From: Phytoactinopolyspora limicola
GTDB lineage: Bacteria > Actinomycetota > Actinomycetes > Jiangellales > Jiangellaceae
Direction of reading: 5' to 3'
Length of the DNA stretch: 64,000 nucleotides
Assembly (NCBI RefSeq): GCF_011320225.1
Contig: NZ_JAAOEN010000003.1
Span: forward strand, 248,001-312,000
A program made the position numbers and the translations under genes. Within the stretch, counting starts at the first letter, position 1; every line of letters starts with the position of its first letter. Shown here one piece after another: positions 1 through 64,000 of the stretch. The notes beneath the pieces were generated by a model that saw nothing but the letters and a program-made list of their open reading frames with translations, was not told the DNA's origin and searched no databases.

Positions 1-145
1 CGCGGCCCTGTTCGAGGCTCTCGCAGGCGCGCAGCTGGAAATCGTCGAGGGGGAACGGGTACGCCGCCCGGAATCGACCAAGCGAGGATCGACGAGAGAC
101 TTGCCGGCGCCGCGACGCCGCGTATCGCTCCGCGGGCGAGCTCAT
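1..145 (-). CDS. DEAD/DEAH-box RNA helicase, N-terminal fragment
   Basis: Only the first 48 codons are inside the window; the rest lies beyond the left edge. After a basic, Arg-rich leader the reading reaches FPLDDFQLRACESLEQGR, the Q-motif-like entry of Ski2/HelY-type helicases that normally runs straight into the Walker A P-loop. Actinobacteria commonly place such a helicase just downstream of tatA-tatC, which fits here: tatC ends 110 bp upstream on the same strand. The ATG start is supported by a TAGCCT hexamer 7 nt before it, so the gene may have its own leaderless promoter. Family assignment rests on a short stretch plus synteny. Confidence 0.7.
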   Translation of the reverse strand, partial: MSSPAERYAASRRRQVSRRSSLGRFRAAYPFPLDDFQLRACESLEQGR

Positions 146-152
146 GTGGCCC

Positions 153-158
153 AGGCTA
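153..158 (-). promoter_or_regulatory. -10 hexamer TAGCCT of helicase gene (leaderless)
   Basis: Read on the minus strand, TAGCCT sits 7 nt before the helicase ATG. This matches the TANNNT -10 consensus and would place the transcription start at or next to the start codon. No convincing -35 was identified. Confidence 0.45.
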
Positions 159-255
159 CAGAACGAATCGTCGGGAACGCGCGGTGGACCCAGCGAGTCG
201 TGGTCCGGATACCCGTCGGCGTGTCCATGACAGGAGGCGGTGCCGCCCCGGCCGC

Positions 256-1119
256 CTACTGCTCGTCGTCGCGGCCGATCCGGTCGAGCATCTCGTCCGG
301 CGTGGCTTCGTCGTCGGCGAGGTCGGAGCCCCGTTCACGATCCCGGCGCCGGTCGAGGAACCGGCAGACCAGCACCGCTGCCTCGAACAGCAGCCACATC
401 GGGGTGGCAAGGAGCATGAGGGTGAGAGGGTCGCCGGTGGGGGTCGCGACGGCACCGAACACGAAGATGCCGACGATGACCCAGCGGCGCGCCGTCGACA
501 GGGTCTCGTGCCGGAGCACACCAACGGCGTTCAACAGCACAACGAAGACGGGCAACAGGAAACCTACGCCGAACACCAGGCCGAGACGGATGACGAACGA
601 CAGATATTCGCCGAACGGGACGTAGTTCTCCACCAGCTCGGTGGGTGTGAAGTTGAGCAAGAACTCCCACGCCCGCGGCATAACCCACAACGCCAGCCCC
701 ACTCCGGCGGCGAACATCGGCACGGACACGCCGACCACCGCGCTGGCCCACTTCTTCTCGTTCGAGTACAACGCCGGCGTGATGAACGCCCAGACCTGGT
801 AGATCCACACCGGTGCACCCAGTACCAGTCCGGTCCACATCGCGATCTTCAGCGGGATGAACAGCGGGTCGGTTGGGCTTTGGTAGATGGCCCGTGCGTC
901 GGCCCCGGCCTTCTCCGCCGCATCGAACATGGGTTGCAGCAGAAAGTCCATGATCTGGTCGCGGAAAATGAAGCCGACCAGACCGAACAGGACGACGGCA
1001 GCGGAAGCCTTGAGCAGCCGCGAACGGAGTTCTCGCAGGTGCTCCACGAGGGTCATTCGGCCTTCGGGGTCGCGGTCCGGGCGAGAGCCCTTCTTGCGAC
1101 GGCCGATCAAGGTCGCCAC
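256..1119 (-). CDS. tatC: Sec-independent protein translocase TatC
   Basis: TatC is the polytopic receptor of the twin-arginine export pathway and recognises Tat signal peptides together with TatA. The 287-residue product begins with a basic stretch and the hallmark MTLVEHLRELRSRL, followed by about six hydrophobic segments. It ends in a long charged cytoplasmic tail (RRRDRERGSDLADDEATPDE). It starts with GTG 24 bp after the tatA stop, and the two are evidently cotranscribed. A plausible substrate in this window is the D-aminoacylase-like protein at 52323-54989, which has a twin-arginine signal peptide. Length and motifs are normal for actinobacterial TatC. Confidence 0.95.
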   Translation of the reverse strand: MATLIGRRKKGSRPDRDPEGRMTLVEHLRELRSRLLKASAAVVLFGLVGFIFRDQIMDFLLQPMFDAAEKAGADARAIYQSPTDPLFIPLKIAMWTGLVLGAPVWIYQVWAFITPALYSNEKKWASAVVGVSVPMFAAGVGLALWVMPRAWEFLLNFTPTELVENYVPFGEYLSFVIRLGLVFGVGFLLPVFVVLLNAVGVLRHETLSTARRWVIVGIFVFGAVATPTGDPLTLMLLATPMWLLFEAAVLVCRFLDRRRDRERGSDLADDEATPDEMLDRIGRDDEQ

Positions 1120-1143
1120 GTTTCGCTCAGCCGCCGCGGAGGG

Positions 1144-1434
1144 TTAGGAGTCGCGTTTGGTGGACTCGTTGGCCCGATCCGATGGTGTCTCCACCTTGGT
1201 GGGCTCGACGGCGGGCGCCTCGCGCTCGGTGCTGGACGCCGACTGCGGGGCGTCGTCGGCCAAGGAGTCGTCGTCCTTCCTGGAGTCGTCATCCATGAGA
1301 CCTTTGGTCTCAGTCTTGAAGATCTTCAGCGAACGACCGAGGCCACGCGCGGCCTCCGGCAGCCTCTTGGCGCCGAAGAGGAGCAGAATGATCGCGGCAA
1401 TGATCACCAGCTGCCAAGTACCGATGTTGCCCAT
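1144..1434 (-). CDS. tatA: Sec-independent protein translocase TatA
   Basis: TatA oligomers form the translocation pathway of the Tat system. The 96-residue protein has the standard layout: a short N-terminal transmembrane helix (residues 7-22, [17 protein letters not shown]), the FGxxRLPE hinge, an amphipathic helix ([16 protein letters not shown]) and an acidic, Ser/Glu-rich C-terminal tail. An AG-rich ribosome-binding site (GGAAGAGG) precedes the ATG. It lies directly upstream of tatC and downstream of the pafBC genes, a common actinobacterial order. Confidence 0.95.
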
Positions 1435-1503
1435 GTTCGACCTCTTCCTGATGCGGCCTGTGCTACCGATGGTACGTCAGGGCGCGGGGACCGCCGCGGA
1501 GCG

Positions 1504-1689
1504 TTATGGCGGGCCCTGTCTCCCCTGAGATCCTACGACGTGATCCAGCTCTTGGGAAAGAGCGCCCACTTCCTGAGAAAGGACCTTGCCTTTGCGAGCG
1601 GTGGAACGGATCGCCAGCACAACGACGAGCACCGCGATGACGAACAACACCGCCACCGCGACAAACAGCCAGAACGCCAATGTGGACAT
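1504..1689 (-). CDS. small single-pass membrane protein, unknown function
   Basis: This 61-residue protein starts MSTLAFWLFVAVAVLFVIAV. A single hydrophobic helix spans about residues 4-26, followed by a short basic/polar tail with a possible heptad stretch (LSQEVGALSQELDHVV). It starts 11 bp after the pafC stop and ends 69 bp before tatA, so it belongs to the same transcription unit. The frame is open further upstream, but the membrane segment begins at this ATG. No family was recognised. A role as a small membrane anchor near the Tat genes is only suggested by position. Confidence 0.55.
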   Translation of the reverse strand: MSTLAFWLFVAVAVLFVIAVLVVVLAIRSTARKGKVLSQEVGALSQELDHVVGSQGRQGPP

Positions 1690-1700
1690 CGGTGTCGACC

Positions 1701-2702
1701 CTATCCCACCTCGTAGGCAGCCAGAGCGGCACGGGCGTCGTCGACCACCTCGGTCGCCAGGTCGGCGGGGTCGACAACCCGGCCGGTGGAGCCGAGCCGC
1801 AACATGAGCCGGCGCAGCCACCGCCGGTCGCGAACCCAGAGCCGGAGCCGAATGCCACCATTCGGGAGTTCCTCGGCGGATTCAAACGGATAGTAATCGG
1901 TGACCCAGCGGCCACCACGCGTCAACTCAAGCGTCACCAACTCGTCATCCGGCGAGGGCTGGAACAGCCCGTCGGAGAGGTCGCGCGGACGGGCCTGGTC
2001 GGGTAGGTCGGCCGGGGCGTCGAGAATCGAGACCGCGGCCACCCGATCGAGCCGGAACAGACGCACCTGCTCGGCGCGCCGGCACCAACCCTCCAGATAG
2101 AGCCGGCCGTCTACCACCACCAGCCGCATCGGGTCGACGTCTCGTTCGGTCGTCTCGTCCCGAGCCGGCACCCAGTAGGACAGGTGTAATCGCCGACGTT
2201 CGTCGAGGGCGGTCCGGACAGTGGCCGCGACGTCCGCGACCGCCTCACCGTCCACCTGGATCTGGACCGCGGCCGCCCGCTCAGCGACCTCGCCCGCGGC
2301 CTGTTCCAACTTGGTGATAGCCCGGTCGATCGCTTCCCGGTCGAACGAACCCGGCACGTCGGCCAGCGTCCGCAGCGCGACCAGCAGCGCGACGGCTTCA
2401 TCGGTCCGCAGCCGCAGCGGCCGGGCCAGATAGTCGGCGTTGGAGACGCTGATGATCCCCTCACCTTCGACCGACTCCATGTCGACCTCGATGTAGTCGC
2501 CCATGGCCAGGCCGGGCAGCCCGGAGAACCACAACACCCGCAAGTCGCGGATCACCTGACGTTCGCTCACGTTGAACAGGGCTGCGACGTCGGCCACCCG
2601 GGCATAGGGGTGGGAGCGGAGGTAGGGCAGCATCGACAGCAACCGCGACACCTGGGCCGGAGCACTGTCGGCTCGGCGCTGGCGGGGTTGGCCCGTGGTC
2701 AC
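1701..2702 (-). CDS. pafC: WYL-domain transcriptional regulator PafC
   Basis: PafB and PafC form a heterodimer that activates the mycobacterial DNA-damage response independently of LexA/RecA. This 333-residue protein has an N-terminal winged-helix region (SRLLSMLPYLRSHPYARVADVAALFNVSE split over two helices) followed by a WYL ligand-sensing domain. The WYL-type core is visible as LHLSYWVPARDE and RLYLEGWCRRAEQVRLFRLDR. The GTG start at 2702 overlaps the pafB stop by 4 nt (GTGA), indicating translational coupling; in-frame codons further upstream would overlap pafB more. It is followed by a small membrane protein and tatA. Confidence 0.9.
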   Translation of the reverse strand: MTTGQPRQRRADSAPAQVSRLLSMLPYLRSHPYARVADVAALFNVSERQVIRDLRVLWFSGLPGLAMGDYIEVDMESVEGEGIISVSNADYLARPLRLRTDEAVALLVALRTLADVPGSFDREAIDRAITKLEQAAGEVAERAAAVQIQVDGEAVADVAATVRTALDERRRLHLSYWVPARDETTERDVDPMRLVVVDGRLYLEGWCRRAEQVRLFRLDRVAAVSILDAPADLPDQARPRDLSDGLFQPSPDDELVTLELTRGGRWVTDYYPFESAEELPNGGIRLRLWVRDRRWLRRLMLRLGSTGRVVDPADLATEVVDDARAALAAYEVG

Positions 2703-3676
2703 GGTGTCTCCTCCACGATGTCGGTGAGCCACTCGACGACACGTTTGCGTAGCTCGTCAGGTTCCAGGGCGACGACGTCGGCCCCATGGGTGGCGATCTC
2801 CTCGACCAGCCGGGTCTGCGACGAGTAGCTCACCGTGACCACGTCCCAACCAGGCACGTCGGCCGGCCGGACGTCGGTAGCCCGGCGGCGAAGTGTGTGG
2901 CCGCTGCCCTCACGCACCTTCAGGGTGGCCACCGAGAGGTCACGGTGCTCGGGTGAGGGAGCCAGCGAACTGGCCGCGGACCGTACGTCGTCCGGTGGCG
3001 GAACCTCATAGCTGCCTGGTTCACCGTCGGGTTCGACGTCGCCAACGATGCGCGACAGCCGGAACATCCGCGCGTCCTCGCGATCGGTGTCGAATCCCAG
3101 CACGTACCACCGGCCATGCCAGGACAACACGCTCCAAGGACGCAGGTGTCGTTGCATTCCGGTGGCGCTGGATACCTTGCGATGCCAGAACCGCACCGGC
3201 CGGCGGTCCCGCACCGCCTCCCACAGCGGCCAGAAAGCCGGCTCCTCGCCCCCCACTCGCGGCTCCACCGCACCCAGCGCCCGGGTGTCGGCCTCCACCC
3301 CGGCCGCTTGAAGCTTGACGACCGCCGTGCTGGCCGCCGCGGCCAGCCCGGAATGTTGCCATGCCCGCGCGGCCAACCCGACCACCGCGGCCTCGTCCGG
3401 CTCCAGCCTGATCTCGGGTAGCTCGAACTCATGCCGTGAGATGCGGTAGCCGGGTTCATCCTCGCCGAAAGGGTCGTTGCTGCCGATCTCGATCGGGATG
3501 CCGACGTCGCGCAGTTCGTCCTTGTCGCGCTCGAACATGCGGTCGAACGCCTCGTCGGTCTGGTCGCCGTAGCCGCCGACGACGCTGCGGATACGGCTCT
3601 TCGGCACGTAGCCACGCGCGACCAACAGACAGATGACCAGGTTCATCAGACGTTCACTCTTCGCCTGCTGAGACAC
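2699..3676 (-). CDS. pafB: WYL-domain transcriptional regulator PafB
   Basis: This 325-residue protein is the first gene of the pafB-pafC pair. It has an N-terminal helix-turn-helix segment (ERLMNLVICLLVARGYV, then FDRMFERDKDELRDVGIPIE) and a WYL domain with a visible core (RPVRFWHRK, WHGRWYVLGFDTDREDARMFRLSR). A GTG at 3676 is chosen as start because GGAGG lies 6 nt upstream; an in-frame ATG further up lacks such a site. It is divergent from the DUF3866 gene. The family senses single-stranded DNA and works with PafC on DNA-damage promoters. Confidence 0.9.
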   Translation of the reverse strand: MSQQAKSERLMNLVICLLVARGYVPKSRIRSVVGGYGDQTDEAFDRMFERDKDELRDVGIPIEIGSNDPFGEDEPGYRISRHEFELPEIRLEPDEAAVVGLAARAWQHSGLAAAASTAVVKLQAAGVEADTRALGAVEPRVGGEEPAFWPLWEAVRDRRPVRFWHRKVSSATGMQRHLRPWSVLSWHGRWYVLGFDTDREDARMFRLSRIVGDVEPDGEPGSYEVPPPDDVRSAASSLAPSPEHRDLSVATLKVREGSGHTLRRRATDVRPADVPGWDVVTVSYSSQTRLVEEIATHGADVVALEPDELRKRVVEWLTDIVEETP

Positions 3677-3799
3677 GCGCACCTCCTCACACATTCTCTG
3701 GCGGTCGTGACGCGGCGCCCACACGACACGGTGGGTACATCCGGGCGCCGGACCGGCGACGCCAACGGCACCAGGTTCACCGTGAGACTACCCCTCCAC

Positions 3800-3805
3800 T
3801 AGGCT
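3800..3805 (+). promoter_or_regulatory. -10 hexamer TAGGCT of DUF3866 gene (leaderless)
   Basis: TAGGCT ends 7 nt before the GTG start at 3813, matching TANNNT spacing for a transcript that begins at the start codon. No Shine-Dalgarno sequence is visible before the GTG, which supports leaderless expression. Confidence 0.5.
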
Positions 3806-3812
3806 CGTCGGC

Positions 3813-4895
3813 GTGATTCGGTGGCGGGACGGCGTGGTAAGCGCCATCAGGGCTTCGTGGCCCGGAGTTCAAGAGCTGGTGGTCACAACCACCAACAACG
3901 GCGAGGTCCGTGCCCTCGCGTATACCGCGCTGGTCGGCACCCCTCAGGTCGGAGATCGGGTACTGCTGAACACAGCGGCCCTCGACCTCGGCTTGGGCAC
4001 CGGTGGGCACGCACACGTCGTCGCTATCCCGGACCGCCTGCCCGCCGACCCGGAGCCCAGCCCGGGGCATTTGGTCAAGGCGCGGTACACCCCGCTGCAA
4101 CCGATCGTCCTGGGCGCCGACGAACAAGAGTCGCCGTGGCACGAGACCCTCCGTTCGGCCGACGACCTCGACGGAATGCCCGTGGTCATCGCCGATCTGC
4201 ACTCGGCCGTGCCAGCGGTGCTGGCCGGAGTACGAACGGTCACGCCGCAGTGCCGGGTCGTCTACGTCATGACCGATGGCGGCGCGCTGCCTTTGTGGTT
4301 CAGCCGGACGGTCGCCGCGTTGACGAACGCCCGGTGGCTGGCCGGCACCGTCACCGTCGGGCAGGCCTTCGGTGGCGACCTGGAAGCGGTGACCCTCCAC
4401 TCCGGCCTGCTGGCCGCCCGCCATGTGCTGCACGCCGACATCGCGGTAGTCGCCCAAGGCCCGGGCAACCTCGGCACCGGCACCCGGTGGGGCTACTCGG
4501 GCGTGGCCTGCGGCGAGGCGGTCAACGCCACCGTCATACTCGGCGGCCGGCCGGTGGCATCGTTGCGGATCAGCGAGGCCGACCCGCGTGAACGACACCG
4601 CGGGGTCTCCCATCACAGTCTCACCGCCTACGGCAAGGTGGCGCTCACCTCGGCTGACGTCGTCGTACCGAAACTAGAAGGCGAGTTCGGGGAGACCGTG
4701 GCCGCTCAGGCGGCCCGGTTGGCCGGCCGGCACAACGTCATCACCGTAGCGCCCGACGGGCTCGACGACGCCCTCCACACCAGCCCCGTACACCTGTCGA
4801 CGATGGGCCGCGGCCTCGACCGGGACCATGCGTACTTTCTCGCCGCCGCAGCGGCCGGCCGGCACGCCGCCGCGCTCCTGAGCCATGACAGCTAA
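3813..4895 (+). CDS. DUF3866 family protein
   Basis: The 360-residue protein matches the actinobacterial DUF3866 family by overall content and context. Recognisable stretches are MIRWRDGVVSAIR at the N-terminus, then GDRVLLNTAALDLGLGTGG and a central QGPGNLGTGTRWGYSG motif. No signal peptide or membrane helix is seen, so it is probably cytosolic. It is the only plus-strand gene inside the proteasome region, lying between the FKBP genes and pafB and transcribed divergently from pafB. Function is unknown; frequent linkage of this family to pafB/pafA loci is remembered, not tested here. Confidence 0.75.
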   Translation: MIRWRDGVVSAIRASWPGVQELVVTTTNNGEVRALAYTALVGTPQVGDRVLLNTAALDLGLGTGGHAHVVAIPDRLPADPEPSPGHLVKARYTPLQPIVLGADEQESPWHETLRSADDLDGMPVVIADLHSAVPAVLAGVRTVTPQCRVVYVMTDGGALPLWFSRTVAALTNARWLAGTVTVGQAFGGDLEAVTLHSGLLAARHVLHADIAVVAQGPGNLGTGTRWGYSGVACGEAVNATVILGGRPVASLRISEADPRERHRGVSHHSLTAYGKVALTSADVVVPKLEGEFGETVAAQAARLAGRHNVITVAPDGLDDALHTSPVHLSTMGRGLDRDHAYFLAAAAAGRHAAALLSHDS

Positions 4896-4932
4896 GAGAG
4901 GCCATCGTCGGCAGCCGTGAACCGGCGCCGTC

Positions 4933-5298
4933 TCAGCGCACGTTCAGCAGGTCGATCACGAAGATCAACGTCTTGCCCGCCAACCGGTGCCCCGAGCCAG
5001 GCGGTCCGTACGCCAGATGCGGCGGTACCACCAGCCGGCGGCGGCCACCCTCGCGCATACCCGGGATGCCGTCTTGCCACCCCTGGATCAAGCCACGCAA
5101 TGGGAAGTTCACCGGTTGGCCGCGGTTCCACGACGCGTCGAACTCTTCGCCGGTCTCGAATTCCACGCCGACATAGTGCACCGTCACCTCAGCGCCGGCG
5201 GCGGCTGGCGAGCCGGCGCCCACATGAAGGTCGGTGATCTCCAAGTCGGAGGGTGGCTCTCCGTCGGGAAAGTCCACCTCTGGACGGTCGAGCATCAT
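4933..5298 (-). CDS. cytoplasmic FKBP-type peptidyl-prolyl isomerase
   Basis: A compact 121-residue FKBP domain catalysing proline cis-trans isomerisation. The core reads VTVHYVGVEFETGEEFDASW, then FPLRGLIQGWQDGIPGMREGGRRRL, and the closing VPPHLAYGPPGSG, i.e. nearly the full FK506-binding pocket signature. No signal peptide is present, unlike the larger lipoprotein FKBP just upstream on the same strand. GGGGGAG lies a short distance before the ATG. The gap to the upstream FKBP contains an 11-bp hairpin. Confidence 0.92.
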   Translation of the reverse strand: MMLDRPEVDFPDGEPPSDLEITDLHVGAGSPAAAGAEVTVHYVGVEFETGEEFDASWNRGQPVNFPLRGLIQGWQDGIPGMREGGRRRLVVPPHLAYGPPGSGHRLAGKTLIFVIDLLNVR

Positions 5299-5333
5299 GA
5301 GTGCTACTCCCCCGTGTGGTGGTATGAGTGGTC

Positions 5334-5359
5334 AGCTGGCCGGCATACGCCGACCAGCT
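5334..5359 (-). terminator. hairpin between the two FKBP genes
   Basis: The arms at 5334-5344 and 5349-5359 pair over 11 bp around a 4-nt loop; as minus-strand RNA the only non-Watson-Crick pair is one G-U. It sits just after the stop of the lipoprotein FKBP and before the small FKBP. It could terminate or process the upstream transcript. There is no U-tract, so efficiency is uncertain. Confidence 0.45.
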
Positions 5360-5382
5360 CGATGTGGTCTATCGGCAGTACA

Positions 5383-6384
5383 TCAGTAGGTGCCGAGCAC
5401 GTCGACGATGAGCACGAGAGCAGTACCCTCCGGCTCCTCGTCCTCGACACCAGGCATCGCCGCGTCCTCGGCACTGATCCGGGTCAGGATCCGGGAGCCA
5501 ACGGTGAGGCCGTCGGCGACATCGTCCCAGCCTGGCAGCGTCGCCAGCATGTCGATGGTGACCTCTTCAGGGGTGCCCAACTCCCACGTGCTTTGGGCAC
5601 CTTCGCCGTCGGGATACGGTGCCTCCAACATTTGCACGATCACCGAGTCGAGGATCTCGTCGCCGTCGCCGCGCAGGATCACCGTGGAGTCCGACTCCTG
5701 CGGTTCCGACGCACCCTCGAAGTTCAAGGTTGGGGCGCCGGTTTCGCCGCCTTCGACCTCCGGCAGGTCGTCGGATAGGCCGTCGACGGCTTCACCGGTG
5801 GCGGCGGCGTCCGGCGCGATCGAGTCGACGACGTCCACCACGAAGATCAGCGTGTCGTCGGCGAGGTCGTGACCCTCTTGGCCGCCATACCCGCTCTCCG
5901 GTGGGATCGACAGCAGGACACGAGAACCGACCTTCTGGCCGGTCAAGCCGTCCTTCCAGCCCGCGATCACCCGGTTCAAGGAGAAACCGGCGGCGGACCC
6001 ACGGTCGTAGGAGTTGTCGAAGACGTACGGCACCGACTCGGCCTCGGCCTGCTCGTCATCGAGACCAGCCAGCGCCTGTGGGTCGAGGTCGTCAGGGTTT
6101 CGCTCGTCCCAGGCCTGGCCGAGATAGTGGGCCAACACGTAGTCGTCGGCGCCGATCTCCCGGCCGTCGCCCTCCGTCACGGTCGTGACCTCGAGCTCGC
6201 CGGCCGGCTCGCCGTCGGGAACCTCCAGGGTGGGTTTCTCGCCGAACTCACCAGACACGTTGATGCCGCTGGCGCTCTCCGATCCGTTGTCGGAACTGGC
6301 CGTCGTGTCGTCGTCGGAGCCACACGCGGCCAGCATCAAGCCGGAGGCGAGCAGCGCAGAAGTTAACAGGCGTAGATTGCGCAC
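5383..6384 (-). CDS. lipoprotein with two FKBP-type isomerase domains
   Basis: The 333-residue product starts with a lipoprotein signal (LLTSALLASGLMLAAC, lipobox LAAC) and an acidic/Ser-rich linker, so it should be anchored outside the membrane. Domain 1 (about residues 55-185) is a clear FKBP with GWKDGLTGQKVGSRVLLSIPPE and YGGQEGH. Domain 2 (about 205-333) is a more divergent FKBP-like repeat (PGWDDVADGLTVGSRILTRIS). The GTG start has GAGGAT upstream. It follows pafA on the same strand. The role is probably folding of exported proteins. The second domain lacks several aromatic pocket residues and may be catalytically weak. Confidence 0.88.
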   Translation of the reverse strand: MRNLRLLTSALLASGLMLAACGSDDDTTASSDNGSESASGINVSGEFGEKPTLEVPDGEPAGELEVTTVTEGDGREIGADDYVLAHYLGQAWDERNPDDLDPQALAGLDDEQAEAESVPYVFDNSYDRGSAAGFSLNRVIAGWKDGLTGQKVGSRVLLSIPPESGYGGQEGHDLADDTLIFVVDVVDSIAPDAAATGEAVDGLSDDLPEVEGGETGAPTLNFEGASEPQESDSTVILRGDGDEILDSVIVQMLEAPYPDGEGAQSTWELGTPEEVTIDMLATLPGWDDVADGLTVGSRILTRISAEDAAMPGVEDEEPEGTALVLIVDVLGTY

Positions 6385-6531
6385 GTGAATAGATCCTCAA
6401 TGCTCGATGAGCGGTCGCGTGACGAAGCAGGAACCAACCTTAACTCTTGATCTCAGTGGCTGCCAGAACGCCCCTACCGAGCGTCGGACGGCACTGCCGG
6501 ACCGCGATTGGCTACCACGTGACAGTCCAGC

Positions 6532-7893
6532 TCACATACTGTCGATCAGGCGTGCGACCCGCTCGTCAGTGGAGCGGAACGGGTCCTTGCACAGCACCGT
6601 TCGCTGTGCCTGATCGTTGAGCTTGAGATGCACCCAGTCGACGGTGAAGTCTCGTCGGCGTTCTTGAGCGCGTTTGATGAACTCACCCCGCAATTTGGCC
6701 CGCGTCGTCTGCGGCGGCACCGACTTCGCCTCGAAGATCTCCAGATCACGTGCGACCCGGGCTACCGCGCCACGCCGCTGCAACATGTAGTACAGGCCGC
6801 GGCCGCGGTGGATGTCGTGGTACGCCAGATCGAGTTGGGCGACACGAGGGTGCGACAACGTCATGCCGTGCCGGGCACGGTACCGCTCGATCAGCCGGTA
6901 TTTGGTGACCCAGTCGATCTCGCGTTCGATGAGCCCCAGGTCGCCGGTATCGACGGCCTTCAGGGTGCGCTCCCACAGCTCCAGCACACGATGCACAACC
7001 GGGGAGTCGATCTCCCGGCGCTCCACGAAGTTGCGGGCCTTCGTGAAGTACTCCTCCTGGATCTCCAAGGCCGAAGCCTCGCGGCCACCAGCCAGGCGTA
7101 CCTTGCGGCGGCCGGTGATGTCGTGGCTGATCTCGCGGATAGCTCGGATAGGGTTCTCGAGCCCGAGGTCGCGCAGCCCGATACCAGCCTCGATCATGCG
7201 TAGAACGAGGTCGGTGGCCCCCACCTTGAGCAACGTGGTGCACTCGTTCATGTTGGAGTCGCCCACGATCACGTGGAGCCGCCGATACCGTTCGGCGTCG
7301 GCATGGGGTTCATCGCGGGTGTTGATGATGGGCCGGCTGCGGGTGGTGGCGCTCGACACACCCTCCCAGATGTGCTCAGCCCGCTGGCTGACCGCGAACA
7401 TGGCGCCGCGCGGGGTCTGTAGCACCTTACCCGCGCCGCAGATGATCTGCCGGGTGACCAGGAACGGGATCAGCACGTCAGCCAGCCGGGAGAACTCGCC
7501 GTGCCGGCCTACCAGGTAGTTTTCGTGACAGCCGTAGGAATTGCCGGCGGAGTCGGTGTTGTTCTTGAACAGGTAGACATCACCAACGATGCCCTCCTCG
7601 GCGAGTCGACGCTCGGCATCCACCAGGAGGCCCTCGAGAACACGCTCTCCCGCTTTGTCATGAGCGACCAGATCGGTGATCGAATCGCATTCCGGGGTGG
7701 CGTATTCCGGGTGGCTGCCGACGTCGAGGTACAGCCGTGCCCCGTTAGAAAGGAATACGTTGCTGCTTCGCCCCCAGGTGACCACCCGCCGGAACAGGTA
7801 CCTGGCCACCTCGTCGGGCGAGAGCCGACGCTGACCGCGAAACGTGCACGTGACGCCGTACTCGTTCTCCAACCCGAAAATGCGTCGATCCAT
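6532..7893 (-). CDS. pafA: Pup-protein ligase PafA
   Basis: PafA attaches the C-terminal Glu of Pup to substrate lysines using ATP, marking proteins for the proteasome. The 453-residue protein starts [18 protein letters not shown], the glutamine-synthetase-like N-terminal signature with the metal-binding Glu residues. It contains [58 protein letters not shown] (in separate blocks) and the C-terminal Pup-binding region. It follows prcA by 9 nt. Its TAAAGT -10 hexamer overlaps the prcA stop codon, so it may also be transcribed separately as a leaderless mRNA. Dop (9961-11472) is its paralogue. Confidence 0.97.
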
Positions 7894-7899
7894 GAATCG

Positions 7900-7905
7900 A
7901 CTTTA
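7900..7905 (-). promoter_or_regulatory. -10 hexamer TAAAGT of pafA, overlapping the prcA stop
   Basis: On the minus strand TAAAGT ends 6 nt before the pafA ATG; its first three bases are the prcA stop codon TAA. This is the spacing expected for a leaderless transcript, giving pafA a possible promoter independent of the pup-prcBA operon. Confidence 0.45.
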
Positions 7906-8643
7906 GTCTCCTGAATCGTCAGACGTGGTCTCTGTTGCGTCTCGATTCGGTTCGGTGAGTAATGTCTCCAGCGCTGCGCCACGGATCCGGCGGAACGTAC
8001 GCCGCGGCCGGCGCCGTTCCAGCACGGCCACCTCGAGCTGCGACGTGGACAGCTGCCGCGATTCGCCTCCGTCGTTGCGTCCCAGCGCACCAACCGCCAA
8101 GTGCAGGGACTCCTCGATCGACGCCGAACGCTGGAACCCCTCACGGACGTACCCGGCGACCTGCTCGGCCGGACCACCCATGACCGCGAAACCGTTCTCC
8201 GCGAAGACGGAGCCGTCGTAGACGATGCGATAGATCTCGTCTTCGGACTCGTCCCGGCCCAGCTCCGCCACCACGATCTCGACCTCGTATGCCTTGGGAT
8301 CCTGGGTGAAGATGGTGCCGAGGGTCTGGGCGTACACGTTGGCCAGCGCCCGGCCCGACACGTCCACTCGGTCGAAGGCATAACCGCGCAGGTCGGCGAG
8401 GCGAACTCCGGCCTGCCGCAGGTTCTCGAATTCGTTGTACTTGCCGACCGCGGCGAAAGCTATGCGGTCGTATATCTCACTGATCTTGTGCAACGACGGC
8501 GAAGGGTTCTCCGCCACGAACAGGATCCCGCCCGAATACTGCATGACGATGACCGAACGCGACCGGGCGATGCCCTTGCGGGCGTAATCGGCCCGGTCTT
8601 TCATGATCTGCTCGGGCGAGACGTATCCGAACTGCATCGACAC
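7903..8643 (-). CDS. prcA: 20S proteasome alpha subunit PrcA
   Basis: The alpha subunits form the outer rings of the 20S core and gate substrate entry. The 246-residue protein begins [20 protein letters not shown], the typical bacterial alpha N-terminus ([19 protein letters not shown]) with the gate-forming helix. The body is the Ntn-hydrolase fold without a catalytic Thr. The C-terminus is acidic and Ser/Thr-rich (ETTSDDSGD), as in mycobacterial PrcA. It lies 80 bp downstream of prcB and 9 nt upstream of pafA. Confidence 0.97.
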
Positions 8644-8723
8644 CGGTGGGGTTCCTCTCGAGGCCGGGGGTGGTCAGATCAGCGAATGCGGTGCGGGCGC
8701 ATCAGCCGGATGCGGGGGCTTCT

Positions 8724-9572
8724 TTAGTTCAGCGGCGCCTGGGGACCGTCCGGGCGGCTGCTGCGGGCCGACACGACCCGATCGACGATCGGGGCAACGG
8801 CATCGTCGGAATAGCGGTCGAAGCCGTCGTGGTCGACCACGGCGATGATAGGGAAGATCCGGCGATGCAGGTCCGGGCCGCCGGTGGCGGAATCATCCTC
8901 GGCGGCGTCGTACAGCGCCTGTACACACGCCGTCACGGCCTCCTCGGCGGTGAAATCGGCCCGGTACAGCTTCTTCAACGCCCCTTTGGCGAACAACGAA
9001 CCCGAACCGACGGAGTAATACTCGTGCTCTTCCGAGCGTGCGCCGGTGGGGTCGTACGAGAAGATCCGGCCCCGCTCGCTACCCAGGTCGAACCCTGCGA
9101 ACAGCGGGACAGCCACCAGGCCCTGCATCGCCAGCCCGAGATTGGCCCGGATCATGTGGGCAAGGCGGTTCGACTTACCCTCCAACGACAGGACCGTACC
9201 CTCGATCTTCTCGTAGTGCTCCAACTCCAGCCGGAACAGCTGGACAAGCTCCATCGCGATGCCCATGGTGCCGGCGATGCCGACCGAGGAGTACTCGTCG
9301 GCCTGGAAGACCTTCTCGGCGTCGCGCTGGGAGATCAAGTGGCCGGCTGTGGCCCGGCGATCACCGGCCATCACCACGCCACCGGGGAAGGTGACCGCGA
9401 CGATGGTGGTGCCGTGTGGCGCCAAGCCGGAGAAATCGCCGCGCCCCGCGTCAGCGGCCAGCCGCCGTCCAGGGAGTAGCTCGGGCGCGTACTGGCTCAG
9501 GAAGTCGGTGAACGACGACGTCCCCGACACCATGAAGGCCGTTGGCAACCGTCCGATCTGGGACAGGTCCAC
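8724..9572 (-). CDS. prcB: 20S proteasome beta subunit PrcB
   Basis: PrcB forms the two proteolytic rings of the core particle. The 282-residue precursor has a ~54-residue propeptide ending ...FSGLAPHG. The mature chain starts at [21 protein letters not shown], making Thr55 the N-terminal nucleophile after self-cleavage; the conserved Asp and Lys of the Ntn active site follow. Its GTG start directly abuts the pup stop codon (TAA then GTG, no spacer), so translation is almost certainly coupled to pup. Confidence 0.97.
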
Positions 9573-9794
9573 TTACTCTCCACCTTTCTGGACGAACGAC
9601 CTGACGAAGTCCTCCGCGTTCTCCTCGAGGACTTCGTCGATCTCGTCGAGCATCGAATCGACATCGTCGGCGAGCTTTTCCTGCCGGTCCTTGACCTCTT
9701 CGGAAGCCTCCGCCGCCTGGGCCTCTGTGGTCTCGGCGTCTTCATTCCGGCGAGGCTGCTTACGCTGCTGCCCGCCACCTGTCTCACGCGCCAT
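9573..9794 (-). CDS. pup: prokaryotic ubiquitin-like protein Pup
   Basis: Pup is the intrinsically disordered tag that PafA links to substrates and that the ARC ATPase recognises through its coiled-coil half. The 73-residue protein has a polar N-terminus, the acidic central helix region (DDVDSMLDEIDEVLEENAE) and the conserved FVRSFVQKGGE tail. It ends in GGE, not GGQ, so it can be ligated without prior deamidation by Dop. A GGAGG site precedes the ATG. A TAAGGT hexamer lies about 30 nt upstream. It is the first gene of the pup-prcB-prcA unit. Confidence 0.97.
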   Translation of the reverse strand: MARETGGGQQRKQPRRNEDAETTEAQAAEASEEVKDRQEKLADDVDSMLDEIDEVLEENAEDFVRSFVQKGGE

Positions 9795-9823
9795 CGTGAA
9801 CCTCCGATCGTCGCCTCAGTACG

Positions 9824-9829
9824 ACCTTA
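9824..9829 (-). promoter_or_regulatory. pup: candidate -10 hexamer TAAGGT for pup-prcBA
   Basis: TAAGGT on the minus strand lies about 30 nt upstream of the pup ATG, leaving room for a short leader with the GGAGG ribosome site. No clear -35 was found, so this is a pattern match only. Confidence 0.35.
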
Positions 9830-9883
9830 TCCGGCCCAAGTGACATCGGCGCCCTAGGGACCGGTTCGTGATGCACATGATCT

Positions 9884-9898
9884 TTCGCCTTGGGCGAA
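9884..9898 (-). terminator. short hairpin downstream of dop
   Basis: TTCGCC and GGCGAA pair around a 3-nt loop; a second 8-bp pair (9861-9868 with 9895-9902) offers an alternative fold. It lies 60-100 nt beyond the dop stop and ahead of the pup promoter region. It may separate the dop and pup transcripts. The stem is short and there is no U-run. Confidence 0.3.
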
Positions 9899-9960
9899 CC
9901 GGCGCACGCAGCTCCCCGCCGTTTTCGTTGCCGGACCCCCCGGGCGAGACGGCGTCGGGC

Positions 9961-11472
9961 TCACCGTCCGGTCAGCTCCGTCACCAGGTCAACCGCGGTG
10001 TCGCAGCGGTCCAGCAGGCGCCCCACATGTGCCTTGGTGCCCCTCAGCGGATCAAGGGTAGGCACCCTTTGTAAGGCGTCGTGCCCCGGCAGGTCGAAGA
10101 TCACCGAATCCCAGGAAGCGGCGGCGATCGTCTCGGGGTACTTGTCCAGGCAACGGCCCCGGAAGAATGCCCGAGTGTCCTCCGGCGGCGCATGCACCGC
10201 CCGGGCGACCTGGGTGTCATCCAGCAGCCTGCGCATCCGCGACTTGGCCACCAGCCGGTGGTACAAGCCACGCTCGGGGCGGACATCTGAGTATTGCAGG
10301 TCGATCAGATGCAGTTTGGGGCTCGACCAGTCCAGCCCGTCCCGTTCGCGGTAGGACTCCAGAAGCGCGAGCTTGGCCACCCAGTCGAGTTGGTCGGCCA
10401 GCGCCATGGGGTCGTTGCCCAGCGTCGTGACGATCGACTCCCACCGATCGAGTACGTCCGCGGTGATCGGGTCGACGTCCGGCCCGAAGCGATCCTCGAC
10501 GAACTTGCGCGCCTGCTCGGCGTACTCCGCCTGCAACTGCACCGCGGTCAACCGCCGGCCGTCGGTGAGTTCGATCAGGTAACGCAGGCTTGGATCGTGA
10601 GAGACCTCGTGCAACGCATGGACCGGGCGCTCGATAGCCAGATCCCAGCCGAGAAAACCCTGTTCGATCATGGTGAGTACCAGCGCCGTGCTGCCCATCT
10701 TCACGTACGTGGAGATCTCGGACAGGTTGGCGTCGCCAACGATGACATGGAGGCGGCGATACCGCTCGGGGTCGGCATGTGGCTCGTCTCGGGTGTTGAC
10801 GATCGGGCGTTTCAGCGTCGTCTCCAAACCGACCTCGACCTCGAAGTAGTCGGCCCGCTGAGAAATCTGAAAGCCGTCGCGGCCGCCGTCCTGCCCCAAG
10901 CCGACCCGCCCGGCGCCACAGACCACCGGCCGGGAAACGAAGAACGGCACCAAATGCCGGACGATGTCGGCAAACGGCGTGGACCGATTCATCAAGTAGT
11001 TCTCGTGGCAGCCGTACGACGCACCCTTGTTGTCCACGTTGTTCTTGTACATCTGGACGGGAGCCGCACCGGGAAGGTGAGCGGCGAACCGGGCGGCCTC
11101 AGCCATCACCCGCTCCCCCGCCTTATCCCAGAGAACCGCGTCGAGAGGGTTGGTGACCTCAGGCGACGAATACTCCGGATGGGCGTGGTCCACGTAGAGG
11201 CGGGCGCCGTTGGTGAGGATGACGTTGGCCAGCCCGATCTCTTCGTCGGTCAGCTGGCTCGGGTCGGCGCCAGTACGCGACAGCTCGAACCCGCGGGCGT
11301 CTCGCAGGGGGTTCTCCTCCTCGAAGTCCCAGCGTGCCCTCCGGGCCCTGGCGCGCTGGCCAGCATAGGCATTAACCACCTGCGACGAGGTGAGCATCGA
11401 GTTGGCGGCGGGGTTGCTCGGCACCGAGATGCCGTATTCGGTCTCGATCCCCATGATGCGGCGTGCGCTCAT
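9961..11472 (-). CDS. dop: deamidase/depupylase Dop
   Basis: Dop removes Pup from tagged proteins and, in GGQ-type species, converts the Pup C-terminal Gln to Glu. The 503-residue protein starts [18 protein letters not shown] and shares the glutamine-synthetase-like fold with PafA. It keeps the Dop-specific loop after the first strand ([19 protein letters not shown]) and the blocks [27 protein letters not shown] and [17 protein letters not shown]. Because Pup here already ends in Glu, depupylation should be its main task. The ATG has TAGGCT 6 nt upstream (leaderless pattern). It is normally adjacent to arc; here a foreign-looking segment intervenes. Confidence 0.96.
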
Positions 11473-11478
11473 GTATCG

Positions 11479-11484
11479 AGCCTA
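11479..11484 (-). promoter_or_regulatory. dop: -10 hexamer TAGGCT of dop (leaderless)
   Basis: TAGGCT on the minus strand ends 6 nt before the dop ATG. It lies immediately after the hairpin that ends the upstream oxidoreductase gene, consistent with a fresh transcription start for dop. Confidence 0.5.
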
Positions 11485-11489
11485 CGTGA

Positions 11490-11527
11490 CACCCGGCCGG
11501 GGGCGACTTATCACGCCCCGGCCGGTG
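11490..11527 (-). terminator. strong hairpin at the end of the oxidoreductase gene
   Basis: Two GC-rich arms, CACCCGGCCGGGGGCG and CGCCCCGGCCGGTG, pair with two single-base bulges around an 8-nt loop. The loop contains the stop codon of the oxidoreductase gene. The hairpin ends just before the dop -10, so it probably insulates dop from upstream transcription. Confidence 0.55.
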
Positions 11528-12533
11528 CTACATCCGGGTACTCGACGCCGAGCTGACCAAGTGCGTCGTCCAAAACTCGCATCACCTCGACGGTGTCGGC
11601 CAGCGGCATCTCCGGGCACTCGGTCCGACCCTCACGGACCGCCTGCGCCACCGCCCGGAGCATCGGCACATAGCCGTGCCCCTCCGACAGGTGCTGGAAC
11701 ACCTCCGGGTGCTCCACGCCACGCTCGGGCGTCCGCACGTACGTCATACGCCCCGGGTGGTGGAACCGCGGCGCGAACTCGATCCGTCCCGTCGTGCCGA
11801 CGATGCTGGCAGCGCCGGCCAACGGCGATCGCAACGACACGTCCATGTGTGCGCGCTGGCCACCGGGCCAACTCAGCAACAGGCCCGCCTCGGCGTCGAC
11901 ACCCTGATCGGTGAGCGTACCCACGGCCGCGACCTCGGCCGGAGCACCCAGCAGCATCTGCGCGAAGCCGACGGTGTAGACACCAACATCCAACAGCGCG
12001 CCCCCGCCCAAAGGGCGGTTCCACAGTCGATGATCAGGCCCGTGGGTGGACGCGAAACCCAGCTCCGCGCTCACCATCCGAACGTCACCGATGACACCGT
12101 CGGCCACCATCTGCCGGGCCTTCACGATGAGTGGGTTGAACCGGGTCCACATAGCCTCCATGCAGAACACACCCTGCTGGACGGCGTAGGCCGCCAGAGA
12201 CTCCGTCTCCGCAAGCGAGTGGGTGAACACCTTCTCGCACAACACCGCCTTGCCCGCCTCGGCCGCCAGCCGCACGGCGTAGGCATGCTGCGGGTGTGGG
12301 GTGGCCACGTAGACCACATCCACCGCGTCATCCTCAACAAGAGCCCGCACCGACGAATAAGCCGTGGTCACGCCGAATTCCCGGGCGAACGTGTCAGCTC
12401 GATCCTGGACCCGGGAGCTGACCGCCGCGATCCGGGAGCCCTCGAGGAGCTTCAGGTCGGCGGCCACGCTGTGGGCGATGTCACCGGTGGCGACGATGCC
12501 CCACCCGATCACCCGTTCGTCGATGTCACTCAT
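11511..12533 (-). CDS. Gfo/Idh/MocA family NAD(P)-dependent oxidoreductase
   Basis: The 340-residue protein has the N-terminal Rossmann fold typical of this family (VIGWGIVATGDIAHSVAADL), the dinucleotide/substrate region YVATPHPQHAYAVRLAAEAGKAVLCEK with the conserved EK, and a C-terminal alpha/beta domain (HRLWNRPLGGGALLDVGVY). Such enzymes oxidise or reduce sugars and polyols; the substrate cannot be told. The ATG is chosen because TAAGGT lies 7 nt upstream. The gene sits inside the proteasome locus between arc and dop, where it has no obvious functional link. Confidence 0.9.
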   Translation of the reverse strand: MSDIDERVIGWGIVATGDIAHSVAADLKLLEGSRIAAVSSRVQDRADTFAREFGVTTAYSSVRALVEDDAVDVVYVATPHPQHAYAVRLAAEAGKAVLCEKVFTHSLAETESLAAYAVQQGVFCMEAMWTRFNPLIVKARQMVADGVIGDVRMVSAELGFASTHGPDHRLWNRPLGGGALLDVGVYTVGFAQMLLGAPAEVAAVGTLTDQGVDAEAGLLLSWPGGQRAHMDVSLRSPLAGAASIVGTTGRIEFAPRFHHPGRMTYVRTPERGVEHPEVFQHLSEGHGYVPMLRAVAQAVREGRTECPEMPLADTVEVMRVLDDALGQLGVEYPDVAPAGA

Positions 12534-12540
12534 GACGCCG

Positions 12541-12546
12541 ACCTTA
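12541..12546 (-). promoter_or_regulatory. -10 hexamer TAAGGT of the oxidoreductase gene
   Basis: TAAGGT on the minus strand ends 7 nt before the ATG at 12533. No ribosome site is evident, so a leaderless transcript is likely. The left arm of the large inverted repeat begins about 38 bp further upstream. Confidence 0.5.
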
Positions 12547-12583
12547 GCGACCGCCCCGGGGCACTCCCCCACCACCACACCCG

Positions 12584-12761
12584 TTGTGCACCTGATCTCC
12601 GTTTTGACGCCTGATCGTTTCTAAGGCGACGATCAGATGCGTCGGTGGTGACGACAGCCAGTGCCGACGGGCGGTAGCGGCGTCTGATCGTCTCCACGAT
12701 GTGGGACGGTCGGCGATCAGATGCGCCAACCGTCGTATGGCGTCCGGTAGCACATCTGATC
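12584..12761. repeat. left arm of 178-bp inverted repeat
   Basis: This 178-bp arm is the reverse complement of 13047-13224 with 14 mismatches by hand alignment (about 92% identity). It contains at least six copies of the hexamer CTGATC or its complement GATCAG (12592, 12611, 12631, 12684, 12715, 12756), which themselves form short hairpins such as GATCAGATG paired with CATCTGATC. Neither strand looks protein-coding. It may be a mobile palindromic element, an inverted duplication or a cluster of protein-binding sites. Confidence 0.85.
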
Positions 12762-13046
12762 CTTTCGAGGCGGCACCGTGCTATGCGGATGCGGCGTTCG
12801 CCCACGGGGCGGATGCGGCGGTGGCGTGCGGGGCCCGCCGACTTCCCCAGGGGATTTGCCCGGGGCTCACCGGGGTAGCCCGGTGTGCAAGGACCTGGGG
12901 TTGGTGCGTTGACCGCCTCCACATCTGCGACATTTCACCCACACCAACAAGCGGTCAGCGCACCAAGCGTCATCCGACGGCCCTACCCTCGTCCGTTGAC
13001 GGGCACCCGCGCGCCCAGCACGTCCACCTTGCGCCCATCGCAACAC
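12762..13046. other. non-coding spacer between the inverted repeat arms
   Basis: This 285-bp spacer has no credible gene. It contains its own smaller inverted repeat: 12901-12916 pairs with 12951-12966 (16 bp, one mismatch). The rest is GC-rich without a recognised motif. No transposase remnant could be seen. Confidence 0.6.
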
Positions 13047-13224
13047 GATCAGATGCACTACCGGACGCCAGGCGACGGTTTGTGCATCTGATCGCCAACC
13101 GTCCCACATCGTGGAGACGATCAGGTGCCGCTACCGCCCGTCGGCACTGGCCGTCGTCACCGCCGACGCATCTGATCGTCGCCATGAAAACGATCAGGCG
13201 TCAAAACGGAGATCAGGTGCACAA
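13047..13224. repeat. right arm of 178-bp inverted repeat
   Basis: Mirror copy of 12584-12761, same length, 14 mismatches. Several differences are transitions, as expected for an old duplication. The arm ends 21 bp from the terminator hairpin downstream of arc. Confidence 0.85.
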
Positions 13225-13244
13225 GTGGTGGGGTGGCAGACGTT

Positions 13245-13277
13245 GGGGCCGCGGAACCGAGCGGTTCTCGCGGCCCC
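13245..13277 (-). terminator. terminator-like hairpin downstream of arc
   Basis: GGGGCCGCG pairs with CGCGGCCCC and the inner GAACC with GGTTC, closing a 4-nt loop, with one bulged base. It lies about 100 nt past the arc stop on the transcribed strand. The stem is strong, but there is no T-run. Confidence 0.6.
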
Positions 13278-13283
13278 CTGGTG

Positions 13284-13399
13284 AGAGGTAGCGGTCGGGT
13301 GTTAGAGGTGCTAGCCGGTGTTAGAGGTAGCGGTCGGGTGTTAGAGGTACTAGCCGGTGTCAGAGGTACTAGCCGGTGTCAGAGGTACTGGCCGGTGTT
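13284..13399. repeat. tandem 19-20 bp repeats derived from the arc 3' end
   Basis: Six consecutive units start with AGAGGT(A/G) and alternate between endings CTAGCCGGTGT and GCGGTCGGGTGT. The last unit is the 3' end of arc itself, including its stop codon and the codons for the terminal GQYL. The other five lie downstream and decode to near-copies with in-frame stops. Replication slippage at the gene end is the simplest origin. Confidence 0.85.
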
Positions 13400-15067
13400 G
13401 GCGACCGTGTCGATCGAGCGGCCGGCCTCGCCGGTGCCGGACTTGCCCGAGATCAAGGTCCGGATGAAGACGATCCGCTCACCCTTCTTCCCGGAGATAC
13501 GTGCCCAGTCGTCCGGGTTGGTGGTGTTCGGGAGGTCTTCGTTCTCTTTGAACTCGTCGAAGCAGGCGTTGAGCAGGTGCTGCACGCGGATACCTTTGAC
13601 GCCGGTGTCGAGGGCGTCTTTGATGGCCATCTTCTTCGCCCGGTCGACGATGTTCTGGATCATTGCGCCGGAGTTGAAGTCCTTGAAGTACAGCACTTCT
13701 TTGTCGCCGTTGGCGTAGGTGACCTCGAGGAACCGGTTCTCTTCGGTTTCGGAGTACATACGCTCGACCGACCGTTGGATCATTGCCTCCACCGTGGCCG
13801 TGGGGTCGCCGCCGTGTTCGGCGACGTCGTCACCGTGCAGAGGTAGGCCAGTGGTGAGGTACTTGCTGAAGATGTCCTTGGCCGCTTCGGCGTCCGGGCG
13901 CTCGATCTTGATCTTCACGTCTAGGCGCCCAGGCCGCAGGATGGCCGGGTCGATCATGTCTTCGCGGTTGGAGGCGCCGATGACGATCACGTTCTCGAGG
14001 CTCTCCACGCCGTCGATCTCGGACAGCAGCTGGGGCACGATGGTGTTCTCCACGTCCGATGACACACCCGAACCGCGGGTCCGGAACAGGGAGTCCATCT
14101 CGTCGAAGAACACGATGACCGGGGTGCCTTCGCTGGCCTTCTCCCGGGCCCGCTGGAAGACCAGACGGATGTGCCGTTCGGTCTCGCCGACGTACTTGTT
14201 CAGCAGCTCGGGGCCCTTGATGTTGAGGAAGTAGGACTTGCCCTCCGACCGGCCGGTTTTCCGAGCGACCTCCTTGGCCAGCGAGTTGGCCACCGCTTTT
14301 GCGATGAGTGTCTTGCCGCAGCCGGGCGGGCCGTACAGGAGCACCCCTTTGGGGGCCCGCAGCTGGTGCTCTCGGAACAGATCGGCGTGCAAATATGGCA
14401 GTTCGACGGCGTCGCGGATCTGGTCGATCTGCCCTTTCAGGCCACCGATGTCGACGTAGTCGATGTCCGGGACCTCTTCGAGGATGAGTTCTTCGACTTC
14501 GCTCTTGGGGATGCGTTCGTAGACAAAGCCGGAACGAGGTTCGAGCAGCAGAGAGTCACCCGAACGCAGGCCGGAGTCTCGCAGCGGCGAGGCTAGCCGG
14601 ACCACGCGTTCCTCATCGGTGTGGCCGATGACGAGTGCGCGTTCAGTGTCGGCCAGCAGTTCCTTGAGCATGACGACCTCGCCGACCTGCTCGAACTCCA
14701 ACGAGCGCACAACGTTGAGCGCTTCGTTGAGCATGACCTCTTGGCCTGGGCGCAGCATCGACGAATCGACCTCGGGGCTCACCGCCACCCGCAGTTTTCG
14801 CCCACCGGTGAACACGTCCACCGTGCCGTCGTCGTGGCCTTCCAGGTAGGTGCCGAATCCGGATGGCGGTTGAGCCAGCCGGTCGATCTCTTCTTTCAGC
14901 GTCACGATCTGGTCGCGGGCTTCCCGCAGTGTCGCCGCCAGCCGCTCGTTCTGGGCGTTGACCGAAGCCAATCTCGCCTCGAGAAATGCCACTTCACCAG
15001 CGAGCTCGGAAGGCTCACGCCCTGCTCCCCGGCGTGTGTGCTCGAAGCCGTCGTCATGCGTTGCCAC
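13379..15067 (-). CDS. arc: proteasome-associated AAA ATPase ARC/Mpa
   Basis: This hexameric unfoldase recognises Pup-tagged proteins and feeds them into the 20S core. The 562-residue protein has an N-terminal coiled coil that binds Pup (about residues 20-65, [18 protein letters not shown]...), an OB-fold interdomain, and an AAA domain with Walker A GPPGCGKT, Walker [11 protein letters not shown] and arginine-finger region ILRPGRLD. It ends TGQYL, the C-terminal docking motif for the proteasome alpha ring. The GTG start has GAGGAGG upstream. TrmI lies upstream on the same strand. Downstream are tandem copies of its own 3' end. Confidence 0.97.
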
Positions 15068-15207
15068 GGTCGCACCTCCTCCTCGGGCTTCCTCGTATCC
15101 CTGACCCTACATTCGCATACCCGGATCACGCCTCCGGTAGGCCTCTCGTGACGAGATGGTGACGTGATCGTCGGCGCGGCCAGGTTTCGCTGTGAGCCGC
15201 GGTCCGG

Positions 15208-16116
<909 letters not shown>

Positions 16117-16133
16117 CTACCCGCCCCGGCCGC

Positions 16134-17240
16134 TTACCGGCCGGCCAGTGCGGCGTCGACGTCGGACGCGGCCAGTACCCCGAGCATGCGGCCCTGTTCG
16201 TCGACGACGAGGTACTCGGATGTCAGCTCATGGCGCATGGCACGCAGGAGATCTTCACCGCGCATGTCCACACCCACCACCATGCCTGAGCGCAACGGGC
16301 GTGCGACGTCGGAGGCCGGCACCCAGGGCCGCCGCTCCTCTGGCATCGCGGCGAGGGCGGCGTCGTTGACCAGGGCGGTGGGTGCACCGGCGCTGTTGGT
16401 GATGACCATCGACCTGGCGCCGCGCTCGCGGGCCAGGCGCAGCGCCTCGGACACCGGTAGTTCGGGTGGCACGGCCACCGCTCGGCGGAGAAGCCGACGT
16501 GGGTCTAGGTCGGGTAGCCGCGCCCGCATCCGCCCGACGGCCAGGCTCTGAGTGGCTCCGCTCCACAGCATGAAGGCCACGAGCACCCCCCAGAGCAGTC
16601 CGAACGTGGTGGGCCGGCCTCCGGCGACGGCGAACGGGACGGCCAACACGAGCACCGCGAGGACCTGTCCGGCGCGGGCGGCTACGCGGGTGCCGCGGTG
16701 TTCGTCGCCGGTGAACCGCCATACGGCCGCCCGCAACATGTGCCCGCCGTCCAGTGGTAGTGCGGGTAGCAGGTTGAAAGCGCCGACGACGATGTTCGCC
16801 GCGGCCAACACCCGGAGTAGATACTCGGGTATGTCGGCGGTGACCGGGATGGACGCGGCCAGGGCCAAACCTCCGAGCGCCAGCGATACGGCTGGTCCGG
16901 CGGCGGACACGAGCAGGTCGCGTCCTGGAGTAGGGGCGTCGCGCTCGATTTCGGTGTGTCCGCCGAGGAAGTGCAGCGTGATGCCGCGCACGGGCAGGCC
17001 GAACGCCCGCGCGGCCAGCGCATGGCTGACCTCGTGAAGGAACACGGACACATAAAGGAGGACGGCGAAGGCGAAGGTGACCACGTACCCGGCGGAGCCG
17101 AGGTCGGGAAAGGTGCGGGCGACGAACGGCTGGAATCCAACGGTGATGACCGCGGCGACGACGAACCACGTGGGGCTCACGTGGACGGGGATCCCGGCCA
17201 CCCGTCCGAGCCGAAGATTGCGCCAGCCGCCGAACCGCAT
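16134..17240 (-). CDS. site-2 protease family (M50) metalloprotease with CBS domains
   Basis: An intramembrane zinc protease of 368 residues. The zinc motif HEVSH (in VFLHEVSHALAARAFG) lies in an early membrane helix and the third ligand region NLLPALPLDGGHMLRA follows, together with about six membrane segments. The C-terminal ~130 residues form a CBS pair that usually binds adenine nucleotides (VSEALRLARERGARSMVITN and LTSEYLVVDEQGRMLGVL). Substrates may be anti-sigma factors, but none is visible nearby. The ATG has TACGCT 6 nt upstream. It is divergent from the RecB-like gene. Confidence 0.92.
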   Translation of the reverse strand: MRFGGWRNLRLGRVAGIPVHVSPTWFVVAAVITVGFQPFVARTFPDLGSAGYVVTFAFAVLLYVSVFLHEVSHALAARAFGLPVRGITLHFLGGHTEIERDAPTPGRDLLVSAAGPAVSLALGGLALAASIPVTADIPEYLLRVLAAANIVVGAFNLLPALPLDGGHMLRAAVWRFTGDEHRGTRVAARAGQVLAVLVLAVPFAVAGGRPTTFGLLWGVLVAFMLWSGATQSLAVGRMRARLPDLDPRRLLRRAVAVPPELPVSEALRLARERGARSMVITNSAGAPTALVNDAALAAMPEERRPWVPASDVARPLRSGMVVGVDMRGEDLLRAMRHELTSEYLVVDEQGRMLGVLAASDVDAALAGR

Positions 17241-17246
17241 ACGAGA

Positions 17247-17252
17247 AGCGTA
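17247..17252 (-). promoter_or_regulatory. -10 hexamer TACGCT of the M50 protease gene
   Basis: TACGCT on the minus strand ends 6 nt before the ATG at 17240, the spacing of a leaderless promoter. Confidence 0.45.
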
Positions 17253-17351
17253 CGGCTTAACACACGGTGGGGACGGAACCGCGGGGTCCGCCCTCGTCGG
17301 AAAACCGTTCCATGGGCCGCGCCGCTCCGGGATCCTGTCGGTGCCGTCGTC

Positions 17352-17357
17352 TACGCT
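17352..17357 (+). promoter_or_regulatory. -10 hexamer TACGCT of the RecB-like gene
   Basis: TACGCT ends 8 nt before the ATG at 17366, with no ribosome-binding site between. It supports this ATG over the in-frame extension to 17267, which would overlap the divergent promoter. Confidence 0.45.
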
Positions 17358-17365
17358 TCTTGGGC

Positions 17366-18274
17366 ATGAACACCCCAGTGGCGCAGCCAGCGGCTACTGC
17401 GGCCGGTGAACATCCGGCTCCGCCGGTGTGGAGCCTGTCTCCCTCGCGCGCCGCTGACTTCATGAGTTGTCCGTTGTTGTACCGATTCCGCAGCATCGAC
17501 CGGCTTCCCGAGCCTCCCAGCCCCGACGCCACCCGCGGCACCGTGGTGCACGCGGTGTTGGAGCGGCTGTTCGACCTCCCGGCCGACCAACGCACCCCAG
17601 CCGAGGCTGTCCAGCTGGTCCGCCCGGCGTGGGAGCAGCTGCTGGCCGACGAGCCGGACGTGGCCGAGTTGTTCGGTGCCGATGCCGAGGCTCTCGACGA
17701 GTGGCTGGGCGGCGCGGAGGGCTTGGTCCGCCGCTACTTCGAGCTGGAGGATCCGACCCGGCTCGAGCCGGCGGAGCGGGAACTCTACGTGGAGACGGTG
17801 CTCGATTCCGGGTTGACTCTGCGCGGATACGTGGACCGGTTGGACCGCGCCCCCGCCACTGGGGAGCTGCGGGTGGTCGACTACAAGACGGGAAAGGCCC
17901 CGCGCGCCGGCTTCGAGCAGCGCGCCATGTTCCAGATGCGCTTCTACGCCCTCGTACTGTGGCGGCTGCACGGCACGGTCCCCCGTCTGTTGCAGTTGGT
18001 GTACCTGGGCAGCGGGGAGGTCCTGCGGTACGAGCCGGACGAGGCCGACCTGCGCGCCACCGAACGCAAGTTGGGTGCGCTGTGGACGGCTATCCAGCGT
18101 GCCATGGACAGCGGCGACTGGCGGCCCAGTCCGAGCCGGCTGTGTGACTGGTGTTCCCACCAGGCGCTGTGCCCCGCCTACGGGGGCACGCCGCCGCCGC
18201 TCCCGGAGGCGCCGGTGATCTCGGTCTCGGACACCGAAGCACCGTCGCCACGGACGTCCGCGGCCGACGTCTGA
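17366..18274 (+). CDS. RecB-family PD-(D/E)XK exonuclease with Fe-S cysteines
   Basis: The 302-residue protein is a stand-alone RecB/AddB-type nuclease domain. Visible features are the start of the fold (SPSRAADFMSCPLLYRFRSIDRLP), GTVVHAVLERLF, and the catalytic pair GYVDRLDR ... LRVVDYKTGK, i.e. the D-x(n)-D/E-x-K core. A C-terminal cysteine set CDWCSHQALCP, with the early Cys in MSCP, should bind a 4Fe-4S cluster as in AddB and Cas4. No helicase or cas genes are adjacent. A role in DNA repair or end processing is inferred from the family. Confidence 0.9.
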   Translation: MNTPVAQPAATAAGEHPAPPVWSLSPSRAADFMSCPLLYRFRSIDRLPEPPSPDATRGTVVHAVLERLFDLPADQRTPAEAVQLVRPAWEQLLADEPDVAELFGADAEALDEWLGGAEGLVRRYFELEDPTRLEPAERELYVETVLDSGLTLRGYVDRLDRAPATGELRVVDYKTGKAPRAGFEQRAMFQMRFYALVLWRLHGTVPRLLQLVYLGSGEVLRYEPDEADLRATERKLGALWTAIQRAMDSGDWRPSPSRLCDWCSHQALCPAYGGTPPPLPEAPVISVSDTEAPSPRTSAADV

Positions 18275-18290
18275 GGCGGCCTGGGCCGCA

Positions 18291-18315
18291 CCTTAGGAAC
18301 GCGCGGGTTCTAAGG
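18291..18315 (+). terminator. hairpin downstream of the RecB-like gene
   Basis: CCTTAGGAAC pairs with GTTCTAAGG around a short GC loop with one bulged G, 17 nt past the stop codon. It may end the nuclease transcript or act as an operator for the downstream kinase gene; it has no T-run. Confidence 0.4.
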
Positions 18316-18396
18316 CACTCCCCTGCCGCCGGATCGTCCTTAAGGTGGAGAAGAGGCTTCGGCGTCGGGGATGAAGGCATCGCTCATGCCGCCCCT

Positions 18397-18402
18397 TACC
18401 GT
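18397..18402 (+). promoter_or_regulatory. -10 hexamer TACCGT of the histidine kinase gene
   Basis: TACCGT ends 8 nt before the ATG at 18411. There is no Shine-Dalgarno sequence, so the ATG is favoured over the in-frame TTG (18402) and GTG (18405) as a leaderless start. Confidence 0.45.
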
Positions 18403-18410
18403 TGGTGTAT

Positions 18411-19634
18411 ATGACTGAACCGCCTGGTCAGCGAGCGCGCATCGATCACAGGCTCTTCGATGGCCTCGTGGTCGCGGTTCTGCTCGCCGTCAGTGTGGTG
18501 TCCACGGTCATCTACGACCTGGAAGACGTCGAAACGCGGCCTTTCGACGCACTCTGCCTGCTGCTGGCCGTCGTCACTACCGCACCGCTGGCCGTACGCC
18601 GCCGCTTCCCGGTGACGTCCGGGTTGGCGATCGGCGCCGGGATGCTTCTGTACCTGGTGTGGAACTACGCGTCAGTGGGCCCCTTGCTGGTTGTCCTCGT
18701 CGCCATCTATTCCGCGGGCGCCTACGCCAACCTGGCCGGCGCGTTGGTGGTGTTGGTCGCGCAGATCGCGGTCACCGCGACACATCTGATCGTGGAGTTC
18801 GACGATCTTGGACTGTCCGCAGCTACGACGTACAACCTCGGGTTCTCCGTACTCGGGTACGTCGGTGTGCTGGCCATCGGCCGTAGCATGCACCGGCAGC
18901 GTCGATATGCCTCGGCGTTGGAGCTACGCGCCGACCGCCTCGAGCAGGATCGCGCGGCCGAGGTTCGGGCGGCGCTGGCCGAGGAGCGTGCCCGGATCGC
19001 CCGGGAGCTCCACGACGTCGTCGCACATCACGTATCGGTGATGACCGTCCAAGCCGCCGGGGCTCAACGATCGTTGCCCCGGAACCCACAGCTCACCGCC
19101 GAGGCGTTGCGGTCGATCGAGACCACCGGCCGGTCGGCTTTGGCGGAGATGCGCCGCATCCTCGACATCTTCCGCGGTAGCGGGTTGCCTCGGAACTTAC
19201 CCGAATGGATCACCATGCGGGGCCCTCAGCCGGGGGTGGCGGATCTCGAGGATCTGATCGAGCAGGTTCAGGGTGCGGGGGTGCGAGTCACTCTTACCGT
19301 CGACGACGACGTGCGCGACGTGCCGGCCGGGGTCGAGCTCACCGTCTTCCGGATCGTCCAAGAGGCGTTGACCAACACGTTGAAGCATGCCGGACCGTCG
19401 ACGGCCGAGGTGCGCCTGTCGCGCACGTCCGACGCGCTGCTCGTCGCGGTGACCGACGATGGCCGGGGTCTGGCCGCCGCCCTCGACGGCCGCCGCCCGG
19501 GGCATGGCCTGCTGGGTATGCGGGAACGGGTGACCCTCTATGGTGGGACCTTGGCGGTCGGACCCAAGCCAGGCGGCGGGTATGAGGTACGGGCGCGGAT
19601 CCCTTTCGACCATTCCGAACGTCCGGCGGTGTGA
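18411..19634 (+). CDS. NarL-type sensor histidine kinase
   Basis: The 407-residue kinase has four or five N-terminal membrane helices with almost no extracytoplasmic domain, suggesting intramembrane sensing. A HisKA_3 dimerisation domain follows with the phospho-acceptor ARIARELHDVVAHHVSVM, then an HATPase_c domain with N-box RIVQEALTNTLKHA and G-boxes VTDDGRGL and GHGLLGMRERV. Its stop overlaps the start of the response regulator gene (GTGA). With the ABC exporter downstream, this is the layout of stress-sensing two-component/exporter modules, where kinase and transporter often act together. Confidence 0.93.
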   Translation: MTEPPGQRARIDHRLFDGLVVAVLLAVSVVSTVIYDLEDVETRPFDALCLLLAVVTTAPLAVRRRFPVTSGLAIGAGMLLYLVWNYASVGPLLVVLVAIYSAGAYANLAGALVVLVAQIAVTATHLIVEFDDLGLSAATTYNLGFSVLGYVGVLAIGRSMHRQRRYASALELRADRLEQDRAAEVRAALAEERARIARELHDVVAHHVSVMTVQAAGAQRSLPRNPQLTAEALRSIETTGRSALAEMRRILDIFRGSGLPRNLPEWITMRGPQPGVADLEDLIEQVQGAGVRVTLTVDDDVRDVPAGVELTVFRIVQEALTNTLKHAGPSTAEVRLSRTSDALLVAVTDDGRGLAAALDGRRPGHGLLGMRERVTLYGGTLAVGPKPGGGYEVRARIPFDHSERPAV

Positions 19635-20320
19635 AGATGACGGTCACCCATCCCATTAGGGTTCTGCTCGTCGATGACCAGCCGCTGCTCCGTACCGGCT
19701 TCCGGATGATCCTCGAGGCCGAAGCCGACATCGCCGTCGTGGGTGAGTCCGGTGACGGCGAGGCCGCGCTGTCCGACACCCGGGCTTTGCAACCTGACGT
19801 GGTGCTCATGGACATTCGGATGCCACGTATGGACGGTGTCCAGGCCACTCGGGCCATTACCGGTAGCGCCCGCGCGCAGCCTCCTCGGGTGCTGGTGCTC
19901 ACCACCTTCGATCTCGATGAGTATGTCGTGGAAGCGTTGCGTGCCGGCGCGAGCGGCTTCTTGCTCAAGGATGTGCCGGCCGACGAACTCGTGCACGCCA
20001 TTCGGACCGTGGCGCGAGGCGACTCCGTCGTGGCGCCGAGTGTCACCCGGCGTCTGCTCGACATGTTCGCGGCGCGGCTGCCGGCCAGCGACGCTCCCAC
20101 GCCATCCAGCCTCGACCATCTGACCGCCCGGGAACGCGAAGTGCTGATGATGGTCGCCCGCGGGATGTCCAACGCCGAGATCGCCGCCGAACTGGTGGTC
20201 TCCGAGACAACCATCAAAACCCACGTGGGCAACCTGCTGACCAAGTTGAGTGTGCGAGACCGCGTTCAGGCCGCTATCTACGCTTACGAGAGCGGGTTGA
20301 TCACCCCCGGCTCGCTATGA
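19631..20320 (+). CDS. NarL/LuxR-type response regulator
   Basis: The 229-residue regulator has an N-terminal receiver domain (RVLLVDDQPLLRTGFRMIL, phospho-acceptor Asp in DVVLMDIRMP, conserved Lys in FLLKDVPADEL) and a C-terminal LuxR helix-turn-helix (LTAREREVLMMVARGMSNAEIA continuing to SETTIKTHVGNLLTKL). GTG at 19631 overlaps the kinase stop by 4 nt; an ATG at 19637 is an alternative. It probably controls the downstream exporter; a 14-bp palindrome upstream of that operon is a candidate binding site. Confidence 0.94.
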   Translation: MKMTVTHPIRVLLVDDQPLLRTGFRMILEAEADIAVVGESGDGEAALSDTRALQPDVVLMDIRMPRMDGVQATRAITGSARAQPPRVLVLTTFDLDEYVVEALRAGASGFLLKDVPADELVHAIRTVARGDSVVAPSVTRRLLDMFAARLPASDAPTPSSLDHLTAREREVLMMVARGMSNAEIAAELVVSETTIKTHVGNLLTKLSVRDRVQAAIYAYESGLITPGSL

Positions 20321-20417
20321 GTCAGCCGTGGCTCCCAGCCCCGGTCACGTGATCGTTGCCGGCCAGGTTGAGTCTCCTTCTGCAGGATGAGACGGCGTCC
20401 GGGGTCCTCCTCGCGAC

Positions 20418-20431
20418 GGAGTGCGCACTCC
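20418..20431. promoter_or_regulatory. perfect 14-bp palindrome upstream of the exporter operon
   Basis: GGAGTGCGCACTCC is a perfect palindrome located between the response regulator stop and the exporter ATPase gene, about 37 bp before a TAGAGT -10-like hexamer (20468-20473). Position and symmetry fit an operator for a dimeric LuxR-type regulator. Confidence 0.45.
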
Positions 20432-20510
20432 CCACCTGAATGCCATCTAGCTGGACCGATGCGCCTCTAGAGTCGTGGGTGTAAGCGCCGAACCGAGGGA
20501 GCATCTCTTG

Positions 20511-21275
20511 ATGACCAACCACGATTCCGGGCCGCCTGCGGCCAAAGCCGTCGACCTGACCAAGGTCTACGGAGCCGGGGACACCCAGGTGGTCGCCCTG
20601 GATGGGGTGACCGTCGACTTCATCGCTAGCCAGTTCACCGCGATCATGGGCCCCTCCGGCTCCGGCAAGTCCACGTTGATGCACTGCATGGCCGCGCTCG
20701 ACACACCGACGTCCGGCCAAGTCTTCATCGGCGATGTCGAGTTGAGTGCGCTCAACGACAAAAAGCTGACCCGCCTGCGCCGGGACCGTATCGGTTTCGT
20801 CTTCCAGGCTTTCAACCTGGTGCCGACGTTGACGGCACGGGAGAACATCACGCTGCCCCTCGACATCGCGGGCACCCGCGTCGACCGAGACTGGTTCGAG
20901 ACGATCATCTCGACGGTCGGCCTCAGCGACCGTCTCAAACACAAGCCGAATGAGCTCTCCGGTGGTCAGCAGCAGCGGGTCGCCTGTGCCCGGGCGTTGT
21001 TGAGCAAACCCGAGATCGTCTTCGCCGACGAGCCGACCGGCAATCTCGACTCACGATCCGGCGCTGAGGTGCTGGCCTTCCTGCGCCGTTCGGTGCGGGA
21101 GTTCGGTCAGACCATCGTTATGGTCACCCACGACCCCGGCGCGGCGGCCCACGCTGACCGAGTGTTGTTCCTCGGAGATGGCCGCCTCGTGGACGAGATG
21201 ATCGATCCAACCGCGGAGAAGGTGTTGGAGCGGATGAAGGGCTTCGACGCCGTCGGTACCGGACAGGTGGGCTGA
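20511..21275 (+). CDS. ABC transporter ATP-binding protein, MacB/LolD type
   Basis: The 254-residue ATPase energises the adjacent FtsX-type permease. It shows Walker A GPSGSGKST, Q-loop FVFQAFNLVPTLTARENI, signature LSGGQQQRVACARAL, Walker B IVFADEPTGNLD and the H-loop MVTHD. The ATG at 20511 has GAGGGA upstream; an in-frame extension to 20475 lacks one. It ends 4 nt before the permease start. MacB-type pairs act as mechanotransmitters or exporters for peptides, lipoproteins or antibiotics; the substrate is unknown here. Confidence 0.94.
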   Translation: MTNHDSGPPAAKAVDLTKVYGAGDTQVVALDGVTVDFIASQFTAIMGPSGSGKSTLMHCMAALDTPTSGQVFIGDVELSALNDKKLTRLRRDRIGFVFQAFNLVPTLTARENITLPLDIAGTRVDRDWFETIISTVGLSDRLKHKPNELSGGQQQRVACARALLSKPEIVFADEPTGNLDSRSGAEVLAFLRRSVREFGQTIVMVTHDPGAAAHADRVLFLGDGRLVDEMIDPTAEKVLERMKGFDAVGTGQVG

Positions 21276-21279
21276 GTCC

Positions 21280-23835
21280 ATGCTTCGTGCCACACTCAAG
21301 AGCCTGCTCGCGCGCAAGCTGCGGCTGGGTATGAGTGCCTTCGCCGTGGTGCTCGGCGTGGCGTTCGTCACCGGCTCCTACGTGTTCACCGACACTCTCA
21401 ACCGTACGTTCAGCGATCTCTTCTCCGACCTGCACGCCGATGTTCTGGTTCGCCCGGCCGCGCCGGAGGGCCAAGACAGCTTCGCCGCGCTGGCCGGCAC
21501 CACGTCGGTCTCCATCCCGGCCGATCTAGTCGGCGAGATCGCGGCTTTGCCGGGGGTGGCCGATGCCTACGGTGAAATCGAGTCAGGAGGCGTCGGGGTA
21601 CTCGACCAGGACGGTGACATCGTCGGTGTTATGGGCGGGCCCGGCTTGGGCGTGGGGTATGACCCCGACACATTCGCCGACGACTCCGTCGTCACCGTCG
21701 TCGATGGCCGCGGCCCGGAGGGTCCCGGTGAGGTGGCTATCGACGCCCGGACCGTCGACAAGGCTGGTTTGGACGTCGGTGACGAGGTCGACCTGGTCAC
21801 CCTGGGTAGTGAGCCAAGACTGTCCGCGGAGCTCGTCGGGGTGTTGCAGTTCGGCGGCGACGACGACGGCCTCGCCGGGGCGACCATGACGGCGTTCGAC
21901 ATGCGCACCGCCCAGGAACTCTTCCTCGACGGGGAGGATGCGTACACGATCATCTCGGTCATCGCAGCCTCAGACGTGAGCGCCGAGGAGCTACGCGACA
22001 CCGTAGCGGCGGTTCTTCCGGACTCGTTGGAGGCGAGCACGGGCGCCGACGTGGACGACGAGATGATCTCCGCCGTCGAGGAAGGTCTCGGATTCTTCAA
22101 CACCTTCCTGCTCGTCTTCGCCGCCGTCGCGTTGTTCGTCGGTATCTTCATGATCCTCAACACGTTCTCCATCCTGGTGGCACAGCGCAGCCGGGAGATG
22201 GCCCTTCTACGTGCCTTGGGAGCCCGGCGGTCCCAGATCACCCGCTCGGTGATGATCGAGTCGTTTGTGGTGGGGCTGATCGGTAGCACGTTGGGCCTGG
22301 CCGCCGGGCTTGGATTGGCCCGGCTGATGCAGGTGATCTTCGGCGCGCTTGGCATGGAGTTCAGCGGATCTCTGGTGCTCGCGCCGCGGACCGTGATCGT
22401 CGCGTTCGCCGTGGGCATCGTGGTGACGATGGTCGCCGCTCTGGCTCCGGCCCGGCGGGCGTCGAAGGTGCCTCCCGTGGCGGCGATGCGCGACGACATG
22501 GCGATCACCGGCTCTTCCCGACGCAACCACGGATTGCTAGGCGGACTGCTCACAGCTGCCGGTGTGGCGGCGATGGTGGCCGGGTTGGCCGACGCCGTGC
22601 CGGAGGCGTTGTTGTTCGTCGGCCTGGGCATCCTCACCACGTTCGTTGGGGTGGCGTTGCTCGCCCCGATCATCTCGGTGCCGCTGATCCAGGTCATCAC
22701 GGGCTGGTATTCCGCGGCCTTCGGGACGACCGGCCGGCTGGCTCGGCAGAACGCCATGCGTAACCCACGGCGGACCGCGGCGACCGCATCGGCGCTGATG
22801 ATCGGACTGGCGTTGGTCTCCGCGATCGCGGTGGTAGGGGCGTCCACCAAGAAGAGCATCGACGAGGCACTCGACGAAGGGCTACACGCCGACTTCGTCA
22901 TCACCAACAACACGGCGGGCGAGCCGTTCTCCCCCACGGTGGCGGACAGCGCCCGCGACATCGCTGGCGTGGACACCGTGACGTCGATCCGTTCGGCGTT
23001 CGCCGTCGTCGAAGGTTCCCAGGAGACCATCACCGCCATCGAACCGGACGCGTTCGCGGTGGCCAGCGACTTCGACATCGTGGAGGGTAGTGGTGACCTC
23101 GCCGGTGGCGGCGCGGTGGTCGGCGACGGCCGAGAAGACGACGTCGCGATCGGCGACACCGTGACCATCGAGATGGCTGGGGCCTCCACCGAGGTGCCGG
23201 TGATCGGTTACTACGATTCCGACAGCCCACTGCTCTCCGGTGGCTACATCGTCGGCTTCGACACGTTCACGCAGGTGGGGGCGCCCACCGTCGACACCAC
23301 CGTGCTCGTCATCGCCGCATCGGGTGCCGAGCTCGGAGCTATCGAGACGGGTCTGACCGAAGCCACCGCCGAGCTGCCCATGGTGACGGTCCGCAACCAC
23401 GAGGACTACCGGCAGTCGCAACGCGATGAGCTGGACCAACTGCTGAACATCGTCTACGCCCTCCTCGGCTTGGCGATCTTGGTAGCGATCCTGGGCATCG
23501 TCAACACGTTGGCCCTGTCGGTGATGGAACGCACCAGGGAGGTGGGGCTACTGCGGGCGGTCGGGTTGAGCCGGCGGCAACTACGCACCACGATCCGGCT
23601 GGAGTCGATCGCGATCGCCGTGCTCGGCGCCGTCCTCGGCATCGGACTGGGGCTCGGGTTCGGCATCTCGTTGCAGCGTGCCCTCGCCGATGAAGGATTG
23701 GCCAGCCTCGACGTGCCGATCAGCCAGCTGGTGGTGTTCCTCGTACTGGCAGCGGTGGTGGGCATCCTGGCCGCGGTCTGGCCAGCGCGCCGGGCGGCTC
23801 GGTTGAACGTCCTACGAGCCATCACCACCGAGTAG
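21280..23835 (+). CDS. FtsX-like ABC transporter permease, duplicated type
   Basis: The 851-residue permease has an N-terminal membrane helix and a large extracytoplasmic domain (about residues 40-260). A first FtsX block of three helices follows (FNTFLLVFAAVALFVGIFM, LLRALGARRSQI, ALAPARRASKVPPVAAMR). A helix pair, a second extracytoplasmic domain (about 530-690) and a second FtsX block come next (LLNIVYALLGLAILVAILG, VGLLRAVGLSRRQLR, VWPARRAARLNVLRAI). This two-block, ten-helix layout is common in actinobacterial MacB-like exporters and differs from the four-helix MacB. It is cotranscribed with the ATPase gene. Confidence 0.93.
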   Translation: MLRATLKSLLARKLRLGMSAFAVVLGVAFVTGSYVFTDTLNRTFSDLFSDLHADVLVRPAAPEGQDSFAALAGTTSVSIPADLVGEIAALPGVADAYGEIESGGVGVLDQDGDIVGVMGGPGLGVGYDPDTFADDSVVTVVDGRGPEGPGEVAIDARTVDKAGLDVGDEVDLVTLGSEPRLSAELVGVLQFGGDDDGLAGATMTAFDMRTAQELFLDGEDAYTIISVIAASDVSAEELRDTVAAVLPDSLEASTGADVDDEMISAVEEGLGFFNTFLLVFAAVALFVGIFMILNTFSILVAQRSREMALLRALGARRSQITRSVMIESFVVGLIGSTLGLAAGLGLARLMQVIFGALGMEFSGSLVLAPRTVIVAFAVGIVVTMVAALAPARRASKVPPVAAMRDDMAITGSSRRNHGLLGGLLTAAGVAAMVAGLADAVPEALLFVGLGILTTFVGVALLAPIISVPLIQVITGWYSAAFGTTGRLARQNAMRNPRRTAATASALMIGLALVSAIAVVGASTKKSIDEALDEGLHADFVITNNTAGEPFSPTVADSARDIAGVDTVTSIRSAFAVVEGSQETITAIEPDAFAVASDFDIVEGSGDLAGGGAVVGDGREDDVAIGDTVTIEMAGASTEVPVIGYYDSDSPLLSGGYIVGFDTFTQVGAPTVDTTVLVIAASGAELGAIETGLTEATAELPMVTVRNHEDYRQSQRDELDQLLNIVYALLGLAILVAILGIVNTLALSVMERTREVGLLRAVGLSRRQLRTTIRLESIAIAVLGAVLGIGLGLGFGISLQRALADEGLASLDVPISQLVVFLVLAAVVGILAAVWPARRAARLNVLRAITTE

Positions 23836-23912
23836 GAGAGAAACCGCAGCACATGTGGGGTCTACTTGCTGCCGCGGCGGCTGTTGCGCCCGGTCCGTCC
23901 GTGATCGAGAGG

Positions 23913-24599
23913 TCACCGGCGGATCGGGCCGTCGGCGTCGAAGAAGGCGGCGAGATCGCCGGGGACGACACCGGCCAGACTGCGGATCACGACCACACCT
24001 AGGCCCGGGTCGATCTCGACGGCGTTCGGGACACCGAGAACCCGCATCCCGGCCGCCACACCCGACGCGGCTCCCGGGGGTGAGTCTTCGATAACCACAC
24101 AGTCGGCCGGTGCGACACCGAGTTCGGCCGCCGCGGCCAGGTACGGTTCCGGGTGTGGTTTTCCCTGGGTGACGGCATCGCCGGTGATCATGACGTCGAA
24201 CGTCCCCGCGGGCAGCTGAGCCACCACGGCCTCGGCCAGCACCCGGTAGGACATGGTCACCAACCCACAGGGCACACCATGGTCGCGTAGGGCGGCCAGC
24301 AGCTCAGAGGCACCAGGGCGCCATTCGGCGCCATGTTTGACGCCGGCCAGCACCTCGGCGAGAAGTTGGTCGACCACCTCGGCGGCGCTGAGCGGGAGAT
24401 CCGCCTTGGACCGGATGTACTCACCGGCCACCAACAGGTCGCTGCCCACCAGCGCCAAGCTGTCCGCCTCGGTCCACGTGCCGCCGTGCCTGGCGACCAG
24501 GTCCTCCTCAGCAGCTATCCACAACGGTTCGGTATCGACGAGGGTGCCGTCCATATCCCACAGAACGGCAGCCGGAAGCGTAGCGACCACGTACTCCAT
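23913..24599 (-). CDS. HAD-superfamily hydrolase, beta-phosphoglucomutase-like
   Basis: The 228-residue phosphatase-fold protein has HAD motif I AVLWDMDGTLVDTEP, a helical cap (subclass IA), motif II TMSY, the catalytic Lys region GKPHPEPYLAAAAELG and motif III VVIEDSPPGAASGVAAGMRVLGVPN split in two. It probably hydrolyses a small phosphorylated metabolite; the substrate cannot be predicted. It starts 4 nt after the stop of the large LuxR regulator gene and is therefore in its operon. It converges with the FtsX gene. Confidence 0.9.
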   Translation of the reverse strand: MEYVVATLPAAVLWDMDGTLVDTEPLWIAAEEDLVARHGGTWTEADSLALVGSDLLVAGEYIRSKADLPLSAAEVVDQLLAEVLAGVKHGAEWRPGASELLAALRDHGVPCGLVTMSYRVLAEAVVAQLPAGTFDVMITGDAVTQGKPHPEPYLAAAAELGVAPADCVVIEDSPPGAASGVAAGMRVLGVPNAVEIDPGLGVVVIRSLAGVVPGDLAAFFDADGPIRR

Positions 24600-24603
24600 G
24601 CTC

Positions 24604-27558
24604 TCACGGACCAGGCTGCCCAGCCGGAGGCAGCACCTGATCCCGCTCAGCCATGACCCGTCCGAGCTCGGCTCGGGAGCGTATGCCGAGTTTGCGGTAC
24701 ACCCGGGTCAAGTGTGCTTCGACGGTTTTAGGGCTGACCAACAGCTCCGCGGCGGCTTGCTGATTGGTGCGGCCCGCGCAGATGAGCCCCGCCACCCGTT
24801 CCTCGCTGGGGGTCAGCCCGTCGACGCTGGCCGCCGTGGGTCTGGCCAGCCCCAACCGGTGGACTTCGTCCTGGGCGTTCCGGGCCCACCGGGCCGCCCC
24901 TGCTTCCCGAAACAACTCGGCTGCTCGTTCCAGCGACGCGCGGGCGGCTCGCCGGCGGTTGCGGCGCCGTTGCAGCCGTCCCATCACCAAATAGGTCCGG
25001 GCCTCCTCGTAGCCCAGACCCAGGTGGTCATGTGCCACCAACGCATGGTGGAACGCGGCTTCGGCGTCGTCGAGGTCTCCGCGGGCGACGCACAACAGGC
25101 CCCTGGATCGTGCCCCGACGGCACTCGCCCACGGCCGCGAAGGGCGGGTGCCGCTCGATTCGAGGACACCCACCAAAGTCTCCGCTTCATCGAGACGCCC
25201 TAGTGCGATCATCGCCTCAGCCACATCGGGGATCAGCGATGACACCCCAGGGTCGGCCTGCATCGCGGCGGCGCCGACCATGCGGCCGGCCTCGAACCAC
25301 CGCACCACCTCGCCATGGTCTCCAACGGACAGCTCGGCCATACACAGTGCCGCGTAGGCGTGGAGTGACCACATGGCCGCACCCTCGTTGGCGAACAGGT
25401 CGAGTGCGGCCAGTCCCGCCTCACGGGCCTGCTCCACGTCACCACGCCAGGCACAGATGTAGGCCACGTGCACTCGGGCAATGGCTTGGGCACGGCCAGG
25501 AACGACGAGACGTTCGCGGTGGGCGGCCGTGTCGGCCAGTTCCCGCGCCGTGGCCACATCTCCCTGCCACAGGGCAGCGACGACCTGCAGGACCGACACC
25601 AGGTCCGCGTCGGTTTCCTCGCCGCGATCGAGGCACCGCTGGTGAATGATGGCGAGTTGAGCGCGTGCTTCGGTGACCCGCCGCGCCCAGAGGTGGACCA
25701 TCCCCCCGATGAGCGTGGGCCGCAGCATGGAGCGGAGGGGACGATCGGGGTCCTCCAGAGCTATCGCCCGAGCCAGCGTGGCGTCGTCCACGTCGTCGCC
25801 GAGCAGAAACGCGGACATCACCAGGCAGCCCAGCGCTTCGGCCAGCAGACCGGCGTCATGGGCCTGTTCCGCCGCTTGCACGGCGATCTTCGCGTAGCCG
25901 AATGCCTCGGCGGCTCGAAGTCCGGTCCCGTGCACGAAACAGAGTTCGACAGCGGCGGTACCGCGCTGGGTGCTGTCCTGGGCCGCTTCATTGAAGGCGC
26001 GCTTCAGCACGTCGGCCGATGCGGCGTAATCGTCCAGCTGGTATCGCGCCATGCCGAGCAGACGGAGGGCTTCGGACCGTGGCGGGCCGGGAGCGAGCCG
26101 GTCGACGACGTCGGTCAGGATCACCTCGGCCGCATGTGAGTCTCCGGCGCCCAGATGGTCACGGGCGCTTCGCACCCGCCGCTCCGGGGTGTCAGCGCCC
26201 AGGGCGATCGCGGTCGACAGGAGCTCAGCGGCCGACGCCGGAGCTCCGCGGCCGCGGGCCTGCGCGGCGGCCGCTTCGAGGGCGTTGATGACCTGTGGTT
26301 CCGGTTCGATCGTCGACCGGGCCAGATGCCAGGCGCGCTCCTCGACGTCCTCCACGACCTCGCTCAGTCGCCGGTGCACCGCGCGGCGGGTGGAAGGTGC
26401 CGCGTCGCCGTAGACGGCGCTGGCCAGCAGCGGGTGAGTGAACTCGATCCGCCCGCCGGAGACGGTCACCACACCGCGGTCCTCCGCCGGGCCGAGTGCC
26501 CGGACCAGGTCGACGTCTCCGATCGCCGCCTGAGTGAGGTCCGCGCGCCGCGACGCCAAGGCGCTGACGACGAGCAAGACGTGCCTGGTTAATGGCGAGA
26601 GGACCTCGATGCGTCCTTGGACGACGGCGTGCAGGCTGGCCGGCATCGGGCCGAGGTCGACGGAGTTCGGCCGCGCCGCACGGGCCAACTCCAGCGCGAA
26701 GAACGGGTTGCCGGCTGCGGTGTCGGCGATTCGCGCGACCAAACGGAGGGCCAGTGGCCGGTTGGTCCGCCGCCGGACGATCTCGTGGATCGCGCCGCGG
26801 GCCAACCGAGGCAGGGTTAATGTCTCACGACGGGACGGATCGGGCGGCAGGAGGTGTGCTGCGGGGAGCCGCACCCCGCCTCCTGCCGCCGGATCGTCAT
26901 CTCGCCACGTCGCTAGGACGGCCACCGGTCCCGTACACCGTCGGACCGAGAACTCCAAAGCCCGGCGGCTTGGTTCGTCGAGCCATTGCAGGTCGTCGAC
27001 GGCCAGCAGGACCGGTGACCGGCGGGCCAGCTCCTTCAGAACCGACAGCAACCCGGCGCCGACCGCGCGGGGATCCGGTACGCCCGATGCGCCCTCGGTG
27101 CGCAGCAAGGCGGCGTTGAGTGCGTGCCGTTGCGGAGCGGGCAGCCGCGCCCACCCCTCACGTTCGGTTCCGTCGAGCAGATCTGCCAGGCCCGCATAAC
27201 TCAGCCGCATCTCGGCGGTGACCGGTCGGGCGGTCATGACGCGGGCGCGGCGGCCGGCGTCGTCGACACCGGCCTGCCACACGGTGGTTTTCCCGATCCC
27301 GGCTTCGCCTGCCACCACCAAGACCGCGGGCCCAGCGTCGAGCCCGTCGATCAGCCGGCGCACCACCGCGAGTTCACTCTCGCGGCCGATCACGGGTGGC
27401 GACACAGATCGATTGTGCCAGCGGCGCGGCTGCTCCATCATCCGTTGCTGAGTCCCCTCGGGAGACGAGCTACCGGGCCGCGGCCGTGACCCTGCGGATC
27501 GAGGTGCCGGCGACACAATGACGTCCCAGATGGTTTCACCACCATCCGCGTCGCGCAT
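24604..27558 (-). CDS. LuxR-family ATPase regulator (LAL/MalT-like)
   Basis: A large STAND-type regulator of about 984 residues. The N-terminal ATPase has [18 protein letters not shown], Walker [12 protein letters not shown] and Walker [16 protein letters not shown]. The centre is a long stretch of TPR-like helices rich in Ala/Leu. The C-terminus is a LuxR helix-turn-helix ([20 protein letters not shown], then [18 protein letters not shown]). Such proteins activate transcription when a ligand releases the TPR domain. The start is uncertain: ATG 27558 is chosen, but the frame is open to 27660 and a later ATG pair at about 27441 is possible. No regulon partner other than the HAD gene is evident. 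Confidence 0.88.
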
Positions 27559-27743
27559 CGGGTGTTTCCCTACCACATCGGTCAGGTGGGTGTGGTGGTC
27601 GTCGACACTCGGCCACGGCCAGTGCGCACCGCGGGCTGCACTAACCGTAGGGTGGACCACGAGGGAACGACGGTGTTCCCGAACCGTTGCGGTTCAAGCA
27701 CAACACCGACAGTTTCGGGTTCGCGGAGAGGGCCCGTCCCAGG

Positions 27744-27749
27744 TAACGT
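27744..27749 (+). promoter_or_regulatory. -10 hexamer TAACGT upstream of the PAC2 gene
   Basis: TAACGT lies about 36 nt before the GTG start of the PAC2 gene, leaving a short leader that carries GGGAAGGA. A small perfect hairpin (GAACCG-TTG-CGGTTC, 27681-27695) further upstream could be an operator in this divergent region. Confidence 0.4.
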
Positions 27750-27785
27750 CGAACGCATGCGTGCCGACGCAGGGGAAGGACCAGC

Positions 27786-28637
27786 GTGATCGAACTGGAC
27801 AGCGTTCCACAGCTTCGCCAGCCGGTGCTGGTCGCCGCGTTCGAGGGATGGAACGACGCCGGGGAGGCCGCCACGGCCGCCGTCGAGCACCTAGAACAGA
27901 TCTGGCAGGCCGAACCTCTGGCGTCACTCGACCCCGACGACTACTACGACTTTCAGGTCAACCGGCCCGTCATCTCGCTCGACAACGACGGTGCGCGCAA
28001 TCTGCGTTGGCCCACCACTCGGCTGACCGTGGCCACCTCCGCCGACCTACCCCGAGACTTCGTCCTGCTGCGTGGCATCGAGCCGAACATGCGGTGGCGG
28101 GGATTCTGCGCGGAACTCCTCGGAGTGGCCGCCGAGCTCGGCATCGAACGGGTGGTGACGCTGGGTGCCCTACTCGCCGACGTCCCGCACACCCGGCCGG
28201 TCCCGGTCACCGCCGCCAGCAGCGAGCCTGGTGGTGTCGAGGCGATGGGCCTGGAGCCGTCCCGGTACGAGGGACCCACCGGCATCGTGGGGGTGTTTCA
28301 GGACGCGGCCACCCGCGCTGGGTTGGACGCGGTCTCGCTCTGGGCGGCGGTACCCCACTACGTCGGTCAGTCGCCTTGCCCGAAGGCCACCGTGGTGCTG
28401 ATGCGCCGCTTGGAGGACCTGCTGGAGGTCTCCGTGCCACTGGGTGACCTCCCCGACCAGGCCGAAGCGTGGCAACACGGCGTCGAAGAGCTGGCGCAGG
28501 AGGACGCCGACGTCGCCGAGTACGTGCACCGGCTCGAGGAAGCCTCCGACGCCATCGACCTGCCCGAGGCGTCCGGCGAACACATCGCCCGCGAGTTCGA
28601 GCGTTACCTCCGCCAGCGCGGCATCGGCGATCAGTAA
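27786..28637 (+). CDS. PAC2 family protein
   Basis: The 283-residue protein belongs to the PAC2 superfamily, named after a eukaryotic proteasome assembly chaperone. It begins LDSVPQLRQPVLVAAFEGWNDAGEAATAAVEHL and contains PRDFVLLRGIEPNMRWRGF and LGALLADVPHTRPV, all typical of actinobacterial members. A helical tail follows. The bacterial function is not established; a link to the Pup-proteasome is conceivable from the name but not shown by position, as the core locus is about 13 kb away. GTG start with GGGAAGGA upstream. It is convergent with the next gene. Confidence 0.88.
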   Translation: MIELDSVPQLRQPVLVAAFEGWNDAGEAATAAVEHLEQIWQAEPLASLDPDDYYDFQVNRPVISLDNDGARNLRWPTTRLTVATSADLPRDFVLLRGIEPNMRWRGFCAELLGVAAELGIERVVTLGALLADVPHTRPVPVTAASSEPGGVEAMGLEPSRYEGPTGIVGVFQDAATRAGLDAVSLWAAVPHYVGQSPCPKATVVLMRRLEDLLEVSVPLGDLPDQAEAWQHGVEELAQEDADVAEYVHRLEEASDAIDLPEASGEHIAREFERYLRQRGIGDQ

Positions 28638-28670
28638 CGCCGAGTCCCTCCCCGGCCCACGTGCTGCGCG

Positions 28671-29204
28671 TCAGCTGTTGAACGCGCGTGGGATGGTGTC
28701 GTCGAGTTCAGCCGTCTCCGGCCACGGTGCGTGTCCGGCCAGCCGCAGCCAACGCACCAGAACCTTACGGCGCAGCCGCTGAGCGGCCCGCACGACCTCG
28801 TTGTGGAATCGCCGAGCGTGCGCCGCACGCCGGCAGGCCAGGCTCAACTCGCCGAGCGCGTCCGCCAGCAGCGGCACGTCCTCCCGCCAGGCGGCAAGCT
28901 CCTCGGGTTCGCCCAAAGCGGCGGTGAGCACCGCGGTGAGGTCGCTCTCGGCCTGATAACGCTCGTTGTCGCCCGCGGTGCGGGCTCGGGACGCGGCGTC
29001 GGCGACCACGACCGACGTCGCCGGGTCGAGAAGGTTCGCGGTGGCCAGTTCGAGTGCCGACGCCGAGCGCCGAAGCAGTTCCGCGTCCAGCACGGCTCGC
29101 GACGCGTCGACTCGTGCATGGAGCCGGTCCAGGCGCCCCGCCGTCCAGGACAGGTACACACCCAGCAGGAAGAGCACGCCGACAACAACCGGAATCCAGA
29201 TCAC
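28671..29204 (-). CDS. membrane-anchored helical protein, LemA-like, downstream of pimA
   Basis: The 177-residue protein has an N-terminal transmembrane helix (IPVVVGVLFLLGVYLSW) and then long Ala/Arg/Leu-rich helices (LDRLHARVDASRAVLDAELLRR). This recalls LemA-type membrane-anchored helical bundles, but the similarity is loose. It starts 70 bp after pimA and is the last gene of the pgsA-patA-pimA run, a position where actinobacteria often carry a similar small protein. Function unknown. Confidence 0.7.
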   Translation of the reverse strand: MIWIPVVVGVLFLLGVYLSWTAGRLDRLHARVDASRAVLDAELLRRSASALELATANLLDPATSVVVADAASRARTAGDNERYQAESDLTAVLTAALGEPEELAAWREDVPLLADALGELSLACRRAAHARRFHNEVVRAAQRLRRKVLVRWLRLAGHAPWPETAELDDTIPRAFNS

Positions 29205-29274
29205 AGCGTCCGACCCTACCTACCCCGCTGCCCGTGCGCTCCCCCGCCCGTCGCGGCGTGCCCCGGCGGCGGAG

Positions 29275-30417
29275 TCACCGGCCCGGCAAGCGGAATCGGG
29301 GACCGTCAGCCGGCGACCCGGCCGCCATCACCATCTCGTACACGGCCAGCACTTCGGTGGCGATCTCCGACCAGTCGTAGCGGCGCACCGCCACCGACGC
29401 GGCATCCCGGTACCGTTGCCGCCGCTGAGGGTCGCCCAGCAGCGCGATGGCTTCGGTGGCGAGGCTCTCGGAGTCACCGATCGGCACGAGCGCACCCAGC
29501 CGGCCGTCGTCGAGCACGGCCCGGAACGCGACCAGGTCGCTGGCGACGACGGGAGCTCCGGCGGCCATGGCTTCGACGATCACGATGCCGAACGACTCTC
29601 CGCCGGTGTGTGGTGCGATGTACACGTCGCTGCTAGCGAGCATGGCGGCTTTGTCGTCGTCGCTGATGGCGCCGAGGAAGGTCACGGCGTCGCGGTGCTC
29701 GGCGGGGATGCTGCGGCGGGCTTCGTCGACATCGCCGGGGCCGGCCACGAGCAGCCGGGCGTCCGGATGCGCGGTGTGGATGGCGGGCCAGGCTCCCAGG
29801 AGCACCGGCAGTCCCTTGCGGGGTTCGTCGACCCGGCCGAGGAAGCTGAACGTGCCACCGGCCCCCTGCCACTCCGGCCGTGGTGGCGCCGTGAAGCGGT
29901 CGACGTAGAGGCCGTTGGGGATCAGGACGGCATCGCCGCCGAGGTGTTGGACGATGGTGCGGCGGGCCTCGTCGGAGACGGCGATGCGGGCGCTGAGCTT
30001 CTCGAGAGTGGATTGGAGAATGCCGTGGCCGGCGCTGAGCACCCGGGAACGTTTGGAACCCTGGTGGAAGGTGGCCACGGCCGGCACGTCGGCCAACCAC
30101 GTGGCGAGCAGGCCGAGGCTGAGGGTTTCGGGTTCGTGGATGTGCACGAGGTCGAACTTGCCGTCGCTGAGCCACCGGCGTACCCGCGCCGCCGCGCGGG
30201 GGCCGAACAAAACACGCGCGACCGAGCCGTTGTACGGGATCGAAACCGGACGTCCGGCTTTGACGACATACGGCGGGACGTCGTCGTCCTCTCCCCCGGG
30301 TGCCAGCACCGACACGGTGTGGCCACGGGCCATCAGCTCCTCGCTGAAGTCGCGGATGTGGAATTGCACCCCACCGGGGACACCCCACGAGTAGGGGCAG
30401 ACGATCCCGATATTCAC
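29275..30417 (-). CDS. pimA: phosphatidylinositol alpha-mannosyltransferase PimA
   Basis: PimA transfers the first mannose from GDP-mannose to phosphatidylinositol on the cytoplasmic face of the membrane, starting PIM/lipomannan synthesis. The 380-residue GT-B enzyme begins VNIGIVCPYSWGVPGGVQFHIRDF and shows GT4 features: HIHEPETLSLGLLATW, FLGRVDEPRKGLPVLLGAW and the EX7E block GESFGIVIVEAMAAGAPVVAS. The GTG start overlaps the patA stop by 4 nt (GTGA). The longer open frame upstream lies inside patA and was rejected. Confidence 0.93.
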   Translation of the reverse strand: MNIGIVCPYSWGVPGGVQFHIRDFSEELMARGHTVSVLAPGGEDDDVPPYVVKAGRPVSIPYNGSVARVLFGPRAAARVRRWLSDGKFDLVHIHEPETLSLGLLATWLADVPAVATFHQGSKRSRVLSAGHGILQSTLEKLSARIAVSDEARRTIVQHLGGDAVLIPNGLYVDRFTAPPRPEWQGAGGTFSFLGRVDEPRKGLPVLLGAWPAIHTAHPDARLLVAGPGDVDEARRSIPAEHRDAVTFLGAISDDDKAAMLASSDVYIAPHTGGESFGIVIVEAMAAGAPVVASDLVAFRAVLDDGRLGALVPIGDSESLATEAIALLGDPQRRQRYRDAASVAVRRYDWSEIATEVLAVYEMVMAAGSPADGPRFRLPGR

Positions 30418-31355
30418 GGCGCGGCCAACGTGCTGCCGGGGTGTTCGGATCCCCGGGCGGCCTCGATGTCGGATTGAAAGATGCGTTGGGCCATATGCCA
30501 GTCCTCCGGATGCTGGCGGATGCCTACCTCGAAGGCATCCGCGACACGCTGCGTCATGGTAGCGATGCGGTCGGCGCGGCGTGCTGGAATCTCGATAGGT
30601 TCGTGGAACCACAACACGACGCCGTGGTTCGGCTCCCGGCCTTCGTAGGCGAGAGTGGTAGGGAGTAGGGTCGCACCGGTCCGCAGCGCGAGCATGGCCG
30701 GACCGGCCGGCATACTCACCGGTTCGCCGAAGAACGTCACCGGTACGCCGCGCCGGGACAGGTCACGTTCGGCCGGCAGGCAGACCGCTCCCCCTGACTC
30801 CAGATGGTTGGTGAGCCGGCTCATCACGTTCTCGGCGCCGGTGAGCGGCAGGATGGTCATACCCAATTGTTCACGGTAGGCGAGGAACCGCTCGAACAGC
30901 TTCTCCGGACGCAGCCGTTCGGCGACACTGGCCACCGGTGCGCCGGTCAGGCACGACCATGCTCCGGCGTGGTCCCAGTTCGCCATGTGCGGCAACGCGA
31001 CCACCACTCCTCGCCCCTCGTCGAGCGGTGCTCGGAACCGCTCCTCATGGAGGGTACGTACCCGGCCGACGATGCGCTCATGCGTCCAGTCACCGATGCG
31101 GAACGCATCACACCAGTAGCGCATGTAGGAACGCAGCGCCGCCCGGCTGAGCGCACGCAGCTCGGCGGGGTCGGCGTCGGGTACCACCCGGGCCAGGTTG
31201 CGTTCGAAGCCGCGAGCGGCGCCGCCGCGGCGCCGCCAGGCAACGTCGGCCAGGGTACGGAACAGTCCATAGGCGGCCGGCTCGGGTAGCGCCCGCACGG
31301 CCGCCCACCCTGCGCTGTACAGCGCGAGCCGGCGCCGGTCGGCGAAGCGCGTCAT
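30414..31355 (-). CDS. patA: phosphatidylinositol mannoside acyltransferase
   Basis: The 313-residue protein is an LpxL/HtrB-like acyltransferase. Its HX4D catalytic motif is ALPHMANWDHAG, followed by ERDLSRRGVPVTFFGEPVSMPAG and a C-terminal HPEDWHMAQRIF motif typical of the family. Placed between pgsA and pimA with 4-nt overlaps on both sides, it should acylate the mannose of PIM (PatA role). Membrane association is expected to be peripheral. The ATG at 31355 overlaps the pgsA stop (ATGA). Confidence 0.9.
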   Translation of the reverse strand: MTRFADRRRLALYSAGWAAVRALPEPAAYGLFRTLADVAWRRRGGAARGFERNLARVVPDADPAELRALSRAALRSYMRYWCDAFRIGDWTHERIVGRVRTLHEERFRAPLDEGRGVVVALPHMANWDHAGAWSCLTGAPVASVAERLRPEKLFERFLAYREQLGMTILPLTGAENVMSRLTNHLESGGAVCLPAERDLSRRGVPVTFFGEPVSMPAGPAMLALRTGATLLPTTLAYEGREPNHGVVLWFHEPIEIPARRADRIATMTQRVADAFEVGIRQHPEDWHMAQRIFQSDIEAARGSEHPGSTLAAP

Positions 31356-31963
31356 GCCTGGACCGCCTGCTGGTGGACGTGCCGGACGCGCTGGAACACC
31401 GTCCACGCACTGGCGGCCATGAGTAACCAGAGTACGACCTCGAGGACGACGATAGACAGGCCGAACAGCCCAACGAGGCCGGTGGTGACGAGCACCGCCA
31501 CCAGCCGGTCGGCCCGCTCGGCGATCCCGCCGGAGGCGGTATAGCCGAGGCTCTCCGCGCGCGCTCGTGCGTACGAGACCACCGCGCCCAGGGCGAGGCA
31601 GGCCATGAGCAGGGCTGTCATCCGCGTGTTGTCGCCGTCGCCGGCGAACCACAACGCGAGGCCGGCGAAGATCGCGGCGTCGCCGACCCGGTCCAACACG
31701 GAGTCGAGGAACGCTCCCCAATTGCTCTTCCGTCCGGACAGCCGGGCCATGATGCCGTCGATGTTGTCGGCGAAGACGAACGCGGTGATGACCAGCGTGC
31801 CCACCAGGAACTCACCACGTGGGTAGAACGCCAGCGCACCAACGGTGACGCCGGCGGTACCCACGATGGTGACGACGTCGGGGCTGATCCGCGCCTTGGT
31901 GAAGGCCCGCGCGATGGGCGTCAGGATCCGCGTCGTGTAGACGCGCGTGTATTTGTCGAGCAT
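31352..31963 (-). CDS. pgsA: CDP-alcohol phosphatidyltransferase (phosphatidylinositol phosphate synthase)
   Basis: This integral membrane enzyme joins CDP-diacylglycerol to an inositol phosphate, giving the precursor of phosphatidylinositol. The 203-residue protein has about six membrane helices and the CDP-alcohol motif with its metal-binding aspartates (DNIDGIMARL, then GAFLDSVLDRVGD). The neighbouring patA and pimA genes favour the inositol substrate over glycerol phosphate. It is the first gene of the operon and divergent from the EF-G-like gene. Confidence 0.9.
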   Translation of the reverse strand: MLDKYTRVYTTRILTPIARAFTKARISPDVVTIVGTAGVTVGALAFYPRGEFLVGTLVITAFVFADNIDGIMARLSGRKSNWGAFLDSVLDRVGDAAIFAGLALWFAGDGDNTRMTALLMACLALGAVVSYARARAESLGYTASGGIAERADRLVAVLVTTGLVGLFGLSIVVLEVVLWLLMAASAWTVFQRVRHVHQQAVQA

Positions 31964-31997
31964 GGCCTGGTCTCGTCAAGCTCCTCGTGCGGCGGGC

Positions 31998-32080
31998 AGG
32001 GGCTGTCGGTTGTGCCAGCCGCATCCGAAGACGGTACGTCCGGCCACGCCATCGTAGGAGATGGAATCTCGACAGCCCCT
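31998..32080. repeat. inverted repeat in the pgsA / EF-G-like divergent region
   Basis: AGGGGCTGTCG (31998-32008) is mirrored perfectly by CGACAGCCCCT (32070-32080). A second overlapping pair (GTGCCA...TCCGA near 32015 with TCGGATGGCAC near 32095) interleaves with it. The 240-bp region holds no gene. It may contain operators or structured leaders. Confidence 0.5.
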
Positions 32081-32203
32081 TGCGGATCCTCGGATGGCAC
32101 AGCAGAGTGGCATTCACAACGCAGGATGGTCGGCGCCGGCACGCGGGGGACCGACGACGCACGGGAGGCGACGCGGCGCCGCCAGAGATGAAGGGCAGGC
32201 GCG

Positions 32204-34354
32204 ATGGCGGGCCGAAACTCTCAAGGACACACCCCCACGGCCGTTGGCGGCACCGCCGACCCCCCGACGGCCGGGGAGGTCCGCAACGTCGTCCTGGTGG
32301 GGCATACCGGAGCCGGAAAGACCAGCCTGGTAGAGGCGCTTCTGGCGACTACCGGCGCTATCTCCCGGCCGGGCCGGGTCGAGGACGGCAACACCGTCAG
32401 CGACTACGACGAGGCCGAGGTGCGCCAGCAACGCTCGGTCAACCTGGCGCTGGCTCCGCTCGAGTATGCCGGGGTGAAGGTCAATCTGCTCGACACCCCC
32501 GGCTACGCGGACTTCGTCGGCGATCTGCGGGCCGGGCTACGGGCCGCGGACTGTGCGTTGTTCGTCGTCTCCACCGCCGAGCCCATCGACGGAACCACCC
32601 GTATGCTCTGGACCGAGTGTGCTGCCGTGTCGATGCCGCGTGCCGTCGTCCTGACCAAACTCGACCACCCGCGCTCCGACTATGCCGGCACGCTCGCATC
32701 CTGCCGCGACGCGTTCGGCGAGAAGGTACTCCCGCTCTATCTACCGGTGTCCGATGGCGGGCCGGCCACCGGCCTCGTTGGCATGATCAGCCGCAAGCTG
32801 TACCAGTACGCCGACGGACGACGGGCCGAAGCCGAGCTGACCGACGCCGATGCCGTGCGGCTCGACGAGGCTCGGGGAGAGCTGATCGAAGGTGTCATCG
32901 AGGAGTCCGAGGACGAGACGCTGATGGAGCGTTACCTCGGTGGTGAGGAGATCGACCCCAAGATCCTGGTGGACGACCTCGAACAGGCCGTCGCGCAGGC
33001 GTCGTTCTATCCGGTGTTGCCGGTGTGTTCGGCGAGCGCACTCGGCACCACCGAGTTGCTCGAGGTCATGACGAGCGCCTTCCCCTCCCCCGCCGAACAC
33101 CCCATGCCCGCGGTGACCACCATCGACGGCGAACCGCGAGACAACCTCAGCTGCGATCCCGCCGGCCCGTTGCTCGCCGAGGTCGTCAAGTCGACCACCG
33201 ACCCGTACGTCGGCCGGATCAGCCTCACCCGGGTGTTCTCCGGCACGCTACGCCCAGATCTGCCGGTCCACGTGTCCGGTCATTTCTTATCCGGCGGCGG
33301 ACACGAGGAACACGACGAAGACGAACGGGTCGGCACGTTGTCGTCCCCGCTGGGAAAAACCCAACGGCCGGTCGGGCAGGCACCGGCCGGCGACATCGTC
33401 GCGGTCGCCAAGTTGTCCCGTGCCGAGACGGGCGACACCCTGTCCGACCCGCAGCAGCCGCTGCTGATGCGCCCGTGGGACATGCCCCAGCCGATGTTGC
33501 CGGTGGCCATCGTCGCCCGGACCAAAGCCGACGAGGACAAACTGTCACAAGGGCTGTCCCGGCTGGTCGCCGAGGAGCCGACGCTGCGAGTGGAGAACAA
33601 CGCCGAGACACACCAGCTGGTGCTCTGGACCATGGGCGAGGCGCACACCGACGTGTTGCTGGACCGCCTAGCCAAGCGGTACGGCGTCGAGGTCGACCAC
33701 GTGGAGCTGCGGGTGCCGCTGCGGGAGACCCTGGCCGGCCGCAGCGGTGGCCGAGGCCGGCACGTCAAGCAGTCCGGTGGCCATGGACAGTACGGGGTGT
33801 GCGAGATCGAGGCGGAGCCGCTGCCGCAGGGGTCCGGGTTCGAGTTCGTCGACAAGATCGTTGGCGGGGCGATCCCACGCCAGTTCATCCCATCGGTCGA
33901 GAAGGGTATCCGGAGCCAGATGGAGAAGGGGGTCTCCAAGGCCGGCTACCCGATGGTCGACATCAAGGTCACCCTGCTCGACGGCAAGGCACACAGTGTC
34001 GACTCGTCGGATATGGCCTTCCAGATGGCCGGGGCGCTGGCGCTGCGGGAGGCCGCCGCCGCGGCGGGTGTCAGCCTACTCGAGCCGTTCGATCAAGTGT
34101 CCATTCTGGTGAACGACGACGACGTCGGCACCGTGATGAGCGACCTCTCCAGCCGCCGCGGCCACGTACTGGGCACCGAAGCCGTCGGTCAGGGACGCAG
34201 CCTGATCAAGGCTGACGTCCCCCAGACCGGCCTAGTCCGGTACGCCATCGAGCTGAGAGCCATGAGCCACGGCACCGCCACCTTCACCCGCGAGTTCGCC
34301 CGGTACGAGGCGATGCCCGCCCATCTCGCGGCGAAGGCCACCGACGACGGATAA
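32204..34354 (+). CDS. elongation factor G-like protein (EF-G2 family)
   Basis: The 716-residue protein has the EF-G domain order: a GTPase domain with P-loop GHTGAGKT (33-40), then domains II to V ending in the EF-G IV/V region (GQYGVCEIEAEPLPQGSGFEF, KAGYPMVDIKVTLLDGK). Switch regions are atypical. Switch I reads QRSVNL where EF-G has RGIT, and G3 is DTPGY (97-101) in place of DTPGH, so the catalytic His is Tyr; G4 is TKLD. This fits the actinobacterial EF-G2 group, thought not to replace EF-G in translation. ATG has a GGGCAGG-like site. Confidence 0.9.
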   Translation: MAGRNSQGHTPTAVGGTADPPTAGEVRNVVLVGHTGAGKTSLVEALLATTGAISRPGRVEDGNTVSDYDEAEVRQQRSVNLALAPLEYAGVKVNLLDTPGYADFVGDLRAGLRAADCALFVVSTAEPIDGTTRMLWTECAAVSMPRAVVLTKLDHPRSDYAGTLASCRDAFGEKVLPLYLPVSDGGPATGLVGMISRKLYQYADGRRAEAELTDADAVRLDEARGELIEGVIEESEDETLMERYLGGEEIDPKILVDDLEQAVAQASFYPVLPVCSASALGTTELLEVMTSAFPSPAEHPMPAVTTIDGEPRDNLSCDPAGPLLAEVVKSTTDPYVGRISLTRVFSGTLRPDLPVHVSGHFLSGGGHEEHDEDERVGTLSSPLGKTQRPVGQAPAGDIVAVAKLSRAETGDTLSDPQQPLLMRPWDMPQPMLPVAIVARTKADEDKLSQGLSRLVAEEPTLRVENNAETHQLVLWTMGEAHTDVLLDRLAKRYGVEVDHVELRVPLRETLAGRSGGRGRHVKQSGGHGQYGVCEIEAEPLPQGSGFEFVDKIVGGAIPRQFIPSVEKGIRSQMEKGVSKAGYPMVDIKVTLLDGKAHSVDSSDMAFQMAGALALREAAAAAGVSLLEPFDQVSILVNDDDVGTVMSDLSSRRGHVLGTEAVGQGRSLIKADVPQTGLVRYAIELRAMSHGTATFTREFARYEAMPAHLAAKATDDG

Positions 34355-34362
34355 CAACGGCG

Positions 34363-37300
34363 TCACCCACGTGTGCGTCGCAGCACCAACGATGCCCCGC
34401 CCCCGGCCAGCACGGCACTGGCCCCCGCCCCCAGCAGCCATCCCACCGGGGCGATGCCGGTATCCGGCAACCGGGGATCCTTGCCCGGCGGCGCCGGGGT
34501 CACGGTGGTGCTCGGCTCCGGGGTCACCGTCGGTTTGGGGGTGACGGTGGGTTCGGCCGTCGGTGTCGGGTCCGGTGTGGGTGTCGGGTCCGGCGGGTCC
34601 GTGGGTTCTGGTTCGGCCGGCACCGTCAGGTAGGCCCGCTCGATCGTCTGCTCCAGCGTGTTGCCGTCGTCGTCGGATAGCCGGGCCCGCAACGACACAC
34701 TGCCCGGCTGGTCGGGATGGATCACGGTGAACGATTCTCCGGTGATCGTCGCCGGTTCCCACGATGCGCCGTCGTCGTGTGACACATCGATGGTCAATTC
34801 GTCCACCTGGCCCGCCGCCGCGCCATGAACCTCGAACGGGACGGTGAGCTCCGTCCCGGCCACGGCGGTGCTGGTGAGCGACAGCTCAGGCGCGAACCGC
34901 ACCACCGACAGCGGGAACAGTTGGTTGGTGCCATCCTCCGGTGCGGCCTCGACGTCGAAGGCCCACGTCACCTGCACCCGGCTGCTCACCCTCGACACGT
35001 CCTCCGGCCGGGTGACCTCGGTGCTGAGCTCCAGCCGCCCGGCACCCGCCGGAACCTCCCAGGGCCCGACCGGAATGTCCTGGTCATACAGGGCCTCGTC
35101 GACGGTCAACACCTCGGCGCCGTCGAGCAGCACCCGGGTTCGTGCGGTGTCGTAAGCCGAATACCCGGGGTTGCCCGCGCCGTCACCGAACATCGGCACA
35201 AACGCCCACAGTTCATCGTTCGAGCGCACCACTCTCGGCGGGATCCACGGGTCCACTACCCCCAAGGCGGGACCGAACACGCCGATGTTGTAGTCCCGTG
35301 CCGACTCCCGGCCCGGCTGATGCCCACGCGGGACCTCCTGGACGAAGGTCTCTATCTGGAAGCCCTCACCCTCGGTCTGCTGAGCCGCGCCGAACGACCA
35401 CCGGCCTTCACTGCCGAGCACGTGGTTGGTCCGCTCAGCGGGGAGATCAGTGGGGACGACGATCGTCATCAAGCCGTCGTCGACGCCGGTCCAGCTGGCT
35501 ACCAGTGCTCCGGACCGCTGCGAGCTGTGGCCCAGCCGCATGGTGACCCGCTCGAACTCGTCGCCCGTCGGTTCGCGTTCCAGGCCGGCCAGAAGAGTGC
35601 CGGACTCTTGCCAGGCGGCGTGATACCACCCGGCTGAGTCACCGGGGCCGGGGGCCTCCCACCCACCGGCCAGACCGGCCCGGAGCTCGTCGGCCGAGAC
35701 CGGTGCGCCGAGTTCGGCCAGCCAGATGTTCTCCGGACCGGCGTCGAACATAATCAGGGTGTTGCCGAGGCCGTACCCGTCATGGAACACCATGTGGCCA
35801 TATACCGACCACGACGCGGTAGCACCCGGATCGGGCATCGTGATGTCGAATGGTTCGGTGTCCCGTGCGTCCAGCACGATCTCGGTATCGTCGGTGATCT
35901 CGAGTTTCGGTGTGATCATGCGGGCGAAGATGCCGTCGCCGGGTTCCAGATCCCCGACGAGGTGATAGACACCTTCCGGGACCCGCAGGGTCACCTGGCC
36001 GGTCTCATCCGGCGCGACCCAGTCCCAGAACTCGGTGTCCAACCCGTCGATCGACATACTGCCGTCGGCGGTGCGGGCTCCGTCGAAGTCGCGAAACGTC
36101 ATGGTGAGGTCGTGGTGGGGACCCTGCCGCACCACCCCGACCGCCGTGGTCACGACGACGTCGCCGCTATCGTCGGCCGCGGTGATCGTGCCGCCGTAAC
36201 CGGCGTGCGGGGCGTCCATCCTGGTGTCAGCCGTGACGGTCACCCTGGCCGCGCCGCCGGCCGGCACGATGACCTCGGTGGTGTCGACGGTGAACATACC
36301 GTCCGGGGCCGGCTCGCCGGATGGGTCGAACCCGTCGATCGACAACACCAGCTCGACCGGTTCGGCGCCGTGGTTGTGGTAGGTCAATACCTCGTCGGCT
36401 GGATCGGCCTCGTGCGGGTATTCGTGCACGCCGAAGTCGAGCGCCCCTGGTTCGGTCGTCACCGATTGATGGATCGCCCGGGCGACATCCAGCCGTCCCG
36501 ATCCTTGGCCGTAGGCCGACGTACGCCGGTCCGACTCCGCCGATGCCGTGAGCGCCGTCTTGATCTGGTCGCCGGACCAATCCGGGTGCTGCTGAGCCAG
36601 GATGGCCGCCGCTCCGGCCACGTGGGGTGTGGCCATCGAGGTGCCATCGTGTGAGACGTATCCGCTGCCGCCAGCCTGGGCGGCGGTGATGTCGACCCCC
36701 GGCGCGGTGAGATCGGGTTTCAGCGCCCCATCGGAGGTCGGCCCCCAACTGGAGAAGTCGGCCAGGACATCACTGCTGTCGACCGCCCCCACGGCCAGCG
36801 CGGACGGCGCGGCGGCCGGACTGTCGACGGACCCCACCGAGGACGGCCCCGCGTTGCCTGCCGCCACCACGAACAGGGTGCCGTGCTGTTCCGACAATGC
36901 CTCGACGGCCTCCTCGACCGGGTCCAGACCTGGTGTGTCCGGGGCGCCGAGACTCATGTTCACCACGTCGGCGCCCTGCTCCACGGCCCACTGCATGCCG
37001 GCGATCACCGTGGATTCCGACCCGAAGCCGTCGTCATCCAGAACCTTGCCGTTCAGCAGCGTCGCACCGGGGGCGACCCCGCGGTACCGATCGCCCTGAC
37101 CGGCCACCGTCGAGGCCACATGGGTGCCGTGTCCGTCCCGGTCCAGCGCGTCGTCAGCATCGGAGAAGTTGGCCGCGGCAGCGACCCGGCCGGTCAGATC
37201 GGGGTGGGTGTCGTCGATCCCGGTGTCCAGCACCGCTACCGTCGCGCCCGTTCCGTCGAGCCCCACCGCCCAGGCGGCCGGGGCGCCGACCTGCGGCACG

Positions 37301-37926
37301 CTGTCCTCCAGCGCCGCTTCGACCGGTCCGTCCAGCCACATCCTCTGGACACCGTCGGCCAACACCGTCGATGCCCCCTCGCCGCGGGTGGCGGCCGCCC
37401 AGAACGCCGCACCGGCGGCGCGGTCCACCACCGCGGCAACGCTGGACACACTCGGCAACGTTTGGGTGGCCTCCGCTCCGGCCGCCGCGGCGACCAACCG
37501 CTGCGCGGCGGAGTCCGAAGTGGTGTGCTGGACGATGACGGGCAGCGTGGCCCGGTTCGTGTCGTCGTATCCGTACTCGACCAACCGGGTCACGTTGAAT
37601 AACCGCTCGTCCAACGCGCCGCGGGCCAGCAACCCCGCGGCGTCGGCGGGCACCACGAACGTACCGCTGTCTCGCGTCGTCACCGAGACCGGTATGTGCT
37701 CCCGCCCGGCCGCCGGCAGCACGGTCCGCACCTGGCCCTGGGCGTCGGTGACCACGCGGTCACCGGTGAGCAACGTGACCGTGGTGCCCGCGTTCATCGC
37801 CAGTGCGGCCGGAACCGAACTCTCCGGCGTCGCCGCCGACAGCCACCCACCGGCGACGGCCAGCATCCCGACACTGGACGTCATCGCCACCAGAACGGTG
37901 ACCAGCCGAACCCTTCGAGTTCGCAT
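34363..37926 (-). CDS. secreted, cell-wall-anchored subtilisin-like serine protease
   Basis: A 1187-residue S8 protease. A signal peptide (MRTRRVRLVTVLVAMTSSVG...) is followed by a pro-region and the catalytic domain with triad Asp234 (AVLDTGID), His266 (DGHGTHVAS) and Ser430 (GTSMATPHVAG); Asn358 (AAGNAG) forms the oxyanion hole. Several beta-rich domains follow, then a long Thr/Pro-rich spacer. The C-terminus is a sortase signal: LPDTG (1153-1157), a hydrophobic helix and RRTRG, so the protease should be attached to the peptidoglycan. No sortase gene is visible in the window. Two small hairpins lie upstream of its start. Confidence 0.93.
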   Translation of the reverse strand: MRTRRVRLVTVLVAMTSSVGMLAVAGGWLSAATPESSVPAALAMNAGTTVTLLTGDRVVTDAQGQVRTVLPAAGREHIPVSVTTRDSGTFVVPADAAGLLARGALDERLFNVTRLVEYGYDDTNRATLPVIVQHTTSDSAAQRLVAAAAGAEATQTLPSVSSVAAVVDRAAGAAFWAAATRGEGASTVLADGVQRMWLDGPVEAALEDSVPQVGAPAAWAVGLDGTGATVAVLDTGIDDTHPDLTGRVAAAANFSDADDALDRDGHGTHVASTVAGQGDRYRGVAPGATLLNGKVLDDDGFGSESTVIAGMQWAVEQGADVVNMSLGAPDTPGLDPVEEAVEALSEQHGTLFVVAAGNAGPSSVGSVDSPAAAPSALAVGAVDSSDVLADFSSWGPTSDGALKPDLTAPGVDITAAQAGGSGYVSHDGTSMATPHVAGAAAILAQQHPDWSGDQIKTALTASAESDRRTSAYGQGSGRLDVARAIHQSVTTEPGALDFGVHEYPHEADPADEVLTYHNHGAEPVELVLSIDGFDPSGEPAPDGMFTVDTTEVIVPAGGAARVTVTADTRMDAPHAGYGGTITAADDSGDVVVTTAVGVVRQGPHHDLTMTFRDFDGARTADGSMSIDGLDTEFWDWVAPDETGQVTLRVPEGVYHLVGDLEPGDGIFARMITPKLEITDDTEIVLDARDTEPFDITMPDPGATASWSVYGHMVFHDGYGLGNTLIMFDAGPENIWLAELGAPVSADELRAGLAGGWEAPGPGDSAGWYHAAWQESGTLLAGLEREPTGDEFERVTMRLGHSSQRSGALVASWTGVDDGLMTIVVPTDLPAERTNHVLGSEGRWSFGAAQQTEGEGFQIETFVQEVPRGHQPGRESARDYNIGVFGPALGVVDPWIPPRVVRSNDELWAFVPMFGDGAGNPGYSAYDTARTRVLLDGAEVLTVDEALYDQDIPVGPWEVPAGAGRLELSTEVTRPEDVSRVSSRVQVTWAFDVEAAPEDGTNQLFPLSVVRFAPELSLTSTAVAGTELTVPFEVHGAAAGQVDELTIDVSHDDGASWEPATITGESFTVIHPDQPGSVSLRARLSDDDGNTLEQTIERAYLTVPAEPEPTDPPDPTPTPDPTPTAEPTVTPKPTVTPEPSTTVTPAPPGKDPRLPDTGIAPVGWLLGAGASAVLAGGGASLVLRRTRG

Positions 37927-38340
37927 GTTTCCCCTTGTACTCAGCTATGGCGCATGAACACCGGCAATCTATGGCTCTTCGATCTCCGGATCCAGGGAGA
38001 TCAACGATCTCGCACAAGATCCTCATCGGATCTTCACGATCGGCCTACTTCTGCCGACGCCAGGTGCCGCGCTCACCACGCCATGAGCCACCCGTCGTCA
38101 GGCGGGTCAGGGTGATCCGCGGCTGGCGGCGCGTCTGGCTCATCGGTGTCAGGCCGTATGGAGGACCAGTGAAGCCAGCCGGCTCCGGTGTACTCCACGG
38201 CACGTGTCTGCCCGGCCCCGGGCGTACGTTCACAGTCGGAACCCATGTCACGAACCCCTCGACGATCAACTCGCGGACGGGTTGCCCCGTCCTCTCACTG
38301 ATAGGACGCGGCGACGTGGGCCTCTGGTTGTCAGCCAGGC
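37927..38340. other. 414-bp gap between subtilase and HIT genes
   Basis: No convincing gene is present. Just upstream of the subtilase start are two perfect 7-bp inverted repeats: GATCTCC/GGAGATC (37981-38002) and AAGATCC/GGATCTT (38016-38034). On the minus strand a 105-codon open frame (38045-38362, starting MAEHYWLSLADNQRP) overlaps the HIT stop. Its third-position GC is clearly lower than in neighbours, and it resembles no known family, so it is not called as a gene. Confidence 0.5.
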
Positions 38341-38859
38341 TCAGCCAGTAGTGTTCGGCCACCCCGCGGCCAGCAACTCCCGGGTGTCGGCCAGCAACTG
38401 CGGCATCACCTTGGTGTCGCTGAGCACGGTCATGAAGTTCGCATCGCCGCTCCAGCGCGGCACGACGTGTTGGTGAAGGTGGGCGGAGAGCGACCCCCCG
38501 GCCACGCCGCCCAGGTTGAGGCCGACGTTGAAACCGTGGGGTGCGGACACCGCCTTCATCGCCACGATCGCATCGCGGGTCATGGCGGACAGCTCTGCCG
38601 TCTCGTCCGGGGTGAGCGACTCCAGATCACCAACGTGCCGGTAGGTGACCACCATCAGGTGACCGGGGTTGTAGGGGTGCAGGTTCAGCACCCCGTACAC
38701 GTGGGTTCCCCGCGCCACGACCAGGCCGGCGTCGTCGTCCATCGTCGGGATCGTACACAGCGGACACGTAGTGCCATCCCGCTCGGCGCCCGATCCCGAC
38801 TCGCCCCGGATATATGCCATCCGGTAGGGCGTCCACAGCCGTTCCAATCGATCGGGCAC
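38341..38859 (-). CDS. HIT-family hydrolase/phosphorylase
   Basis: The 172-residue protein carries the histidine-triad motif HLHQH (in SLSAHLHQHVVPRW) and the preceding HPYNPGHLMVVTYRHV block. Four cysteine/histidine positions near the N-terminus (CPLCTIP and later His) resemble the zinc site of Ap4A phosphorylase-type HIT proteins. It should act on dinucleoside polyphosphates or nucleotidyl conjugates, for example adenylated by-products. It follows thrS by 64 bp on the same strand, an order typical of actinobacteria (thrS-HIT-pgsA); here about 7 kb has moved in before pgsA. GTG start with GGAGGT. Confidence 0.9.
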   Translation of the reverse strand: MPDRLERLWTPYRMAYIRGESGSGAERDGTTCPLCTIPTMDDDAGLVVARGTHVYGVLNLHPYNPGHLMVVTYRHVGDLESLTPDETAELSAMTRDAIVAMKAVSAPHGFNVGLNLGGVAGGSLSAHLHQHVVPRWSGDANFMTVLSDTKVMPQLLADTRELLAAGWPNTTG

Positions 38860-38923
38860 TGTTGACTACCTCCGAACTACCTGCGACTCTCCGGTGTGGC
38901 CGGCCTCGGATATGCCGGCGTGA

Positions 38924-40921
38924 TCAGACCTGGATCCGGCGGCGAACGGCGTCGACGATCTCCGCGATGGCGTCGTCGATCGGTACACCGTTGTTCTGCG
39001 TGCCGTCCCGGTACCGGAACGAGACCGCACCCTTGGATACGTCGTCGTCGCCGGCTAGCAGCATGTAGGGCACCTTCTGGTGCTGGGCGTTGCGGATCTT
39101 CTTCTGCATGCGGTCGTCGGAGGTGTCGACCTCGACCCGGATGCCGTGTTCGCGCAGCCGCTCGGTTACCGCCCGCAGATGTTCGACGTGTTGGTCGGCG
39201 ATCGGGATACCCACCACCTGAACCGGGGCCAGCCACACCGGGAACGCCCCGGCGTAGTGCTCGACCAGGATGCCGAAGAATCGTTCGATGGAACCGAACA
39301 ATGCGCGGTGGATCATGTAGGGGCGTTGTCGGCTGCCGTCCGCCGCGGTGTACTCGACGTCCAGCCGCACCGGGGTCTGTAGATCCACCTGCAGGGTGGA
39401 CAGCTGCCAGCTGCGCCCGATGGCGTCGCTGACATGTACGTCGATCTTCGGGGCGTAGAAGGCGCCGTCGCCTTCGTTGATGGTGTAGGGCAGCTCGGCC
39501 TTCTTCAGGGCGGCTTCCAAGGCGGCCTCGGCCCGGTTCCAGTCTTCGATAGCGCCGACGTACTTCTCCGGCCGGGTAGACAACTCGGCGTGGAAGTTGG
39601 TCAGCCCGAAGTCGCGGAGTAACCCGAGGACGAACTCCAGCAGGCTGGCCAGCTCGTCGGCGAGCTGCTCCGGGGTGCAGAAGATGTGCGAATCGTCCTG
39701 GGTGAACCCCCGCGAACGCACCAGTCCGTGGACGACCCCGGACCGCTCGTACCGGTACACCATGCCGAACTCGAACAACCGCTGCGGAAGCTCACGATAC
39801 GAGCGCCCCCGGGACTTGAAGATCAACGTGTGCATCGGGCAGTTCATCGGTTTGAGGTAGTAGTCCTGCCCGGGTTTACGCACCGCGCCGTCGTCGTCGT
39901 ACTCGGCGTCAAGGTGGACCGGCGGGTAGAGATCGTCCTTGTAGAAGCCCAAATGCCCGGACTTCTCGAACAGGGCGTCTTTGGTGATGTGTGGGGTGTA
40001 GACGAACTCGTAGCCGGACTGCTCGTGGCGCTGCCGCGAGTACTCCTCCATGATCCGCCGTACCGTGGCGCCCTTCGGGTGCCAGACCGCCAGCCCGGGG
40101 CCGATCTCGTCGGGGAAACTGAACAGGTCGAGCTGGGCGCCGAGCTTGCGGTGGTCGCGCCGCTCGGCTTCGGCCAGCCGCTCCAAGTGGGCCTGGAGCG
40201 CCTCCTTGTTCTCCCATGCGGTGCCGTAGATCCGCTGCAACTGGGGGTTGTTCTCGTTGCCGCGCCAGTACGCCGCGGCCACACGCATGAGCTTGAACGC
40301 CGGGATGTGGCGGGTGGTAGGCAGGTGCGGGCCGCGACAGAGGTCTTTCCAGGCCACCTCTCCCCCACGCCGGACGTTGTCATAGATGGTGAGCTCGCCG
40401 GCGCCGACCTCCGCCGACGCGCCCTCGGCAGCGTTCTCCGCACCACTCTTGAGCCCGATGAGCTCCAACTTGTACGGCTCGCCGGCCAGTTCGGCCCGGG
40501 CGTCGTCATCCGACACCGCCCGGCGGGCGAACTGCTGGCGTTCCTTGATGATGCGCTGCATCTGCTTCTCGAGCCGTTTGAGATCCTCCGGGGTGAACGG
40601 CTCGGCGACGTCGAAGTCGTAGTAGAAGCCGTTCTCCACCGGCGGGCCGATGCCCAGCTTGGCGTCGGGGAACAGATCCTGCACCGCCTGCGCCAGGACG
40701 TGTGCGGTGGAGTGGCGCAGGATCGCCCGGCCGTCCTCGGAGTCGATCTGGACCGGCTCGACGTCGTCGCCGTCGCTGAGCACCCGGTCCAGATCCACCA
40801 GCTCGGCACCTATCCGCGCGGCGATCACCCCCGGTTCGTCGGCGAACAGCACGGCGGCCGTCGTGCCCGCATCCACCTGTCGCTCGGCTCCGGCGACGAC
40901 GATGTGGATCTTTTCGGACAC
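38924..40921 (-). CDS. thrS: threonyl-tRNA synthetase
   Basis: ThrRS charges tRNA-Thr. The 665-residue protein has the N-terminal TGS domain ([15 protein letters not shown]), the editing domain ([19 protein letters not shown] and the zinc-like Cys/His set in CRGPHL), a class II catalytic core (motif 2 region [13 protein letters not shown] and [17 protein letters not shown], zinc ligands in MNCPMH) and the C-terminal anticodon-binding domain ([18 protein letters not shown]). GTG at 40921 is chosen because AAGGAG lies 7 nt upstream; a longer in-frame start at 40953 lacks it. Confidence 0.96.
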
Positions 40922-40991
40922 GACATTGCTCCTTAGGTCGAGAAATGACATCGGTTGGCTGAACTCGCTCGATGGTACCCGTGCTGGGACG

Positions 40992-40997
40992 TACAGT
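40992..40997 (+). promoter_or_regulatory. -10 hexamer TACAGT upstream of the MreB-like gene
   Basis: TACAGT lies about 24 nt before the GTG start, followed by the strong ribosome site AAGGAGG. This is a normal leadered promoter layout in the 99-bp divergent region shared with thrS; no clear -35 was found. Confidence 0.4.
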
Positions 40998-41020
40998 AGA
41001 AACAGATAAAGGAGGTCGGT

Positions 41021-42007
41021 GTGGGCGGCTTCGGCATAGATCTCGGCACCGCCAACACGGTGGTCGGTCATCCACGCCGGGGCATCGTGTTCGACGAGCC
41101 GTCGGTTATGGTCGCACACTCCGACGACCCCACCACACCCGTCCTCGTCGGTCGCGACGCCCGGGCGCTCACCGGCCGCACCCCCGCCGGCTACCAGATG
41201 GTCCGGCCGCTCCAAGACGGAGTGGTCGTCGACCTCGAATCCGCCCGGGCGTTCATCGTCGCCATGTTGCGCAAGATCCGCCGGCGTGGCTGGCCCGGAG
41301 AGCGGCGGCGGGCCGTCATCGGGGTACCGGCCGGCGCCACCACACTCGAGTGCCGGGCGCTGCTGGAAACCGCGCACGAGGCCGGGCTGCGCAAGGTCGC
41401 CTTGCTGCCCGAACCCATCGCCGGCGCGTTCGGGTCCGGTATCGACCCCCTGGAGTCGCGGGCTCACATGGTGGTCGACATCGGTGGAGGCACGTCGGAG
41501 ATCACCGGGTTCTGTTACGGCGGCGTGCTCGCCTCTCGCACCTGCCGGGTGGCCGGCGACGAGCTGACCCGCACCCTGACCCAGTACCTGCGGGCCGAGC
41601 ACCGGCTCATGGTGGGCGACCTCACCGCGGAGACCATCAAGTCCACCGTCGACGACGTCACCGATCCACCATTGATCGTCGAGGGCCGCGATGCCGCCAC
41701 CGGCCGGGCCCGGCTGATGACCCTCGAAACCGACGAGGTCAAGGACGCGCTACGGGGCACCGTCGACGAGATCGTCCACACCCTCACCGGCTGCCTCGAG
41801 GATCTCCCAGCCCAGGCGACCAGCGACATCATGAGCAACGGGGTGCTCGCCATCGGTGGTGGTGCCCTCATGTCCGGTTTCACCCGGCTGCTCGAAGAGA
41901 CGTTCGGTTTCCCGGTCAAGCTGGCCGGCCGGCCCCTCACCTGCGTGGCCGAAGGCACCACCCGGGCGTTGAACCATCCGCCGGTGCTCGCGGCCTACGG
42001 CGGATGA
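41021..42007 (+). CDS. MreB-like actin-family protein
   Basis: The 328-residue protein has the actin/Hsp70 ATPase motifs in MreB order: phosphate-1 [12 protein letters not shown] (residues 4-15), [18 protein letters not shown], phosphate-2 [12 protein letters not shown] and the adenosine motif [17 protein letters not shown]. It lacks the substrate-binding C-terminal domain of DnaK. MreB filaments normally guide the RodA-PBP2 wall synthase; here the neighbour, convergent and 22 bp away, is a RodA-PBP fusion. There is no mreC/mreD beside it, so it may be a specialised paralogue. The GTG start is preceded by AAGGAGG. Confidence 0.9.
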
Positions 42008-42029
42008 CCGACCCCGGCCACACCGGAGT

Positions 42030-44906
42030 TCACTCGAAGTAGTGCTGCATCAGCTCGAGAGCCACCGGGCCGGAGGTCTCCGAGCCCATCCCGCCACCAC
42101 GCACGTACGTCGTGACGACGATCTCCGGATCGTCGACGGGGGCGACCGCGGTGAACCACGAGTCCGGTGCGCTCAGCGGCGACGCCGGGTTCTCCGCCGA
42201 CCCCGTCTTGCCACCCGCCGGCACCGGGAGCACCCCGAGCTGAGCCGCCGTACCACCGGTGACGGCGGCCCGCAGGCCGTCCCGGACCGGACCGAGCTGG
42301 CCGGCGAAAGCCAGCCGCTCAGGTTCGGGCACCTCGACCGTAGCGCCGTCGCCGTGCTCGGCCGCCAGCCGGGGGGTGACCAGCTCACCGGTGGACAGAG
42401 CGGCGGTCCAGCGGGCGGCCTGCAGCGGGGTGGCCACCACGGGGCCCTGCCCGATCCCCAGGATCACGGTGGCCCCCGGATACCACGTGCCACCCGCGTT
42501 CGTCACCGACTCCGGGGTGTCCAGCACACCTGGGCTCTCCCCCGGCAGGTCGATCCCGGTACGTTCGCCGACGCCGAGCTGGCGTGCGGTGCCGATCAGC
42601 CGGTCCGCGCCGAGTTGCCAGGCGAGGTCGTAAAAATAGACGTTGTTCGACCACGCGATCGCATCGATCATGTTGTGCGGCGGCATCGGCCGCCAGTTCG
42701 CGAACGTATGGTTGCCCAACGTGTACGACGCACCGGTGGGCACCACCCGGTCCGGAGCGATAATCGCGTGTTCGGCATTCGCCGCCGCCGTCACGAGTTT
42801 GAACGTCGACCCCGGTGGCGCCGCGTGCTGGGTGGCCTTGTGTGTCAGCGGCAGCCCCGGCGCCTCCACCTCCGCCCGCAACGCCGCGACGTCGATCGGG
42901 GGTGTGTAGACGTTGTTGTTGTACCCCGGCCGCCCGGCCAGAGCGAGAATGGCACCCGTGCTGGCGTCCATCACGACGGCGGCGCCGACATCTCCGCCGC
43001 TGGTGTCCATGGCCGCGGCCAGCGACCGGTCGGCCAGCTCCTGTAGTTCCAGGTCGAGATGGAGCCGCAGATCGTCGCCCGCGACCGGATCGACCCGGCC
43101 GGCCGCGGCCACCGGCCGCCCCACCGGGTCCACGTAGACACACTGCTCACCATCGGTGCCCCGCACGACGTCGTCGTACTGTCGTTCCAGCCCGGCCCGG
43201 CCGACGGTGGCTCCGAGCGGGAGATCGGGCCAGCGCTGCATGTCCTCCGGCGTGCCGACGCCGACATACCCCAGCACCGGGCCGAGCAGCTGGCCGTACG
43301 GGTACTCACGCCGCTCCGACGGCGCGACCAAGACGCCGGGCAGTTCCTCGGCGGTGAGCCGTCCGGCGGTGTCCGGATCGACGGTGGCGACGGTGACCGT
43401 CAGCTCGTTGCCGCGCCCGTGCAACACGTCCTGTACCTCGTCGGGCGACTCGCCCACGGCGTCGGCCAGGCGCGCCACGGCGGCGTCGTCGGTGTCGGGA
43501 AACATCCCCGGCAGCACCCGGACGTCGTACTCGTCGCGGGTGATCGCCAGCGGCGTGCCCGTGCGGTCCTCGATGACACCCCGCTCGGCCGGCAGCCGGA
43601 CACACCTGGTCATCTGCTCGTCGCTGGCCGCCCGGAGCTCGTCGGCCCGGGCGTCCTGGGTGTACCAGGTGAAATACGACAACGCCAGCAGGTTGGCGGT
43701 GAGCACCACGGCACCGCTGCGGGCCCAGCGGGGTCGGCGCCGGCGGCCGGCTGGCACGTCCCACAGCGGCCAGCGGCTATCACCGTCGCGCCGCATGGCG
43801 AGGACGAGGCCGAGCGCGATCAACGTGGCCAGCGCGGCGGTACCGCCGTAGCTGAACAGCGGGATGGGCAACCCGGTGTGCGGTAACAAGCCAAGGTTGG
43901 CGGCGATCGACACGACGGTCTGGACGCCGAGCAACGCCGCTACGCCGCCGGCCAGGAGTGCACCCTCTGGTGAGCGCGACGTCCGGCTGATCACGGCAAG
44001 CCGCCACACGATCACCAGAACCGCTAGGGCCACCGCCACCCCGGCGGCGAGCCCCCAGCTGTGCACGATGCTGGCGAAGGCGAGGTCGTGTTCGGCCTCG
44101 GGCAGGTAGCTCACCCGGAGGTCGTGCAACGGCTCGCCGGCCGTGCCGGTCACCCCGCCGAGAGCGATAGCGATCTCGGCCTGAAGCATCGCCCAGCCCG
44201 AGCCGCTGGCGTCGCGGTCGCCGGAGATGAACGCCTGGATCCGGCCCAGCTGGTACGGCCGCAGCACCAGCACCGCCAATGGCAACACCGCCAACACTGC
44301 TCCGAACAGGGGCAGAAGTGGAAGCAGCGGCACCCGAGCCAGGAGGATGACGAACGTGGTGACCGCGGCGAGCACGAGGCCGGTGGAGAGGTCGGGTTGC
44401 AGCATGATGAGGCCGGCCGGGGCGGCGGCCAGGCCCAGCGCCACCAGGAATCGCCGCCGGGTGTAGCCCGGTGCCAGCATCACCGCCAGGACCACGACGA
44501 CGGCAACCTTGGCCAGCTCGGACGGCTGGAGCGTGACGAAGCCGAGATCGATCCACCGCCGCACCCCCCGGGTGCCGTCGTCACCAGCTAGCACCACGAG
44601 CAGCGCAAGCAAGGTGCCGGCATAGAGCACCCAGCCGATGCGAGACAAGAAGGCCGCACCCCAGCGGGCGAGCACCAGCATGATGACGACACCTACCGCG
44701 ACGATGGCAAGCTGGCGCAGGGCAAGGTCGGAAGCGCCGATGGTGACGAGGTTCAGGGCGCCGAGACCGGCCAGCACCGCGACCGCGGCCACGATCGCTA
44801 CGTCGACGGTGCGAGCGCTGGCCATCGGGCGGGCCCGCGCCGGCGACGACGGGGTGATACCCGGGCGGGTCAGTACCCCCCACTGGCGGCTCTGGAGGGT
44901 GGGCAT
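42030..44906 (-). CDS. SEDS glycosyltransferase fused to class B penicillin-binding protein
   Basis: A single 958-residue polypeptide combines both halves of a peptidoglycan synthase. Residues ~30-372 form a FtsW/RodA-type SEDS unit of about ten membrane helices with LQPSE (126-130) and the conserved Asp274 in LPEAEHDLAFA. Residues ~397-414 form a further membrane helix that leads into a transpeptidase with Ser700-x-x-Lys703 (PGSTFK), Ser753-Asn-Asn and Lys900-Thr-Gly. All catalytic motifs are intact. These functions are usually separate genes (rodA, pbpA). The ATG at 44906 has GAGGGTG upstream and follows the kinase-like gene by 10 nt; the longer open frame to 45104 lies inside that gene. 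Confidence 0.93.
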   Translation of the reverse strand: MPTLQSRQWGVLTRPGITPSSPARARPMASARTVDVAIVAAVAVLAGLGALNLVTIGASDLALRQLAIVAVGVVIMLVLARWGAAFLSRIGWVLYAGTLLALLVVLAGDDGTRGVRRWIDLGFVTLQPSELAKVAVVVVLAVMLAPGYTRRRFLVALGLAAAPAGLIMLQPDLSTGLVLAAVTTFVILLARVPLLPLLPLFGAVLAVLPLAVLVLRPYQLGRIQAFISGDRDASGSGWAMLQAEIAIALGGVTGTAGEPLHDLRVSYLPEAEHDLAFASIVHSWGLAAGVAVALAVLVIVWRLAVISRTSRSPEGALLAGGVAALLGVQTVVSIAANLGLLPHTGLPIPLFSYGGTAALATLIALGLVLAMRRDGDSRWPLWDVPAGRRRRPRWARSGAVVLTANLLALSYFTWYTQDARADELRAASDEQMTRCVRLPAERGVIEDRTGTPLAITRDEYDVRVLPGMFPDTDDAAVARLADAVGESPDEVQDVLHGRGNELTVTVATVDPDTAGRLTAEELPGVLVAPSERREYPYGQLLGPVLGYVGVGTPEDMQRWPDLPLGATVGRAGLERQYDDVVRGTDGEQCVYVDPVGRPVAAAGRVDPVAGDDLRLHLDLELQELADRSLAAAMDTSGGDVGAAVVMDASTGAILALAGRPGYNNNVYTPPIDVAALRAEVEAPGLPLTHKATQHAAPPGSTFKLVTAAANAEHAIIAPDRVVPTGASYTLGNHTFANWRPMPPHNMIDAIAWSNNVYFYDLAWQLGADRLIGTARQLGVGERTGIDLPGESPGVLDTPESVTNAGGTWYPGATVILGIGQGPVVATPLQAARWTAALSTGELVTPRLAAEHGDGATVEVPEPERLAFAGQLGPVRDGLRAAVTGGTAAQLGVLPVPAGGKTGSAENPASPLSAPDSWFTAVAPVDDPEIVVTTYVRGGGMGSETSGPVALELMQHYFE

Positions 44907-44916
44907 GACGACACCC

Positions 44917-46206
44917 TCAGCACGTGTCGGCGTCCTCGGGCACCAGCATCGGTCCCGACGCGGCCTGGTCTGGGCTGTCGGTGACCGCGAAGACCGCAAG
45001 CGCCGCGCCGTCCGGCAGATCGACCTGCGACAACCCCCACACCTGGGTCCATCCGGACTGCGCGGTGACGGTGACCCCACCCTGGGTGGTCGACTCGGCG
45101 GCACAACGGTCGACGATCTCGAAGCCCCACGTCACCTGGCGCGCTGATCCAGCCGGATCCAGATCGACCTCGACCCGGACCGGACACGGCGAGCCCGCCG
45201 TACACGTACCCGCGGTGGTCTCCATCCGCACACCCGACACGGCGCCGGCCGACTCCGGGGCCGGCGCCTCGGCCGTCACCGGGCCCGAAGCGGGGTCGGC
45301 GTCGCCATCGGCTTCGTCGGCGTCGTCGTCTGGTTCCGGTGGCGGCGAGACCGGCTCGATCTGCACCGGCGGCGGGTCCGAGGAGCCGAACAGCTCGTCC
45401 CAGGTGTCGCGCACCTCGTCCCAGATGCGCGGACCGGCCCACCAACCCCCGGCGACGAGTGCGGCGGCGAGAAGCAGCAGCACGAACACCTTCAATCGGC
45501 CACCGCGGCGGCGCCGGTGAAACAACATCCGGCGCGGCACCCGGCCGTCCCGCGGCAACCGCGGCCGCCGGGTCAGCGGGGTGGCAACCGACGCCGCTGT
45601 CTCCCGGGCCCTGGGTTCCTCGGCCGACGTGCCGGGGTCGAGGCTCCGGCTGGCCACCGCCAGCGCGCCGAGGCCCCTGCGCACATGCTCGACGCGGCGC
45701 GGGCTGCCGCCATCGAGCAGCTCGTCGGCGACCTCACCCACCCGCCCGGCCAACGCGGTGACGTCGCCGTTGACCTCTTCGAGGCGCATCAGCCGGGCGA
45801 CGGCGCTTTGCCGGCCCGGCCCGGCCCGCCGGGCACTAGCGATCAGCTCATCGAGCACCGCGGCCGCGGACCCGGCCGTGCCGGGGGTGTCAGCGCCGTC
45901 CCAGAGTGGATCGAAACGCACCTGGCCGGTGCCGGTAAGCCGCACGGACGCGGCGTCGATACCGACTCCGTCGGAGCCGATCCGGTGGATGGCATCGAGC
46001 CCGCCCACGAGATCCCGCGCCAGCAGTGCCGCCTGGGCGGGGGTGAGGGTGGCAACGGTCAGCAGCCGCTGCAGCGGCACCGCGAGCTCCTCGTCAGCTG
46101 GTGGTGGCCGACGCGGGATCTCCTCGGCAGGGCACCGCCGCGCCGGCCAGGCGCTGTGTAGCCGCCTGACCTGCCGTCTCAGATCTGCCGCTGTCTGGTT
46201 TGCCAT
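44917..46206 (-). CDS. single-pass membrane protein with degenerate kinase-like domain
   Basis: The 429-residue protein has a cytoplasmic N-half whose residues 43-100 (VPLQRLLTVATLTPAQAALL, then ARDLVGGLDAIHRIG and ASVRLTGTGQVRFDP) resemble the middle of a Ser/Thr kinase fold without the HRD or DFG residues. A basic stretch (RRRRGGR) precedes a membrane helix (239-257), then a Pro/Asp-rich linker (280-325) and a C-terminal extracytoplasmic beta-rich domain with four cysteines (about 335-429). It is directly upstream of, and surely cotranscribed with, the SEDS-PBP fusion. The kinase relation is inferred by eye and may be wrong. Confidence 0.7.
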   Translation of the reverse strand: MANQTAADLRRQVRRLHSAWPARRCPAEEIPRRPPPADEELAVPLQRLLTVATLTPAQAALLARDLVGGLDAIHRIGSDGVGIDAASVRLTGTGQVRFDPLWDGADTPGTAGSAAAVLDELIASARRAGPGRQSAVARLMRLEEVNGDVTALAGRVGEVADELLDGGSPRRVEHVRRGLGALAVASRSLDPGTSAEEPRARETAASVATPLTRRPRLPRDGRVPRRMLFHRRRRGGRLKVFVLLLLAAALVAGGWWAGPRIWDEVRDTWDELFGSSDPPPVQIEPVSPPPEPDDDADEADGDADPASGPVTAEAPAPESAGAVSGVRMETTAGTCTAGSPCPVRVEVDLDPAGSARQVTWGFEIVDRCAAESTTQGGVTVTAQSGWTQVWGLSQVDLPDGAALAVFAVTDSPDQAASGPMLVPEDADTC

Positions 46207-46332
46207 GGCGGTCTCTCGACGGAGGTGGCCTGAACTGGCACGCCGCCGATGTACCTAGCCGATGGCACGTTCGGCGACGTCGCCTCTGTGTCCATTGTCC
46301 CCGCCGGTTGCGGCTTTGTCCGCCGTTTTCGA

Positions 46333-47238
46333 TCACGAGTCGGCGTCGGCGGCGATAGCGGCCGCGAACCGGGCCGCAGCCGCGTCGTCCTGATCGAGGA
46401 ACAGGCTCGGCTCGGTCAACTCGAGCTCCAGCAGAATAGGCGTACCGTCGGGTCCCGGGATCAGGTCGACCCGTACGTAGGTCAGTCGCGCCACGTCCGG
46501 CACCGCCGCGAGCACCTGAGCGGCCACCCGATGTTCCTCAGCCGACGGGACACGCGGGGTGATCCGCTCGTTCCGGAACAACCCGGCCACCCCGCGGTCC
46601 GGGCCGTCGAGCATCGGACCCTTCCGGATGGCATGGCTGAACTCCCCATGGAAGAACAACATGGCCGTCTCACCGAACGCGTCGACAGCGGACAGGTAGG
46701 GCTGGATCATCACCGTGGCCCCCCGGTCGAGCAACCGGGTCACATGGGACAACGCCAGTTCCCGATGCTCGGGGTTGGTGGTGGAGTACCGTCCGGTGTC
46801 GACCGAACCGGCACTGATCGCGGGTTTGATGACGTATTCGGTGGCCGCGGCCAGACCGGCCTGGGTGTCGAGGTCGGCGTCGTCACCGGGCAAGCTGATG
46901 GTGTCTCCCGGGGCGATCCACCGGGTGTGGACCACCGGCACACCGTCGTCTCGGAGGTCGCGCAGATAACGTTTGTCGGTGTTCCAGCGCACTACGTCTA
47001 CTGGGTTGACCAGCCGCGGCACGCCAGCCGCCCAGGTGAGGAACTCGTCGCGGCGGCGCGAGTAATCCCATGTGGAGCGGAGCACGGCGAGGTCGTACGA
47101 CCCCCAGTCGACTCCGGTGTCGTCCCAGACCACCGGTTCGGCGACGATGCCGCGTGTTTTCAAAGGTTCGTATAGCAGCTGATCGTCGTCGGGAAGCTCA
47201 GCCAGCTCCGCGCAGGTGACCAGCGCAATCCGCGTCAT
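46333..47238 (-). CDS. ATP-grasp domain protein (RimK/glutathione synthetase-like)
   Basis: The 301-residue protein begins MTRIALVTCAELAELPDDDQLL and holds an ATP-grasp core: YVIKPAISAGSVDTGRY (Lys and glycine-like loop), MIQPYLSAVDAFGETAMLFF, and the metal-binding acidic end RVDLIPGPDGTPILLELELTEPSLFLD. Such enzymes ligate a carboxylate to an amine via an acyl phosphate; the substrate is unknown. The ATG at 47238 has GGGGGAGG upstream. It is separated from the kinase-like gene by 126 bp with no clear signal. Confidence 0.85.
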   Translation of the reverse strand: MTRIALVTCAELAELPDDDQLLYEPLKTRGIVAEPVVWDDTGVDWGSYDLAVLRSTWDYSRRRDEFLTWAAGVPRLVNPVDVVRWNTDKRYLRDLRDDGVPVVHTRWIAPGDTISLPGDDADLDTQAGLAAATEYVIKPAISAGSVDTGRYSTTNPEHRELALSHVTRLLDRGATVMIQPYLSAVDAFGETAMLFFHGEFSHAIRKGPMLDGPDRGVAGLFRNERITPRVPSAEEHRVAAQVLAAVPDVARLTYVRVDLIPGPDGTPILLELELTEPSLFLDQDDAAAARFAAAIAADADS

Positions 47239-47449
47239 CGTGTGTCCTCCCCCGGATTCGTATGACGGCACGGACCGACGATACGCGAAGTCCGGCACAG
47301 CACCCCGTTCGCTCCCCCAACCATCGGTGCACACACCGCCACCCGACCCGCTTGATGCCAAACGGTCGCGCCGAGCACCAACCGGTCTATCGAAACACCT
47401 ACTCGCCTGGGATCATTCATCTGGTCGAACATGAGGGGTAGCCGCTGCC

Positions 47450-48007
47450 ATGACCGCCCAGAACGGAAAGACCTCCGGACATCACCCATGGGGCGCCGTC
47501 GCCTTTACTGCCGCCCTAATTGCTGGCGTGCTCGCCGGCTTAGCTACTGGAATCATCCAAGATCTGGTCAACCTGGGTGGACGGGAGTCACAGTCCGCTG
47601 AACCCTCGGCTGCACGGACGGTAGCTACTCCGCTTGTAGCGCCAACTGACGGGCGCAACCGCATCCAGGAGCTGGGTCTTGGCATAAGTCCGGGTGAGAT
47701 CTCCATTGCAGCTCGTGAATACACCACCATCGAAATAACGGACGCTACACCGAATACCTATATCGACGTCGAGATCGCACAACCGGATCACCTCGTGGGC
47801 GAGCTCAGCGGAATCTGCCCCGACCTCACTGAAGGCCCTTGCCACCTTGTCTATCGCGGCGGAGGAATGCCGGACCGCGCTGGGGTCGTGACGATCGAAT
47901 TCCCGAGTGACCCAGATATCGAACTCCACCCTGGGCTCTACGAAATCACCGCACAGGATCGGCACACAGCGGCGGTGGTCTCCATCGACCTCAAGGTGCG
48001 CCGATAG
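47450..48007 (+). CDS. hypothetical membrane-anchored protein of atypical base composition
   Basis: The 185-residue protein has one N-terminal membrane helix (VAFTAALIAGVLAGLATGII), a short linker, and an extracytoplasmic domain with one cysteine pair (GICPDLTEGPCH) that ends in a beta-rich stretch. Codons such as ACT, GCT, GGA, ATA and TTA are frequent, unlike neighbouring genes with strong G/C third positions. No family was recognised. It is divergent from the ATP-grasp gene; GAGGGG lies about 11 nt before the ATG. The composition suggests recent acquisition. Confidence 0.65.
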   Translation: MTAQNGKTSGHHPWGAVAFTAALIAGVLAGLATGIIQDLVNLGGRESQSAEPSAARTVATPLVAPTDGRNRIQELGLGISPGEISIAAREYTTIEITDATPNTYIDVEIAQPDHLVGELSGICPDLTEGPCHLVYRGGGMPDRAGVVTIEFPSDPDIELHPGLYEITAQDRHTAAVVSIDLKVRR

Positions 48008-48065
48008 CCAAGGTCGGTGACAAGCCAACGTCGGAGTGCTTCGTTTGCCGTAGTTGGGTCGTGCA

Positions 48066-48136
48066 CGTGACGGTGGAAGGTTGTACGCGCTATAGCGAGG
48101 AGAACCCTCCACTGTCACGCCGAAAACCTTCCACCG
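48066..48136. repeat. three-copy inverted repeat upstream of the LOG gene
   Basis: CGTGACGGTGGAAGGTT (48066-48082) is mirrored by 48103-48119 (15 of 17 bases) and by AACCTTCCACCG (48125-48136, perfect over 12). The loop contains a perfect palindrome CGCTATAGCG (48088-48097). The single forward copy can pair with either reverse copy. It may end the upstream transcript or act as a switchable regulatory structure. Confidence 0.6.
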
Positions 48137-48234
48137 ATCGGTATCGCCGGCGGCGCGACGCCGGTCTTGGGGCGCGGGCACTCGTTGGGTCGTGGCCGTC
48201 CCGCTCTGGAATAAGAGTCGGACGGTCCGAGCGA

Positions 48235-48240
48235 TAAACT
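48235..48240 (+). promoter_or_regulatory. -10 hexamer TAAACT of the LOG gene (leaderless)
   Basis: TAAACT ends 8 nt before GTG 48249, with no ribosome site. It favours this GTG over the ATG at 48258 and over the longer open frame from 48192. Confidence 0.5.
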
Positions 48241-48248
48241 GCGGCAGT

Positions 48249-48899
48249 GTGACCCCTATGCACCACAACTCTGCCGACCGCGCTGCCTCTCCCCACTCCG
48301 CCGCTGACCAACCCGTCCGGCGGGTCTGTGTCTTTTGCGGCTCTAGCCCGGGCAGCCGGCCGGATTACACCGCGGTTGCCACCGAACTCGGGCGCCGCCT
48401 CGCCACCGAGCGGATTGGCGTGGTTTACGGCGGTGCCCGTATCGGCGTCATGGGAGCGGTGTCGGCCGCGGCGCTGGCCAACGGCGGTGACGTCGTCGGT
48501 GTCATTCCGGAGGCGTTGCTCCTGCGCGAGGTGGCCCACTTCGACCTGCCGGATCTGCGCGTGGTCGGATCCATGCATGAACGCAAAGCGACGATGAACG
48601 AGCTGTCCGATGCCTTTATCGTGCTGGCCGGCGGGTACGGCACCTTCGAGGAGTTGTTCGAGGTCGTCACCTGGGCGCAGCTCGGCCTGCACCACAAGCC
48701 CATCGTCCTGCTCGACGGAACCGGCTACTTCACTCCGGTGCTGACGATGCTCGACCACGCCGTCGACGAGGGCTTCGTCTCCCCAGCCGGGCGAGCGCTC
48801 GTCCAGCACGCCACCGACGTCGATACCGCGCTGAAACTGGTCCGTCAGCCGGCGCCGCCGCAACCCGAACTCGTCCGCCTCTCTCCCGACGAGACCTGA
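48249..48899 (+). CDS. LOG family protein (cytokinin-activating type, TIGR00730)
   Basis: The 216-residue Rossmann-like protein has the LOG signature: RVCVFCGSSPGSRPDY at the N-terminus, VYGGARIGVMGAVSAAAL, MHERKATM and the phosphoribohydrolase motif GGYGTFEEL (the usual PGGxGTxxE with Ala in place of Pro). Members release free cytokinin-type bases from nucleoside 5'-monophosphates or hydrolyse related nucleotides; in bacteria the physiological role is often unclear. It converges with the TRAP transporter gene across a repeat-rich 190-bp gap. Confidence 0.9.
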   Translation: MTPMHHNSADRAASPHSAADQPVRRVCVFCGSSPGSRPDYTAVATELGRRLATERIGVVYGGARIGVMGAVSAAALANGGDVVGVIPEALLLREVAHFDLPDLRVVGSMHERKATMNELSDAFIVLAGGYGTFEELFEVVTWAQLGLHHKPIVLLDGTGYFTPVLTMLDHAVDEGFVSPAGRALVQHATDVDTALKLVRQPAPPQPELVRLSPDET

Positions 48900-48942
48900 G
48901 TCGCAGCCACGGTTCTGGCTCCGGCCCATCAGCAGTGTGCGG

Positions 48943-49060
48943 AGTGGAGTTGGCGCATGCAGTGGAGTTGGTGCAGCAGCGGAGTTGAGTTGGTGTCGCC
49001 CTGACCGCACCTCCGGCACTCCGTTCGGACACCAACTCCACTCGTTACACCAACTCCACT
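48943..49060. repeat. cluster of inverted 11-13 bp repeats between convergent genes
   Basis: AGTGGAGTTGGTG at 48961-48973 (with variants at 48943 and 48983) is mirrored perfectly by CACCAACTCCACT at 49030-49042 and 49048-49060. The cluster lies between the 3' ends of the LOG and TRAP permease genes, so a bidirectional terminator with alternative pairings is plausible. No coding potential. Confidence 0.65.
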
Positions 49061-49089
49061 CCCCTAGCGCGAAACGAAAGCAGCAACGA

Positions 49090-51108
49090 TCACCGACGGG
49101 TGGTGGCGCCCTCCCGGGTGCGGTACTGGACGATCGCGATCCCGGCGACGAGCAGCACGGCGGGCACCGCGCTCACCAATGCCGGATACACCAACGCGAT
49201 TCCCGCGCCCACCAGCAACAACCGTTCGATCGGGCGGGCCGGGCGCACGAGGTATCCGGTGAGCCCTGAGCTGATCGCCAGCATCCCGAGCAGCGCCGTC
49301 AACACAACGGGAATCAGCTCGACGACGTTCGTATCCTGGAGCAGCAACGCTGGTTCGACGACGAAGATGAACGGGATGATGAATCCGACGATGGCGATCC
49401 GCAGCGCCGTCACGCCGGACTTCAGCGGATTGGCCTGCGCGATCCCCGACCCGGCATAGGCGGCCAGGCACACCGGCGGGGTGATGTCGGCCAGGATGCC
49501 GAAGTAGAAGACGAACAGGTGCGCGGCGATGATCGGCACGTCGAACTCGTTGAGCAGAATGGGCGCCGCGATGGTTGCGGTCACGACGTAGTTCGCCGTT
49601 GTTGGTAGCCCCATACCCAGCACCAGGCAGGCAAGCATCGTGAAGACCAGCACCAGCGGGAAGTGCCCGAACGCGAGGTCGAGGATGCCACCGGCGAGTT
49701 TGCCGCCGAGGCCGGTCGCGGTCACCGTACCGGCGACGATCCCGGCGGTGGCACAGGCCGCGATCACCGGCAGCGCCACCCGTGCCCCGGCCTCCAGCAG
49801 CTGCACCACACCCCACCAGGACAGCCTGGTAGACGAGCGGAGGAAACTCAGCGCGAACGCCGTCACGATGCCCCACAGGGCGGCATTGGCCGGGGTGCGC
49901 CCGGACAGCAGCAGCCCGACGATGACCACCAGGGGCAGGAGCAGATCCATCCGTACCGCGAGGCTCCGCAACGGCGGCAGCTCGCTCACCGGGGCACCGA
50001 CGATGCCGCGCCGCTTCGCCTCGAAATGGATCCCCATGAATAGCCCGGTGAAATAGAGCAACGCGGGCACCAGGGCCAGGATGATGATCTCGCTGTAGGG
50101 CACGCCGGTGTACTCGGCCATGATGAACGCCGCGGCCCCCATCACCGGCGGCATCAGCTGGCCGCCGGTCGACGCCGACGCCTCGGTGGCGGCGGCGAAG
50201 GTTGGCTTGAAGCCGGCCCGTTTCATCATCGGGATGGTGAACGAACCCGACGCGACCGTGTTGGCCACCGAACTGCCGGACACCATACCCTGCGCGGCGC
50301 TGGCCACCACGGCGGCTTTGGCCGGGCCACCGGAGTAGCGGCCGGTGGCGCGGTAAGCGAGGTCGTTGAAGAACGATCCGATGTTCGTGCGGACCAGCAA
50401 CACGCCGAACAGTAGGAACAGGAAGATAAACGTCGACGAGACCTGGATCGGGGTACCGAACACCGAGCGGCTGGTGAAGAAGGTCTCGGTGGCGAACGAG
50501 TCCCAGCTGTACCCGCCGTGCGAGAAGATCGGCATGTGCTCGCCGAAGATGCCGTACAGGATCGCCGCCCCGGCAATGATCACGATCGGCAGCCCCACGC
50601 AGCGCCGGGTGCCCTCCAGGATCAGCACCACACCGAGCACGGCCACGATGTGGTCGGTGTCGGTGTACCCGAGGATGCGGACCTCCGTGCCGACCAGCCG
50701 GGTGTAGTCGACGACGATGTACAGGTTGGCCGCCAGCGCGGCCAGCGCCAGCACGACGTCGTACCACGGCACTCCACGCCGTCCGCTGAGCGTCGCCTTC
50801 GCCGGGTAAAGCAGGAACACCAGACCCATGGCCGCGCCCACGTGGATGGCGCCCTGCACGAGCGTGGGCCGGGCCCCGTAGAGGGCCGTGTAGAGCTGGA
50901 AGACGGTCAGGGCGATGGCCAGCGGTGCGACCACCCAGGCCCACCACCCGAGATTGGTACGGTACCGGCTGGCCGTGTCGTGCTGGCGCAGTACTTCCTG
51001 CGCCCGTTCAGCAGCCTCCTGCTGGCCTACGGCCTCCCCTTGGCCGGCCGCCGACCCAACCTCCGAACCAGTCGGGTCGTGCACTGTCGTATCGCGTTCG
51101 CTCACCAT
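49090..51108 (-). CDS. TRAP transporter fused permease (TAXI type)
   Basis: The 672-residue integral membrane protein joins the small and large TRAP permease subunits, as is usual in TAXI systems. After a soluble polar N-terminus, four helices (about 55-190) are followed by the large DctM-like domain with conserved runs such as GMVSGSSVANTVASGSFTIPMMKRAG, EASASTGGQLMPPVMGAAAF, LGMGLPTTANYVVTA and ADITPPVCLAAYAGSGIA (shown in parts). It imports a substrate delivered by a TAXI binding protein using a cation gradient. It is the last gene of the cluster; a very strong hairpin separates it from the binding-protein gene. Confidence 0.93.
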   Translation of the reverse strand: MVSERDTTVHDPTGSEVGSAAGQGEAVGQQEAAERAQEVLRQHDTASRYRTNLGWWAWVVAPLAIALTVFQLYTALYGARPTLVQGAIHVGAAMGLVFLLYPAKATLSGRRGVPWYDVVLALAALAANLYIVVDYTRLVGTEVRILGYTDTDHIVAVLGVVLILEGTRRCVGLPIVIIAGAAILYGIFGEHMPIFSHGGYSWDSFATETFFTSRSVFGTPIQVSSTFIFLFLLFGVLLVRTNIGSFFNDLAYRATGRYSGGPAKAAVVASAAQGMVSGSSVANTVASGSFTIPMMKRAGFKPTFAAATEASASTGGQLMPPVMGAAAFIMAEYTGVPYSEIIILALVPALLYFTGLFMGIHFEAKRRGIVGAPVSELPPLRSLAVRMDLLLPLVVIVGLLLSGRTPANAALWGIVTAFALSFLRSSTRLSWWGVVQLLEAGARVALPVIAACATAGIVAGTVTATGLGGKLAGGILDLAFGHFPLVLVFTMLACLVLGMGLPTTANYVVTATIAAPILLNEFDVPIIAAHLFVFYFGILADITPPVCLAAYAGSGIAQANPLKSGVTALRIAIVGFIIPFIFVVEPALLLQDTNVVELIPVVLTALLGMLAISSGLTGYLVRPARPIERLLLVGAGIALVYPALVSAVPAVLLVAGIAIVQYRTREGATTRR

Positions 51109-51127
51109 CGCCCTTTCCGCGTCCGCG

Positions 51128-51174
51128 GATCGCCTGGCTCCGAGCCCCGATCCGGGGCCCGGAGCCAGGCGATC
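51128..51174 (-). terminator. large hairpin between TAXI binding-protein and permease genes
   Basis: A 15-bp perfect outer stem (GATCGCCTGGCTCCG with its complement), one mismatch and a 6-bp inner stem close a 3-nt loop. It fills most of the 72-bp gap. On the transcribed strand it would act as a partial terminator or RNA stabiliser, allowing more binding protein than permease. Confidence 0.75.
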
Positions 51175-51180
51175 ACTCGA

Positions 51181-52257
51181 CTACAGGAGACCCTGCTCCT
51201 CGAAGTAGCGCTGAGCGCCGGGGTGCAGGTCGAGGTTCCCCTGGCCCAGCAGCGCGTCATCGAGGTTGATCAGGCCACCCTGGGCTAGCGAGATGTCACC
51301 GGAGTGCTCGTAGATGATCTTCGTGATCTCGTACGCCAGATCCGGGCTGACCTGCGTGGTCGACGCGGCTACCCCGGCGAACACGGACACGGTGCTGATG
51401 TCCTCGTCGAGGAACGAATACGCGTCGGCCGGGATGGTGTACGCCTCGAAATCGGTCTGCCCGGCGATGTCCTCGGCGATGCTCTGCTCGATCGGGAGCA
51501 GCCGGACGTCGTGGGTGGCCGCCAGCTCGTCCAGCGAACCCGCCGGGACACCGAGGATCTCGATCGAGGCGTCCAGGTTGCCGTCTTGCAGCCGGGAACG
51601 GGCGTCGCCGAAGCTCTCCTCGAACGCCTCGTAGTCGCCGTCCTCGATGCCGTGGGCACTGAGGATGGCCTGGGCGACGGCCCGGGTGCCGCTACCGGGC
51701 GGGCCGACCGAGATCCGCTGACCGGCGAGGTCCTCGATCGATTCGTAGCCGCCGGACTCGAGGGTGATCACCTGGGCCGCCTCGGGGTAGAGCTGTCCGA
51801 GCCAGCCGATGTTGTCGAGCTCCAGACCCTCGAACTCCCCCTGGCCGTTGACCGCTTCGATGGCGGTGTTGTTCTGGGTGAGGCCGAGTTGCATCTCACC
51901 CTGGAAGATCCGGCCGAGGTTGTCGACGGAGGCGCCGGTCTCGATCGCGTTCACGGTGATGCCGTCGATGTGTTCCTCGAACAGGTTGGCGTATTCGGTG
52001 CCGAGCGGGAAGTACACACCCGCCGTGCCGCCGGTGCCGAAGGTCAGGCTGGTGACGAAGTCGCCCTCGTCAACGTCCCCGTCGTCCCCGTCGTCGGCGT
52101 CGTCGTCCCCATTGTCGCCGTCATCGGGATCCTGCTCCGTGGCGGCTGTGTCGCCGTCGTCGCTGCTGCCGGCGTCGTCACCGCCACACGCGGCCACGCC
52201 GAGTGCGACGACCCCCACCAGGGCGATGGCCCTGGCCGCGCGAATCCTTCTCATCAT
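51181..52257 (-). CDS. TAXI family TRAP solute-binding lipoprotein (transport subunit)
   Basis: The 358-residue lipoprotein has a signal ending LVGVVALGVAAC (lipobox VAAC), a very acidic Asp/Gly linker, then the TAXI fold: LTFGTGGTAGVYFPLGTEYANLF, TVNAIETGASVDNLGRI, AGQRISVGPPGSGTRAVAQAIL and SIEILGVPAGSLDELA. TAXI proteins bind glutamate-like or other organic acids and deliver them to a fused TRAP permease, which lies immediately downstream. The ATG at 52257 has AAGGA upstream; an ATG one codon later is equivalent. A second TAXI protein lies at 55129-56085. Confidence 0.92.
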   Translation of the reverse strand: MMRRIRAARAIALVGVVALGVAACGGDDAGSSDDGDTAATEQDPDDGDNGDDDADDGDDGDVDEGDFVTSLTFGTGGTAGVYFPLGTEYANLFEEHIDGITVNAIETGASVDNLGRIFQGEMQLGLTQNNTAIEAVNGQGEFEGLELDNIGWLGQLYPEAAQVITLESGGYESIEDLAGQRISVGPPGSGTRAVAQAILSAHGIEDGDYEAFEESFGDARSRLQDGNLDASIEILGVPAGSLDELAATHDVRLLPIEQSIAEDIAGQTDFEAYTIPADAYSFLDEDISTVSVFAGVAASTTQVSPDLAYEITKIIYEHSGDISLAQGGLINLDDALLGQGNLDLHPGAQRYFEEQGLL

Positions 52258-52322
52258 GCTGTCCTTCCTAGTGTTGGGCAGGTCGTGTCGTTGCAGCCGG
52301 ACGGCGAGGCGCAGCCGCCGTG

Positions 52323-54989
52323 TCACCCGATCCGGCTGGTTCCGCTACCGAGGACACCGGTGCGCCGGTAGCCGCCCTCGATCTCGACGGTGACCGTGGT
52401 GCGGTCTCCGGCGAGTGGGTCTTTCTCGTCGAGGATCACGACGAACGCGTGTTCCTCGTCCGATCCCGCAGCCACCCCGAGGCCGGTGAGGCTGGCCCAG
52501 CCGGGTGCGGTCTGGAGGGTGCCGAGACTCGTCGCTCGGAAGGTGAGGTCGCTGTCTCGATCGGTGACGGTCAGCTGGCCGGTAGTCTCTCCCCCGCGAT
52601 CCCGTACGTTCAACGCGACCTGGATCGATTCCCACGCCTCCGTCAACGGTGGCGGATCGTCGGGCATCCGCGGCGCCCGTTCTCCCCCGGTGGCGGCGCT
52701 CAGATATGACCATTCGGTGACCGCACCGGAGCAGCAGTGCGACGGGCCGACGAGTCCCGAGCCGCCACCAAGCTGGTCGATGTCGTAGGTGGACACCTGG
52801 ACCTGCCAGTCGGCCGGTTCGGATTCGGCGTCCGGCCACATCTTGCCGAGCAAACGGTGCCCGACCCGCTGGAACAGCACTCGGTACCAGATGTTCTCGT
52901 TCACCGGGAACGGCATCGTCTTGCTGTCTTGGGTGAAATAGCCACCGTCGAGGTAACGGCCGATCTGCAGCTGGTTCGGGGTGCCGCTGGCAGATTCCAG
53001 CCGGGCCCGAAGGAAATACGTGTTCTCATTCGTGGCGTCACCGGATACCAGCGCACCGAGGTGGAACAACGTCTCGTGCCCCTCCCCGCGGACCCGGCCG
53101 TAGAGCTCGACGTCTCCGTCGACCTCGCCGACCGCGTCCCAGGTAAGAGCCCGCCGGCCGGCGGCGGAGTTCATCCGCAGCCGACGCGGGCCGTCCTCGA
53201 CGGTCCAGCTACCGGTGCGCCATTGTGGGGTCCAACCTGCTGGTGCGGCGCCGGCGGCGTCGTCGGAGAAGTTGGTCGAGAAGACCTGCCCGCCCGGTTC
53301 ACGACGGTCGACCGGTTCCACCCGTCCGTTCACCGCGGCCCGGCCGCCCTGTGTCGACGCGGGTCGAGTGATCATCCCGCGGGACCGGCGCAGCGACCGG
53401 CCGGCCTGGATCCCGGTCAGCTCGCCGCCGCTCAACGCCAGCCGGCCGTTGACGACGACGTGTTCGATGCCTTCGGAGAACTGTCGCGGCTGCTCGAACG
53501 TGGACCGGTCGATGACGGTGGCGGGGTCGAAGACGGTGACGTCGGCGGCCATACCAGGAGCGAGCAGCCCACGGTCCACCATCCCGATCATGGTGGCCGG
53601 CAGATAGGTCATCTTGAACACGGCTTGCTCCAGGCTCAGCACACCCTCCTCGCGGACGTAGCGGCCGAGCACCCGCGGGAACGTGCCGTAGCTGCGGGAA
53701 TGTGCCGTCGACGACGTCGTGGCTCCCCCGTCCGAACCCACGGCGGTGGTGGGGTTCAGCAGGATGCGGCGGAAGTCGTCCTCGTCGCCGAAGGTCCAGA
53801 TACAGGATTCGTTGCCTTCTTCCCGGCGCACCCGCATCACCGCCTCACCCGCGCTGACCGGTGAGTCGTCCCAACGGGTGGCAGCCACCTCGGCCAGGGT
53901 CTGGCCGAGCGAGCGGATCCACACGTCTTCCGGCCCAGGGACCCGGCTGTGCAGAAGGTCTTCGATCTCCTGCTCGATCTGCGGCCGCAGCTCGGGGTCG
54001 TCGAACCGCTCGAACATCGCCGCCGATCCACCGTCGCGGATCCACTGCGGGATGGTCGCGTTGATTCCGGTCTGGCTACGCAGATACGGGTACACGTCGG
54101 CGGCCGCGTAGGTGCCGCGAGCGTTCGCCGCCTCCAGCAACCCGATGGTCTGTTCGGATTTGCCCCAGTTCCCGGGGCCCATGACCTTCATGTGGGTGAT
54201 CACCGGGGTCAGCCCGGAACTCTCTCCGATCACGACGGTTTCTTCGGTGGCCTCGATGACGTCGTCGTTCTCACTGCGGATGTGGTTGGGGAAGTTGGTC
54301 CGCCACGGCCCGGCCGGGGTGCAGACGTCGATCACCTGATCGGTCTGGGCGAAATAGGCCGGTGTGTAGTACAGCCCCGCCGACACTCCCCAGGCGCCGT
54401 TCTCCAGGCCGGCTATCACCTGCTTCTGCATCCGGTCGACCTCGTCCGCGCTGGCCCGGCGGTCTTCGCTGCCGACGACGCTGCCCCACACGGCGTTGAA
54501 GCCGATATACGCGCCGATGTTGATCGCGAGGCCGTTCTCCTCGATCGACAGCCGCTCCGCGATGCGGATGATCCCGCCGCCGTCGGGGTGCAGGATCTCG
54601 GTGGTGACCCCCTGCCGCAGCGAACTCTCCGCGACCGGCAGCGCTGACAGTGCCCCATGCGAGTGCACGTCGATGAACCCCGGGCAGACCACCAAACCAC
54701 GTGCATCGATATCGGTGCCGGCGCCCGCGCCGGTGAGATCCCCCAGGGCCGCGATGTGACCACCCTTGATCCCGACGTCCGTGACCACCGCGTCCCGGCC
54801 CGAGCCGTCGACGACGGTCCCGGACCGAATGATGATGTCGAAGTCCGCATCCGCGGACCCCGTGTTCTGTGCCATGGCCGGGGTGGCGCCCTGAGCGCCG
54901 ACCGTTGCCGTCACGGCTCCCGCGACGGGCAGGCTCAGGAATCGCCGCCGTCCCAGTTCGAATCGCCGTCGGTTGCTCTCGCTGTTCAT
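52323..54989 (-). CDS. Tat-exported N-acyl-D-amino-acid deacylase-like enzyme with extra C-terminal module
   Basis: The 888-residue protein has a twin-arginine signal (GRRRFLSLPVAGA), so it is exported folded via TatABC. Residues ~45-530 are an amidohydrolase of the D-aminoacylase group: metal ligands DVHSHG (His109/His111), NHIRSE (His236), THMK (His266) and SDGG (Asp420). The usual Cys of the GNCG motif is replaced (HPDGGG, Asp136). Residues ~569-775 form a beta-rich module homologous to one in the M14 peptidase at 58271-60619, and a final small beta domain follows. It should release D-amino acids from N-acylated or peptide substrates outside the cell. Confidence 0.88.
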   Translation of the reverse strand: MNSESNRRRFELGRRRFLSLPVAGAVTATVGAQGATPAMAQNTGSADADFDIIIRSGTVVDGSGRDAVVTDVGIKGGHIAALGDLTGAGAGTDIDARGLVVCPGFIDVHSHGALSALPVAESSLRQGVTTEILHPDGGGIIRIAERLSIEENGLAINIGAYIGFNAVWGSVVGSEDRRASADEVDRMQKQVIAGLENGAWGVSAGLYYTPAYFAQTDQVIDVCTPAGPWRTNFPNHIRSENDDVIEATEETVVIGESSGLTPVITHMKVMGPGNWGKSEQTIGLLEAANARGTYAAADVYPYLRSQTGINATIPQWIRDGGSAAMFERFDDPELRPQIEQEIEDLLHSRVPGPEDVWIRSLGQTLAEVAATRWDDSPVSAGEAVMRVRREEGNESCIWTFGDEDDFRRILLNPTTAVGSDGGATTSSTAHSRSYGTFPRVLGRYVREEGVLSLEQAVFKMTYLPATMIGMVDRGLLAPGMAADVTVFDPATVIDRSTFEQPRQFSEGIEHVVVNGRLALSGGELTGIQAGRSLRRSRGMITRPASTQGGRAAVNGRVEPVDRREPGGQVFSTNFSDDAAGAAPAGWTPQWRTGSWTVEDGPRRLRMNSAAGRRALTWDAVGEVDGDVELYGRVRGEGHETLFHLGALVSGDATNENTYFLRARLESASGTPNQLQIGRYLDGGYFTQDSKTMPFPVNENIWYRVLFQRVGHRLLGKMWPDAESEPADWQVQVSTYDIDQLGGGSGLVGPSHCCSGAVTEWSYLSAATGGERAPRMPDDPPPLTEAWESIQVALNVRDRGGETTGQLTVTDRDSDLTFRATSLGTLQTAPGWASLTGLGVAAGSDEEHAFVVILDEKDPLAGDRTTVTVEIEGGYRRTGVLGSGTSRIG

Positions 54990-55128
54990 GTCCGCTCAGC
55001 TCCCTCCGATCCGTGCCGTCTGACGTGCGCGCCCGACCGTCCGCCTCGCCGGGGTTCATGTGATGAAATCAGCGCAGGTGGCTGGGCGGAACGGCTCTTG
55101 AGGAGGTATTGAGCATCGGGTGCGGAGG

Positions 55129-56085
55129 TTAGAGCTTGTTCTCGCGGTAGTACCGCAGAGCGCCGTCGTGCAGGCGGACCGGCTCGGTGAAGATCGCCCG
55201 CCGTCGGTCGAGTAGGCCGGCGGCCTCCACGTGGCGGGTGATCGAGGATCGTTCCTCGAAGAGCACCCGTACGGCGTCGTTGACGAGATCCTCCGGCACG
55301 TCGGCGGAGGTCACGAGGTAGTTCGGGACCGCCATCGCGGATACGCTGTCGGGGATGCCGTACATCCCTTTGGGTACGACGGCATGCCGGTAGACGCCGC
55401 CGTGTGCGGCGTTGACCGGGTCCACGTACTGGTCGACCGGCACCAGCCGGATGGCCTTGCTGGCACCCAGCGACGACATCCCCGGCGTCGGCAGCCCGCC
55501 AACCCAGAAGAACGCGTCGAGCTCACCCTGCCGGAACGCGTCGATGGAACCGTCGATGCCGAGCGCGGCGTTGTCGAGCTCGTCCGTCTCCACCCCGGCC
55601 GCATACAGCAACCGTTGAGCGATGATCTCGGTGCCGGATCCGGACGCACCCAGTGATACTCGATGACCACGCAGGTCCTGCAGCTCAGTGATCGAGGAAT
55701 CGGCCGGTACGACGACATGGACGAAGTCGTCGTAGACCCGGGCGACGGCCTCCAACGGCAGCGGTTCGGCGAATGGCGCTCGCCCGATGACCGCGTCCAC
55801 CGCGGTGTCACCCTGGGTGAAACCCAGCACCGCCGCACCGCTGACCACCCGCTCGATGTTGTCGACCGAACCGTTGGTCTCGGCCACGAGGACGCTGAGC
55901 TCCAGTCGCTCCGACATGGCGGCGGCCAGGTGATGTCCGTAGTTGTAGTAGACGCCGGTGGTGCCGCCGCCGGCGATGACGTACTGCTCGTCGGGTTCGG
56001 CCGCACCCCGCGAACACGCGGCTATGGCCAACAGCGTGAACAGCGCCGCCGTCAGCGCCCGCGGCAGGGCCCCCGACCGGCTCAT
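55129..56085 (-). CDS. second TAXI-type binding lipoprotein, coupled to the sensor kinase
   Basis: The 318-residue lipoprotein (lipobox IAAC in TLLAIAACSRG) has a TAXI fold: YVIAGGGTTGVYYNYGHHLAAAM, LVAETNGSVDNIERV, RGHRVSLGASGSGTEIIAQRLL and FFWVGGLPTPGM. Its ATG overlaps the stop of the histidine kinase gene by 4 nt (ATGA), while no permease is adjacent. Translational coupling to the kinase suggests that it presents the ligand to the sensor, whereas the other TAXI protein serves transport. This role is inferred from arrangement. Confidence 0.88.
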   Translation of the reverse strand: MSRSGALPRALTAALFTLLAIAACSRGAAEPDEQYVIAGGGTTGVYYNYGHHLAAAMSERLELSVLVAETNGSVDNIERVVSGAAVLGFTQGDTAVDAVIGRAPFAEPLPLEAVARVYDDFVHVVVPADSSITELQDLRGHRVSLGASGSGTEIIAQRLLYAAGVETDELDNAALGIDGSIDAFRQGELDAFFWVGGLPTPGMSSLGASKAIRLVPVDQYVDPVNAAHGGVYRHAVVPKGMYGIPDSVSAMAVPNYLVTSADVPEDLVNDAVRVLFEERSSITRHVEAAGLLDRRRAIFTEPVRLHDGALRYYRENKL

Positions 56086-57461
56086 CCGGCATCTCCTCCC
56101 GCCGGAACCCGCAGCGTGACCACCAGGCCACGATCCGGACCGGGGGTGATCACCAACGTTCCGCCGCACGAGGTCAGGAATTCGGTGGCGATGGCCAGGC
56201 CAAGCCCGGAGCCGGGTACGTCCTGATGGCCCGAACTGCGCCAGAACCGCTCGGTGGCGAGTTCGAGATCGGTGGTGGTGAGACCAGGGCCGTCGTCGTG
56301 CACGGAGATCTCGGCGAATTCACCGCCGTTGGAGACGGTCACCCCCACCGTGCCTCCCACTGGGGAGAACTTCACCGCGTTGTCGAGGATGGCGTCGAAC
56401 GCACTCTCGATCATGATCTCGTCAGCCACCCCGAACACCCGCTCACCATCCCGGAGTGCAAGGGTCACCTCCTGCTCGGCCGAGATCGGCTCCCAGGCGC
56501 GTAACCTGCGCCGCACCAGGTCCTCTAGATCCACCGGCCCCGCCTCGGGCACCGCTTGCTGCCCCCGAGCGAGAAGCAGCAATGCGTCGAGGATCCGCGC
56601 CATCCGCTGCCCTTCCTCCCGCGCCCGATCGGCCTCCTCTGCCCATTCGTCCGGCAGCCCCATCGCGAGATGTTCGATGCGCAGCAAGAGCGCGTTCAGC
56701 GGGTTGCGCAGTTCGTGTGAGGCGTTGGACACGAACTCCTGCTGCCGCTGAACCAGGTGTTCGACCTCTTCAGCCATGCTGTTGAACACCGCGATCATGT
56801 GCCGCAGCTCCGGTGGGCCGGTGGTATCGGAGATCCGGGCCTCCATGTGGCCCTGCCAGATCTCCTTCATCGCCGAATCGACCCGTCGCACCGGCCGTAG
56901 CACCCAGTTGGCCAGCCGGGCGATCAAGAACAAGCTGGCGCCGACGGCGAGTGCACCTCCGAGAGCGAGCAGCAGCCATTGGCGCAATACGTCACGGCTC
57001 AAAGACTCCATGTTCGACGAGGTCACGACGACGCCGATCAGGTCGCCGTCGTCGAGCACCGGTTCGGCCAGGACGAGGTCGGCGAACCGCCATGGCAGCA
57101 CGGTGCGGGGCGCGTCGCCGCGGCGACCGGACAACGCGGTGTGCACCGCATCGATCGCCGCATCGTCGAATGTCGCCGGGGTTATGCCGCTGGTGGCCCA
57201 CACCTGCCCGTCCCGGTCCAACACGGCCGCGCCGATGCCGTAGACCCGCCGGTAGCGCTCGAGCTCCCCTTCGATCACCAGGGGGTCGTCGGTGCGTAAG
57301 GCTTGCCGTGCACTGGTGACGAAATAGCCGGCATCACCGAGCCGGTCGACGAACAGTTCCTGCTGAGCGGCCAGCGAGATACTCCGGCCGTACGCCCCAG
57401 CGAGCACAGCGAACAGCGCGATGAGCGGCACGACGAGGATGACGATCAGGCGAGCGCGCAC
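56082..57461 (-). CDS. sensor histidine kinase (OmpR-class partner)
   Basis: The 459-residue kinase has a first membrane helix (LIVILVVPLIALFAVLAGAY), an extracytoplasmic sensor of about 130 residues, a second helix (WLLLALGGALAVGASLFLIARL), a HAMP segment, a HisKA domain (FVSNASHELRNPLNALLLRI, His in SHELRNP) and an HATPase_c domain (ILDNAVKFSP, DDGPGL, GSGLGLAIATEF). It is encoded after the response regulator and overlaps the TAXI-type binding protein gene. It should sense the ligand of this exoenzyme-transporter cluster. Confidence 0.93.
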   Translation of the reverse strand: MRARLIVILVVPLIALFAVLAGAYGRSISLAAQQELFVDRLGDAGYFVTSARQALRTDDPLVIEGELERYRRVYGIGAAVLDRDGQVWATSGITPATFDDAAIDAVHTALSGRRGDAPRTVLPWRFADLVLAEPVLDDGDLIGVVVTSSNMESLSRDVLRQWLLLALGGALAVGASLFLIARLANWVLRPVRRVDSAMKEIWQGHMEARISDTTGPPELRHMIAVFNSMAEEVEHLVQRQQEFVSNASHELRNPLNALLLRIEHLAMGLPDEWAEEADRAREEGQRMARILDALLLLARGQQAVPEAGPVDLEDLVRRRLRAWEPISAEQEVTLALRDGERVFGVADEIMIESAFDAILDNAVKFSPVGGTVGVTVSNGGEFAEISVHDDGPGLTTTDLELATERFWRSSGHQDVPGSGLGLAIATEFLTSCGGTLVITPGPDRGLVVTLRVPAGGDAG

Positions 57462-57468
57462 CCATCAC

Positions 57469-58140
57469 CTACCCGCTGGCCAGACGGTACCCCACGCCGC
57501 GCACGGTCTCGATCACGTCGTGTTCGCCAAGCTTGCGCCGGATCGAGCCGACATGGACTTCGAGGCTGCGCCCGAGCCCACGCCAGTTGGTCTGCCACAC
57601 CTCACGCAGGATCCGTTCGCGAGGTAGCGCCACCCCGGGGTGGCGCGCCAGCAGCGCCACGACGTCGAACTCCTTCTTGGTCAACGGCACCGACCGTTTG
57701 CCGGCGTACACCAACCGGGACGCGAGGTCGATGTGGACCTCACCCACCCGTACTGGTTCGTCGAGGGCGGTACGCGGCACCTGTGACCGACCGCGCCGGT
57801 TGATGGCTTCCAAGCGGGCCAGCAGCTCGCGCACGTCGTACGGTTTGACGAGGTAGTCGTCCGCGCCGACCTCCAGCCCTTGGATGCGGGAACTGAGCTG
57901 GGATCGGGCCGTCGTCATCACCACCGGCGCGTCGGTCAGCCGGCGCATCCGGCGGCAGAGGTCGAGCCCGTCGACGTCGGGCAGCCCCAGATCCAGGAGG
58001 ATCATGTCGGTCTCGGTGTCAAGCTTGTCCAGCGCGTTGGCGCCGTCCTGGGCCCAGGCGGTTTGGTACCCGGCCCGGTTCAGCACGGCCACGAGGGCGC
58101 TGGCGACGTGAGCATCATCTTCGACGATCAGCAGACGCAC
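57469..58140 (-). CDS. OmpR/PhoB-type response regulator
   Basis: The 223-residue regulator has a receiver domain (RLLIVEDDAHVASALVAVL, Asp in MILLDLGLPDVDG, Lys in DYLVKPYDVREL) and a winged-helix DNA-binding domain (VPLTKKEFDVVALLARHPG, LEVHVGSIRRKL, VRGVGYRLA). The GTG at 58140 is chosen because GGGAGG lies upstream; the longer frame to 58230 lacks a site. It is the first gene of the regulator-kinase-TAXI unit; likely targets are this cluster's own promoters. Confidence 0.94.
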   Translation of the reverse strand: MRLLIVEDDAHVASALVAVLNRAGYQTAWAQDGANALDKLDTETDMILLDLGLPDVDGLDLCRRMRRLTDAPVVMTTARSQLSSRIQGLEVGADDYLVKPYDVRELLARLEAINRRGRSQVPRTALDEPVRVGEVHIDLASRLVYAGKRSVPLTKKEFDVVALLARHPGVALPRERILREVWQTNWRGLGRSLEVHVGSIRRKLGEHDVIETVRGVGYRLASG

Positions 58141-58219
58141 GACGAACCTCCCGACGGTGATAGCAGGCGACCATAGGTCACACCACCCGGCCTGTCGACC
58201 TGGCGCCGCACGCGGCCCG

Positions 58220-58252
58220 GGTCCCGGCACGTTATCAACACGTGCCGGGACC
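58220..58252 (-). terminator. strong terminator hairpin downstream of the M14 peptidase gene
   Basis: A perfect 13-bp stem (GGTCCCGGCACGT with its complement) around a 7-nt loop begins 18 nt after the peptidase stop. It should separate the M14 transcript from the response regulator transcript, whose promoter must then lie in 58141-58219. Confidence 0.7.
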
Positions 58253-58270
58253 GGACCGCACCGCGTCCGG

Positions 58271-60619
58271 CTATTCCGCTGGCGGAGTCACCGACGCGGG
58301 GTTGGCGCACTCGGCGGGATCGTACAGCGCGACCCCGTCCACCAGGTTGGCTCGTGCGGCACCGTCGAGCAGCAACGGCACTACCGTCATCAGCGGCTGA
58401 GCCATAGTGACGAACACGCTGTCCTCGCCCACCTGCTCGGTGACGAGCGGGAACAGCTCCACCGGGCCGGCGATCAGCTCCGCCTGCGCGGCGGTGATCA
58501 CGTAACCGCAAGGCGGTGGGTCCATCACGTCGCCATCTCCCGGCGGATCGTTGTCGGCTCCGAACAGGTAGAACGGCTCGGACTGGTCGGCGCCGACCTG
58601 CTCCTTGTGTAGCGGCGCCGCCGTCACCGCCGCCGCGACCTCCTCCGCACTCTCCCGCTGGAACCGCAGGACACCGTGCATCGTCGCCATCTGTGCGTCC
58701 ACCCGAGCCAGGTGTGGATCTTGACCGGCGGTCTCGGTCAGCATGCCCAGCCCGTGCCGCAGGCCGATGACGTTGCGGCCGATCATCTCGTTCTCGTCAC
58801 CCGGCGACCCAGGATTGGGGCCGTAGAGGCCGACGGTGTACCCGGCGTCTTCGGTGTCCGGCCAGACGAAGTCCTCCACCATCTCCTTGGCCAGCTCACG
58901 TACGGGTTCGTGAACGTTGAGGTTACGTGGCCAGAGGAGTTCCATGTCCGGGTTGCGGCCGCCGGGACGCTCGTGTGCGTCGACGGTGATGTGTGGCGTG
59001 AAGTCCCGCAGCACCCTGGCCATCGCCTGGGCCTCCGGGGTCGTCACGTGCAGATGGTCCCGGTTGGTGTCGACGTCGTCGGCGTTCCGGCGGATGTTCG
59101 CCTCCCGGCCGTCCGGGTTGGCCGTCGGGATGACCAGGACGGTGGTCTCTTCGAGCTGGGCGATCAGCTCGGGGTCGTCGGTGAGGGCGAGGTCGCGCAG
59201 CATCTGCAGGGCCATCTCCCGTGGCGCCGGCTCGTTCCCGTGCTGGGTGCCGATGATCAGCACGCTGGCTCCGTCGGCGATCTCCGCGTCAGCCGGCGGC
59301 GCCGGGTGCCCGAGCCGAACCAGGTGGATCGGGCGGCCCTCCACCGTTTCCCCAACGACGTCGTAGGTCATCCGCTCCGAGGCGGCGTCGACGGCGGCCA
59401 GGAATTCGAGCTCCTCATCATGGCCGGTCCACTGGCTTCCGGCCCGCTCTTCGAACCCGGTCAGCAGTGGGTCGGGATCCGGGAGCGGGAACAGGTCGGC
59501 GGGTGCGCGTGGTGCGCTGGAGCCGCTGGTGCCGACGCCGTACCACGCCCAGTCGTTGACCGACTCGGCGGTCAGGTGCGCCACACCCACCCGGCCGGCG
59601 TGGTGTGCGGAGTCGGACGCCTCGACCAGCCATTCCTCCGGCTCGGCCATACCGTTCGGCCAGATCTTGGCCCGGAGGTTGTCACCCTCGCGTTGCAGCA
59701 CGACGTGGTACCACGCGCCGACCCCGATGGTGTACGGCAGGTCCGCCTCGGCCAGGTTGGTGAACGAGCCGTTCGTGTAGCGGTTGAGTCTGATGCTTCC
59801 GGACCGGCCGTCGAGGTAGTACCCGCTTTCGCTGCCGGCCTCCCCCGTGACGTGGATCGGCAGCTGGAACCGGGTGGCGGTGAACCCATCGGGCAGCTGG
59901 ACCACGGTGCTGACCTCGACGTCTCCGTCGATCCAGCCGTCGGCGCCGGGCACGTCCCAGGTCAGAGCGCGCCGACCGCCGGCCTCGTCCACCTCGTGAC
60001 GCAGCCGGGACGGATCGTGCAACACCGTCCACGAACTGTCCCGCCACTGGGCGGACCATCCTTCAGGTGGGGCGCCGGCGTCGTCGCCGGAAAAGTCGGT
60101 GAAATGCCGGGTGCCGTCGTCGGCGACGACCAACGCGGCGGTCTCGATGTGTTCGTCCCGGGGGCGGTGCCGGTCGGGGTTCGACCCCGGGGTGAACAGC
60201 CGCAGCCGGACGTCGTACTCCCCCGGTTCGGCGGTGCCGGGAACGCTCACCTCGACTGTATTGTCGCCGAGTTCCGCGGTGCCGGAGCCGCTGTCGGCGT
60301 CGAAGGTTTCCCAGTCACCACCCGGGGTGGCCCGGTAGTCGACGACGAACGGCCAGGCGCGGTTGCCGGTAAAGGACACGTCGACGACGTCGCCGGCGTC
60401 GATGGTGGCCGGATCGGTGCTGGTGGGTGCGGTCAGCTCTATAGCCGGCGTGCCGGCCTGCTGGGGCTGCGCCGACGACGCCACGGTACCCGCGCCCATC
60501 AAGAGGGCGCCGACCATGGCAGCGGATACGCCGAGTGCACCGGCCCGCCTGAGCCGGCCCCTGTGGAGCCGGGCACTCGCGGGCGGACCCGCGGCGCTCG
60601 TCATGCTGGTCGTGCTCAT
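58271..60619 (-). CDS. secreted M14 zinc carboxypeptidase with extra beta-rich module
   Basis: The 782-residue protein has a signal peptide (about 1-50, AGALGVSAAMVGALLMGAG). An N-terminal beta domain is followed by a module at ~172-365 homologous to residues ~569-775 of the D-aminoacylase-like protein, then an M14 domain: zinc ligands His460 and Glu463 (TQHGNE), Asn-Arg pair (DTNRDH, 518-522), His549 (VDAHE) and probable catalytic Glu629 (LTETAG). It should trim amino acids from peptides outside the cell. The ATG has GAGGAGG. It is the most upstream gene of the cluster; a strong hairpin follows it. Confidence 0.92.
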   Translation of the reverse strand: MSTTSMTSAAGPPASARLHRGRLRRAGALGVSAAMVGALLMGAGTVASSAQPQQAGTPAIELTAPTSTDPATIDAGDVVDVSFTGNRAWPFVVDYRATPGGDWETFDADSGSGTAELGDNTVEVSVPGTAEPGEYDVRLRLFTPGSNPDRHRPRDEHIETAALVVADDGTRHFTDFSGDDAGAPPEGWSAQWRDSSWTVLHDPSRLRHEVDEAGGRRALTWDVPGADGWIDGDVEVSTVVQLPDGFTATRFQLPIHVTGEAGSESGYYLDGRSGSIRLNRYTNGSFTNLAEADLPYTIGVGAWYHVVLQREGDNLRAKIWPNGMAEPEEWLVEASDSAHHAGRVGVAHLTAESVNDWAWYGVGTSGSSAPRAPADLFPLPDPDPLLTGFEERAGSQWTGHDEELEFLAAVDAASERMTYDVVGETVEGRPIHLVRLGHPAPPADAEIADGASVLIIGTQHGNEPAPREMALQMLRDLALTDDPELIAQLEETTVLVIPTANPDGREANIRRNADDVDTNRDHLHVTTPEAQAMARVLRDFTPHITVDAHERPGGRNPDMELLWPRNLNVHEPVRELAKEMVEDFVWPDTEDAGYTVGLYGPNPGSPGDENEMIGRNVIGLRHGLGMLTETAGQDPHLARVDAQMATMHGVLRFQRESAEEVAAAVTAAPLHKEQVGADQSEPFYLFGADNDPPGDGDVMDPPPCGYVITAAQAELIAGPVELFPLVTEQVGEDSVFVTMAQPLMTVVPLLLDGAARANLVDGVALYDPAECANPASVTPPAE

Positions 60620-61046
60620 CGAACCTCCTCATCGCGGCGTCTATGCCGCTGGGGGGCAGAAGCGTGGGACCACGCAACCAGTCCTGGCTACCTCGGTGAA
60701 CCGGTATTGAGCAGATTCTGAGGTTTTGAGCATTTAGAACCCGCGCGAGTTTGGAAGTCGGCGGGGCTCGCGTGCCCGGGCATGTCAGCTGATCGGCATT
60801 ACCAACGTTGCTCATCAGTCGACGCACAAACCCAGCGCGCTTCCTTCTTCCGCCTCCTTCCGCCTCGCTATCCAGGTGCCCGACCCCACCCCTAGCCGGT
60901 GCCCTAATCGCGGGACCTCTTAGCTTGGCGCTAAGCCTCTGTCGGCTTGTTCGGCTGACTGGTGGGTGGTCTCGCGGCGTGCCGTGAGCGAGGCCGCGGG
61001 CGTCGAACACGAAGACAACGAAGTTAGACCTACCTGACGTGACCGC
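60620..61046. other. intergenic region between M14 peptidase and DUF222 genes
   Basis: This divergent region has no credible gene. It holds a small perfect hairpin (CTTAGC / GCTAAG, 60919-60935) and a short pyrimidine-rich direct repeat (CCTTCCGCCTC near 60850). The promoter of the M14 gene must lie in its left part, but no clear hexamer was picked out. Confidence 0.5.
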
Positions 61047-61076
61047 TTGTGTCACCGCTTGTTGTGGCGATAAAGT
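61047..61076 (+). promoter_or_regulatory. promoter of the DUF222/HNH gene (leaderless)
   Basis: TTGTGT (61047-61052) and TAAAGT (61071-61076) are separated by 18 bp, and the -10 ends 7 nt before the ATG at 61084. This is the clearest promoter in the window and predicts an mRNA starting at the ATG. Confidence 0.6.
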
Positions 61077-61083
61077 CGAACAC

Positions 61084-62412
61084 ATGAACGAGCAGGCGAT
61101 GGGTGGTCCCACGGCAGTGGAAGACCGGGACACGGTGGCTGGTGAGGTCGCGGTGATGGTGTCCCGGCTGGCCGAACTGTCCACCATCGTTGAAGACGAC
61201 GCCGCCCGTATCGATGTGTTGGCTGGGTTGGAGCGGTTGAAAGCCGCCGCCGCGGCAGCGCAGTACGAGGTGATGGTGCGCTTCGCCGAGTCTCAGCGGG
61301 CGGCCCGGCGTGGGATGGGATTTGCTGAGCGGCACGCCACCCGTGGGGTGCCGGAACAGATCGGGCTGGCCACCAGGACCTCACCCTCGGCCGCAGCGCG
61401 TCAGCTGGGCCGGGCCCGGGCGTTGGCCTGTCACCTCCCGGGTACCTTCGCCCTGCTACGCACCGGTGAGATCTCTGAGTTCGCTGCGACGTTCGTGGTG
61501 AATGAGACCTCCCATCTCGCCCCGGAGCAGCGGCGTCAGGTTGATGCCTGCCTAGCCGGTGAGATCACCGGGATCGGGCCGCAGCGGGTTCAACGGTTGG
61601 CCCGGCGCTACGCCATCGAAGCCGATCCGGCCGCCGCGGTCACCCGGGCTTCCCGAGCGCGCAAAGACCGCCGGGTCGGGGTGCGCCCGGCGCCGGACAC
61701 GATGACCGTGTTCTCCGCACTGCTGCCCTGCGAACAAGGGGTCGCCGCCTACGCCGCGTTGCGTCGCCACGCCGACGCGGTGATCGCTGCCGGTGGTGAT
61801 TCCCGCACGCGGGCTCAGGTCATGGCCGACACCCTCGTCGAACGGCTCACCGGGCAGGCCACCGCCGACGCGGTATCCGCCGAGATCGGGCTGGTCATGA
61901 CCGACACCTCGCTGCTCGGCGGTGATGGTGCGGCGGCCGATCTGCTCGGGTCCGGACCCATCCCCGCCGACACCGCCCGAGACATCACCCGCCGCGCCGA
62001 GGATGGCGACGACGAGCGGCGGGCCCGGGTCTTCCTACGACGGTTGTTCACCGACCCGGCCACCGGGGTCGTGGTCGATTGTGACCCTAAACGGCGCCGG
62101 TTCGACGGCACCCTCGCCCGGCTGCTCACCTACCGCGACGGCGGCACCTGCCGCGACCCCTACTGCGACGCACCCATCCGGCACTTCGACCACATCCACC
62201 CCTACACCCACAGCGGGCCCACCACCCCGGCCAACGGGCGAGGAACCTGCGCCCGTGGTAATTACGTCAAACAACAGCCCGGATGGACCATCCGGCTCGT
62301 CGACCCGTACCGGCACACCGTGGAAACCACCACACCCACCGGACACCGATACACCTCACACCCCCCGCCTGCTCCAGGGCACCGGGTCGGCGCCCAACCC
62401 CGCGCCGCCTAG
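61084..62412 (+). CDS. DUF222 / 13E12-repeat family HNH endonuclease
   Basis: The 442-residue protein has an N-terminal helical DUF222 domain (RIDVLAGLERLKAAAAAAQYE, then GMGFAERHATRGV) and a C-terminal HNH nuclease domain (CRDPYCDAPIRHFDHIHPYTHSGPTT in two parts, then NGRGTCARGNYVKQQPGW). The His-Asp-His pair and the Asn/Cys positions are present, so it is probably active. Actinobacteria carry many copies of this repeat family, often as near-identical dispersed genes; the function is unknown. It stands alone, with no partner methylase or transposase. Confidence 0.88.
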   Translation: MNEQAMGGPTAVEDRDTVAGEVAVMVSRLAELSTIVEDDAARIDVLAGLERLKAAAAAAQYEVMVRFAESQRAARRGMGFAERHATRGVPEQIGLATRTSPSAAARQLGRARALACHLPGTFALLRTGEISEFAATFVVNETSHLAPEQRRQVDACLAGEITGIGPQRVQRLARRYAIEADPAAAVTRASRARKDRRVGVRPAPDTMTVFSALLPCEQGVAAYAALRRHADAVIAAGGDSRTRAQVMADTLVERLTGQATADAVSAEIGLVMTDTSLLGGDGAAADLLGSGPIPADTARDITRRAEDGDDERRARVFLRRLFTDPATGVVVDCDPKRRRFDGTLARLLTYRDGGTCRDPYCDAPIRHFDHIHPYTHSGPTTPANGRGTCARGNYVKQQPGWTIRLVDPYRHTVETTTPTGHRYTSHPPPAPGHRVGAQPRAA

Positions 62413-62437
62413 AAGCGTAGCCCTGACCGAACGAGGT

Positions 62438-63424
62438 TCAGCCGCCGTCGCTGTTGCGGTGGTGCTCCAACAGGCGGTGCGCCAGCGCGGTCCCGACATC
62501 GCGTAAAGGTGTGGGCGTGTAGACGAATGTGCTCGGCCCGGCGACTACCTGGAGCAGCGCCAGCCGCTCGCGGACCGGCTCCAGCAGATGGGCCCGCATC
62601 CGGATCTCGTCGTCGGTCTCGTTGACGACCTCGACCGATTCGGCGAACCGCTCCACCACCCACCGCGCATCCTGCGGGACCGCGATGTCCACCACGACGA
62701 CCCGCCGGTTGGCCGTGATCCGCTCGTCGACGTCGACCGGGCGTCGAAACGTCTCTTCGAGCACCAGCACGTCCCGCAGCCCCGACAGAAGGAACGTACC
62801 CGTGCGGTCGTCGTCGAGGCCGGCGTCGAGCTCCCAGCCGCGGCGGGTCTTGGTGAGCCGGTACGGCCAGATCACGTGCTCGCGGATGCCGGGTTGCCAG
62901 GCGCGGGCATACCTGACGCGGACTTTACGGTTGCTCCGCAGTGCCTGCCCAACCGTGGCCACGAGTTCGGCCAGCCACGTGCTCCGCCTGGTGCCGATAC
63001 CCTGCAGCGCGGTAGCCATCAGCGAGTCGAGCGCATCGTCGAGATCGCCGTTGTCCGGCTCGACGGCGAGCAGGTCCTGACCGGCCCGGTAGACCCGGGC
63101 GAGTTCGTCCACCGTGACGTAGTCGGCCCCCACTTCCGCGGTGGAATGCGGGATGGCCGAGACGTATTCGGCCTCGTCCGGCGGGGCGTCGATCCCGTCG
63201 GCATCGTGGAAGCGGATGGTGGACGGTCGACTGATCCGTGGGTAGTACCGCAGCGGCATGTCGGCGGCGTAGTAGACCCGTAGTTCTTCGCGCAGCGCGT
63301 CGGGATCGGTGTCCAGGGAGAGCGCTAACTGAACCAGCGGCAGTCCGTTGGCGTGCATCGACAGCACGTGCAGGGCTCGGGTGACCCGATCGAATCGGCG
63401 GACGTAGACCGGTGGGCCGGTCAC
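62438..63424 (-). CDS. WYL-domain regulator, second of a tandem pair (PafC-like)
   Basis: The 328-residue protein has an N-terminal helix-turn-helix region (VRRFDRVTRALHVLSMHANG) and a WYL-type domain (RKVRVRYARAWQPGIREHVIWPYRL, split) that ends in a WCX-like extension (RWVVERFAESVEVVNETDDEI). The GTG start overlaps the stop of the upstream WYL gene by 4 nt, the same arrangement as pafB-pafC at 1701-3676. It is probably a regulator that forms a heterodimer with its neighbour; targets are unknown. Confidence 0.85.
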   Translation of the reverse strand: MTGPPVYVRRFDRVTRALHVLSMHANGLPLVQLALSLDTDPDALREELRVYYAADMPLRYYPRISRPSTIRFHDADGIDAPPDEAEYVSAIPHSTAEVGADYVTVDELARVYRAGQDLLAVEPDNGDLDDALDSLMATALQGIGTRRSTWLAELVATVGQALRSNRKVRVRYARAWQPGIREHVIWPYRLTKTRRGWELDAGLDDDRTGTFLLSGLRDVLVLEETFRRPVDVDERITANRRVVVVDIAVPQDARWVVERFAESVEVVNETDDEIRMRAHLLEPVRERLALLQVVAGPSTFVYTPTPLRDVGTALAHRLLEHHRNSDGG

Positions 63425-64000
63425 GTCAGCTCCTGCTGGGTGGTGAAGCGTTCGAGTTCGGCGATGATCTCGGCCCGGACCTCATCCGGGCCGACCACTC
63501 GGACCCGGGTGCCCAGCTCGTACAGGCGGGCCCGGAACGCCGCGCGGTGGGTCACATCGATGGTCAGCCGGACGCTGCCGGCCACGTCGTCGCACCGCAG
63601 CGGGCTACCCAGCATCATCTCGACCTGCTGGCGGTGTTCGGGGGCGGTTTCGACGACGACCTCGATCGGCGGGTCGACCGTCCAGGTGATGGGGTTCAGC
63701 TCCTCGTACACCAGGTCATCCGGAACGGTGGCCGTGCCGGGCTGATCGACGACGACGTCGGCCATCCGGTCGGTGACGAACCGCTTGATGGTGGGGTCCG
63801 CGTCCTCATGTCCGACGAGATACCAACCCGACGCTCCCGGATGGATGAGGTGCGGGTGTACTTCCCGCCATCGGTGTTTGTACCGGAAACCGATCAGGCA
63901 ACGGCGCTCGGTGGCGTAGGCGGCTTTGTCCAGGGCATCGTGGCCGGGCCGGTGTGGCTCACTGGTGCGGACCAGCGCGGCGTCGGCGGCCGGTTCCGCA
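63421..64000 (-). CDS. WYL-domain regulator, C-terminal part, cut by the window edge
   Basis: The frame runs off the right edge, so the N-terminal helix-turn-helix is not visible. The seen part starts in the WYL domain (CLIGFRYKHRWREVHPHLI, then GASGWYLVGHEDADPTIKRF) and continues into a WCX-like C-terminal domain (PIEVVVETAPEHRQQVEMML). It overlaps the downstream WYL gene by 4 nt. It is the PafB-like member of this second pair by order. Confidence 0.85.
   Translation of the reverse strand, partial: AEPAADAALVRTSEPHRPGHDALDKAAYATERRCLIGFRYKHRWREVHPHLIHPGASGWYLVGHEDADPTIKRFVTDRMADVVVDQPGTATVPDDLVYEELNPITWTVDPPIEVVVETAPEHRQQVEMMLGSPLRCDDVAGSVRLTIDVTHRAAFRARLYELGTRVRVVGPDEVRAEIIAELERFTTQQELT

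Follow-up and report, generated by a model that had tools for sequence, protein, structure and literature searches.

A predicted one-chain RodA-PBP2-like peptidoglycan synthase encoded beside a divergent MreB and a bitopic membrane protein in actinobacteria

In a 64,000-nucleotide stretch of the genome of the soil actinobacterium Phytoactinopolyspora limicola (hereafter, the window), one gene encodes a natural fusion of a RodA-like SEDS polymerase and a PBP2-type class B penicillin-binding protein (PBP). It lies between the genes for a divergent MreB and a bitopic membrane protein (hereafter, the partner), and together the three genes probably constitute an accessory, compact, Rod-type wall-synthesis module (Table 1). 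The identities of the two enzymes in the one chain are well supported, and their coupling to MreB is what we infer.

Table 1. Positions in the window of the three genes and of the domains and elements within their products
Feature	Position	Strand	Basis
RodA::PBP2-type SEDS-class B PBP fusion, 958 aa	42030..44906	-	single ATG-to-stop frame; Pfam PF01098 + PF03717 + PF00905; orthologue layout identical
SEDS polymerase domain, aa 41-373; LQPSE 126-130, catalytic Asp274	43788..44786	-	Pfam, residue numbering and conservation
Cytoplasmic linker, aa 372-397, SEDS tail to PBP N-terminus; proposed MreB docking element	43716..43793	-	alignment; docking inferred
Predicted membrane helix of PBP half, aa 393-418	43653..43730	-	AF2 model, low local confidence
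PBP dimerisation/pedestal domain, aa 438-600	43107..43595	-	Pfam PF03717
Transpeptidase domain, aa 641-954; S700TFK, SNN753, KTG900	42045..42986	-	Pfam PF00905; PBP2 fold match
Divergent MreB, 328 aa, convergent with fusion	41021..42007	+	PF06723 7e-87; conserved ATPase motifs; own clade
Bitopic membrane partner, 429 aa	44917..46206	-	ends 10 bp before fusion start; in 23/23 module loci
Transmembrane helix of partner, aa 240-258	45433..45489	-	hydropathy, all 23 members
Extracellular Ig/FN3-like beta-sandwich of partner, aa 322-429	44920..45243	-	AF2 pLDDT ~80, confident here only

An earlier, sequence-only reading had described one 958-residue frame holding an intact SEDS domain and an intact class B PBP. 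Its coordinates were exact and its key residues (LQPSE from 126, Asp274, Ser700, SNN from 753 and KTG from 900) were correctly numbered; the strand, which it had left unstated, is the minus strand, with the ATG start at 44906 and the stop at 42030. The open frame extends upstream to 45104, and orthologues use the ATG equivalent to 44906. Pfam models for SEDS (6e-64; 216.7 bits against a curated cut-off of 26.4 for PF01098), PBP_dimer (6e-28) and transpeptidase (5e-49) matched the frame with no stop between them. The PBP half has the features of a class B PBP, that is, PBP_dimer and transpeptidase domains and the SxxK, SxN and KTG motifs, without GT51.

Across 26 aligned sequences (the window gene and its orthologues), Asp274, S700xxK and K900TG were invariant. 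The Glu of LQPSE was Asp in three of the 26 fusions, as was the Asn of SxN in three. The linker, 26 aa long in the window, measured 23-27 aa in all 26 fusions by alignment, with LW and PR invariant. An extra pair of cysteines in the PBP half, Cys435 and Cys589, was also invariant in this alignment and may form a disulfide.

A homologue search returned orthologues of 48-76% identity, and all 26 sequences inspected were single frames that kept the key motifs. A stop or frameshift between the halves, or homologues encoded throughout as two genes, had been named beforehand as grounds for giving up the one-chain reading. No inspected orthologue had such a stop, and all were single open frames. An assembly error or frameshift that joined two genes is ruled out by these 26 single-frame sequences of similar length from independent assemblies, and we give next to no credence to it even though the fusion gene of one genome, G1083 (C1:5116012-5118038), was found in two overlapping frames. 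This split may reflect a frameshift, or the gene may be a pseudogene. A candidate for an independent fusion in a Blautia metagenome-assembled genome (MAG L024) was rejected, as its PBP and SEDS genes are two ORFs.

The best curated models for the fusion were pbp2_mrdA (393.6 bits) for the PBP half and, for the SEDS half, rodA_shape (232.1 bits, versus 203.8 bits for ftsW). Each remained the best model yet scored below its equivalog cut-off (455 bits for PBP2/MrdA, TIGR03423; 336.7 bits for RodA, TIGR02210), and we therefore regard the fusion, on its sequence, as RodA-PBP2-like rather than as a canonical RodA or PBP2. When solved structures were searched by sequence, the top match was PBP2 (MrdA) for the PBP half and RodA for the SEDS half. 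The PBP half fell on the PBP2 side of the PBP tree (support 80). In the SEDS tree, the SEDS half had long branches among RodA and FtsW. An FtsW-FtsI identity of the fusion was ruled out because the corresponding models scored lower and the PBP tree spoke against it. Structure prediction of the full chain, which had been proposed as a check, bore out the PBP2 fold of the PBP half (6tix, Z 49.3; 6pl5_B, Z 48.6) and left the arrangement of the halves unsettled, their mutual placement in the AF2 model (mean pLDDT 76.3, pTM 0.59) being unreliable.

Among the closest known systems is the RodA-PBP2 complex of E. coli and Thermus thermophilus, which likewise joins a SEDS polymerase to a PBP2-type class B PBP with intact motifs and supplies the top matches to the PBP half in both sequence and fold. 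That complex consists of two proteins from neighbouring genes, whereas the fusion is one chain that has a fixed LW..PR linker and, in addition, the invariant pair Cys435/Cys589. Class A PBPs also carry polymerase and transpeptidase in one chain, but with GT51 instead of SEDS. A natural fusion is plausible as an enzyme because engineered RodA-PBP2 fusions are active in E. coli (PMC10449877, PMC6207328). One of these papers mentions a natural SEDS-PBP fusion in one sentence, citing the Rhodococcus RHA1 genome (PMC10449877); as described there, it is likewise a single ORF for SEDS and PBP, and Rhodococcus has orthologues of the window gene. The fusion itself was therefore already known. As far as the literature searched goes, the new part is the three-gene module, the MreB clade and the partner: no description of the MreB, the partner, the distribution or the function of the natural fusion was found in that literature, outside which most subscription papers lie.

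A search for separate rodA/pbpA and ftsW/ftsI genes, also proposed earlier, found both pairs. Three SEDS genes and seven genes with a transpeptidase domain were counted in the host assembly. On contig C1 a SEDS gene adjoins a PBP gene, on contig C34 another SEDS gene and a PBP lie ~6 kb apart, and the remaining transpeptidases are scattered. By position, the C1 and C34 pairs were taken as RodA-PbpA and the division pair FtsW-FtsI. As these are retained, the fusion is a third, accessory synthase and no replacement.

The one-chain reading stood, with its domains, motifs and single-frame orthologues, and what it had missed was the adjoining divergent MreB and membrane partner. In the window, 22 bp separate the stop codons of MreB and the fusion. 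The GTG start of MreB has a good ribosome-binding site, AAAGGAGG, 5 nt upstream, and the third codon positions of the gene are coding-like; a long thrS frame in the window is over-extended into it. The product scored 291.7 bits with PF06723 (cut-off 27), and its actin-fold ATPase motifs align with those of canonical MreB. It fell below two NCBIfam MreB subfamily cut-offs (291.5 versus 293 bits and 275.5 versus 365.75 bits), the first of which is exceeded by a Rhodococcus orthologue (306.2 bits). In the MreB tree, the linked MreBs formed a separate clade (support 100/100, stem of ~2 changes per column), apart from the MreBs of E. coli, Listeria, Azospirillum and actinobacteria. The MreBs of carriers share 57-84% identity and have at most 43% identity to any other MreB found. 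A genome search detected no other MreB in the host, and none was found in the viral contigs searched.

The partner, fusion and MreB genes were in the same order and orientation in all 23 non-plasmid loci aligned, which span three actinobacterial families (13 Rhodococcus-type loci of family f4, seven of family f26 and three of Jiangellaceae). The stop codons of MreB and the fusion were 0-36 bp apart except in loci G001, G005 and G1003, the last with a gap of 431 bp. Between the two genes there is an apparent extra gene in G001 (L046 3900-4415; 171 aa, lipoprotein-like by eye) and in G005 (L047 8416-9039; 207 aa, VanZ-like by eye). Two fusions each were seen in G1123 and G1152.

Three Rhodococcus plasmids (L042 11917-14742; L043 11917-14742; L044 11914-14754) each have an intact fusion in a region that also encodes metal resistance; no MreB accompanies it, and the partner is either lacking or degenerate. 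The fusion may thus be able to work alone. It could then be an accessory synthase that stands alone, perhaps in reserve for times when the main PBPs are inhibited or the envelope is under stress, with MreB a mere linked neighbour. The persistence of these plasmid copies fits such a role, and so do the two separate SEDS-PBP pairs already in the genome and the homologue of D-cycloserine synthetase that adjoins the module in Jiangellaceae. This last is a DcsG-like protein just upstream of the partner (46333-47361, minus strand; 265 bits against a cut-off of 360), 66-70% conserved beside the module in G001 and G005; no counterpart was seen near the module in the two f26 loci used for comparison, nor on the Rhodococcus plasmids. 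We consider a stand-alone synthase rather unlikely, however, because all 23 non-plasmid loci of three families pair the divergent MreB with the fusion, and this MreB occurred in no sampled genome without the fusion.

The co-occurrence was perfect in each sample: three of three among 22 Jiangellaceae, five of five among 394 genomes of the class and seven of seven among 198 genomes of f26. With genomes treated as independent, the probability of such a match by chance is 6e-4, 1e-11 and 5e-13, respectively, values that relatedness makes too optimistic. MreBs of 59-84% identity were confined to the five carriers of the class sample, all others there being at or below 43%. For family f4, the link to MreB is based on the 13 loci read. 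These data bear on another possibility, that the divergent MreB has a different task, for instance to position or segregate other cargo, and is a neighbour of the fusion by chance of descent. Its distance from canonical MreB (the low identity and long stem given above) and its scores just under curated MreB cut-offs would suit such a task. We nevertheless think this very improbable, since MreB models gave 291 bits versus 67 bits for MamK or others and in three families the gene converges on that of a wall synthase. The tie of MreB and the partner to the fusion is indirect, resting on linkage and co-occurrence, and we read it as pointing to a common function in a Rod-type module.

The module is patchily distributed. 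Among the 22 Jiangellaceae genomes, the fusion was present only in G000, G001 (76% identity) and G005 (71%); it was present in 5 of 394 genomes of the class sample, 7 of 198 of family f26 and 50 of 301 (6 of 31 genera) of family f4. The phylum sample (396 genomes) held no fusion besides that of the window, and its best matches covered the PBP half only, in separate PBP2 genes. In the genus of the window, the module was present in two of five sampled genomes and is therefore dispensable for the lineage.

Two Jiangellaceae non-carriers (G012 and G007) have a canonical mreB-mreC and separate PBP2 and RodA genes, and the remaining Jiangellaceae gave no MreB, with DnaK-like matches only. The seven f26 carriers have a canonical MreB besides the divergent one, with MreC elsewhere in the genome. 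In G000, G001 and G005, MreC was not detected with the PF04085 model (best E 0.098), a search that a diverged MreC could escape.

That carriers with canonical mreB-mreC keep the module in addition, and that the module is accessory and patchy, could be explained by a developmental wall synthase, active in spores or arthrospores or, where there is a rod-coccus cycle, during its coccoid phase. Such a role would resemble that of the Streptomyces Mre complex, which builds spore walls; actinobacterial MreB acts in spore wall synthesis (PMC4255298). No developmental gene was conserved beside the module, though, and the mechanism would be the same as in an accessory Rod-type module, timing alone being different. 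We regard a developmental role as an unlikely but reasonable variant.

In phylogenetic trees, the PBP half, the SEDS half and the linked MreB each formed one fully supported clade. Jiangellaceae and f26 sequences formed their own sub-clades in all three trees; the Rhodococcus-type sequences formed their own sub-clade for both fusion halves and two groups for MreB. The simplest account would be that the two genes fused once and that the module was then inherited or transferred as a unit and lost many times.

The partner has a cytoplasmic part, one transmembrane helix, a proline-rich stretch and an outer beta-sandwich. The single helix and, in the outer domain, four invariant C-terminal cysteines were found in all 23 module loci (the partner in G429 was located by position and confirmed by the four cysteines). 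It matched nothing in Pfam, NCBIfam or the PDB by sequence and was not assigned to a known family. In a fold search, the outer domain resembled generic beta-sandwiches (best Z 9.3) with no standout, and its cytoplasmic part was considered degenerate kinase-like by eye only. The bitopic topology with an outer beta domain is RodZ-like in topology only, not in homology: RodZ too has a cytoplasmic part, one transmembrane helix, a linker and an outer beta domain, but the two share no sequence, and models of the RodZ helix-turn-helix and C-terminal domain (Pfam, NCBIfam) did not match 16 members of the partner at E up to 1.

We propose the following mechanism for the Rod-type module. The SEDS half would polymerise lipid II, and the PBP2-type half would crosslink the strand as it leaves the SEDS half. 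The divergent MreB would form filaments that orient the fusion synthase, probably by docking on the cytoplasmic linker made from the RodA tail and the PBP2 N-terminus. The linker is proposed as the docking site because E. coli MreB binds the equivalent RodA C-terminal tail and PBP2 N-terminal segment (PMC13327600). The partner may bridge the membrane from the filament to the outer face of the synthase, in a coupling role like that of RodZ or MreC, and could stand in for MreC, MreD and RodZ.

Like the canonical elongasome (MreBCD, RodA, PBP2 and RodZ), the module links MreB to a RodA-PBP2-type synthase. It differs in its divergent MreB clade, the undetected MreC in Jiangellaceae carriers, the unrelated bitopic partner and the convergent gene order. 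In E. coli, MreB and a hyperactive RodA-PBP2 form a minimal elongasome without MreCD and RodZ (PMC13327600). The proposed module would likewise do without MreC, MreD and RodZ and rely for contact on the RodA tail and the N-terminus of PBP2; the E. coli system arose from a laboratory mutation and has no extra partner, whereas the module has a natural fusion and a partner. More tentatively, and with somewhat more doubt than belief, we suggest that a deep, separate MreB lineage evolved with the one-chain RodA::PBP2 and a new membrane coupler into a self-sufficient minimal elongasome with no need of MreC, MreD or RodZ, and that it works in actinobacteria with polar growth, among them Rhodococcus, a genus whose relatives are regarded as having no MreB.

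The conserved module suggests a compact, self-contained wall-building machine and touches on two open questions, the means by which MreB is coupled to RodA-PBP2 and the set of Rod components that is indispensable. The natural fusion is a synthase of fixed 1:1 ratio, in whose cytoplasmic linker the counterparts of the two MreB-contacting elements of E. coli meet. A module of three genes, with MreC undetected in some carriers, is small enough to lend itself to reconstitution and structural studies. Its presence in Rhodococcus also means an MreB within a group of which almost no member was reported to have the mre cluster (PMC4255298).

Other genes of the window were noted in passing. A subtilase-family protease of 1187 aa is encoded at 34363-37926 (minus strand). 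Genes for ThrS and a HIT protein, together with genes some kilobases further for an acyltransferase and a GT4 glycosyltransferase (29275-31721 and 38341-41602), resemble the PIM lipid cluster of actinobacteria.
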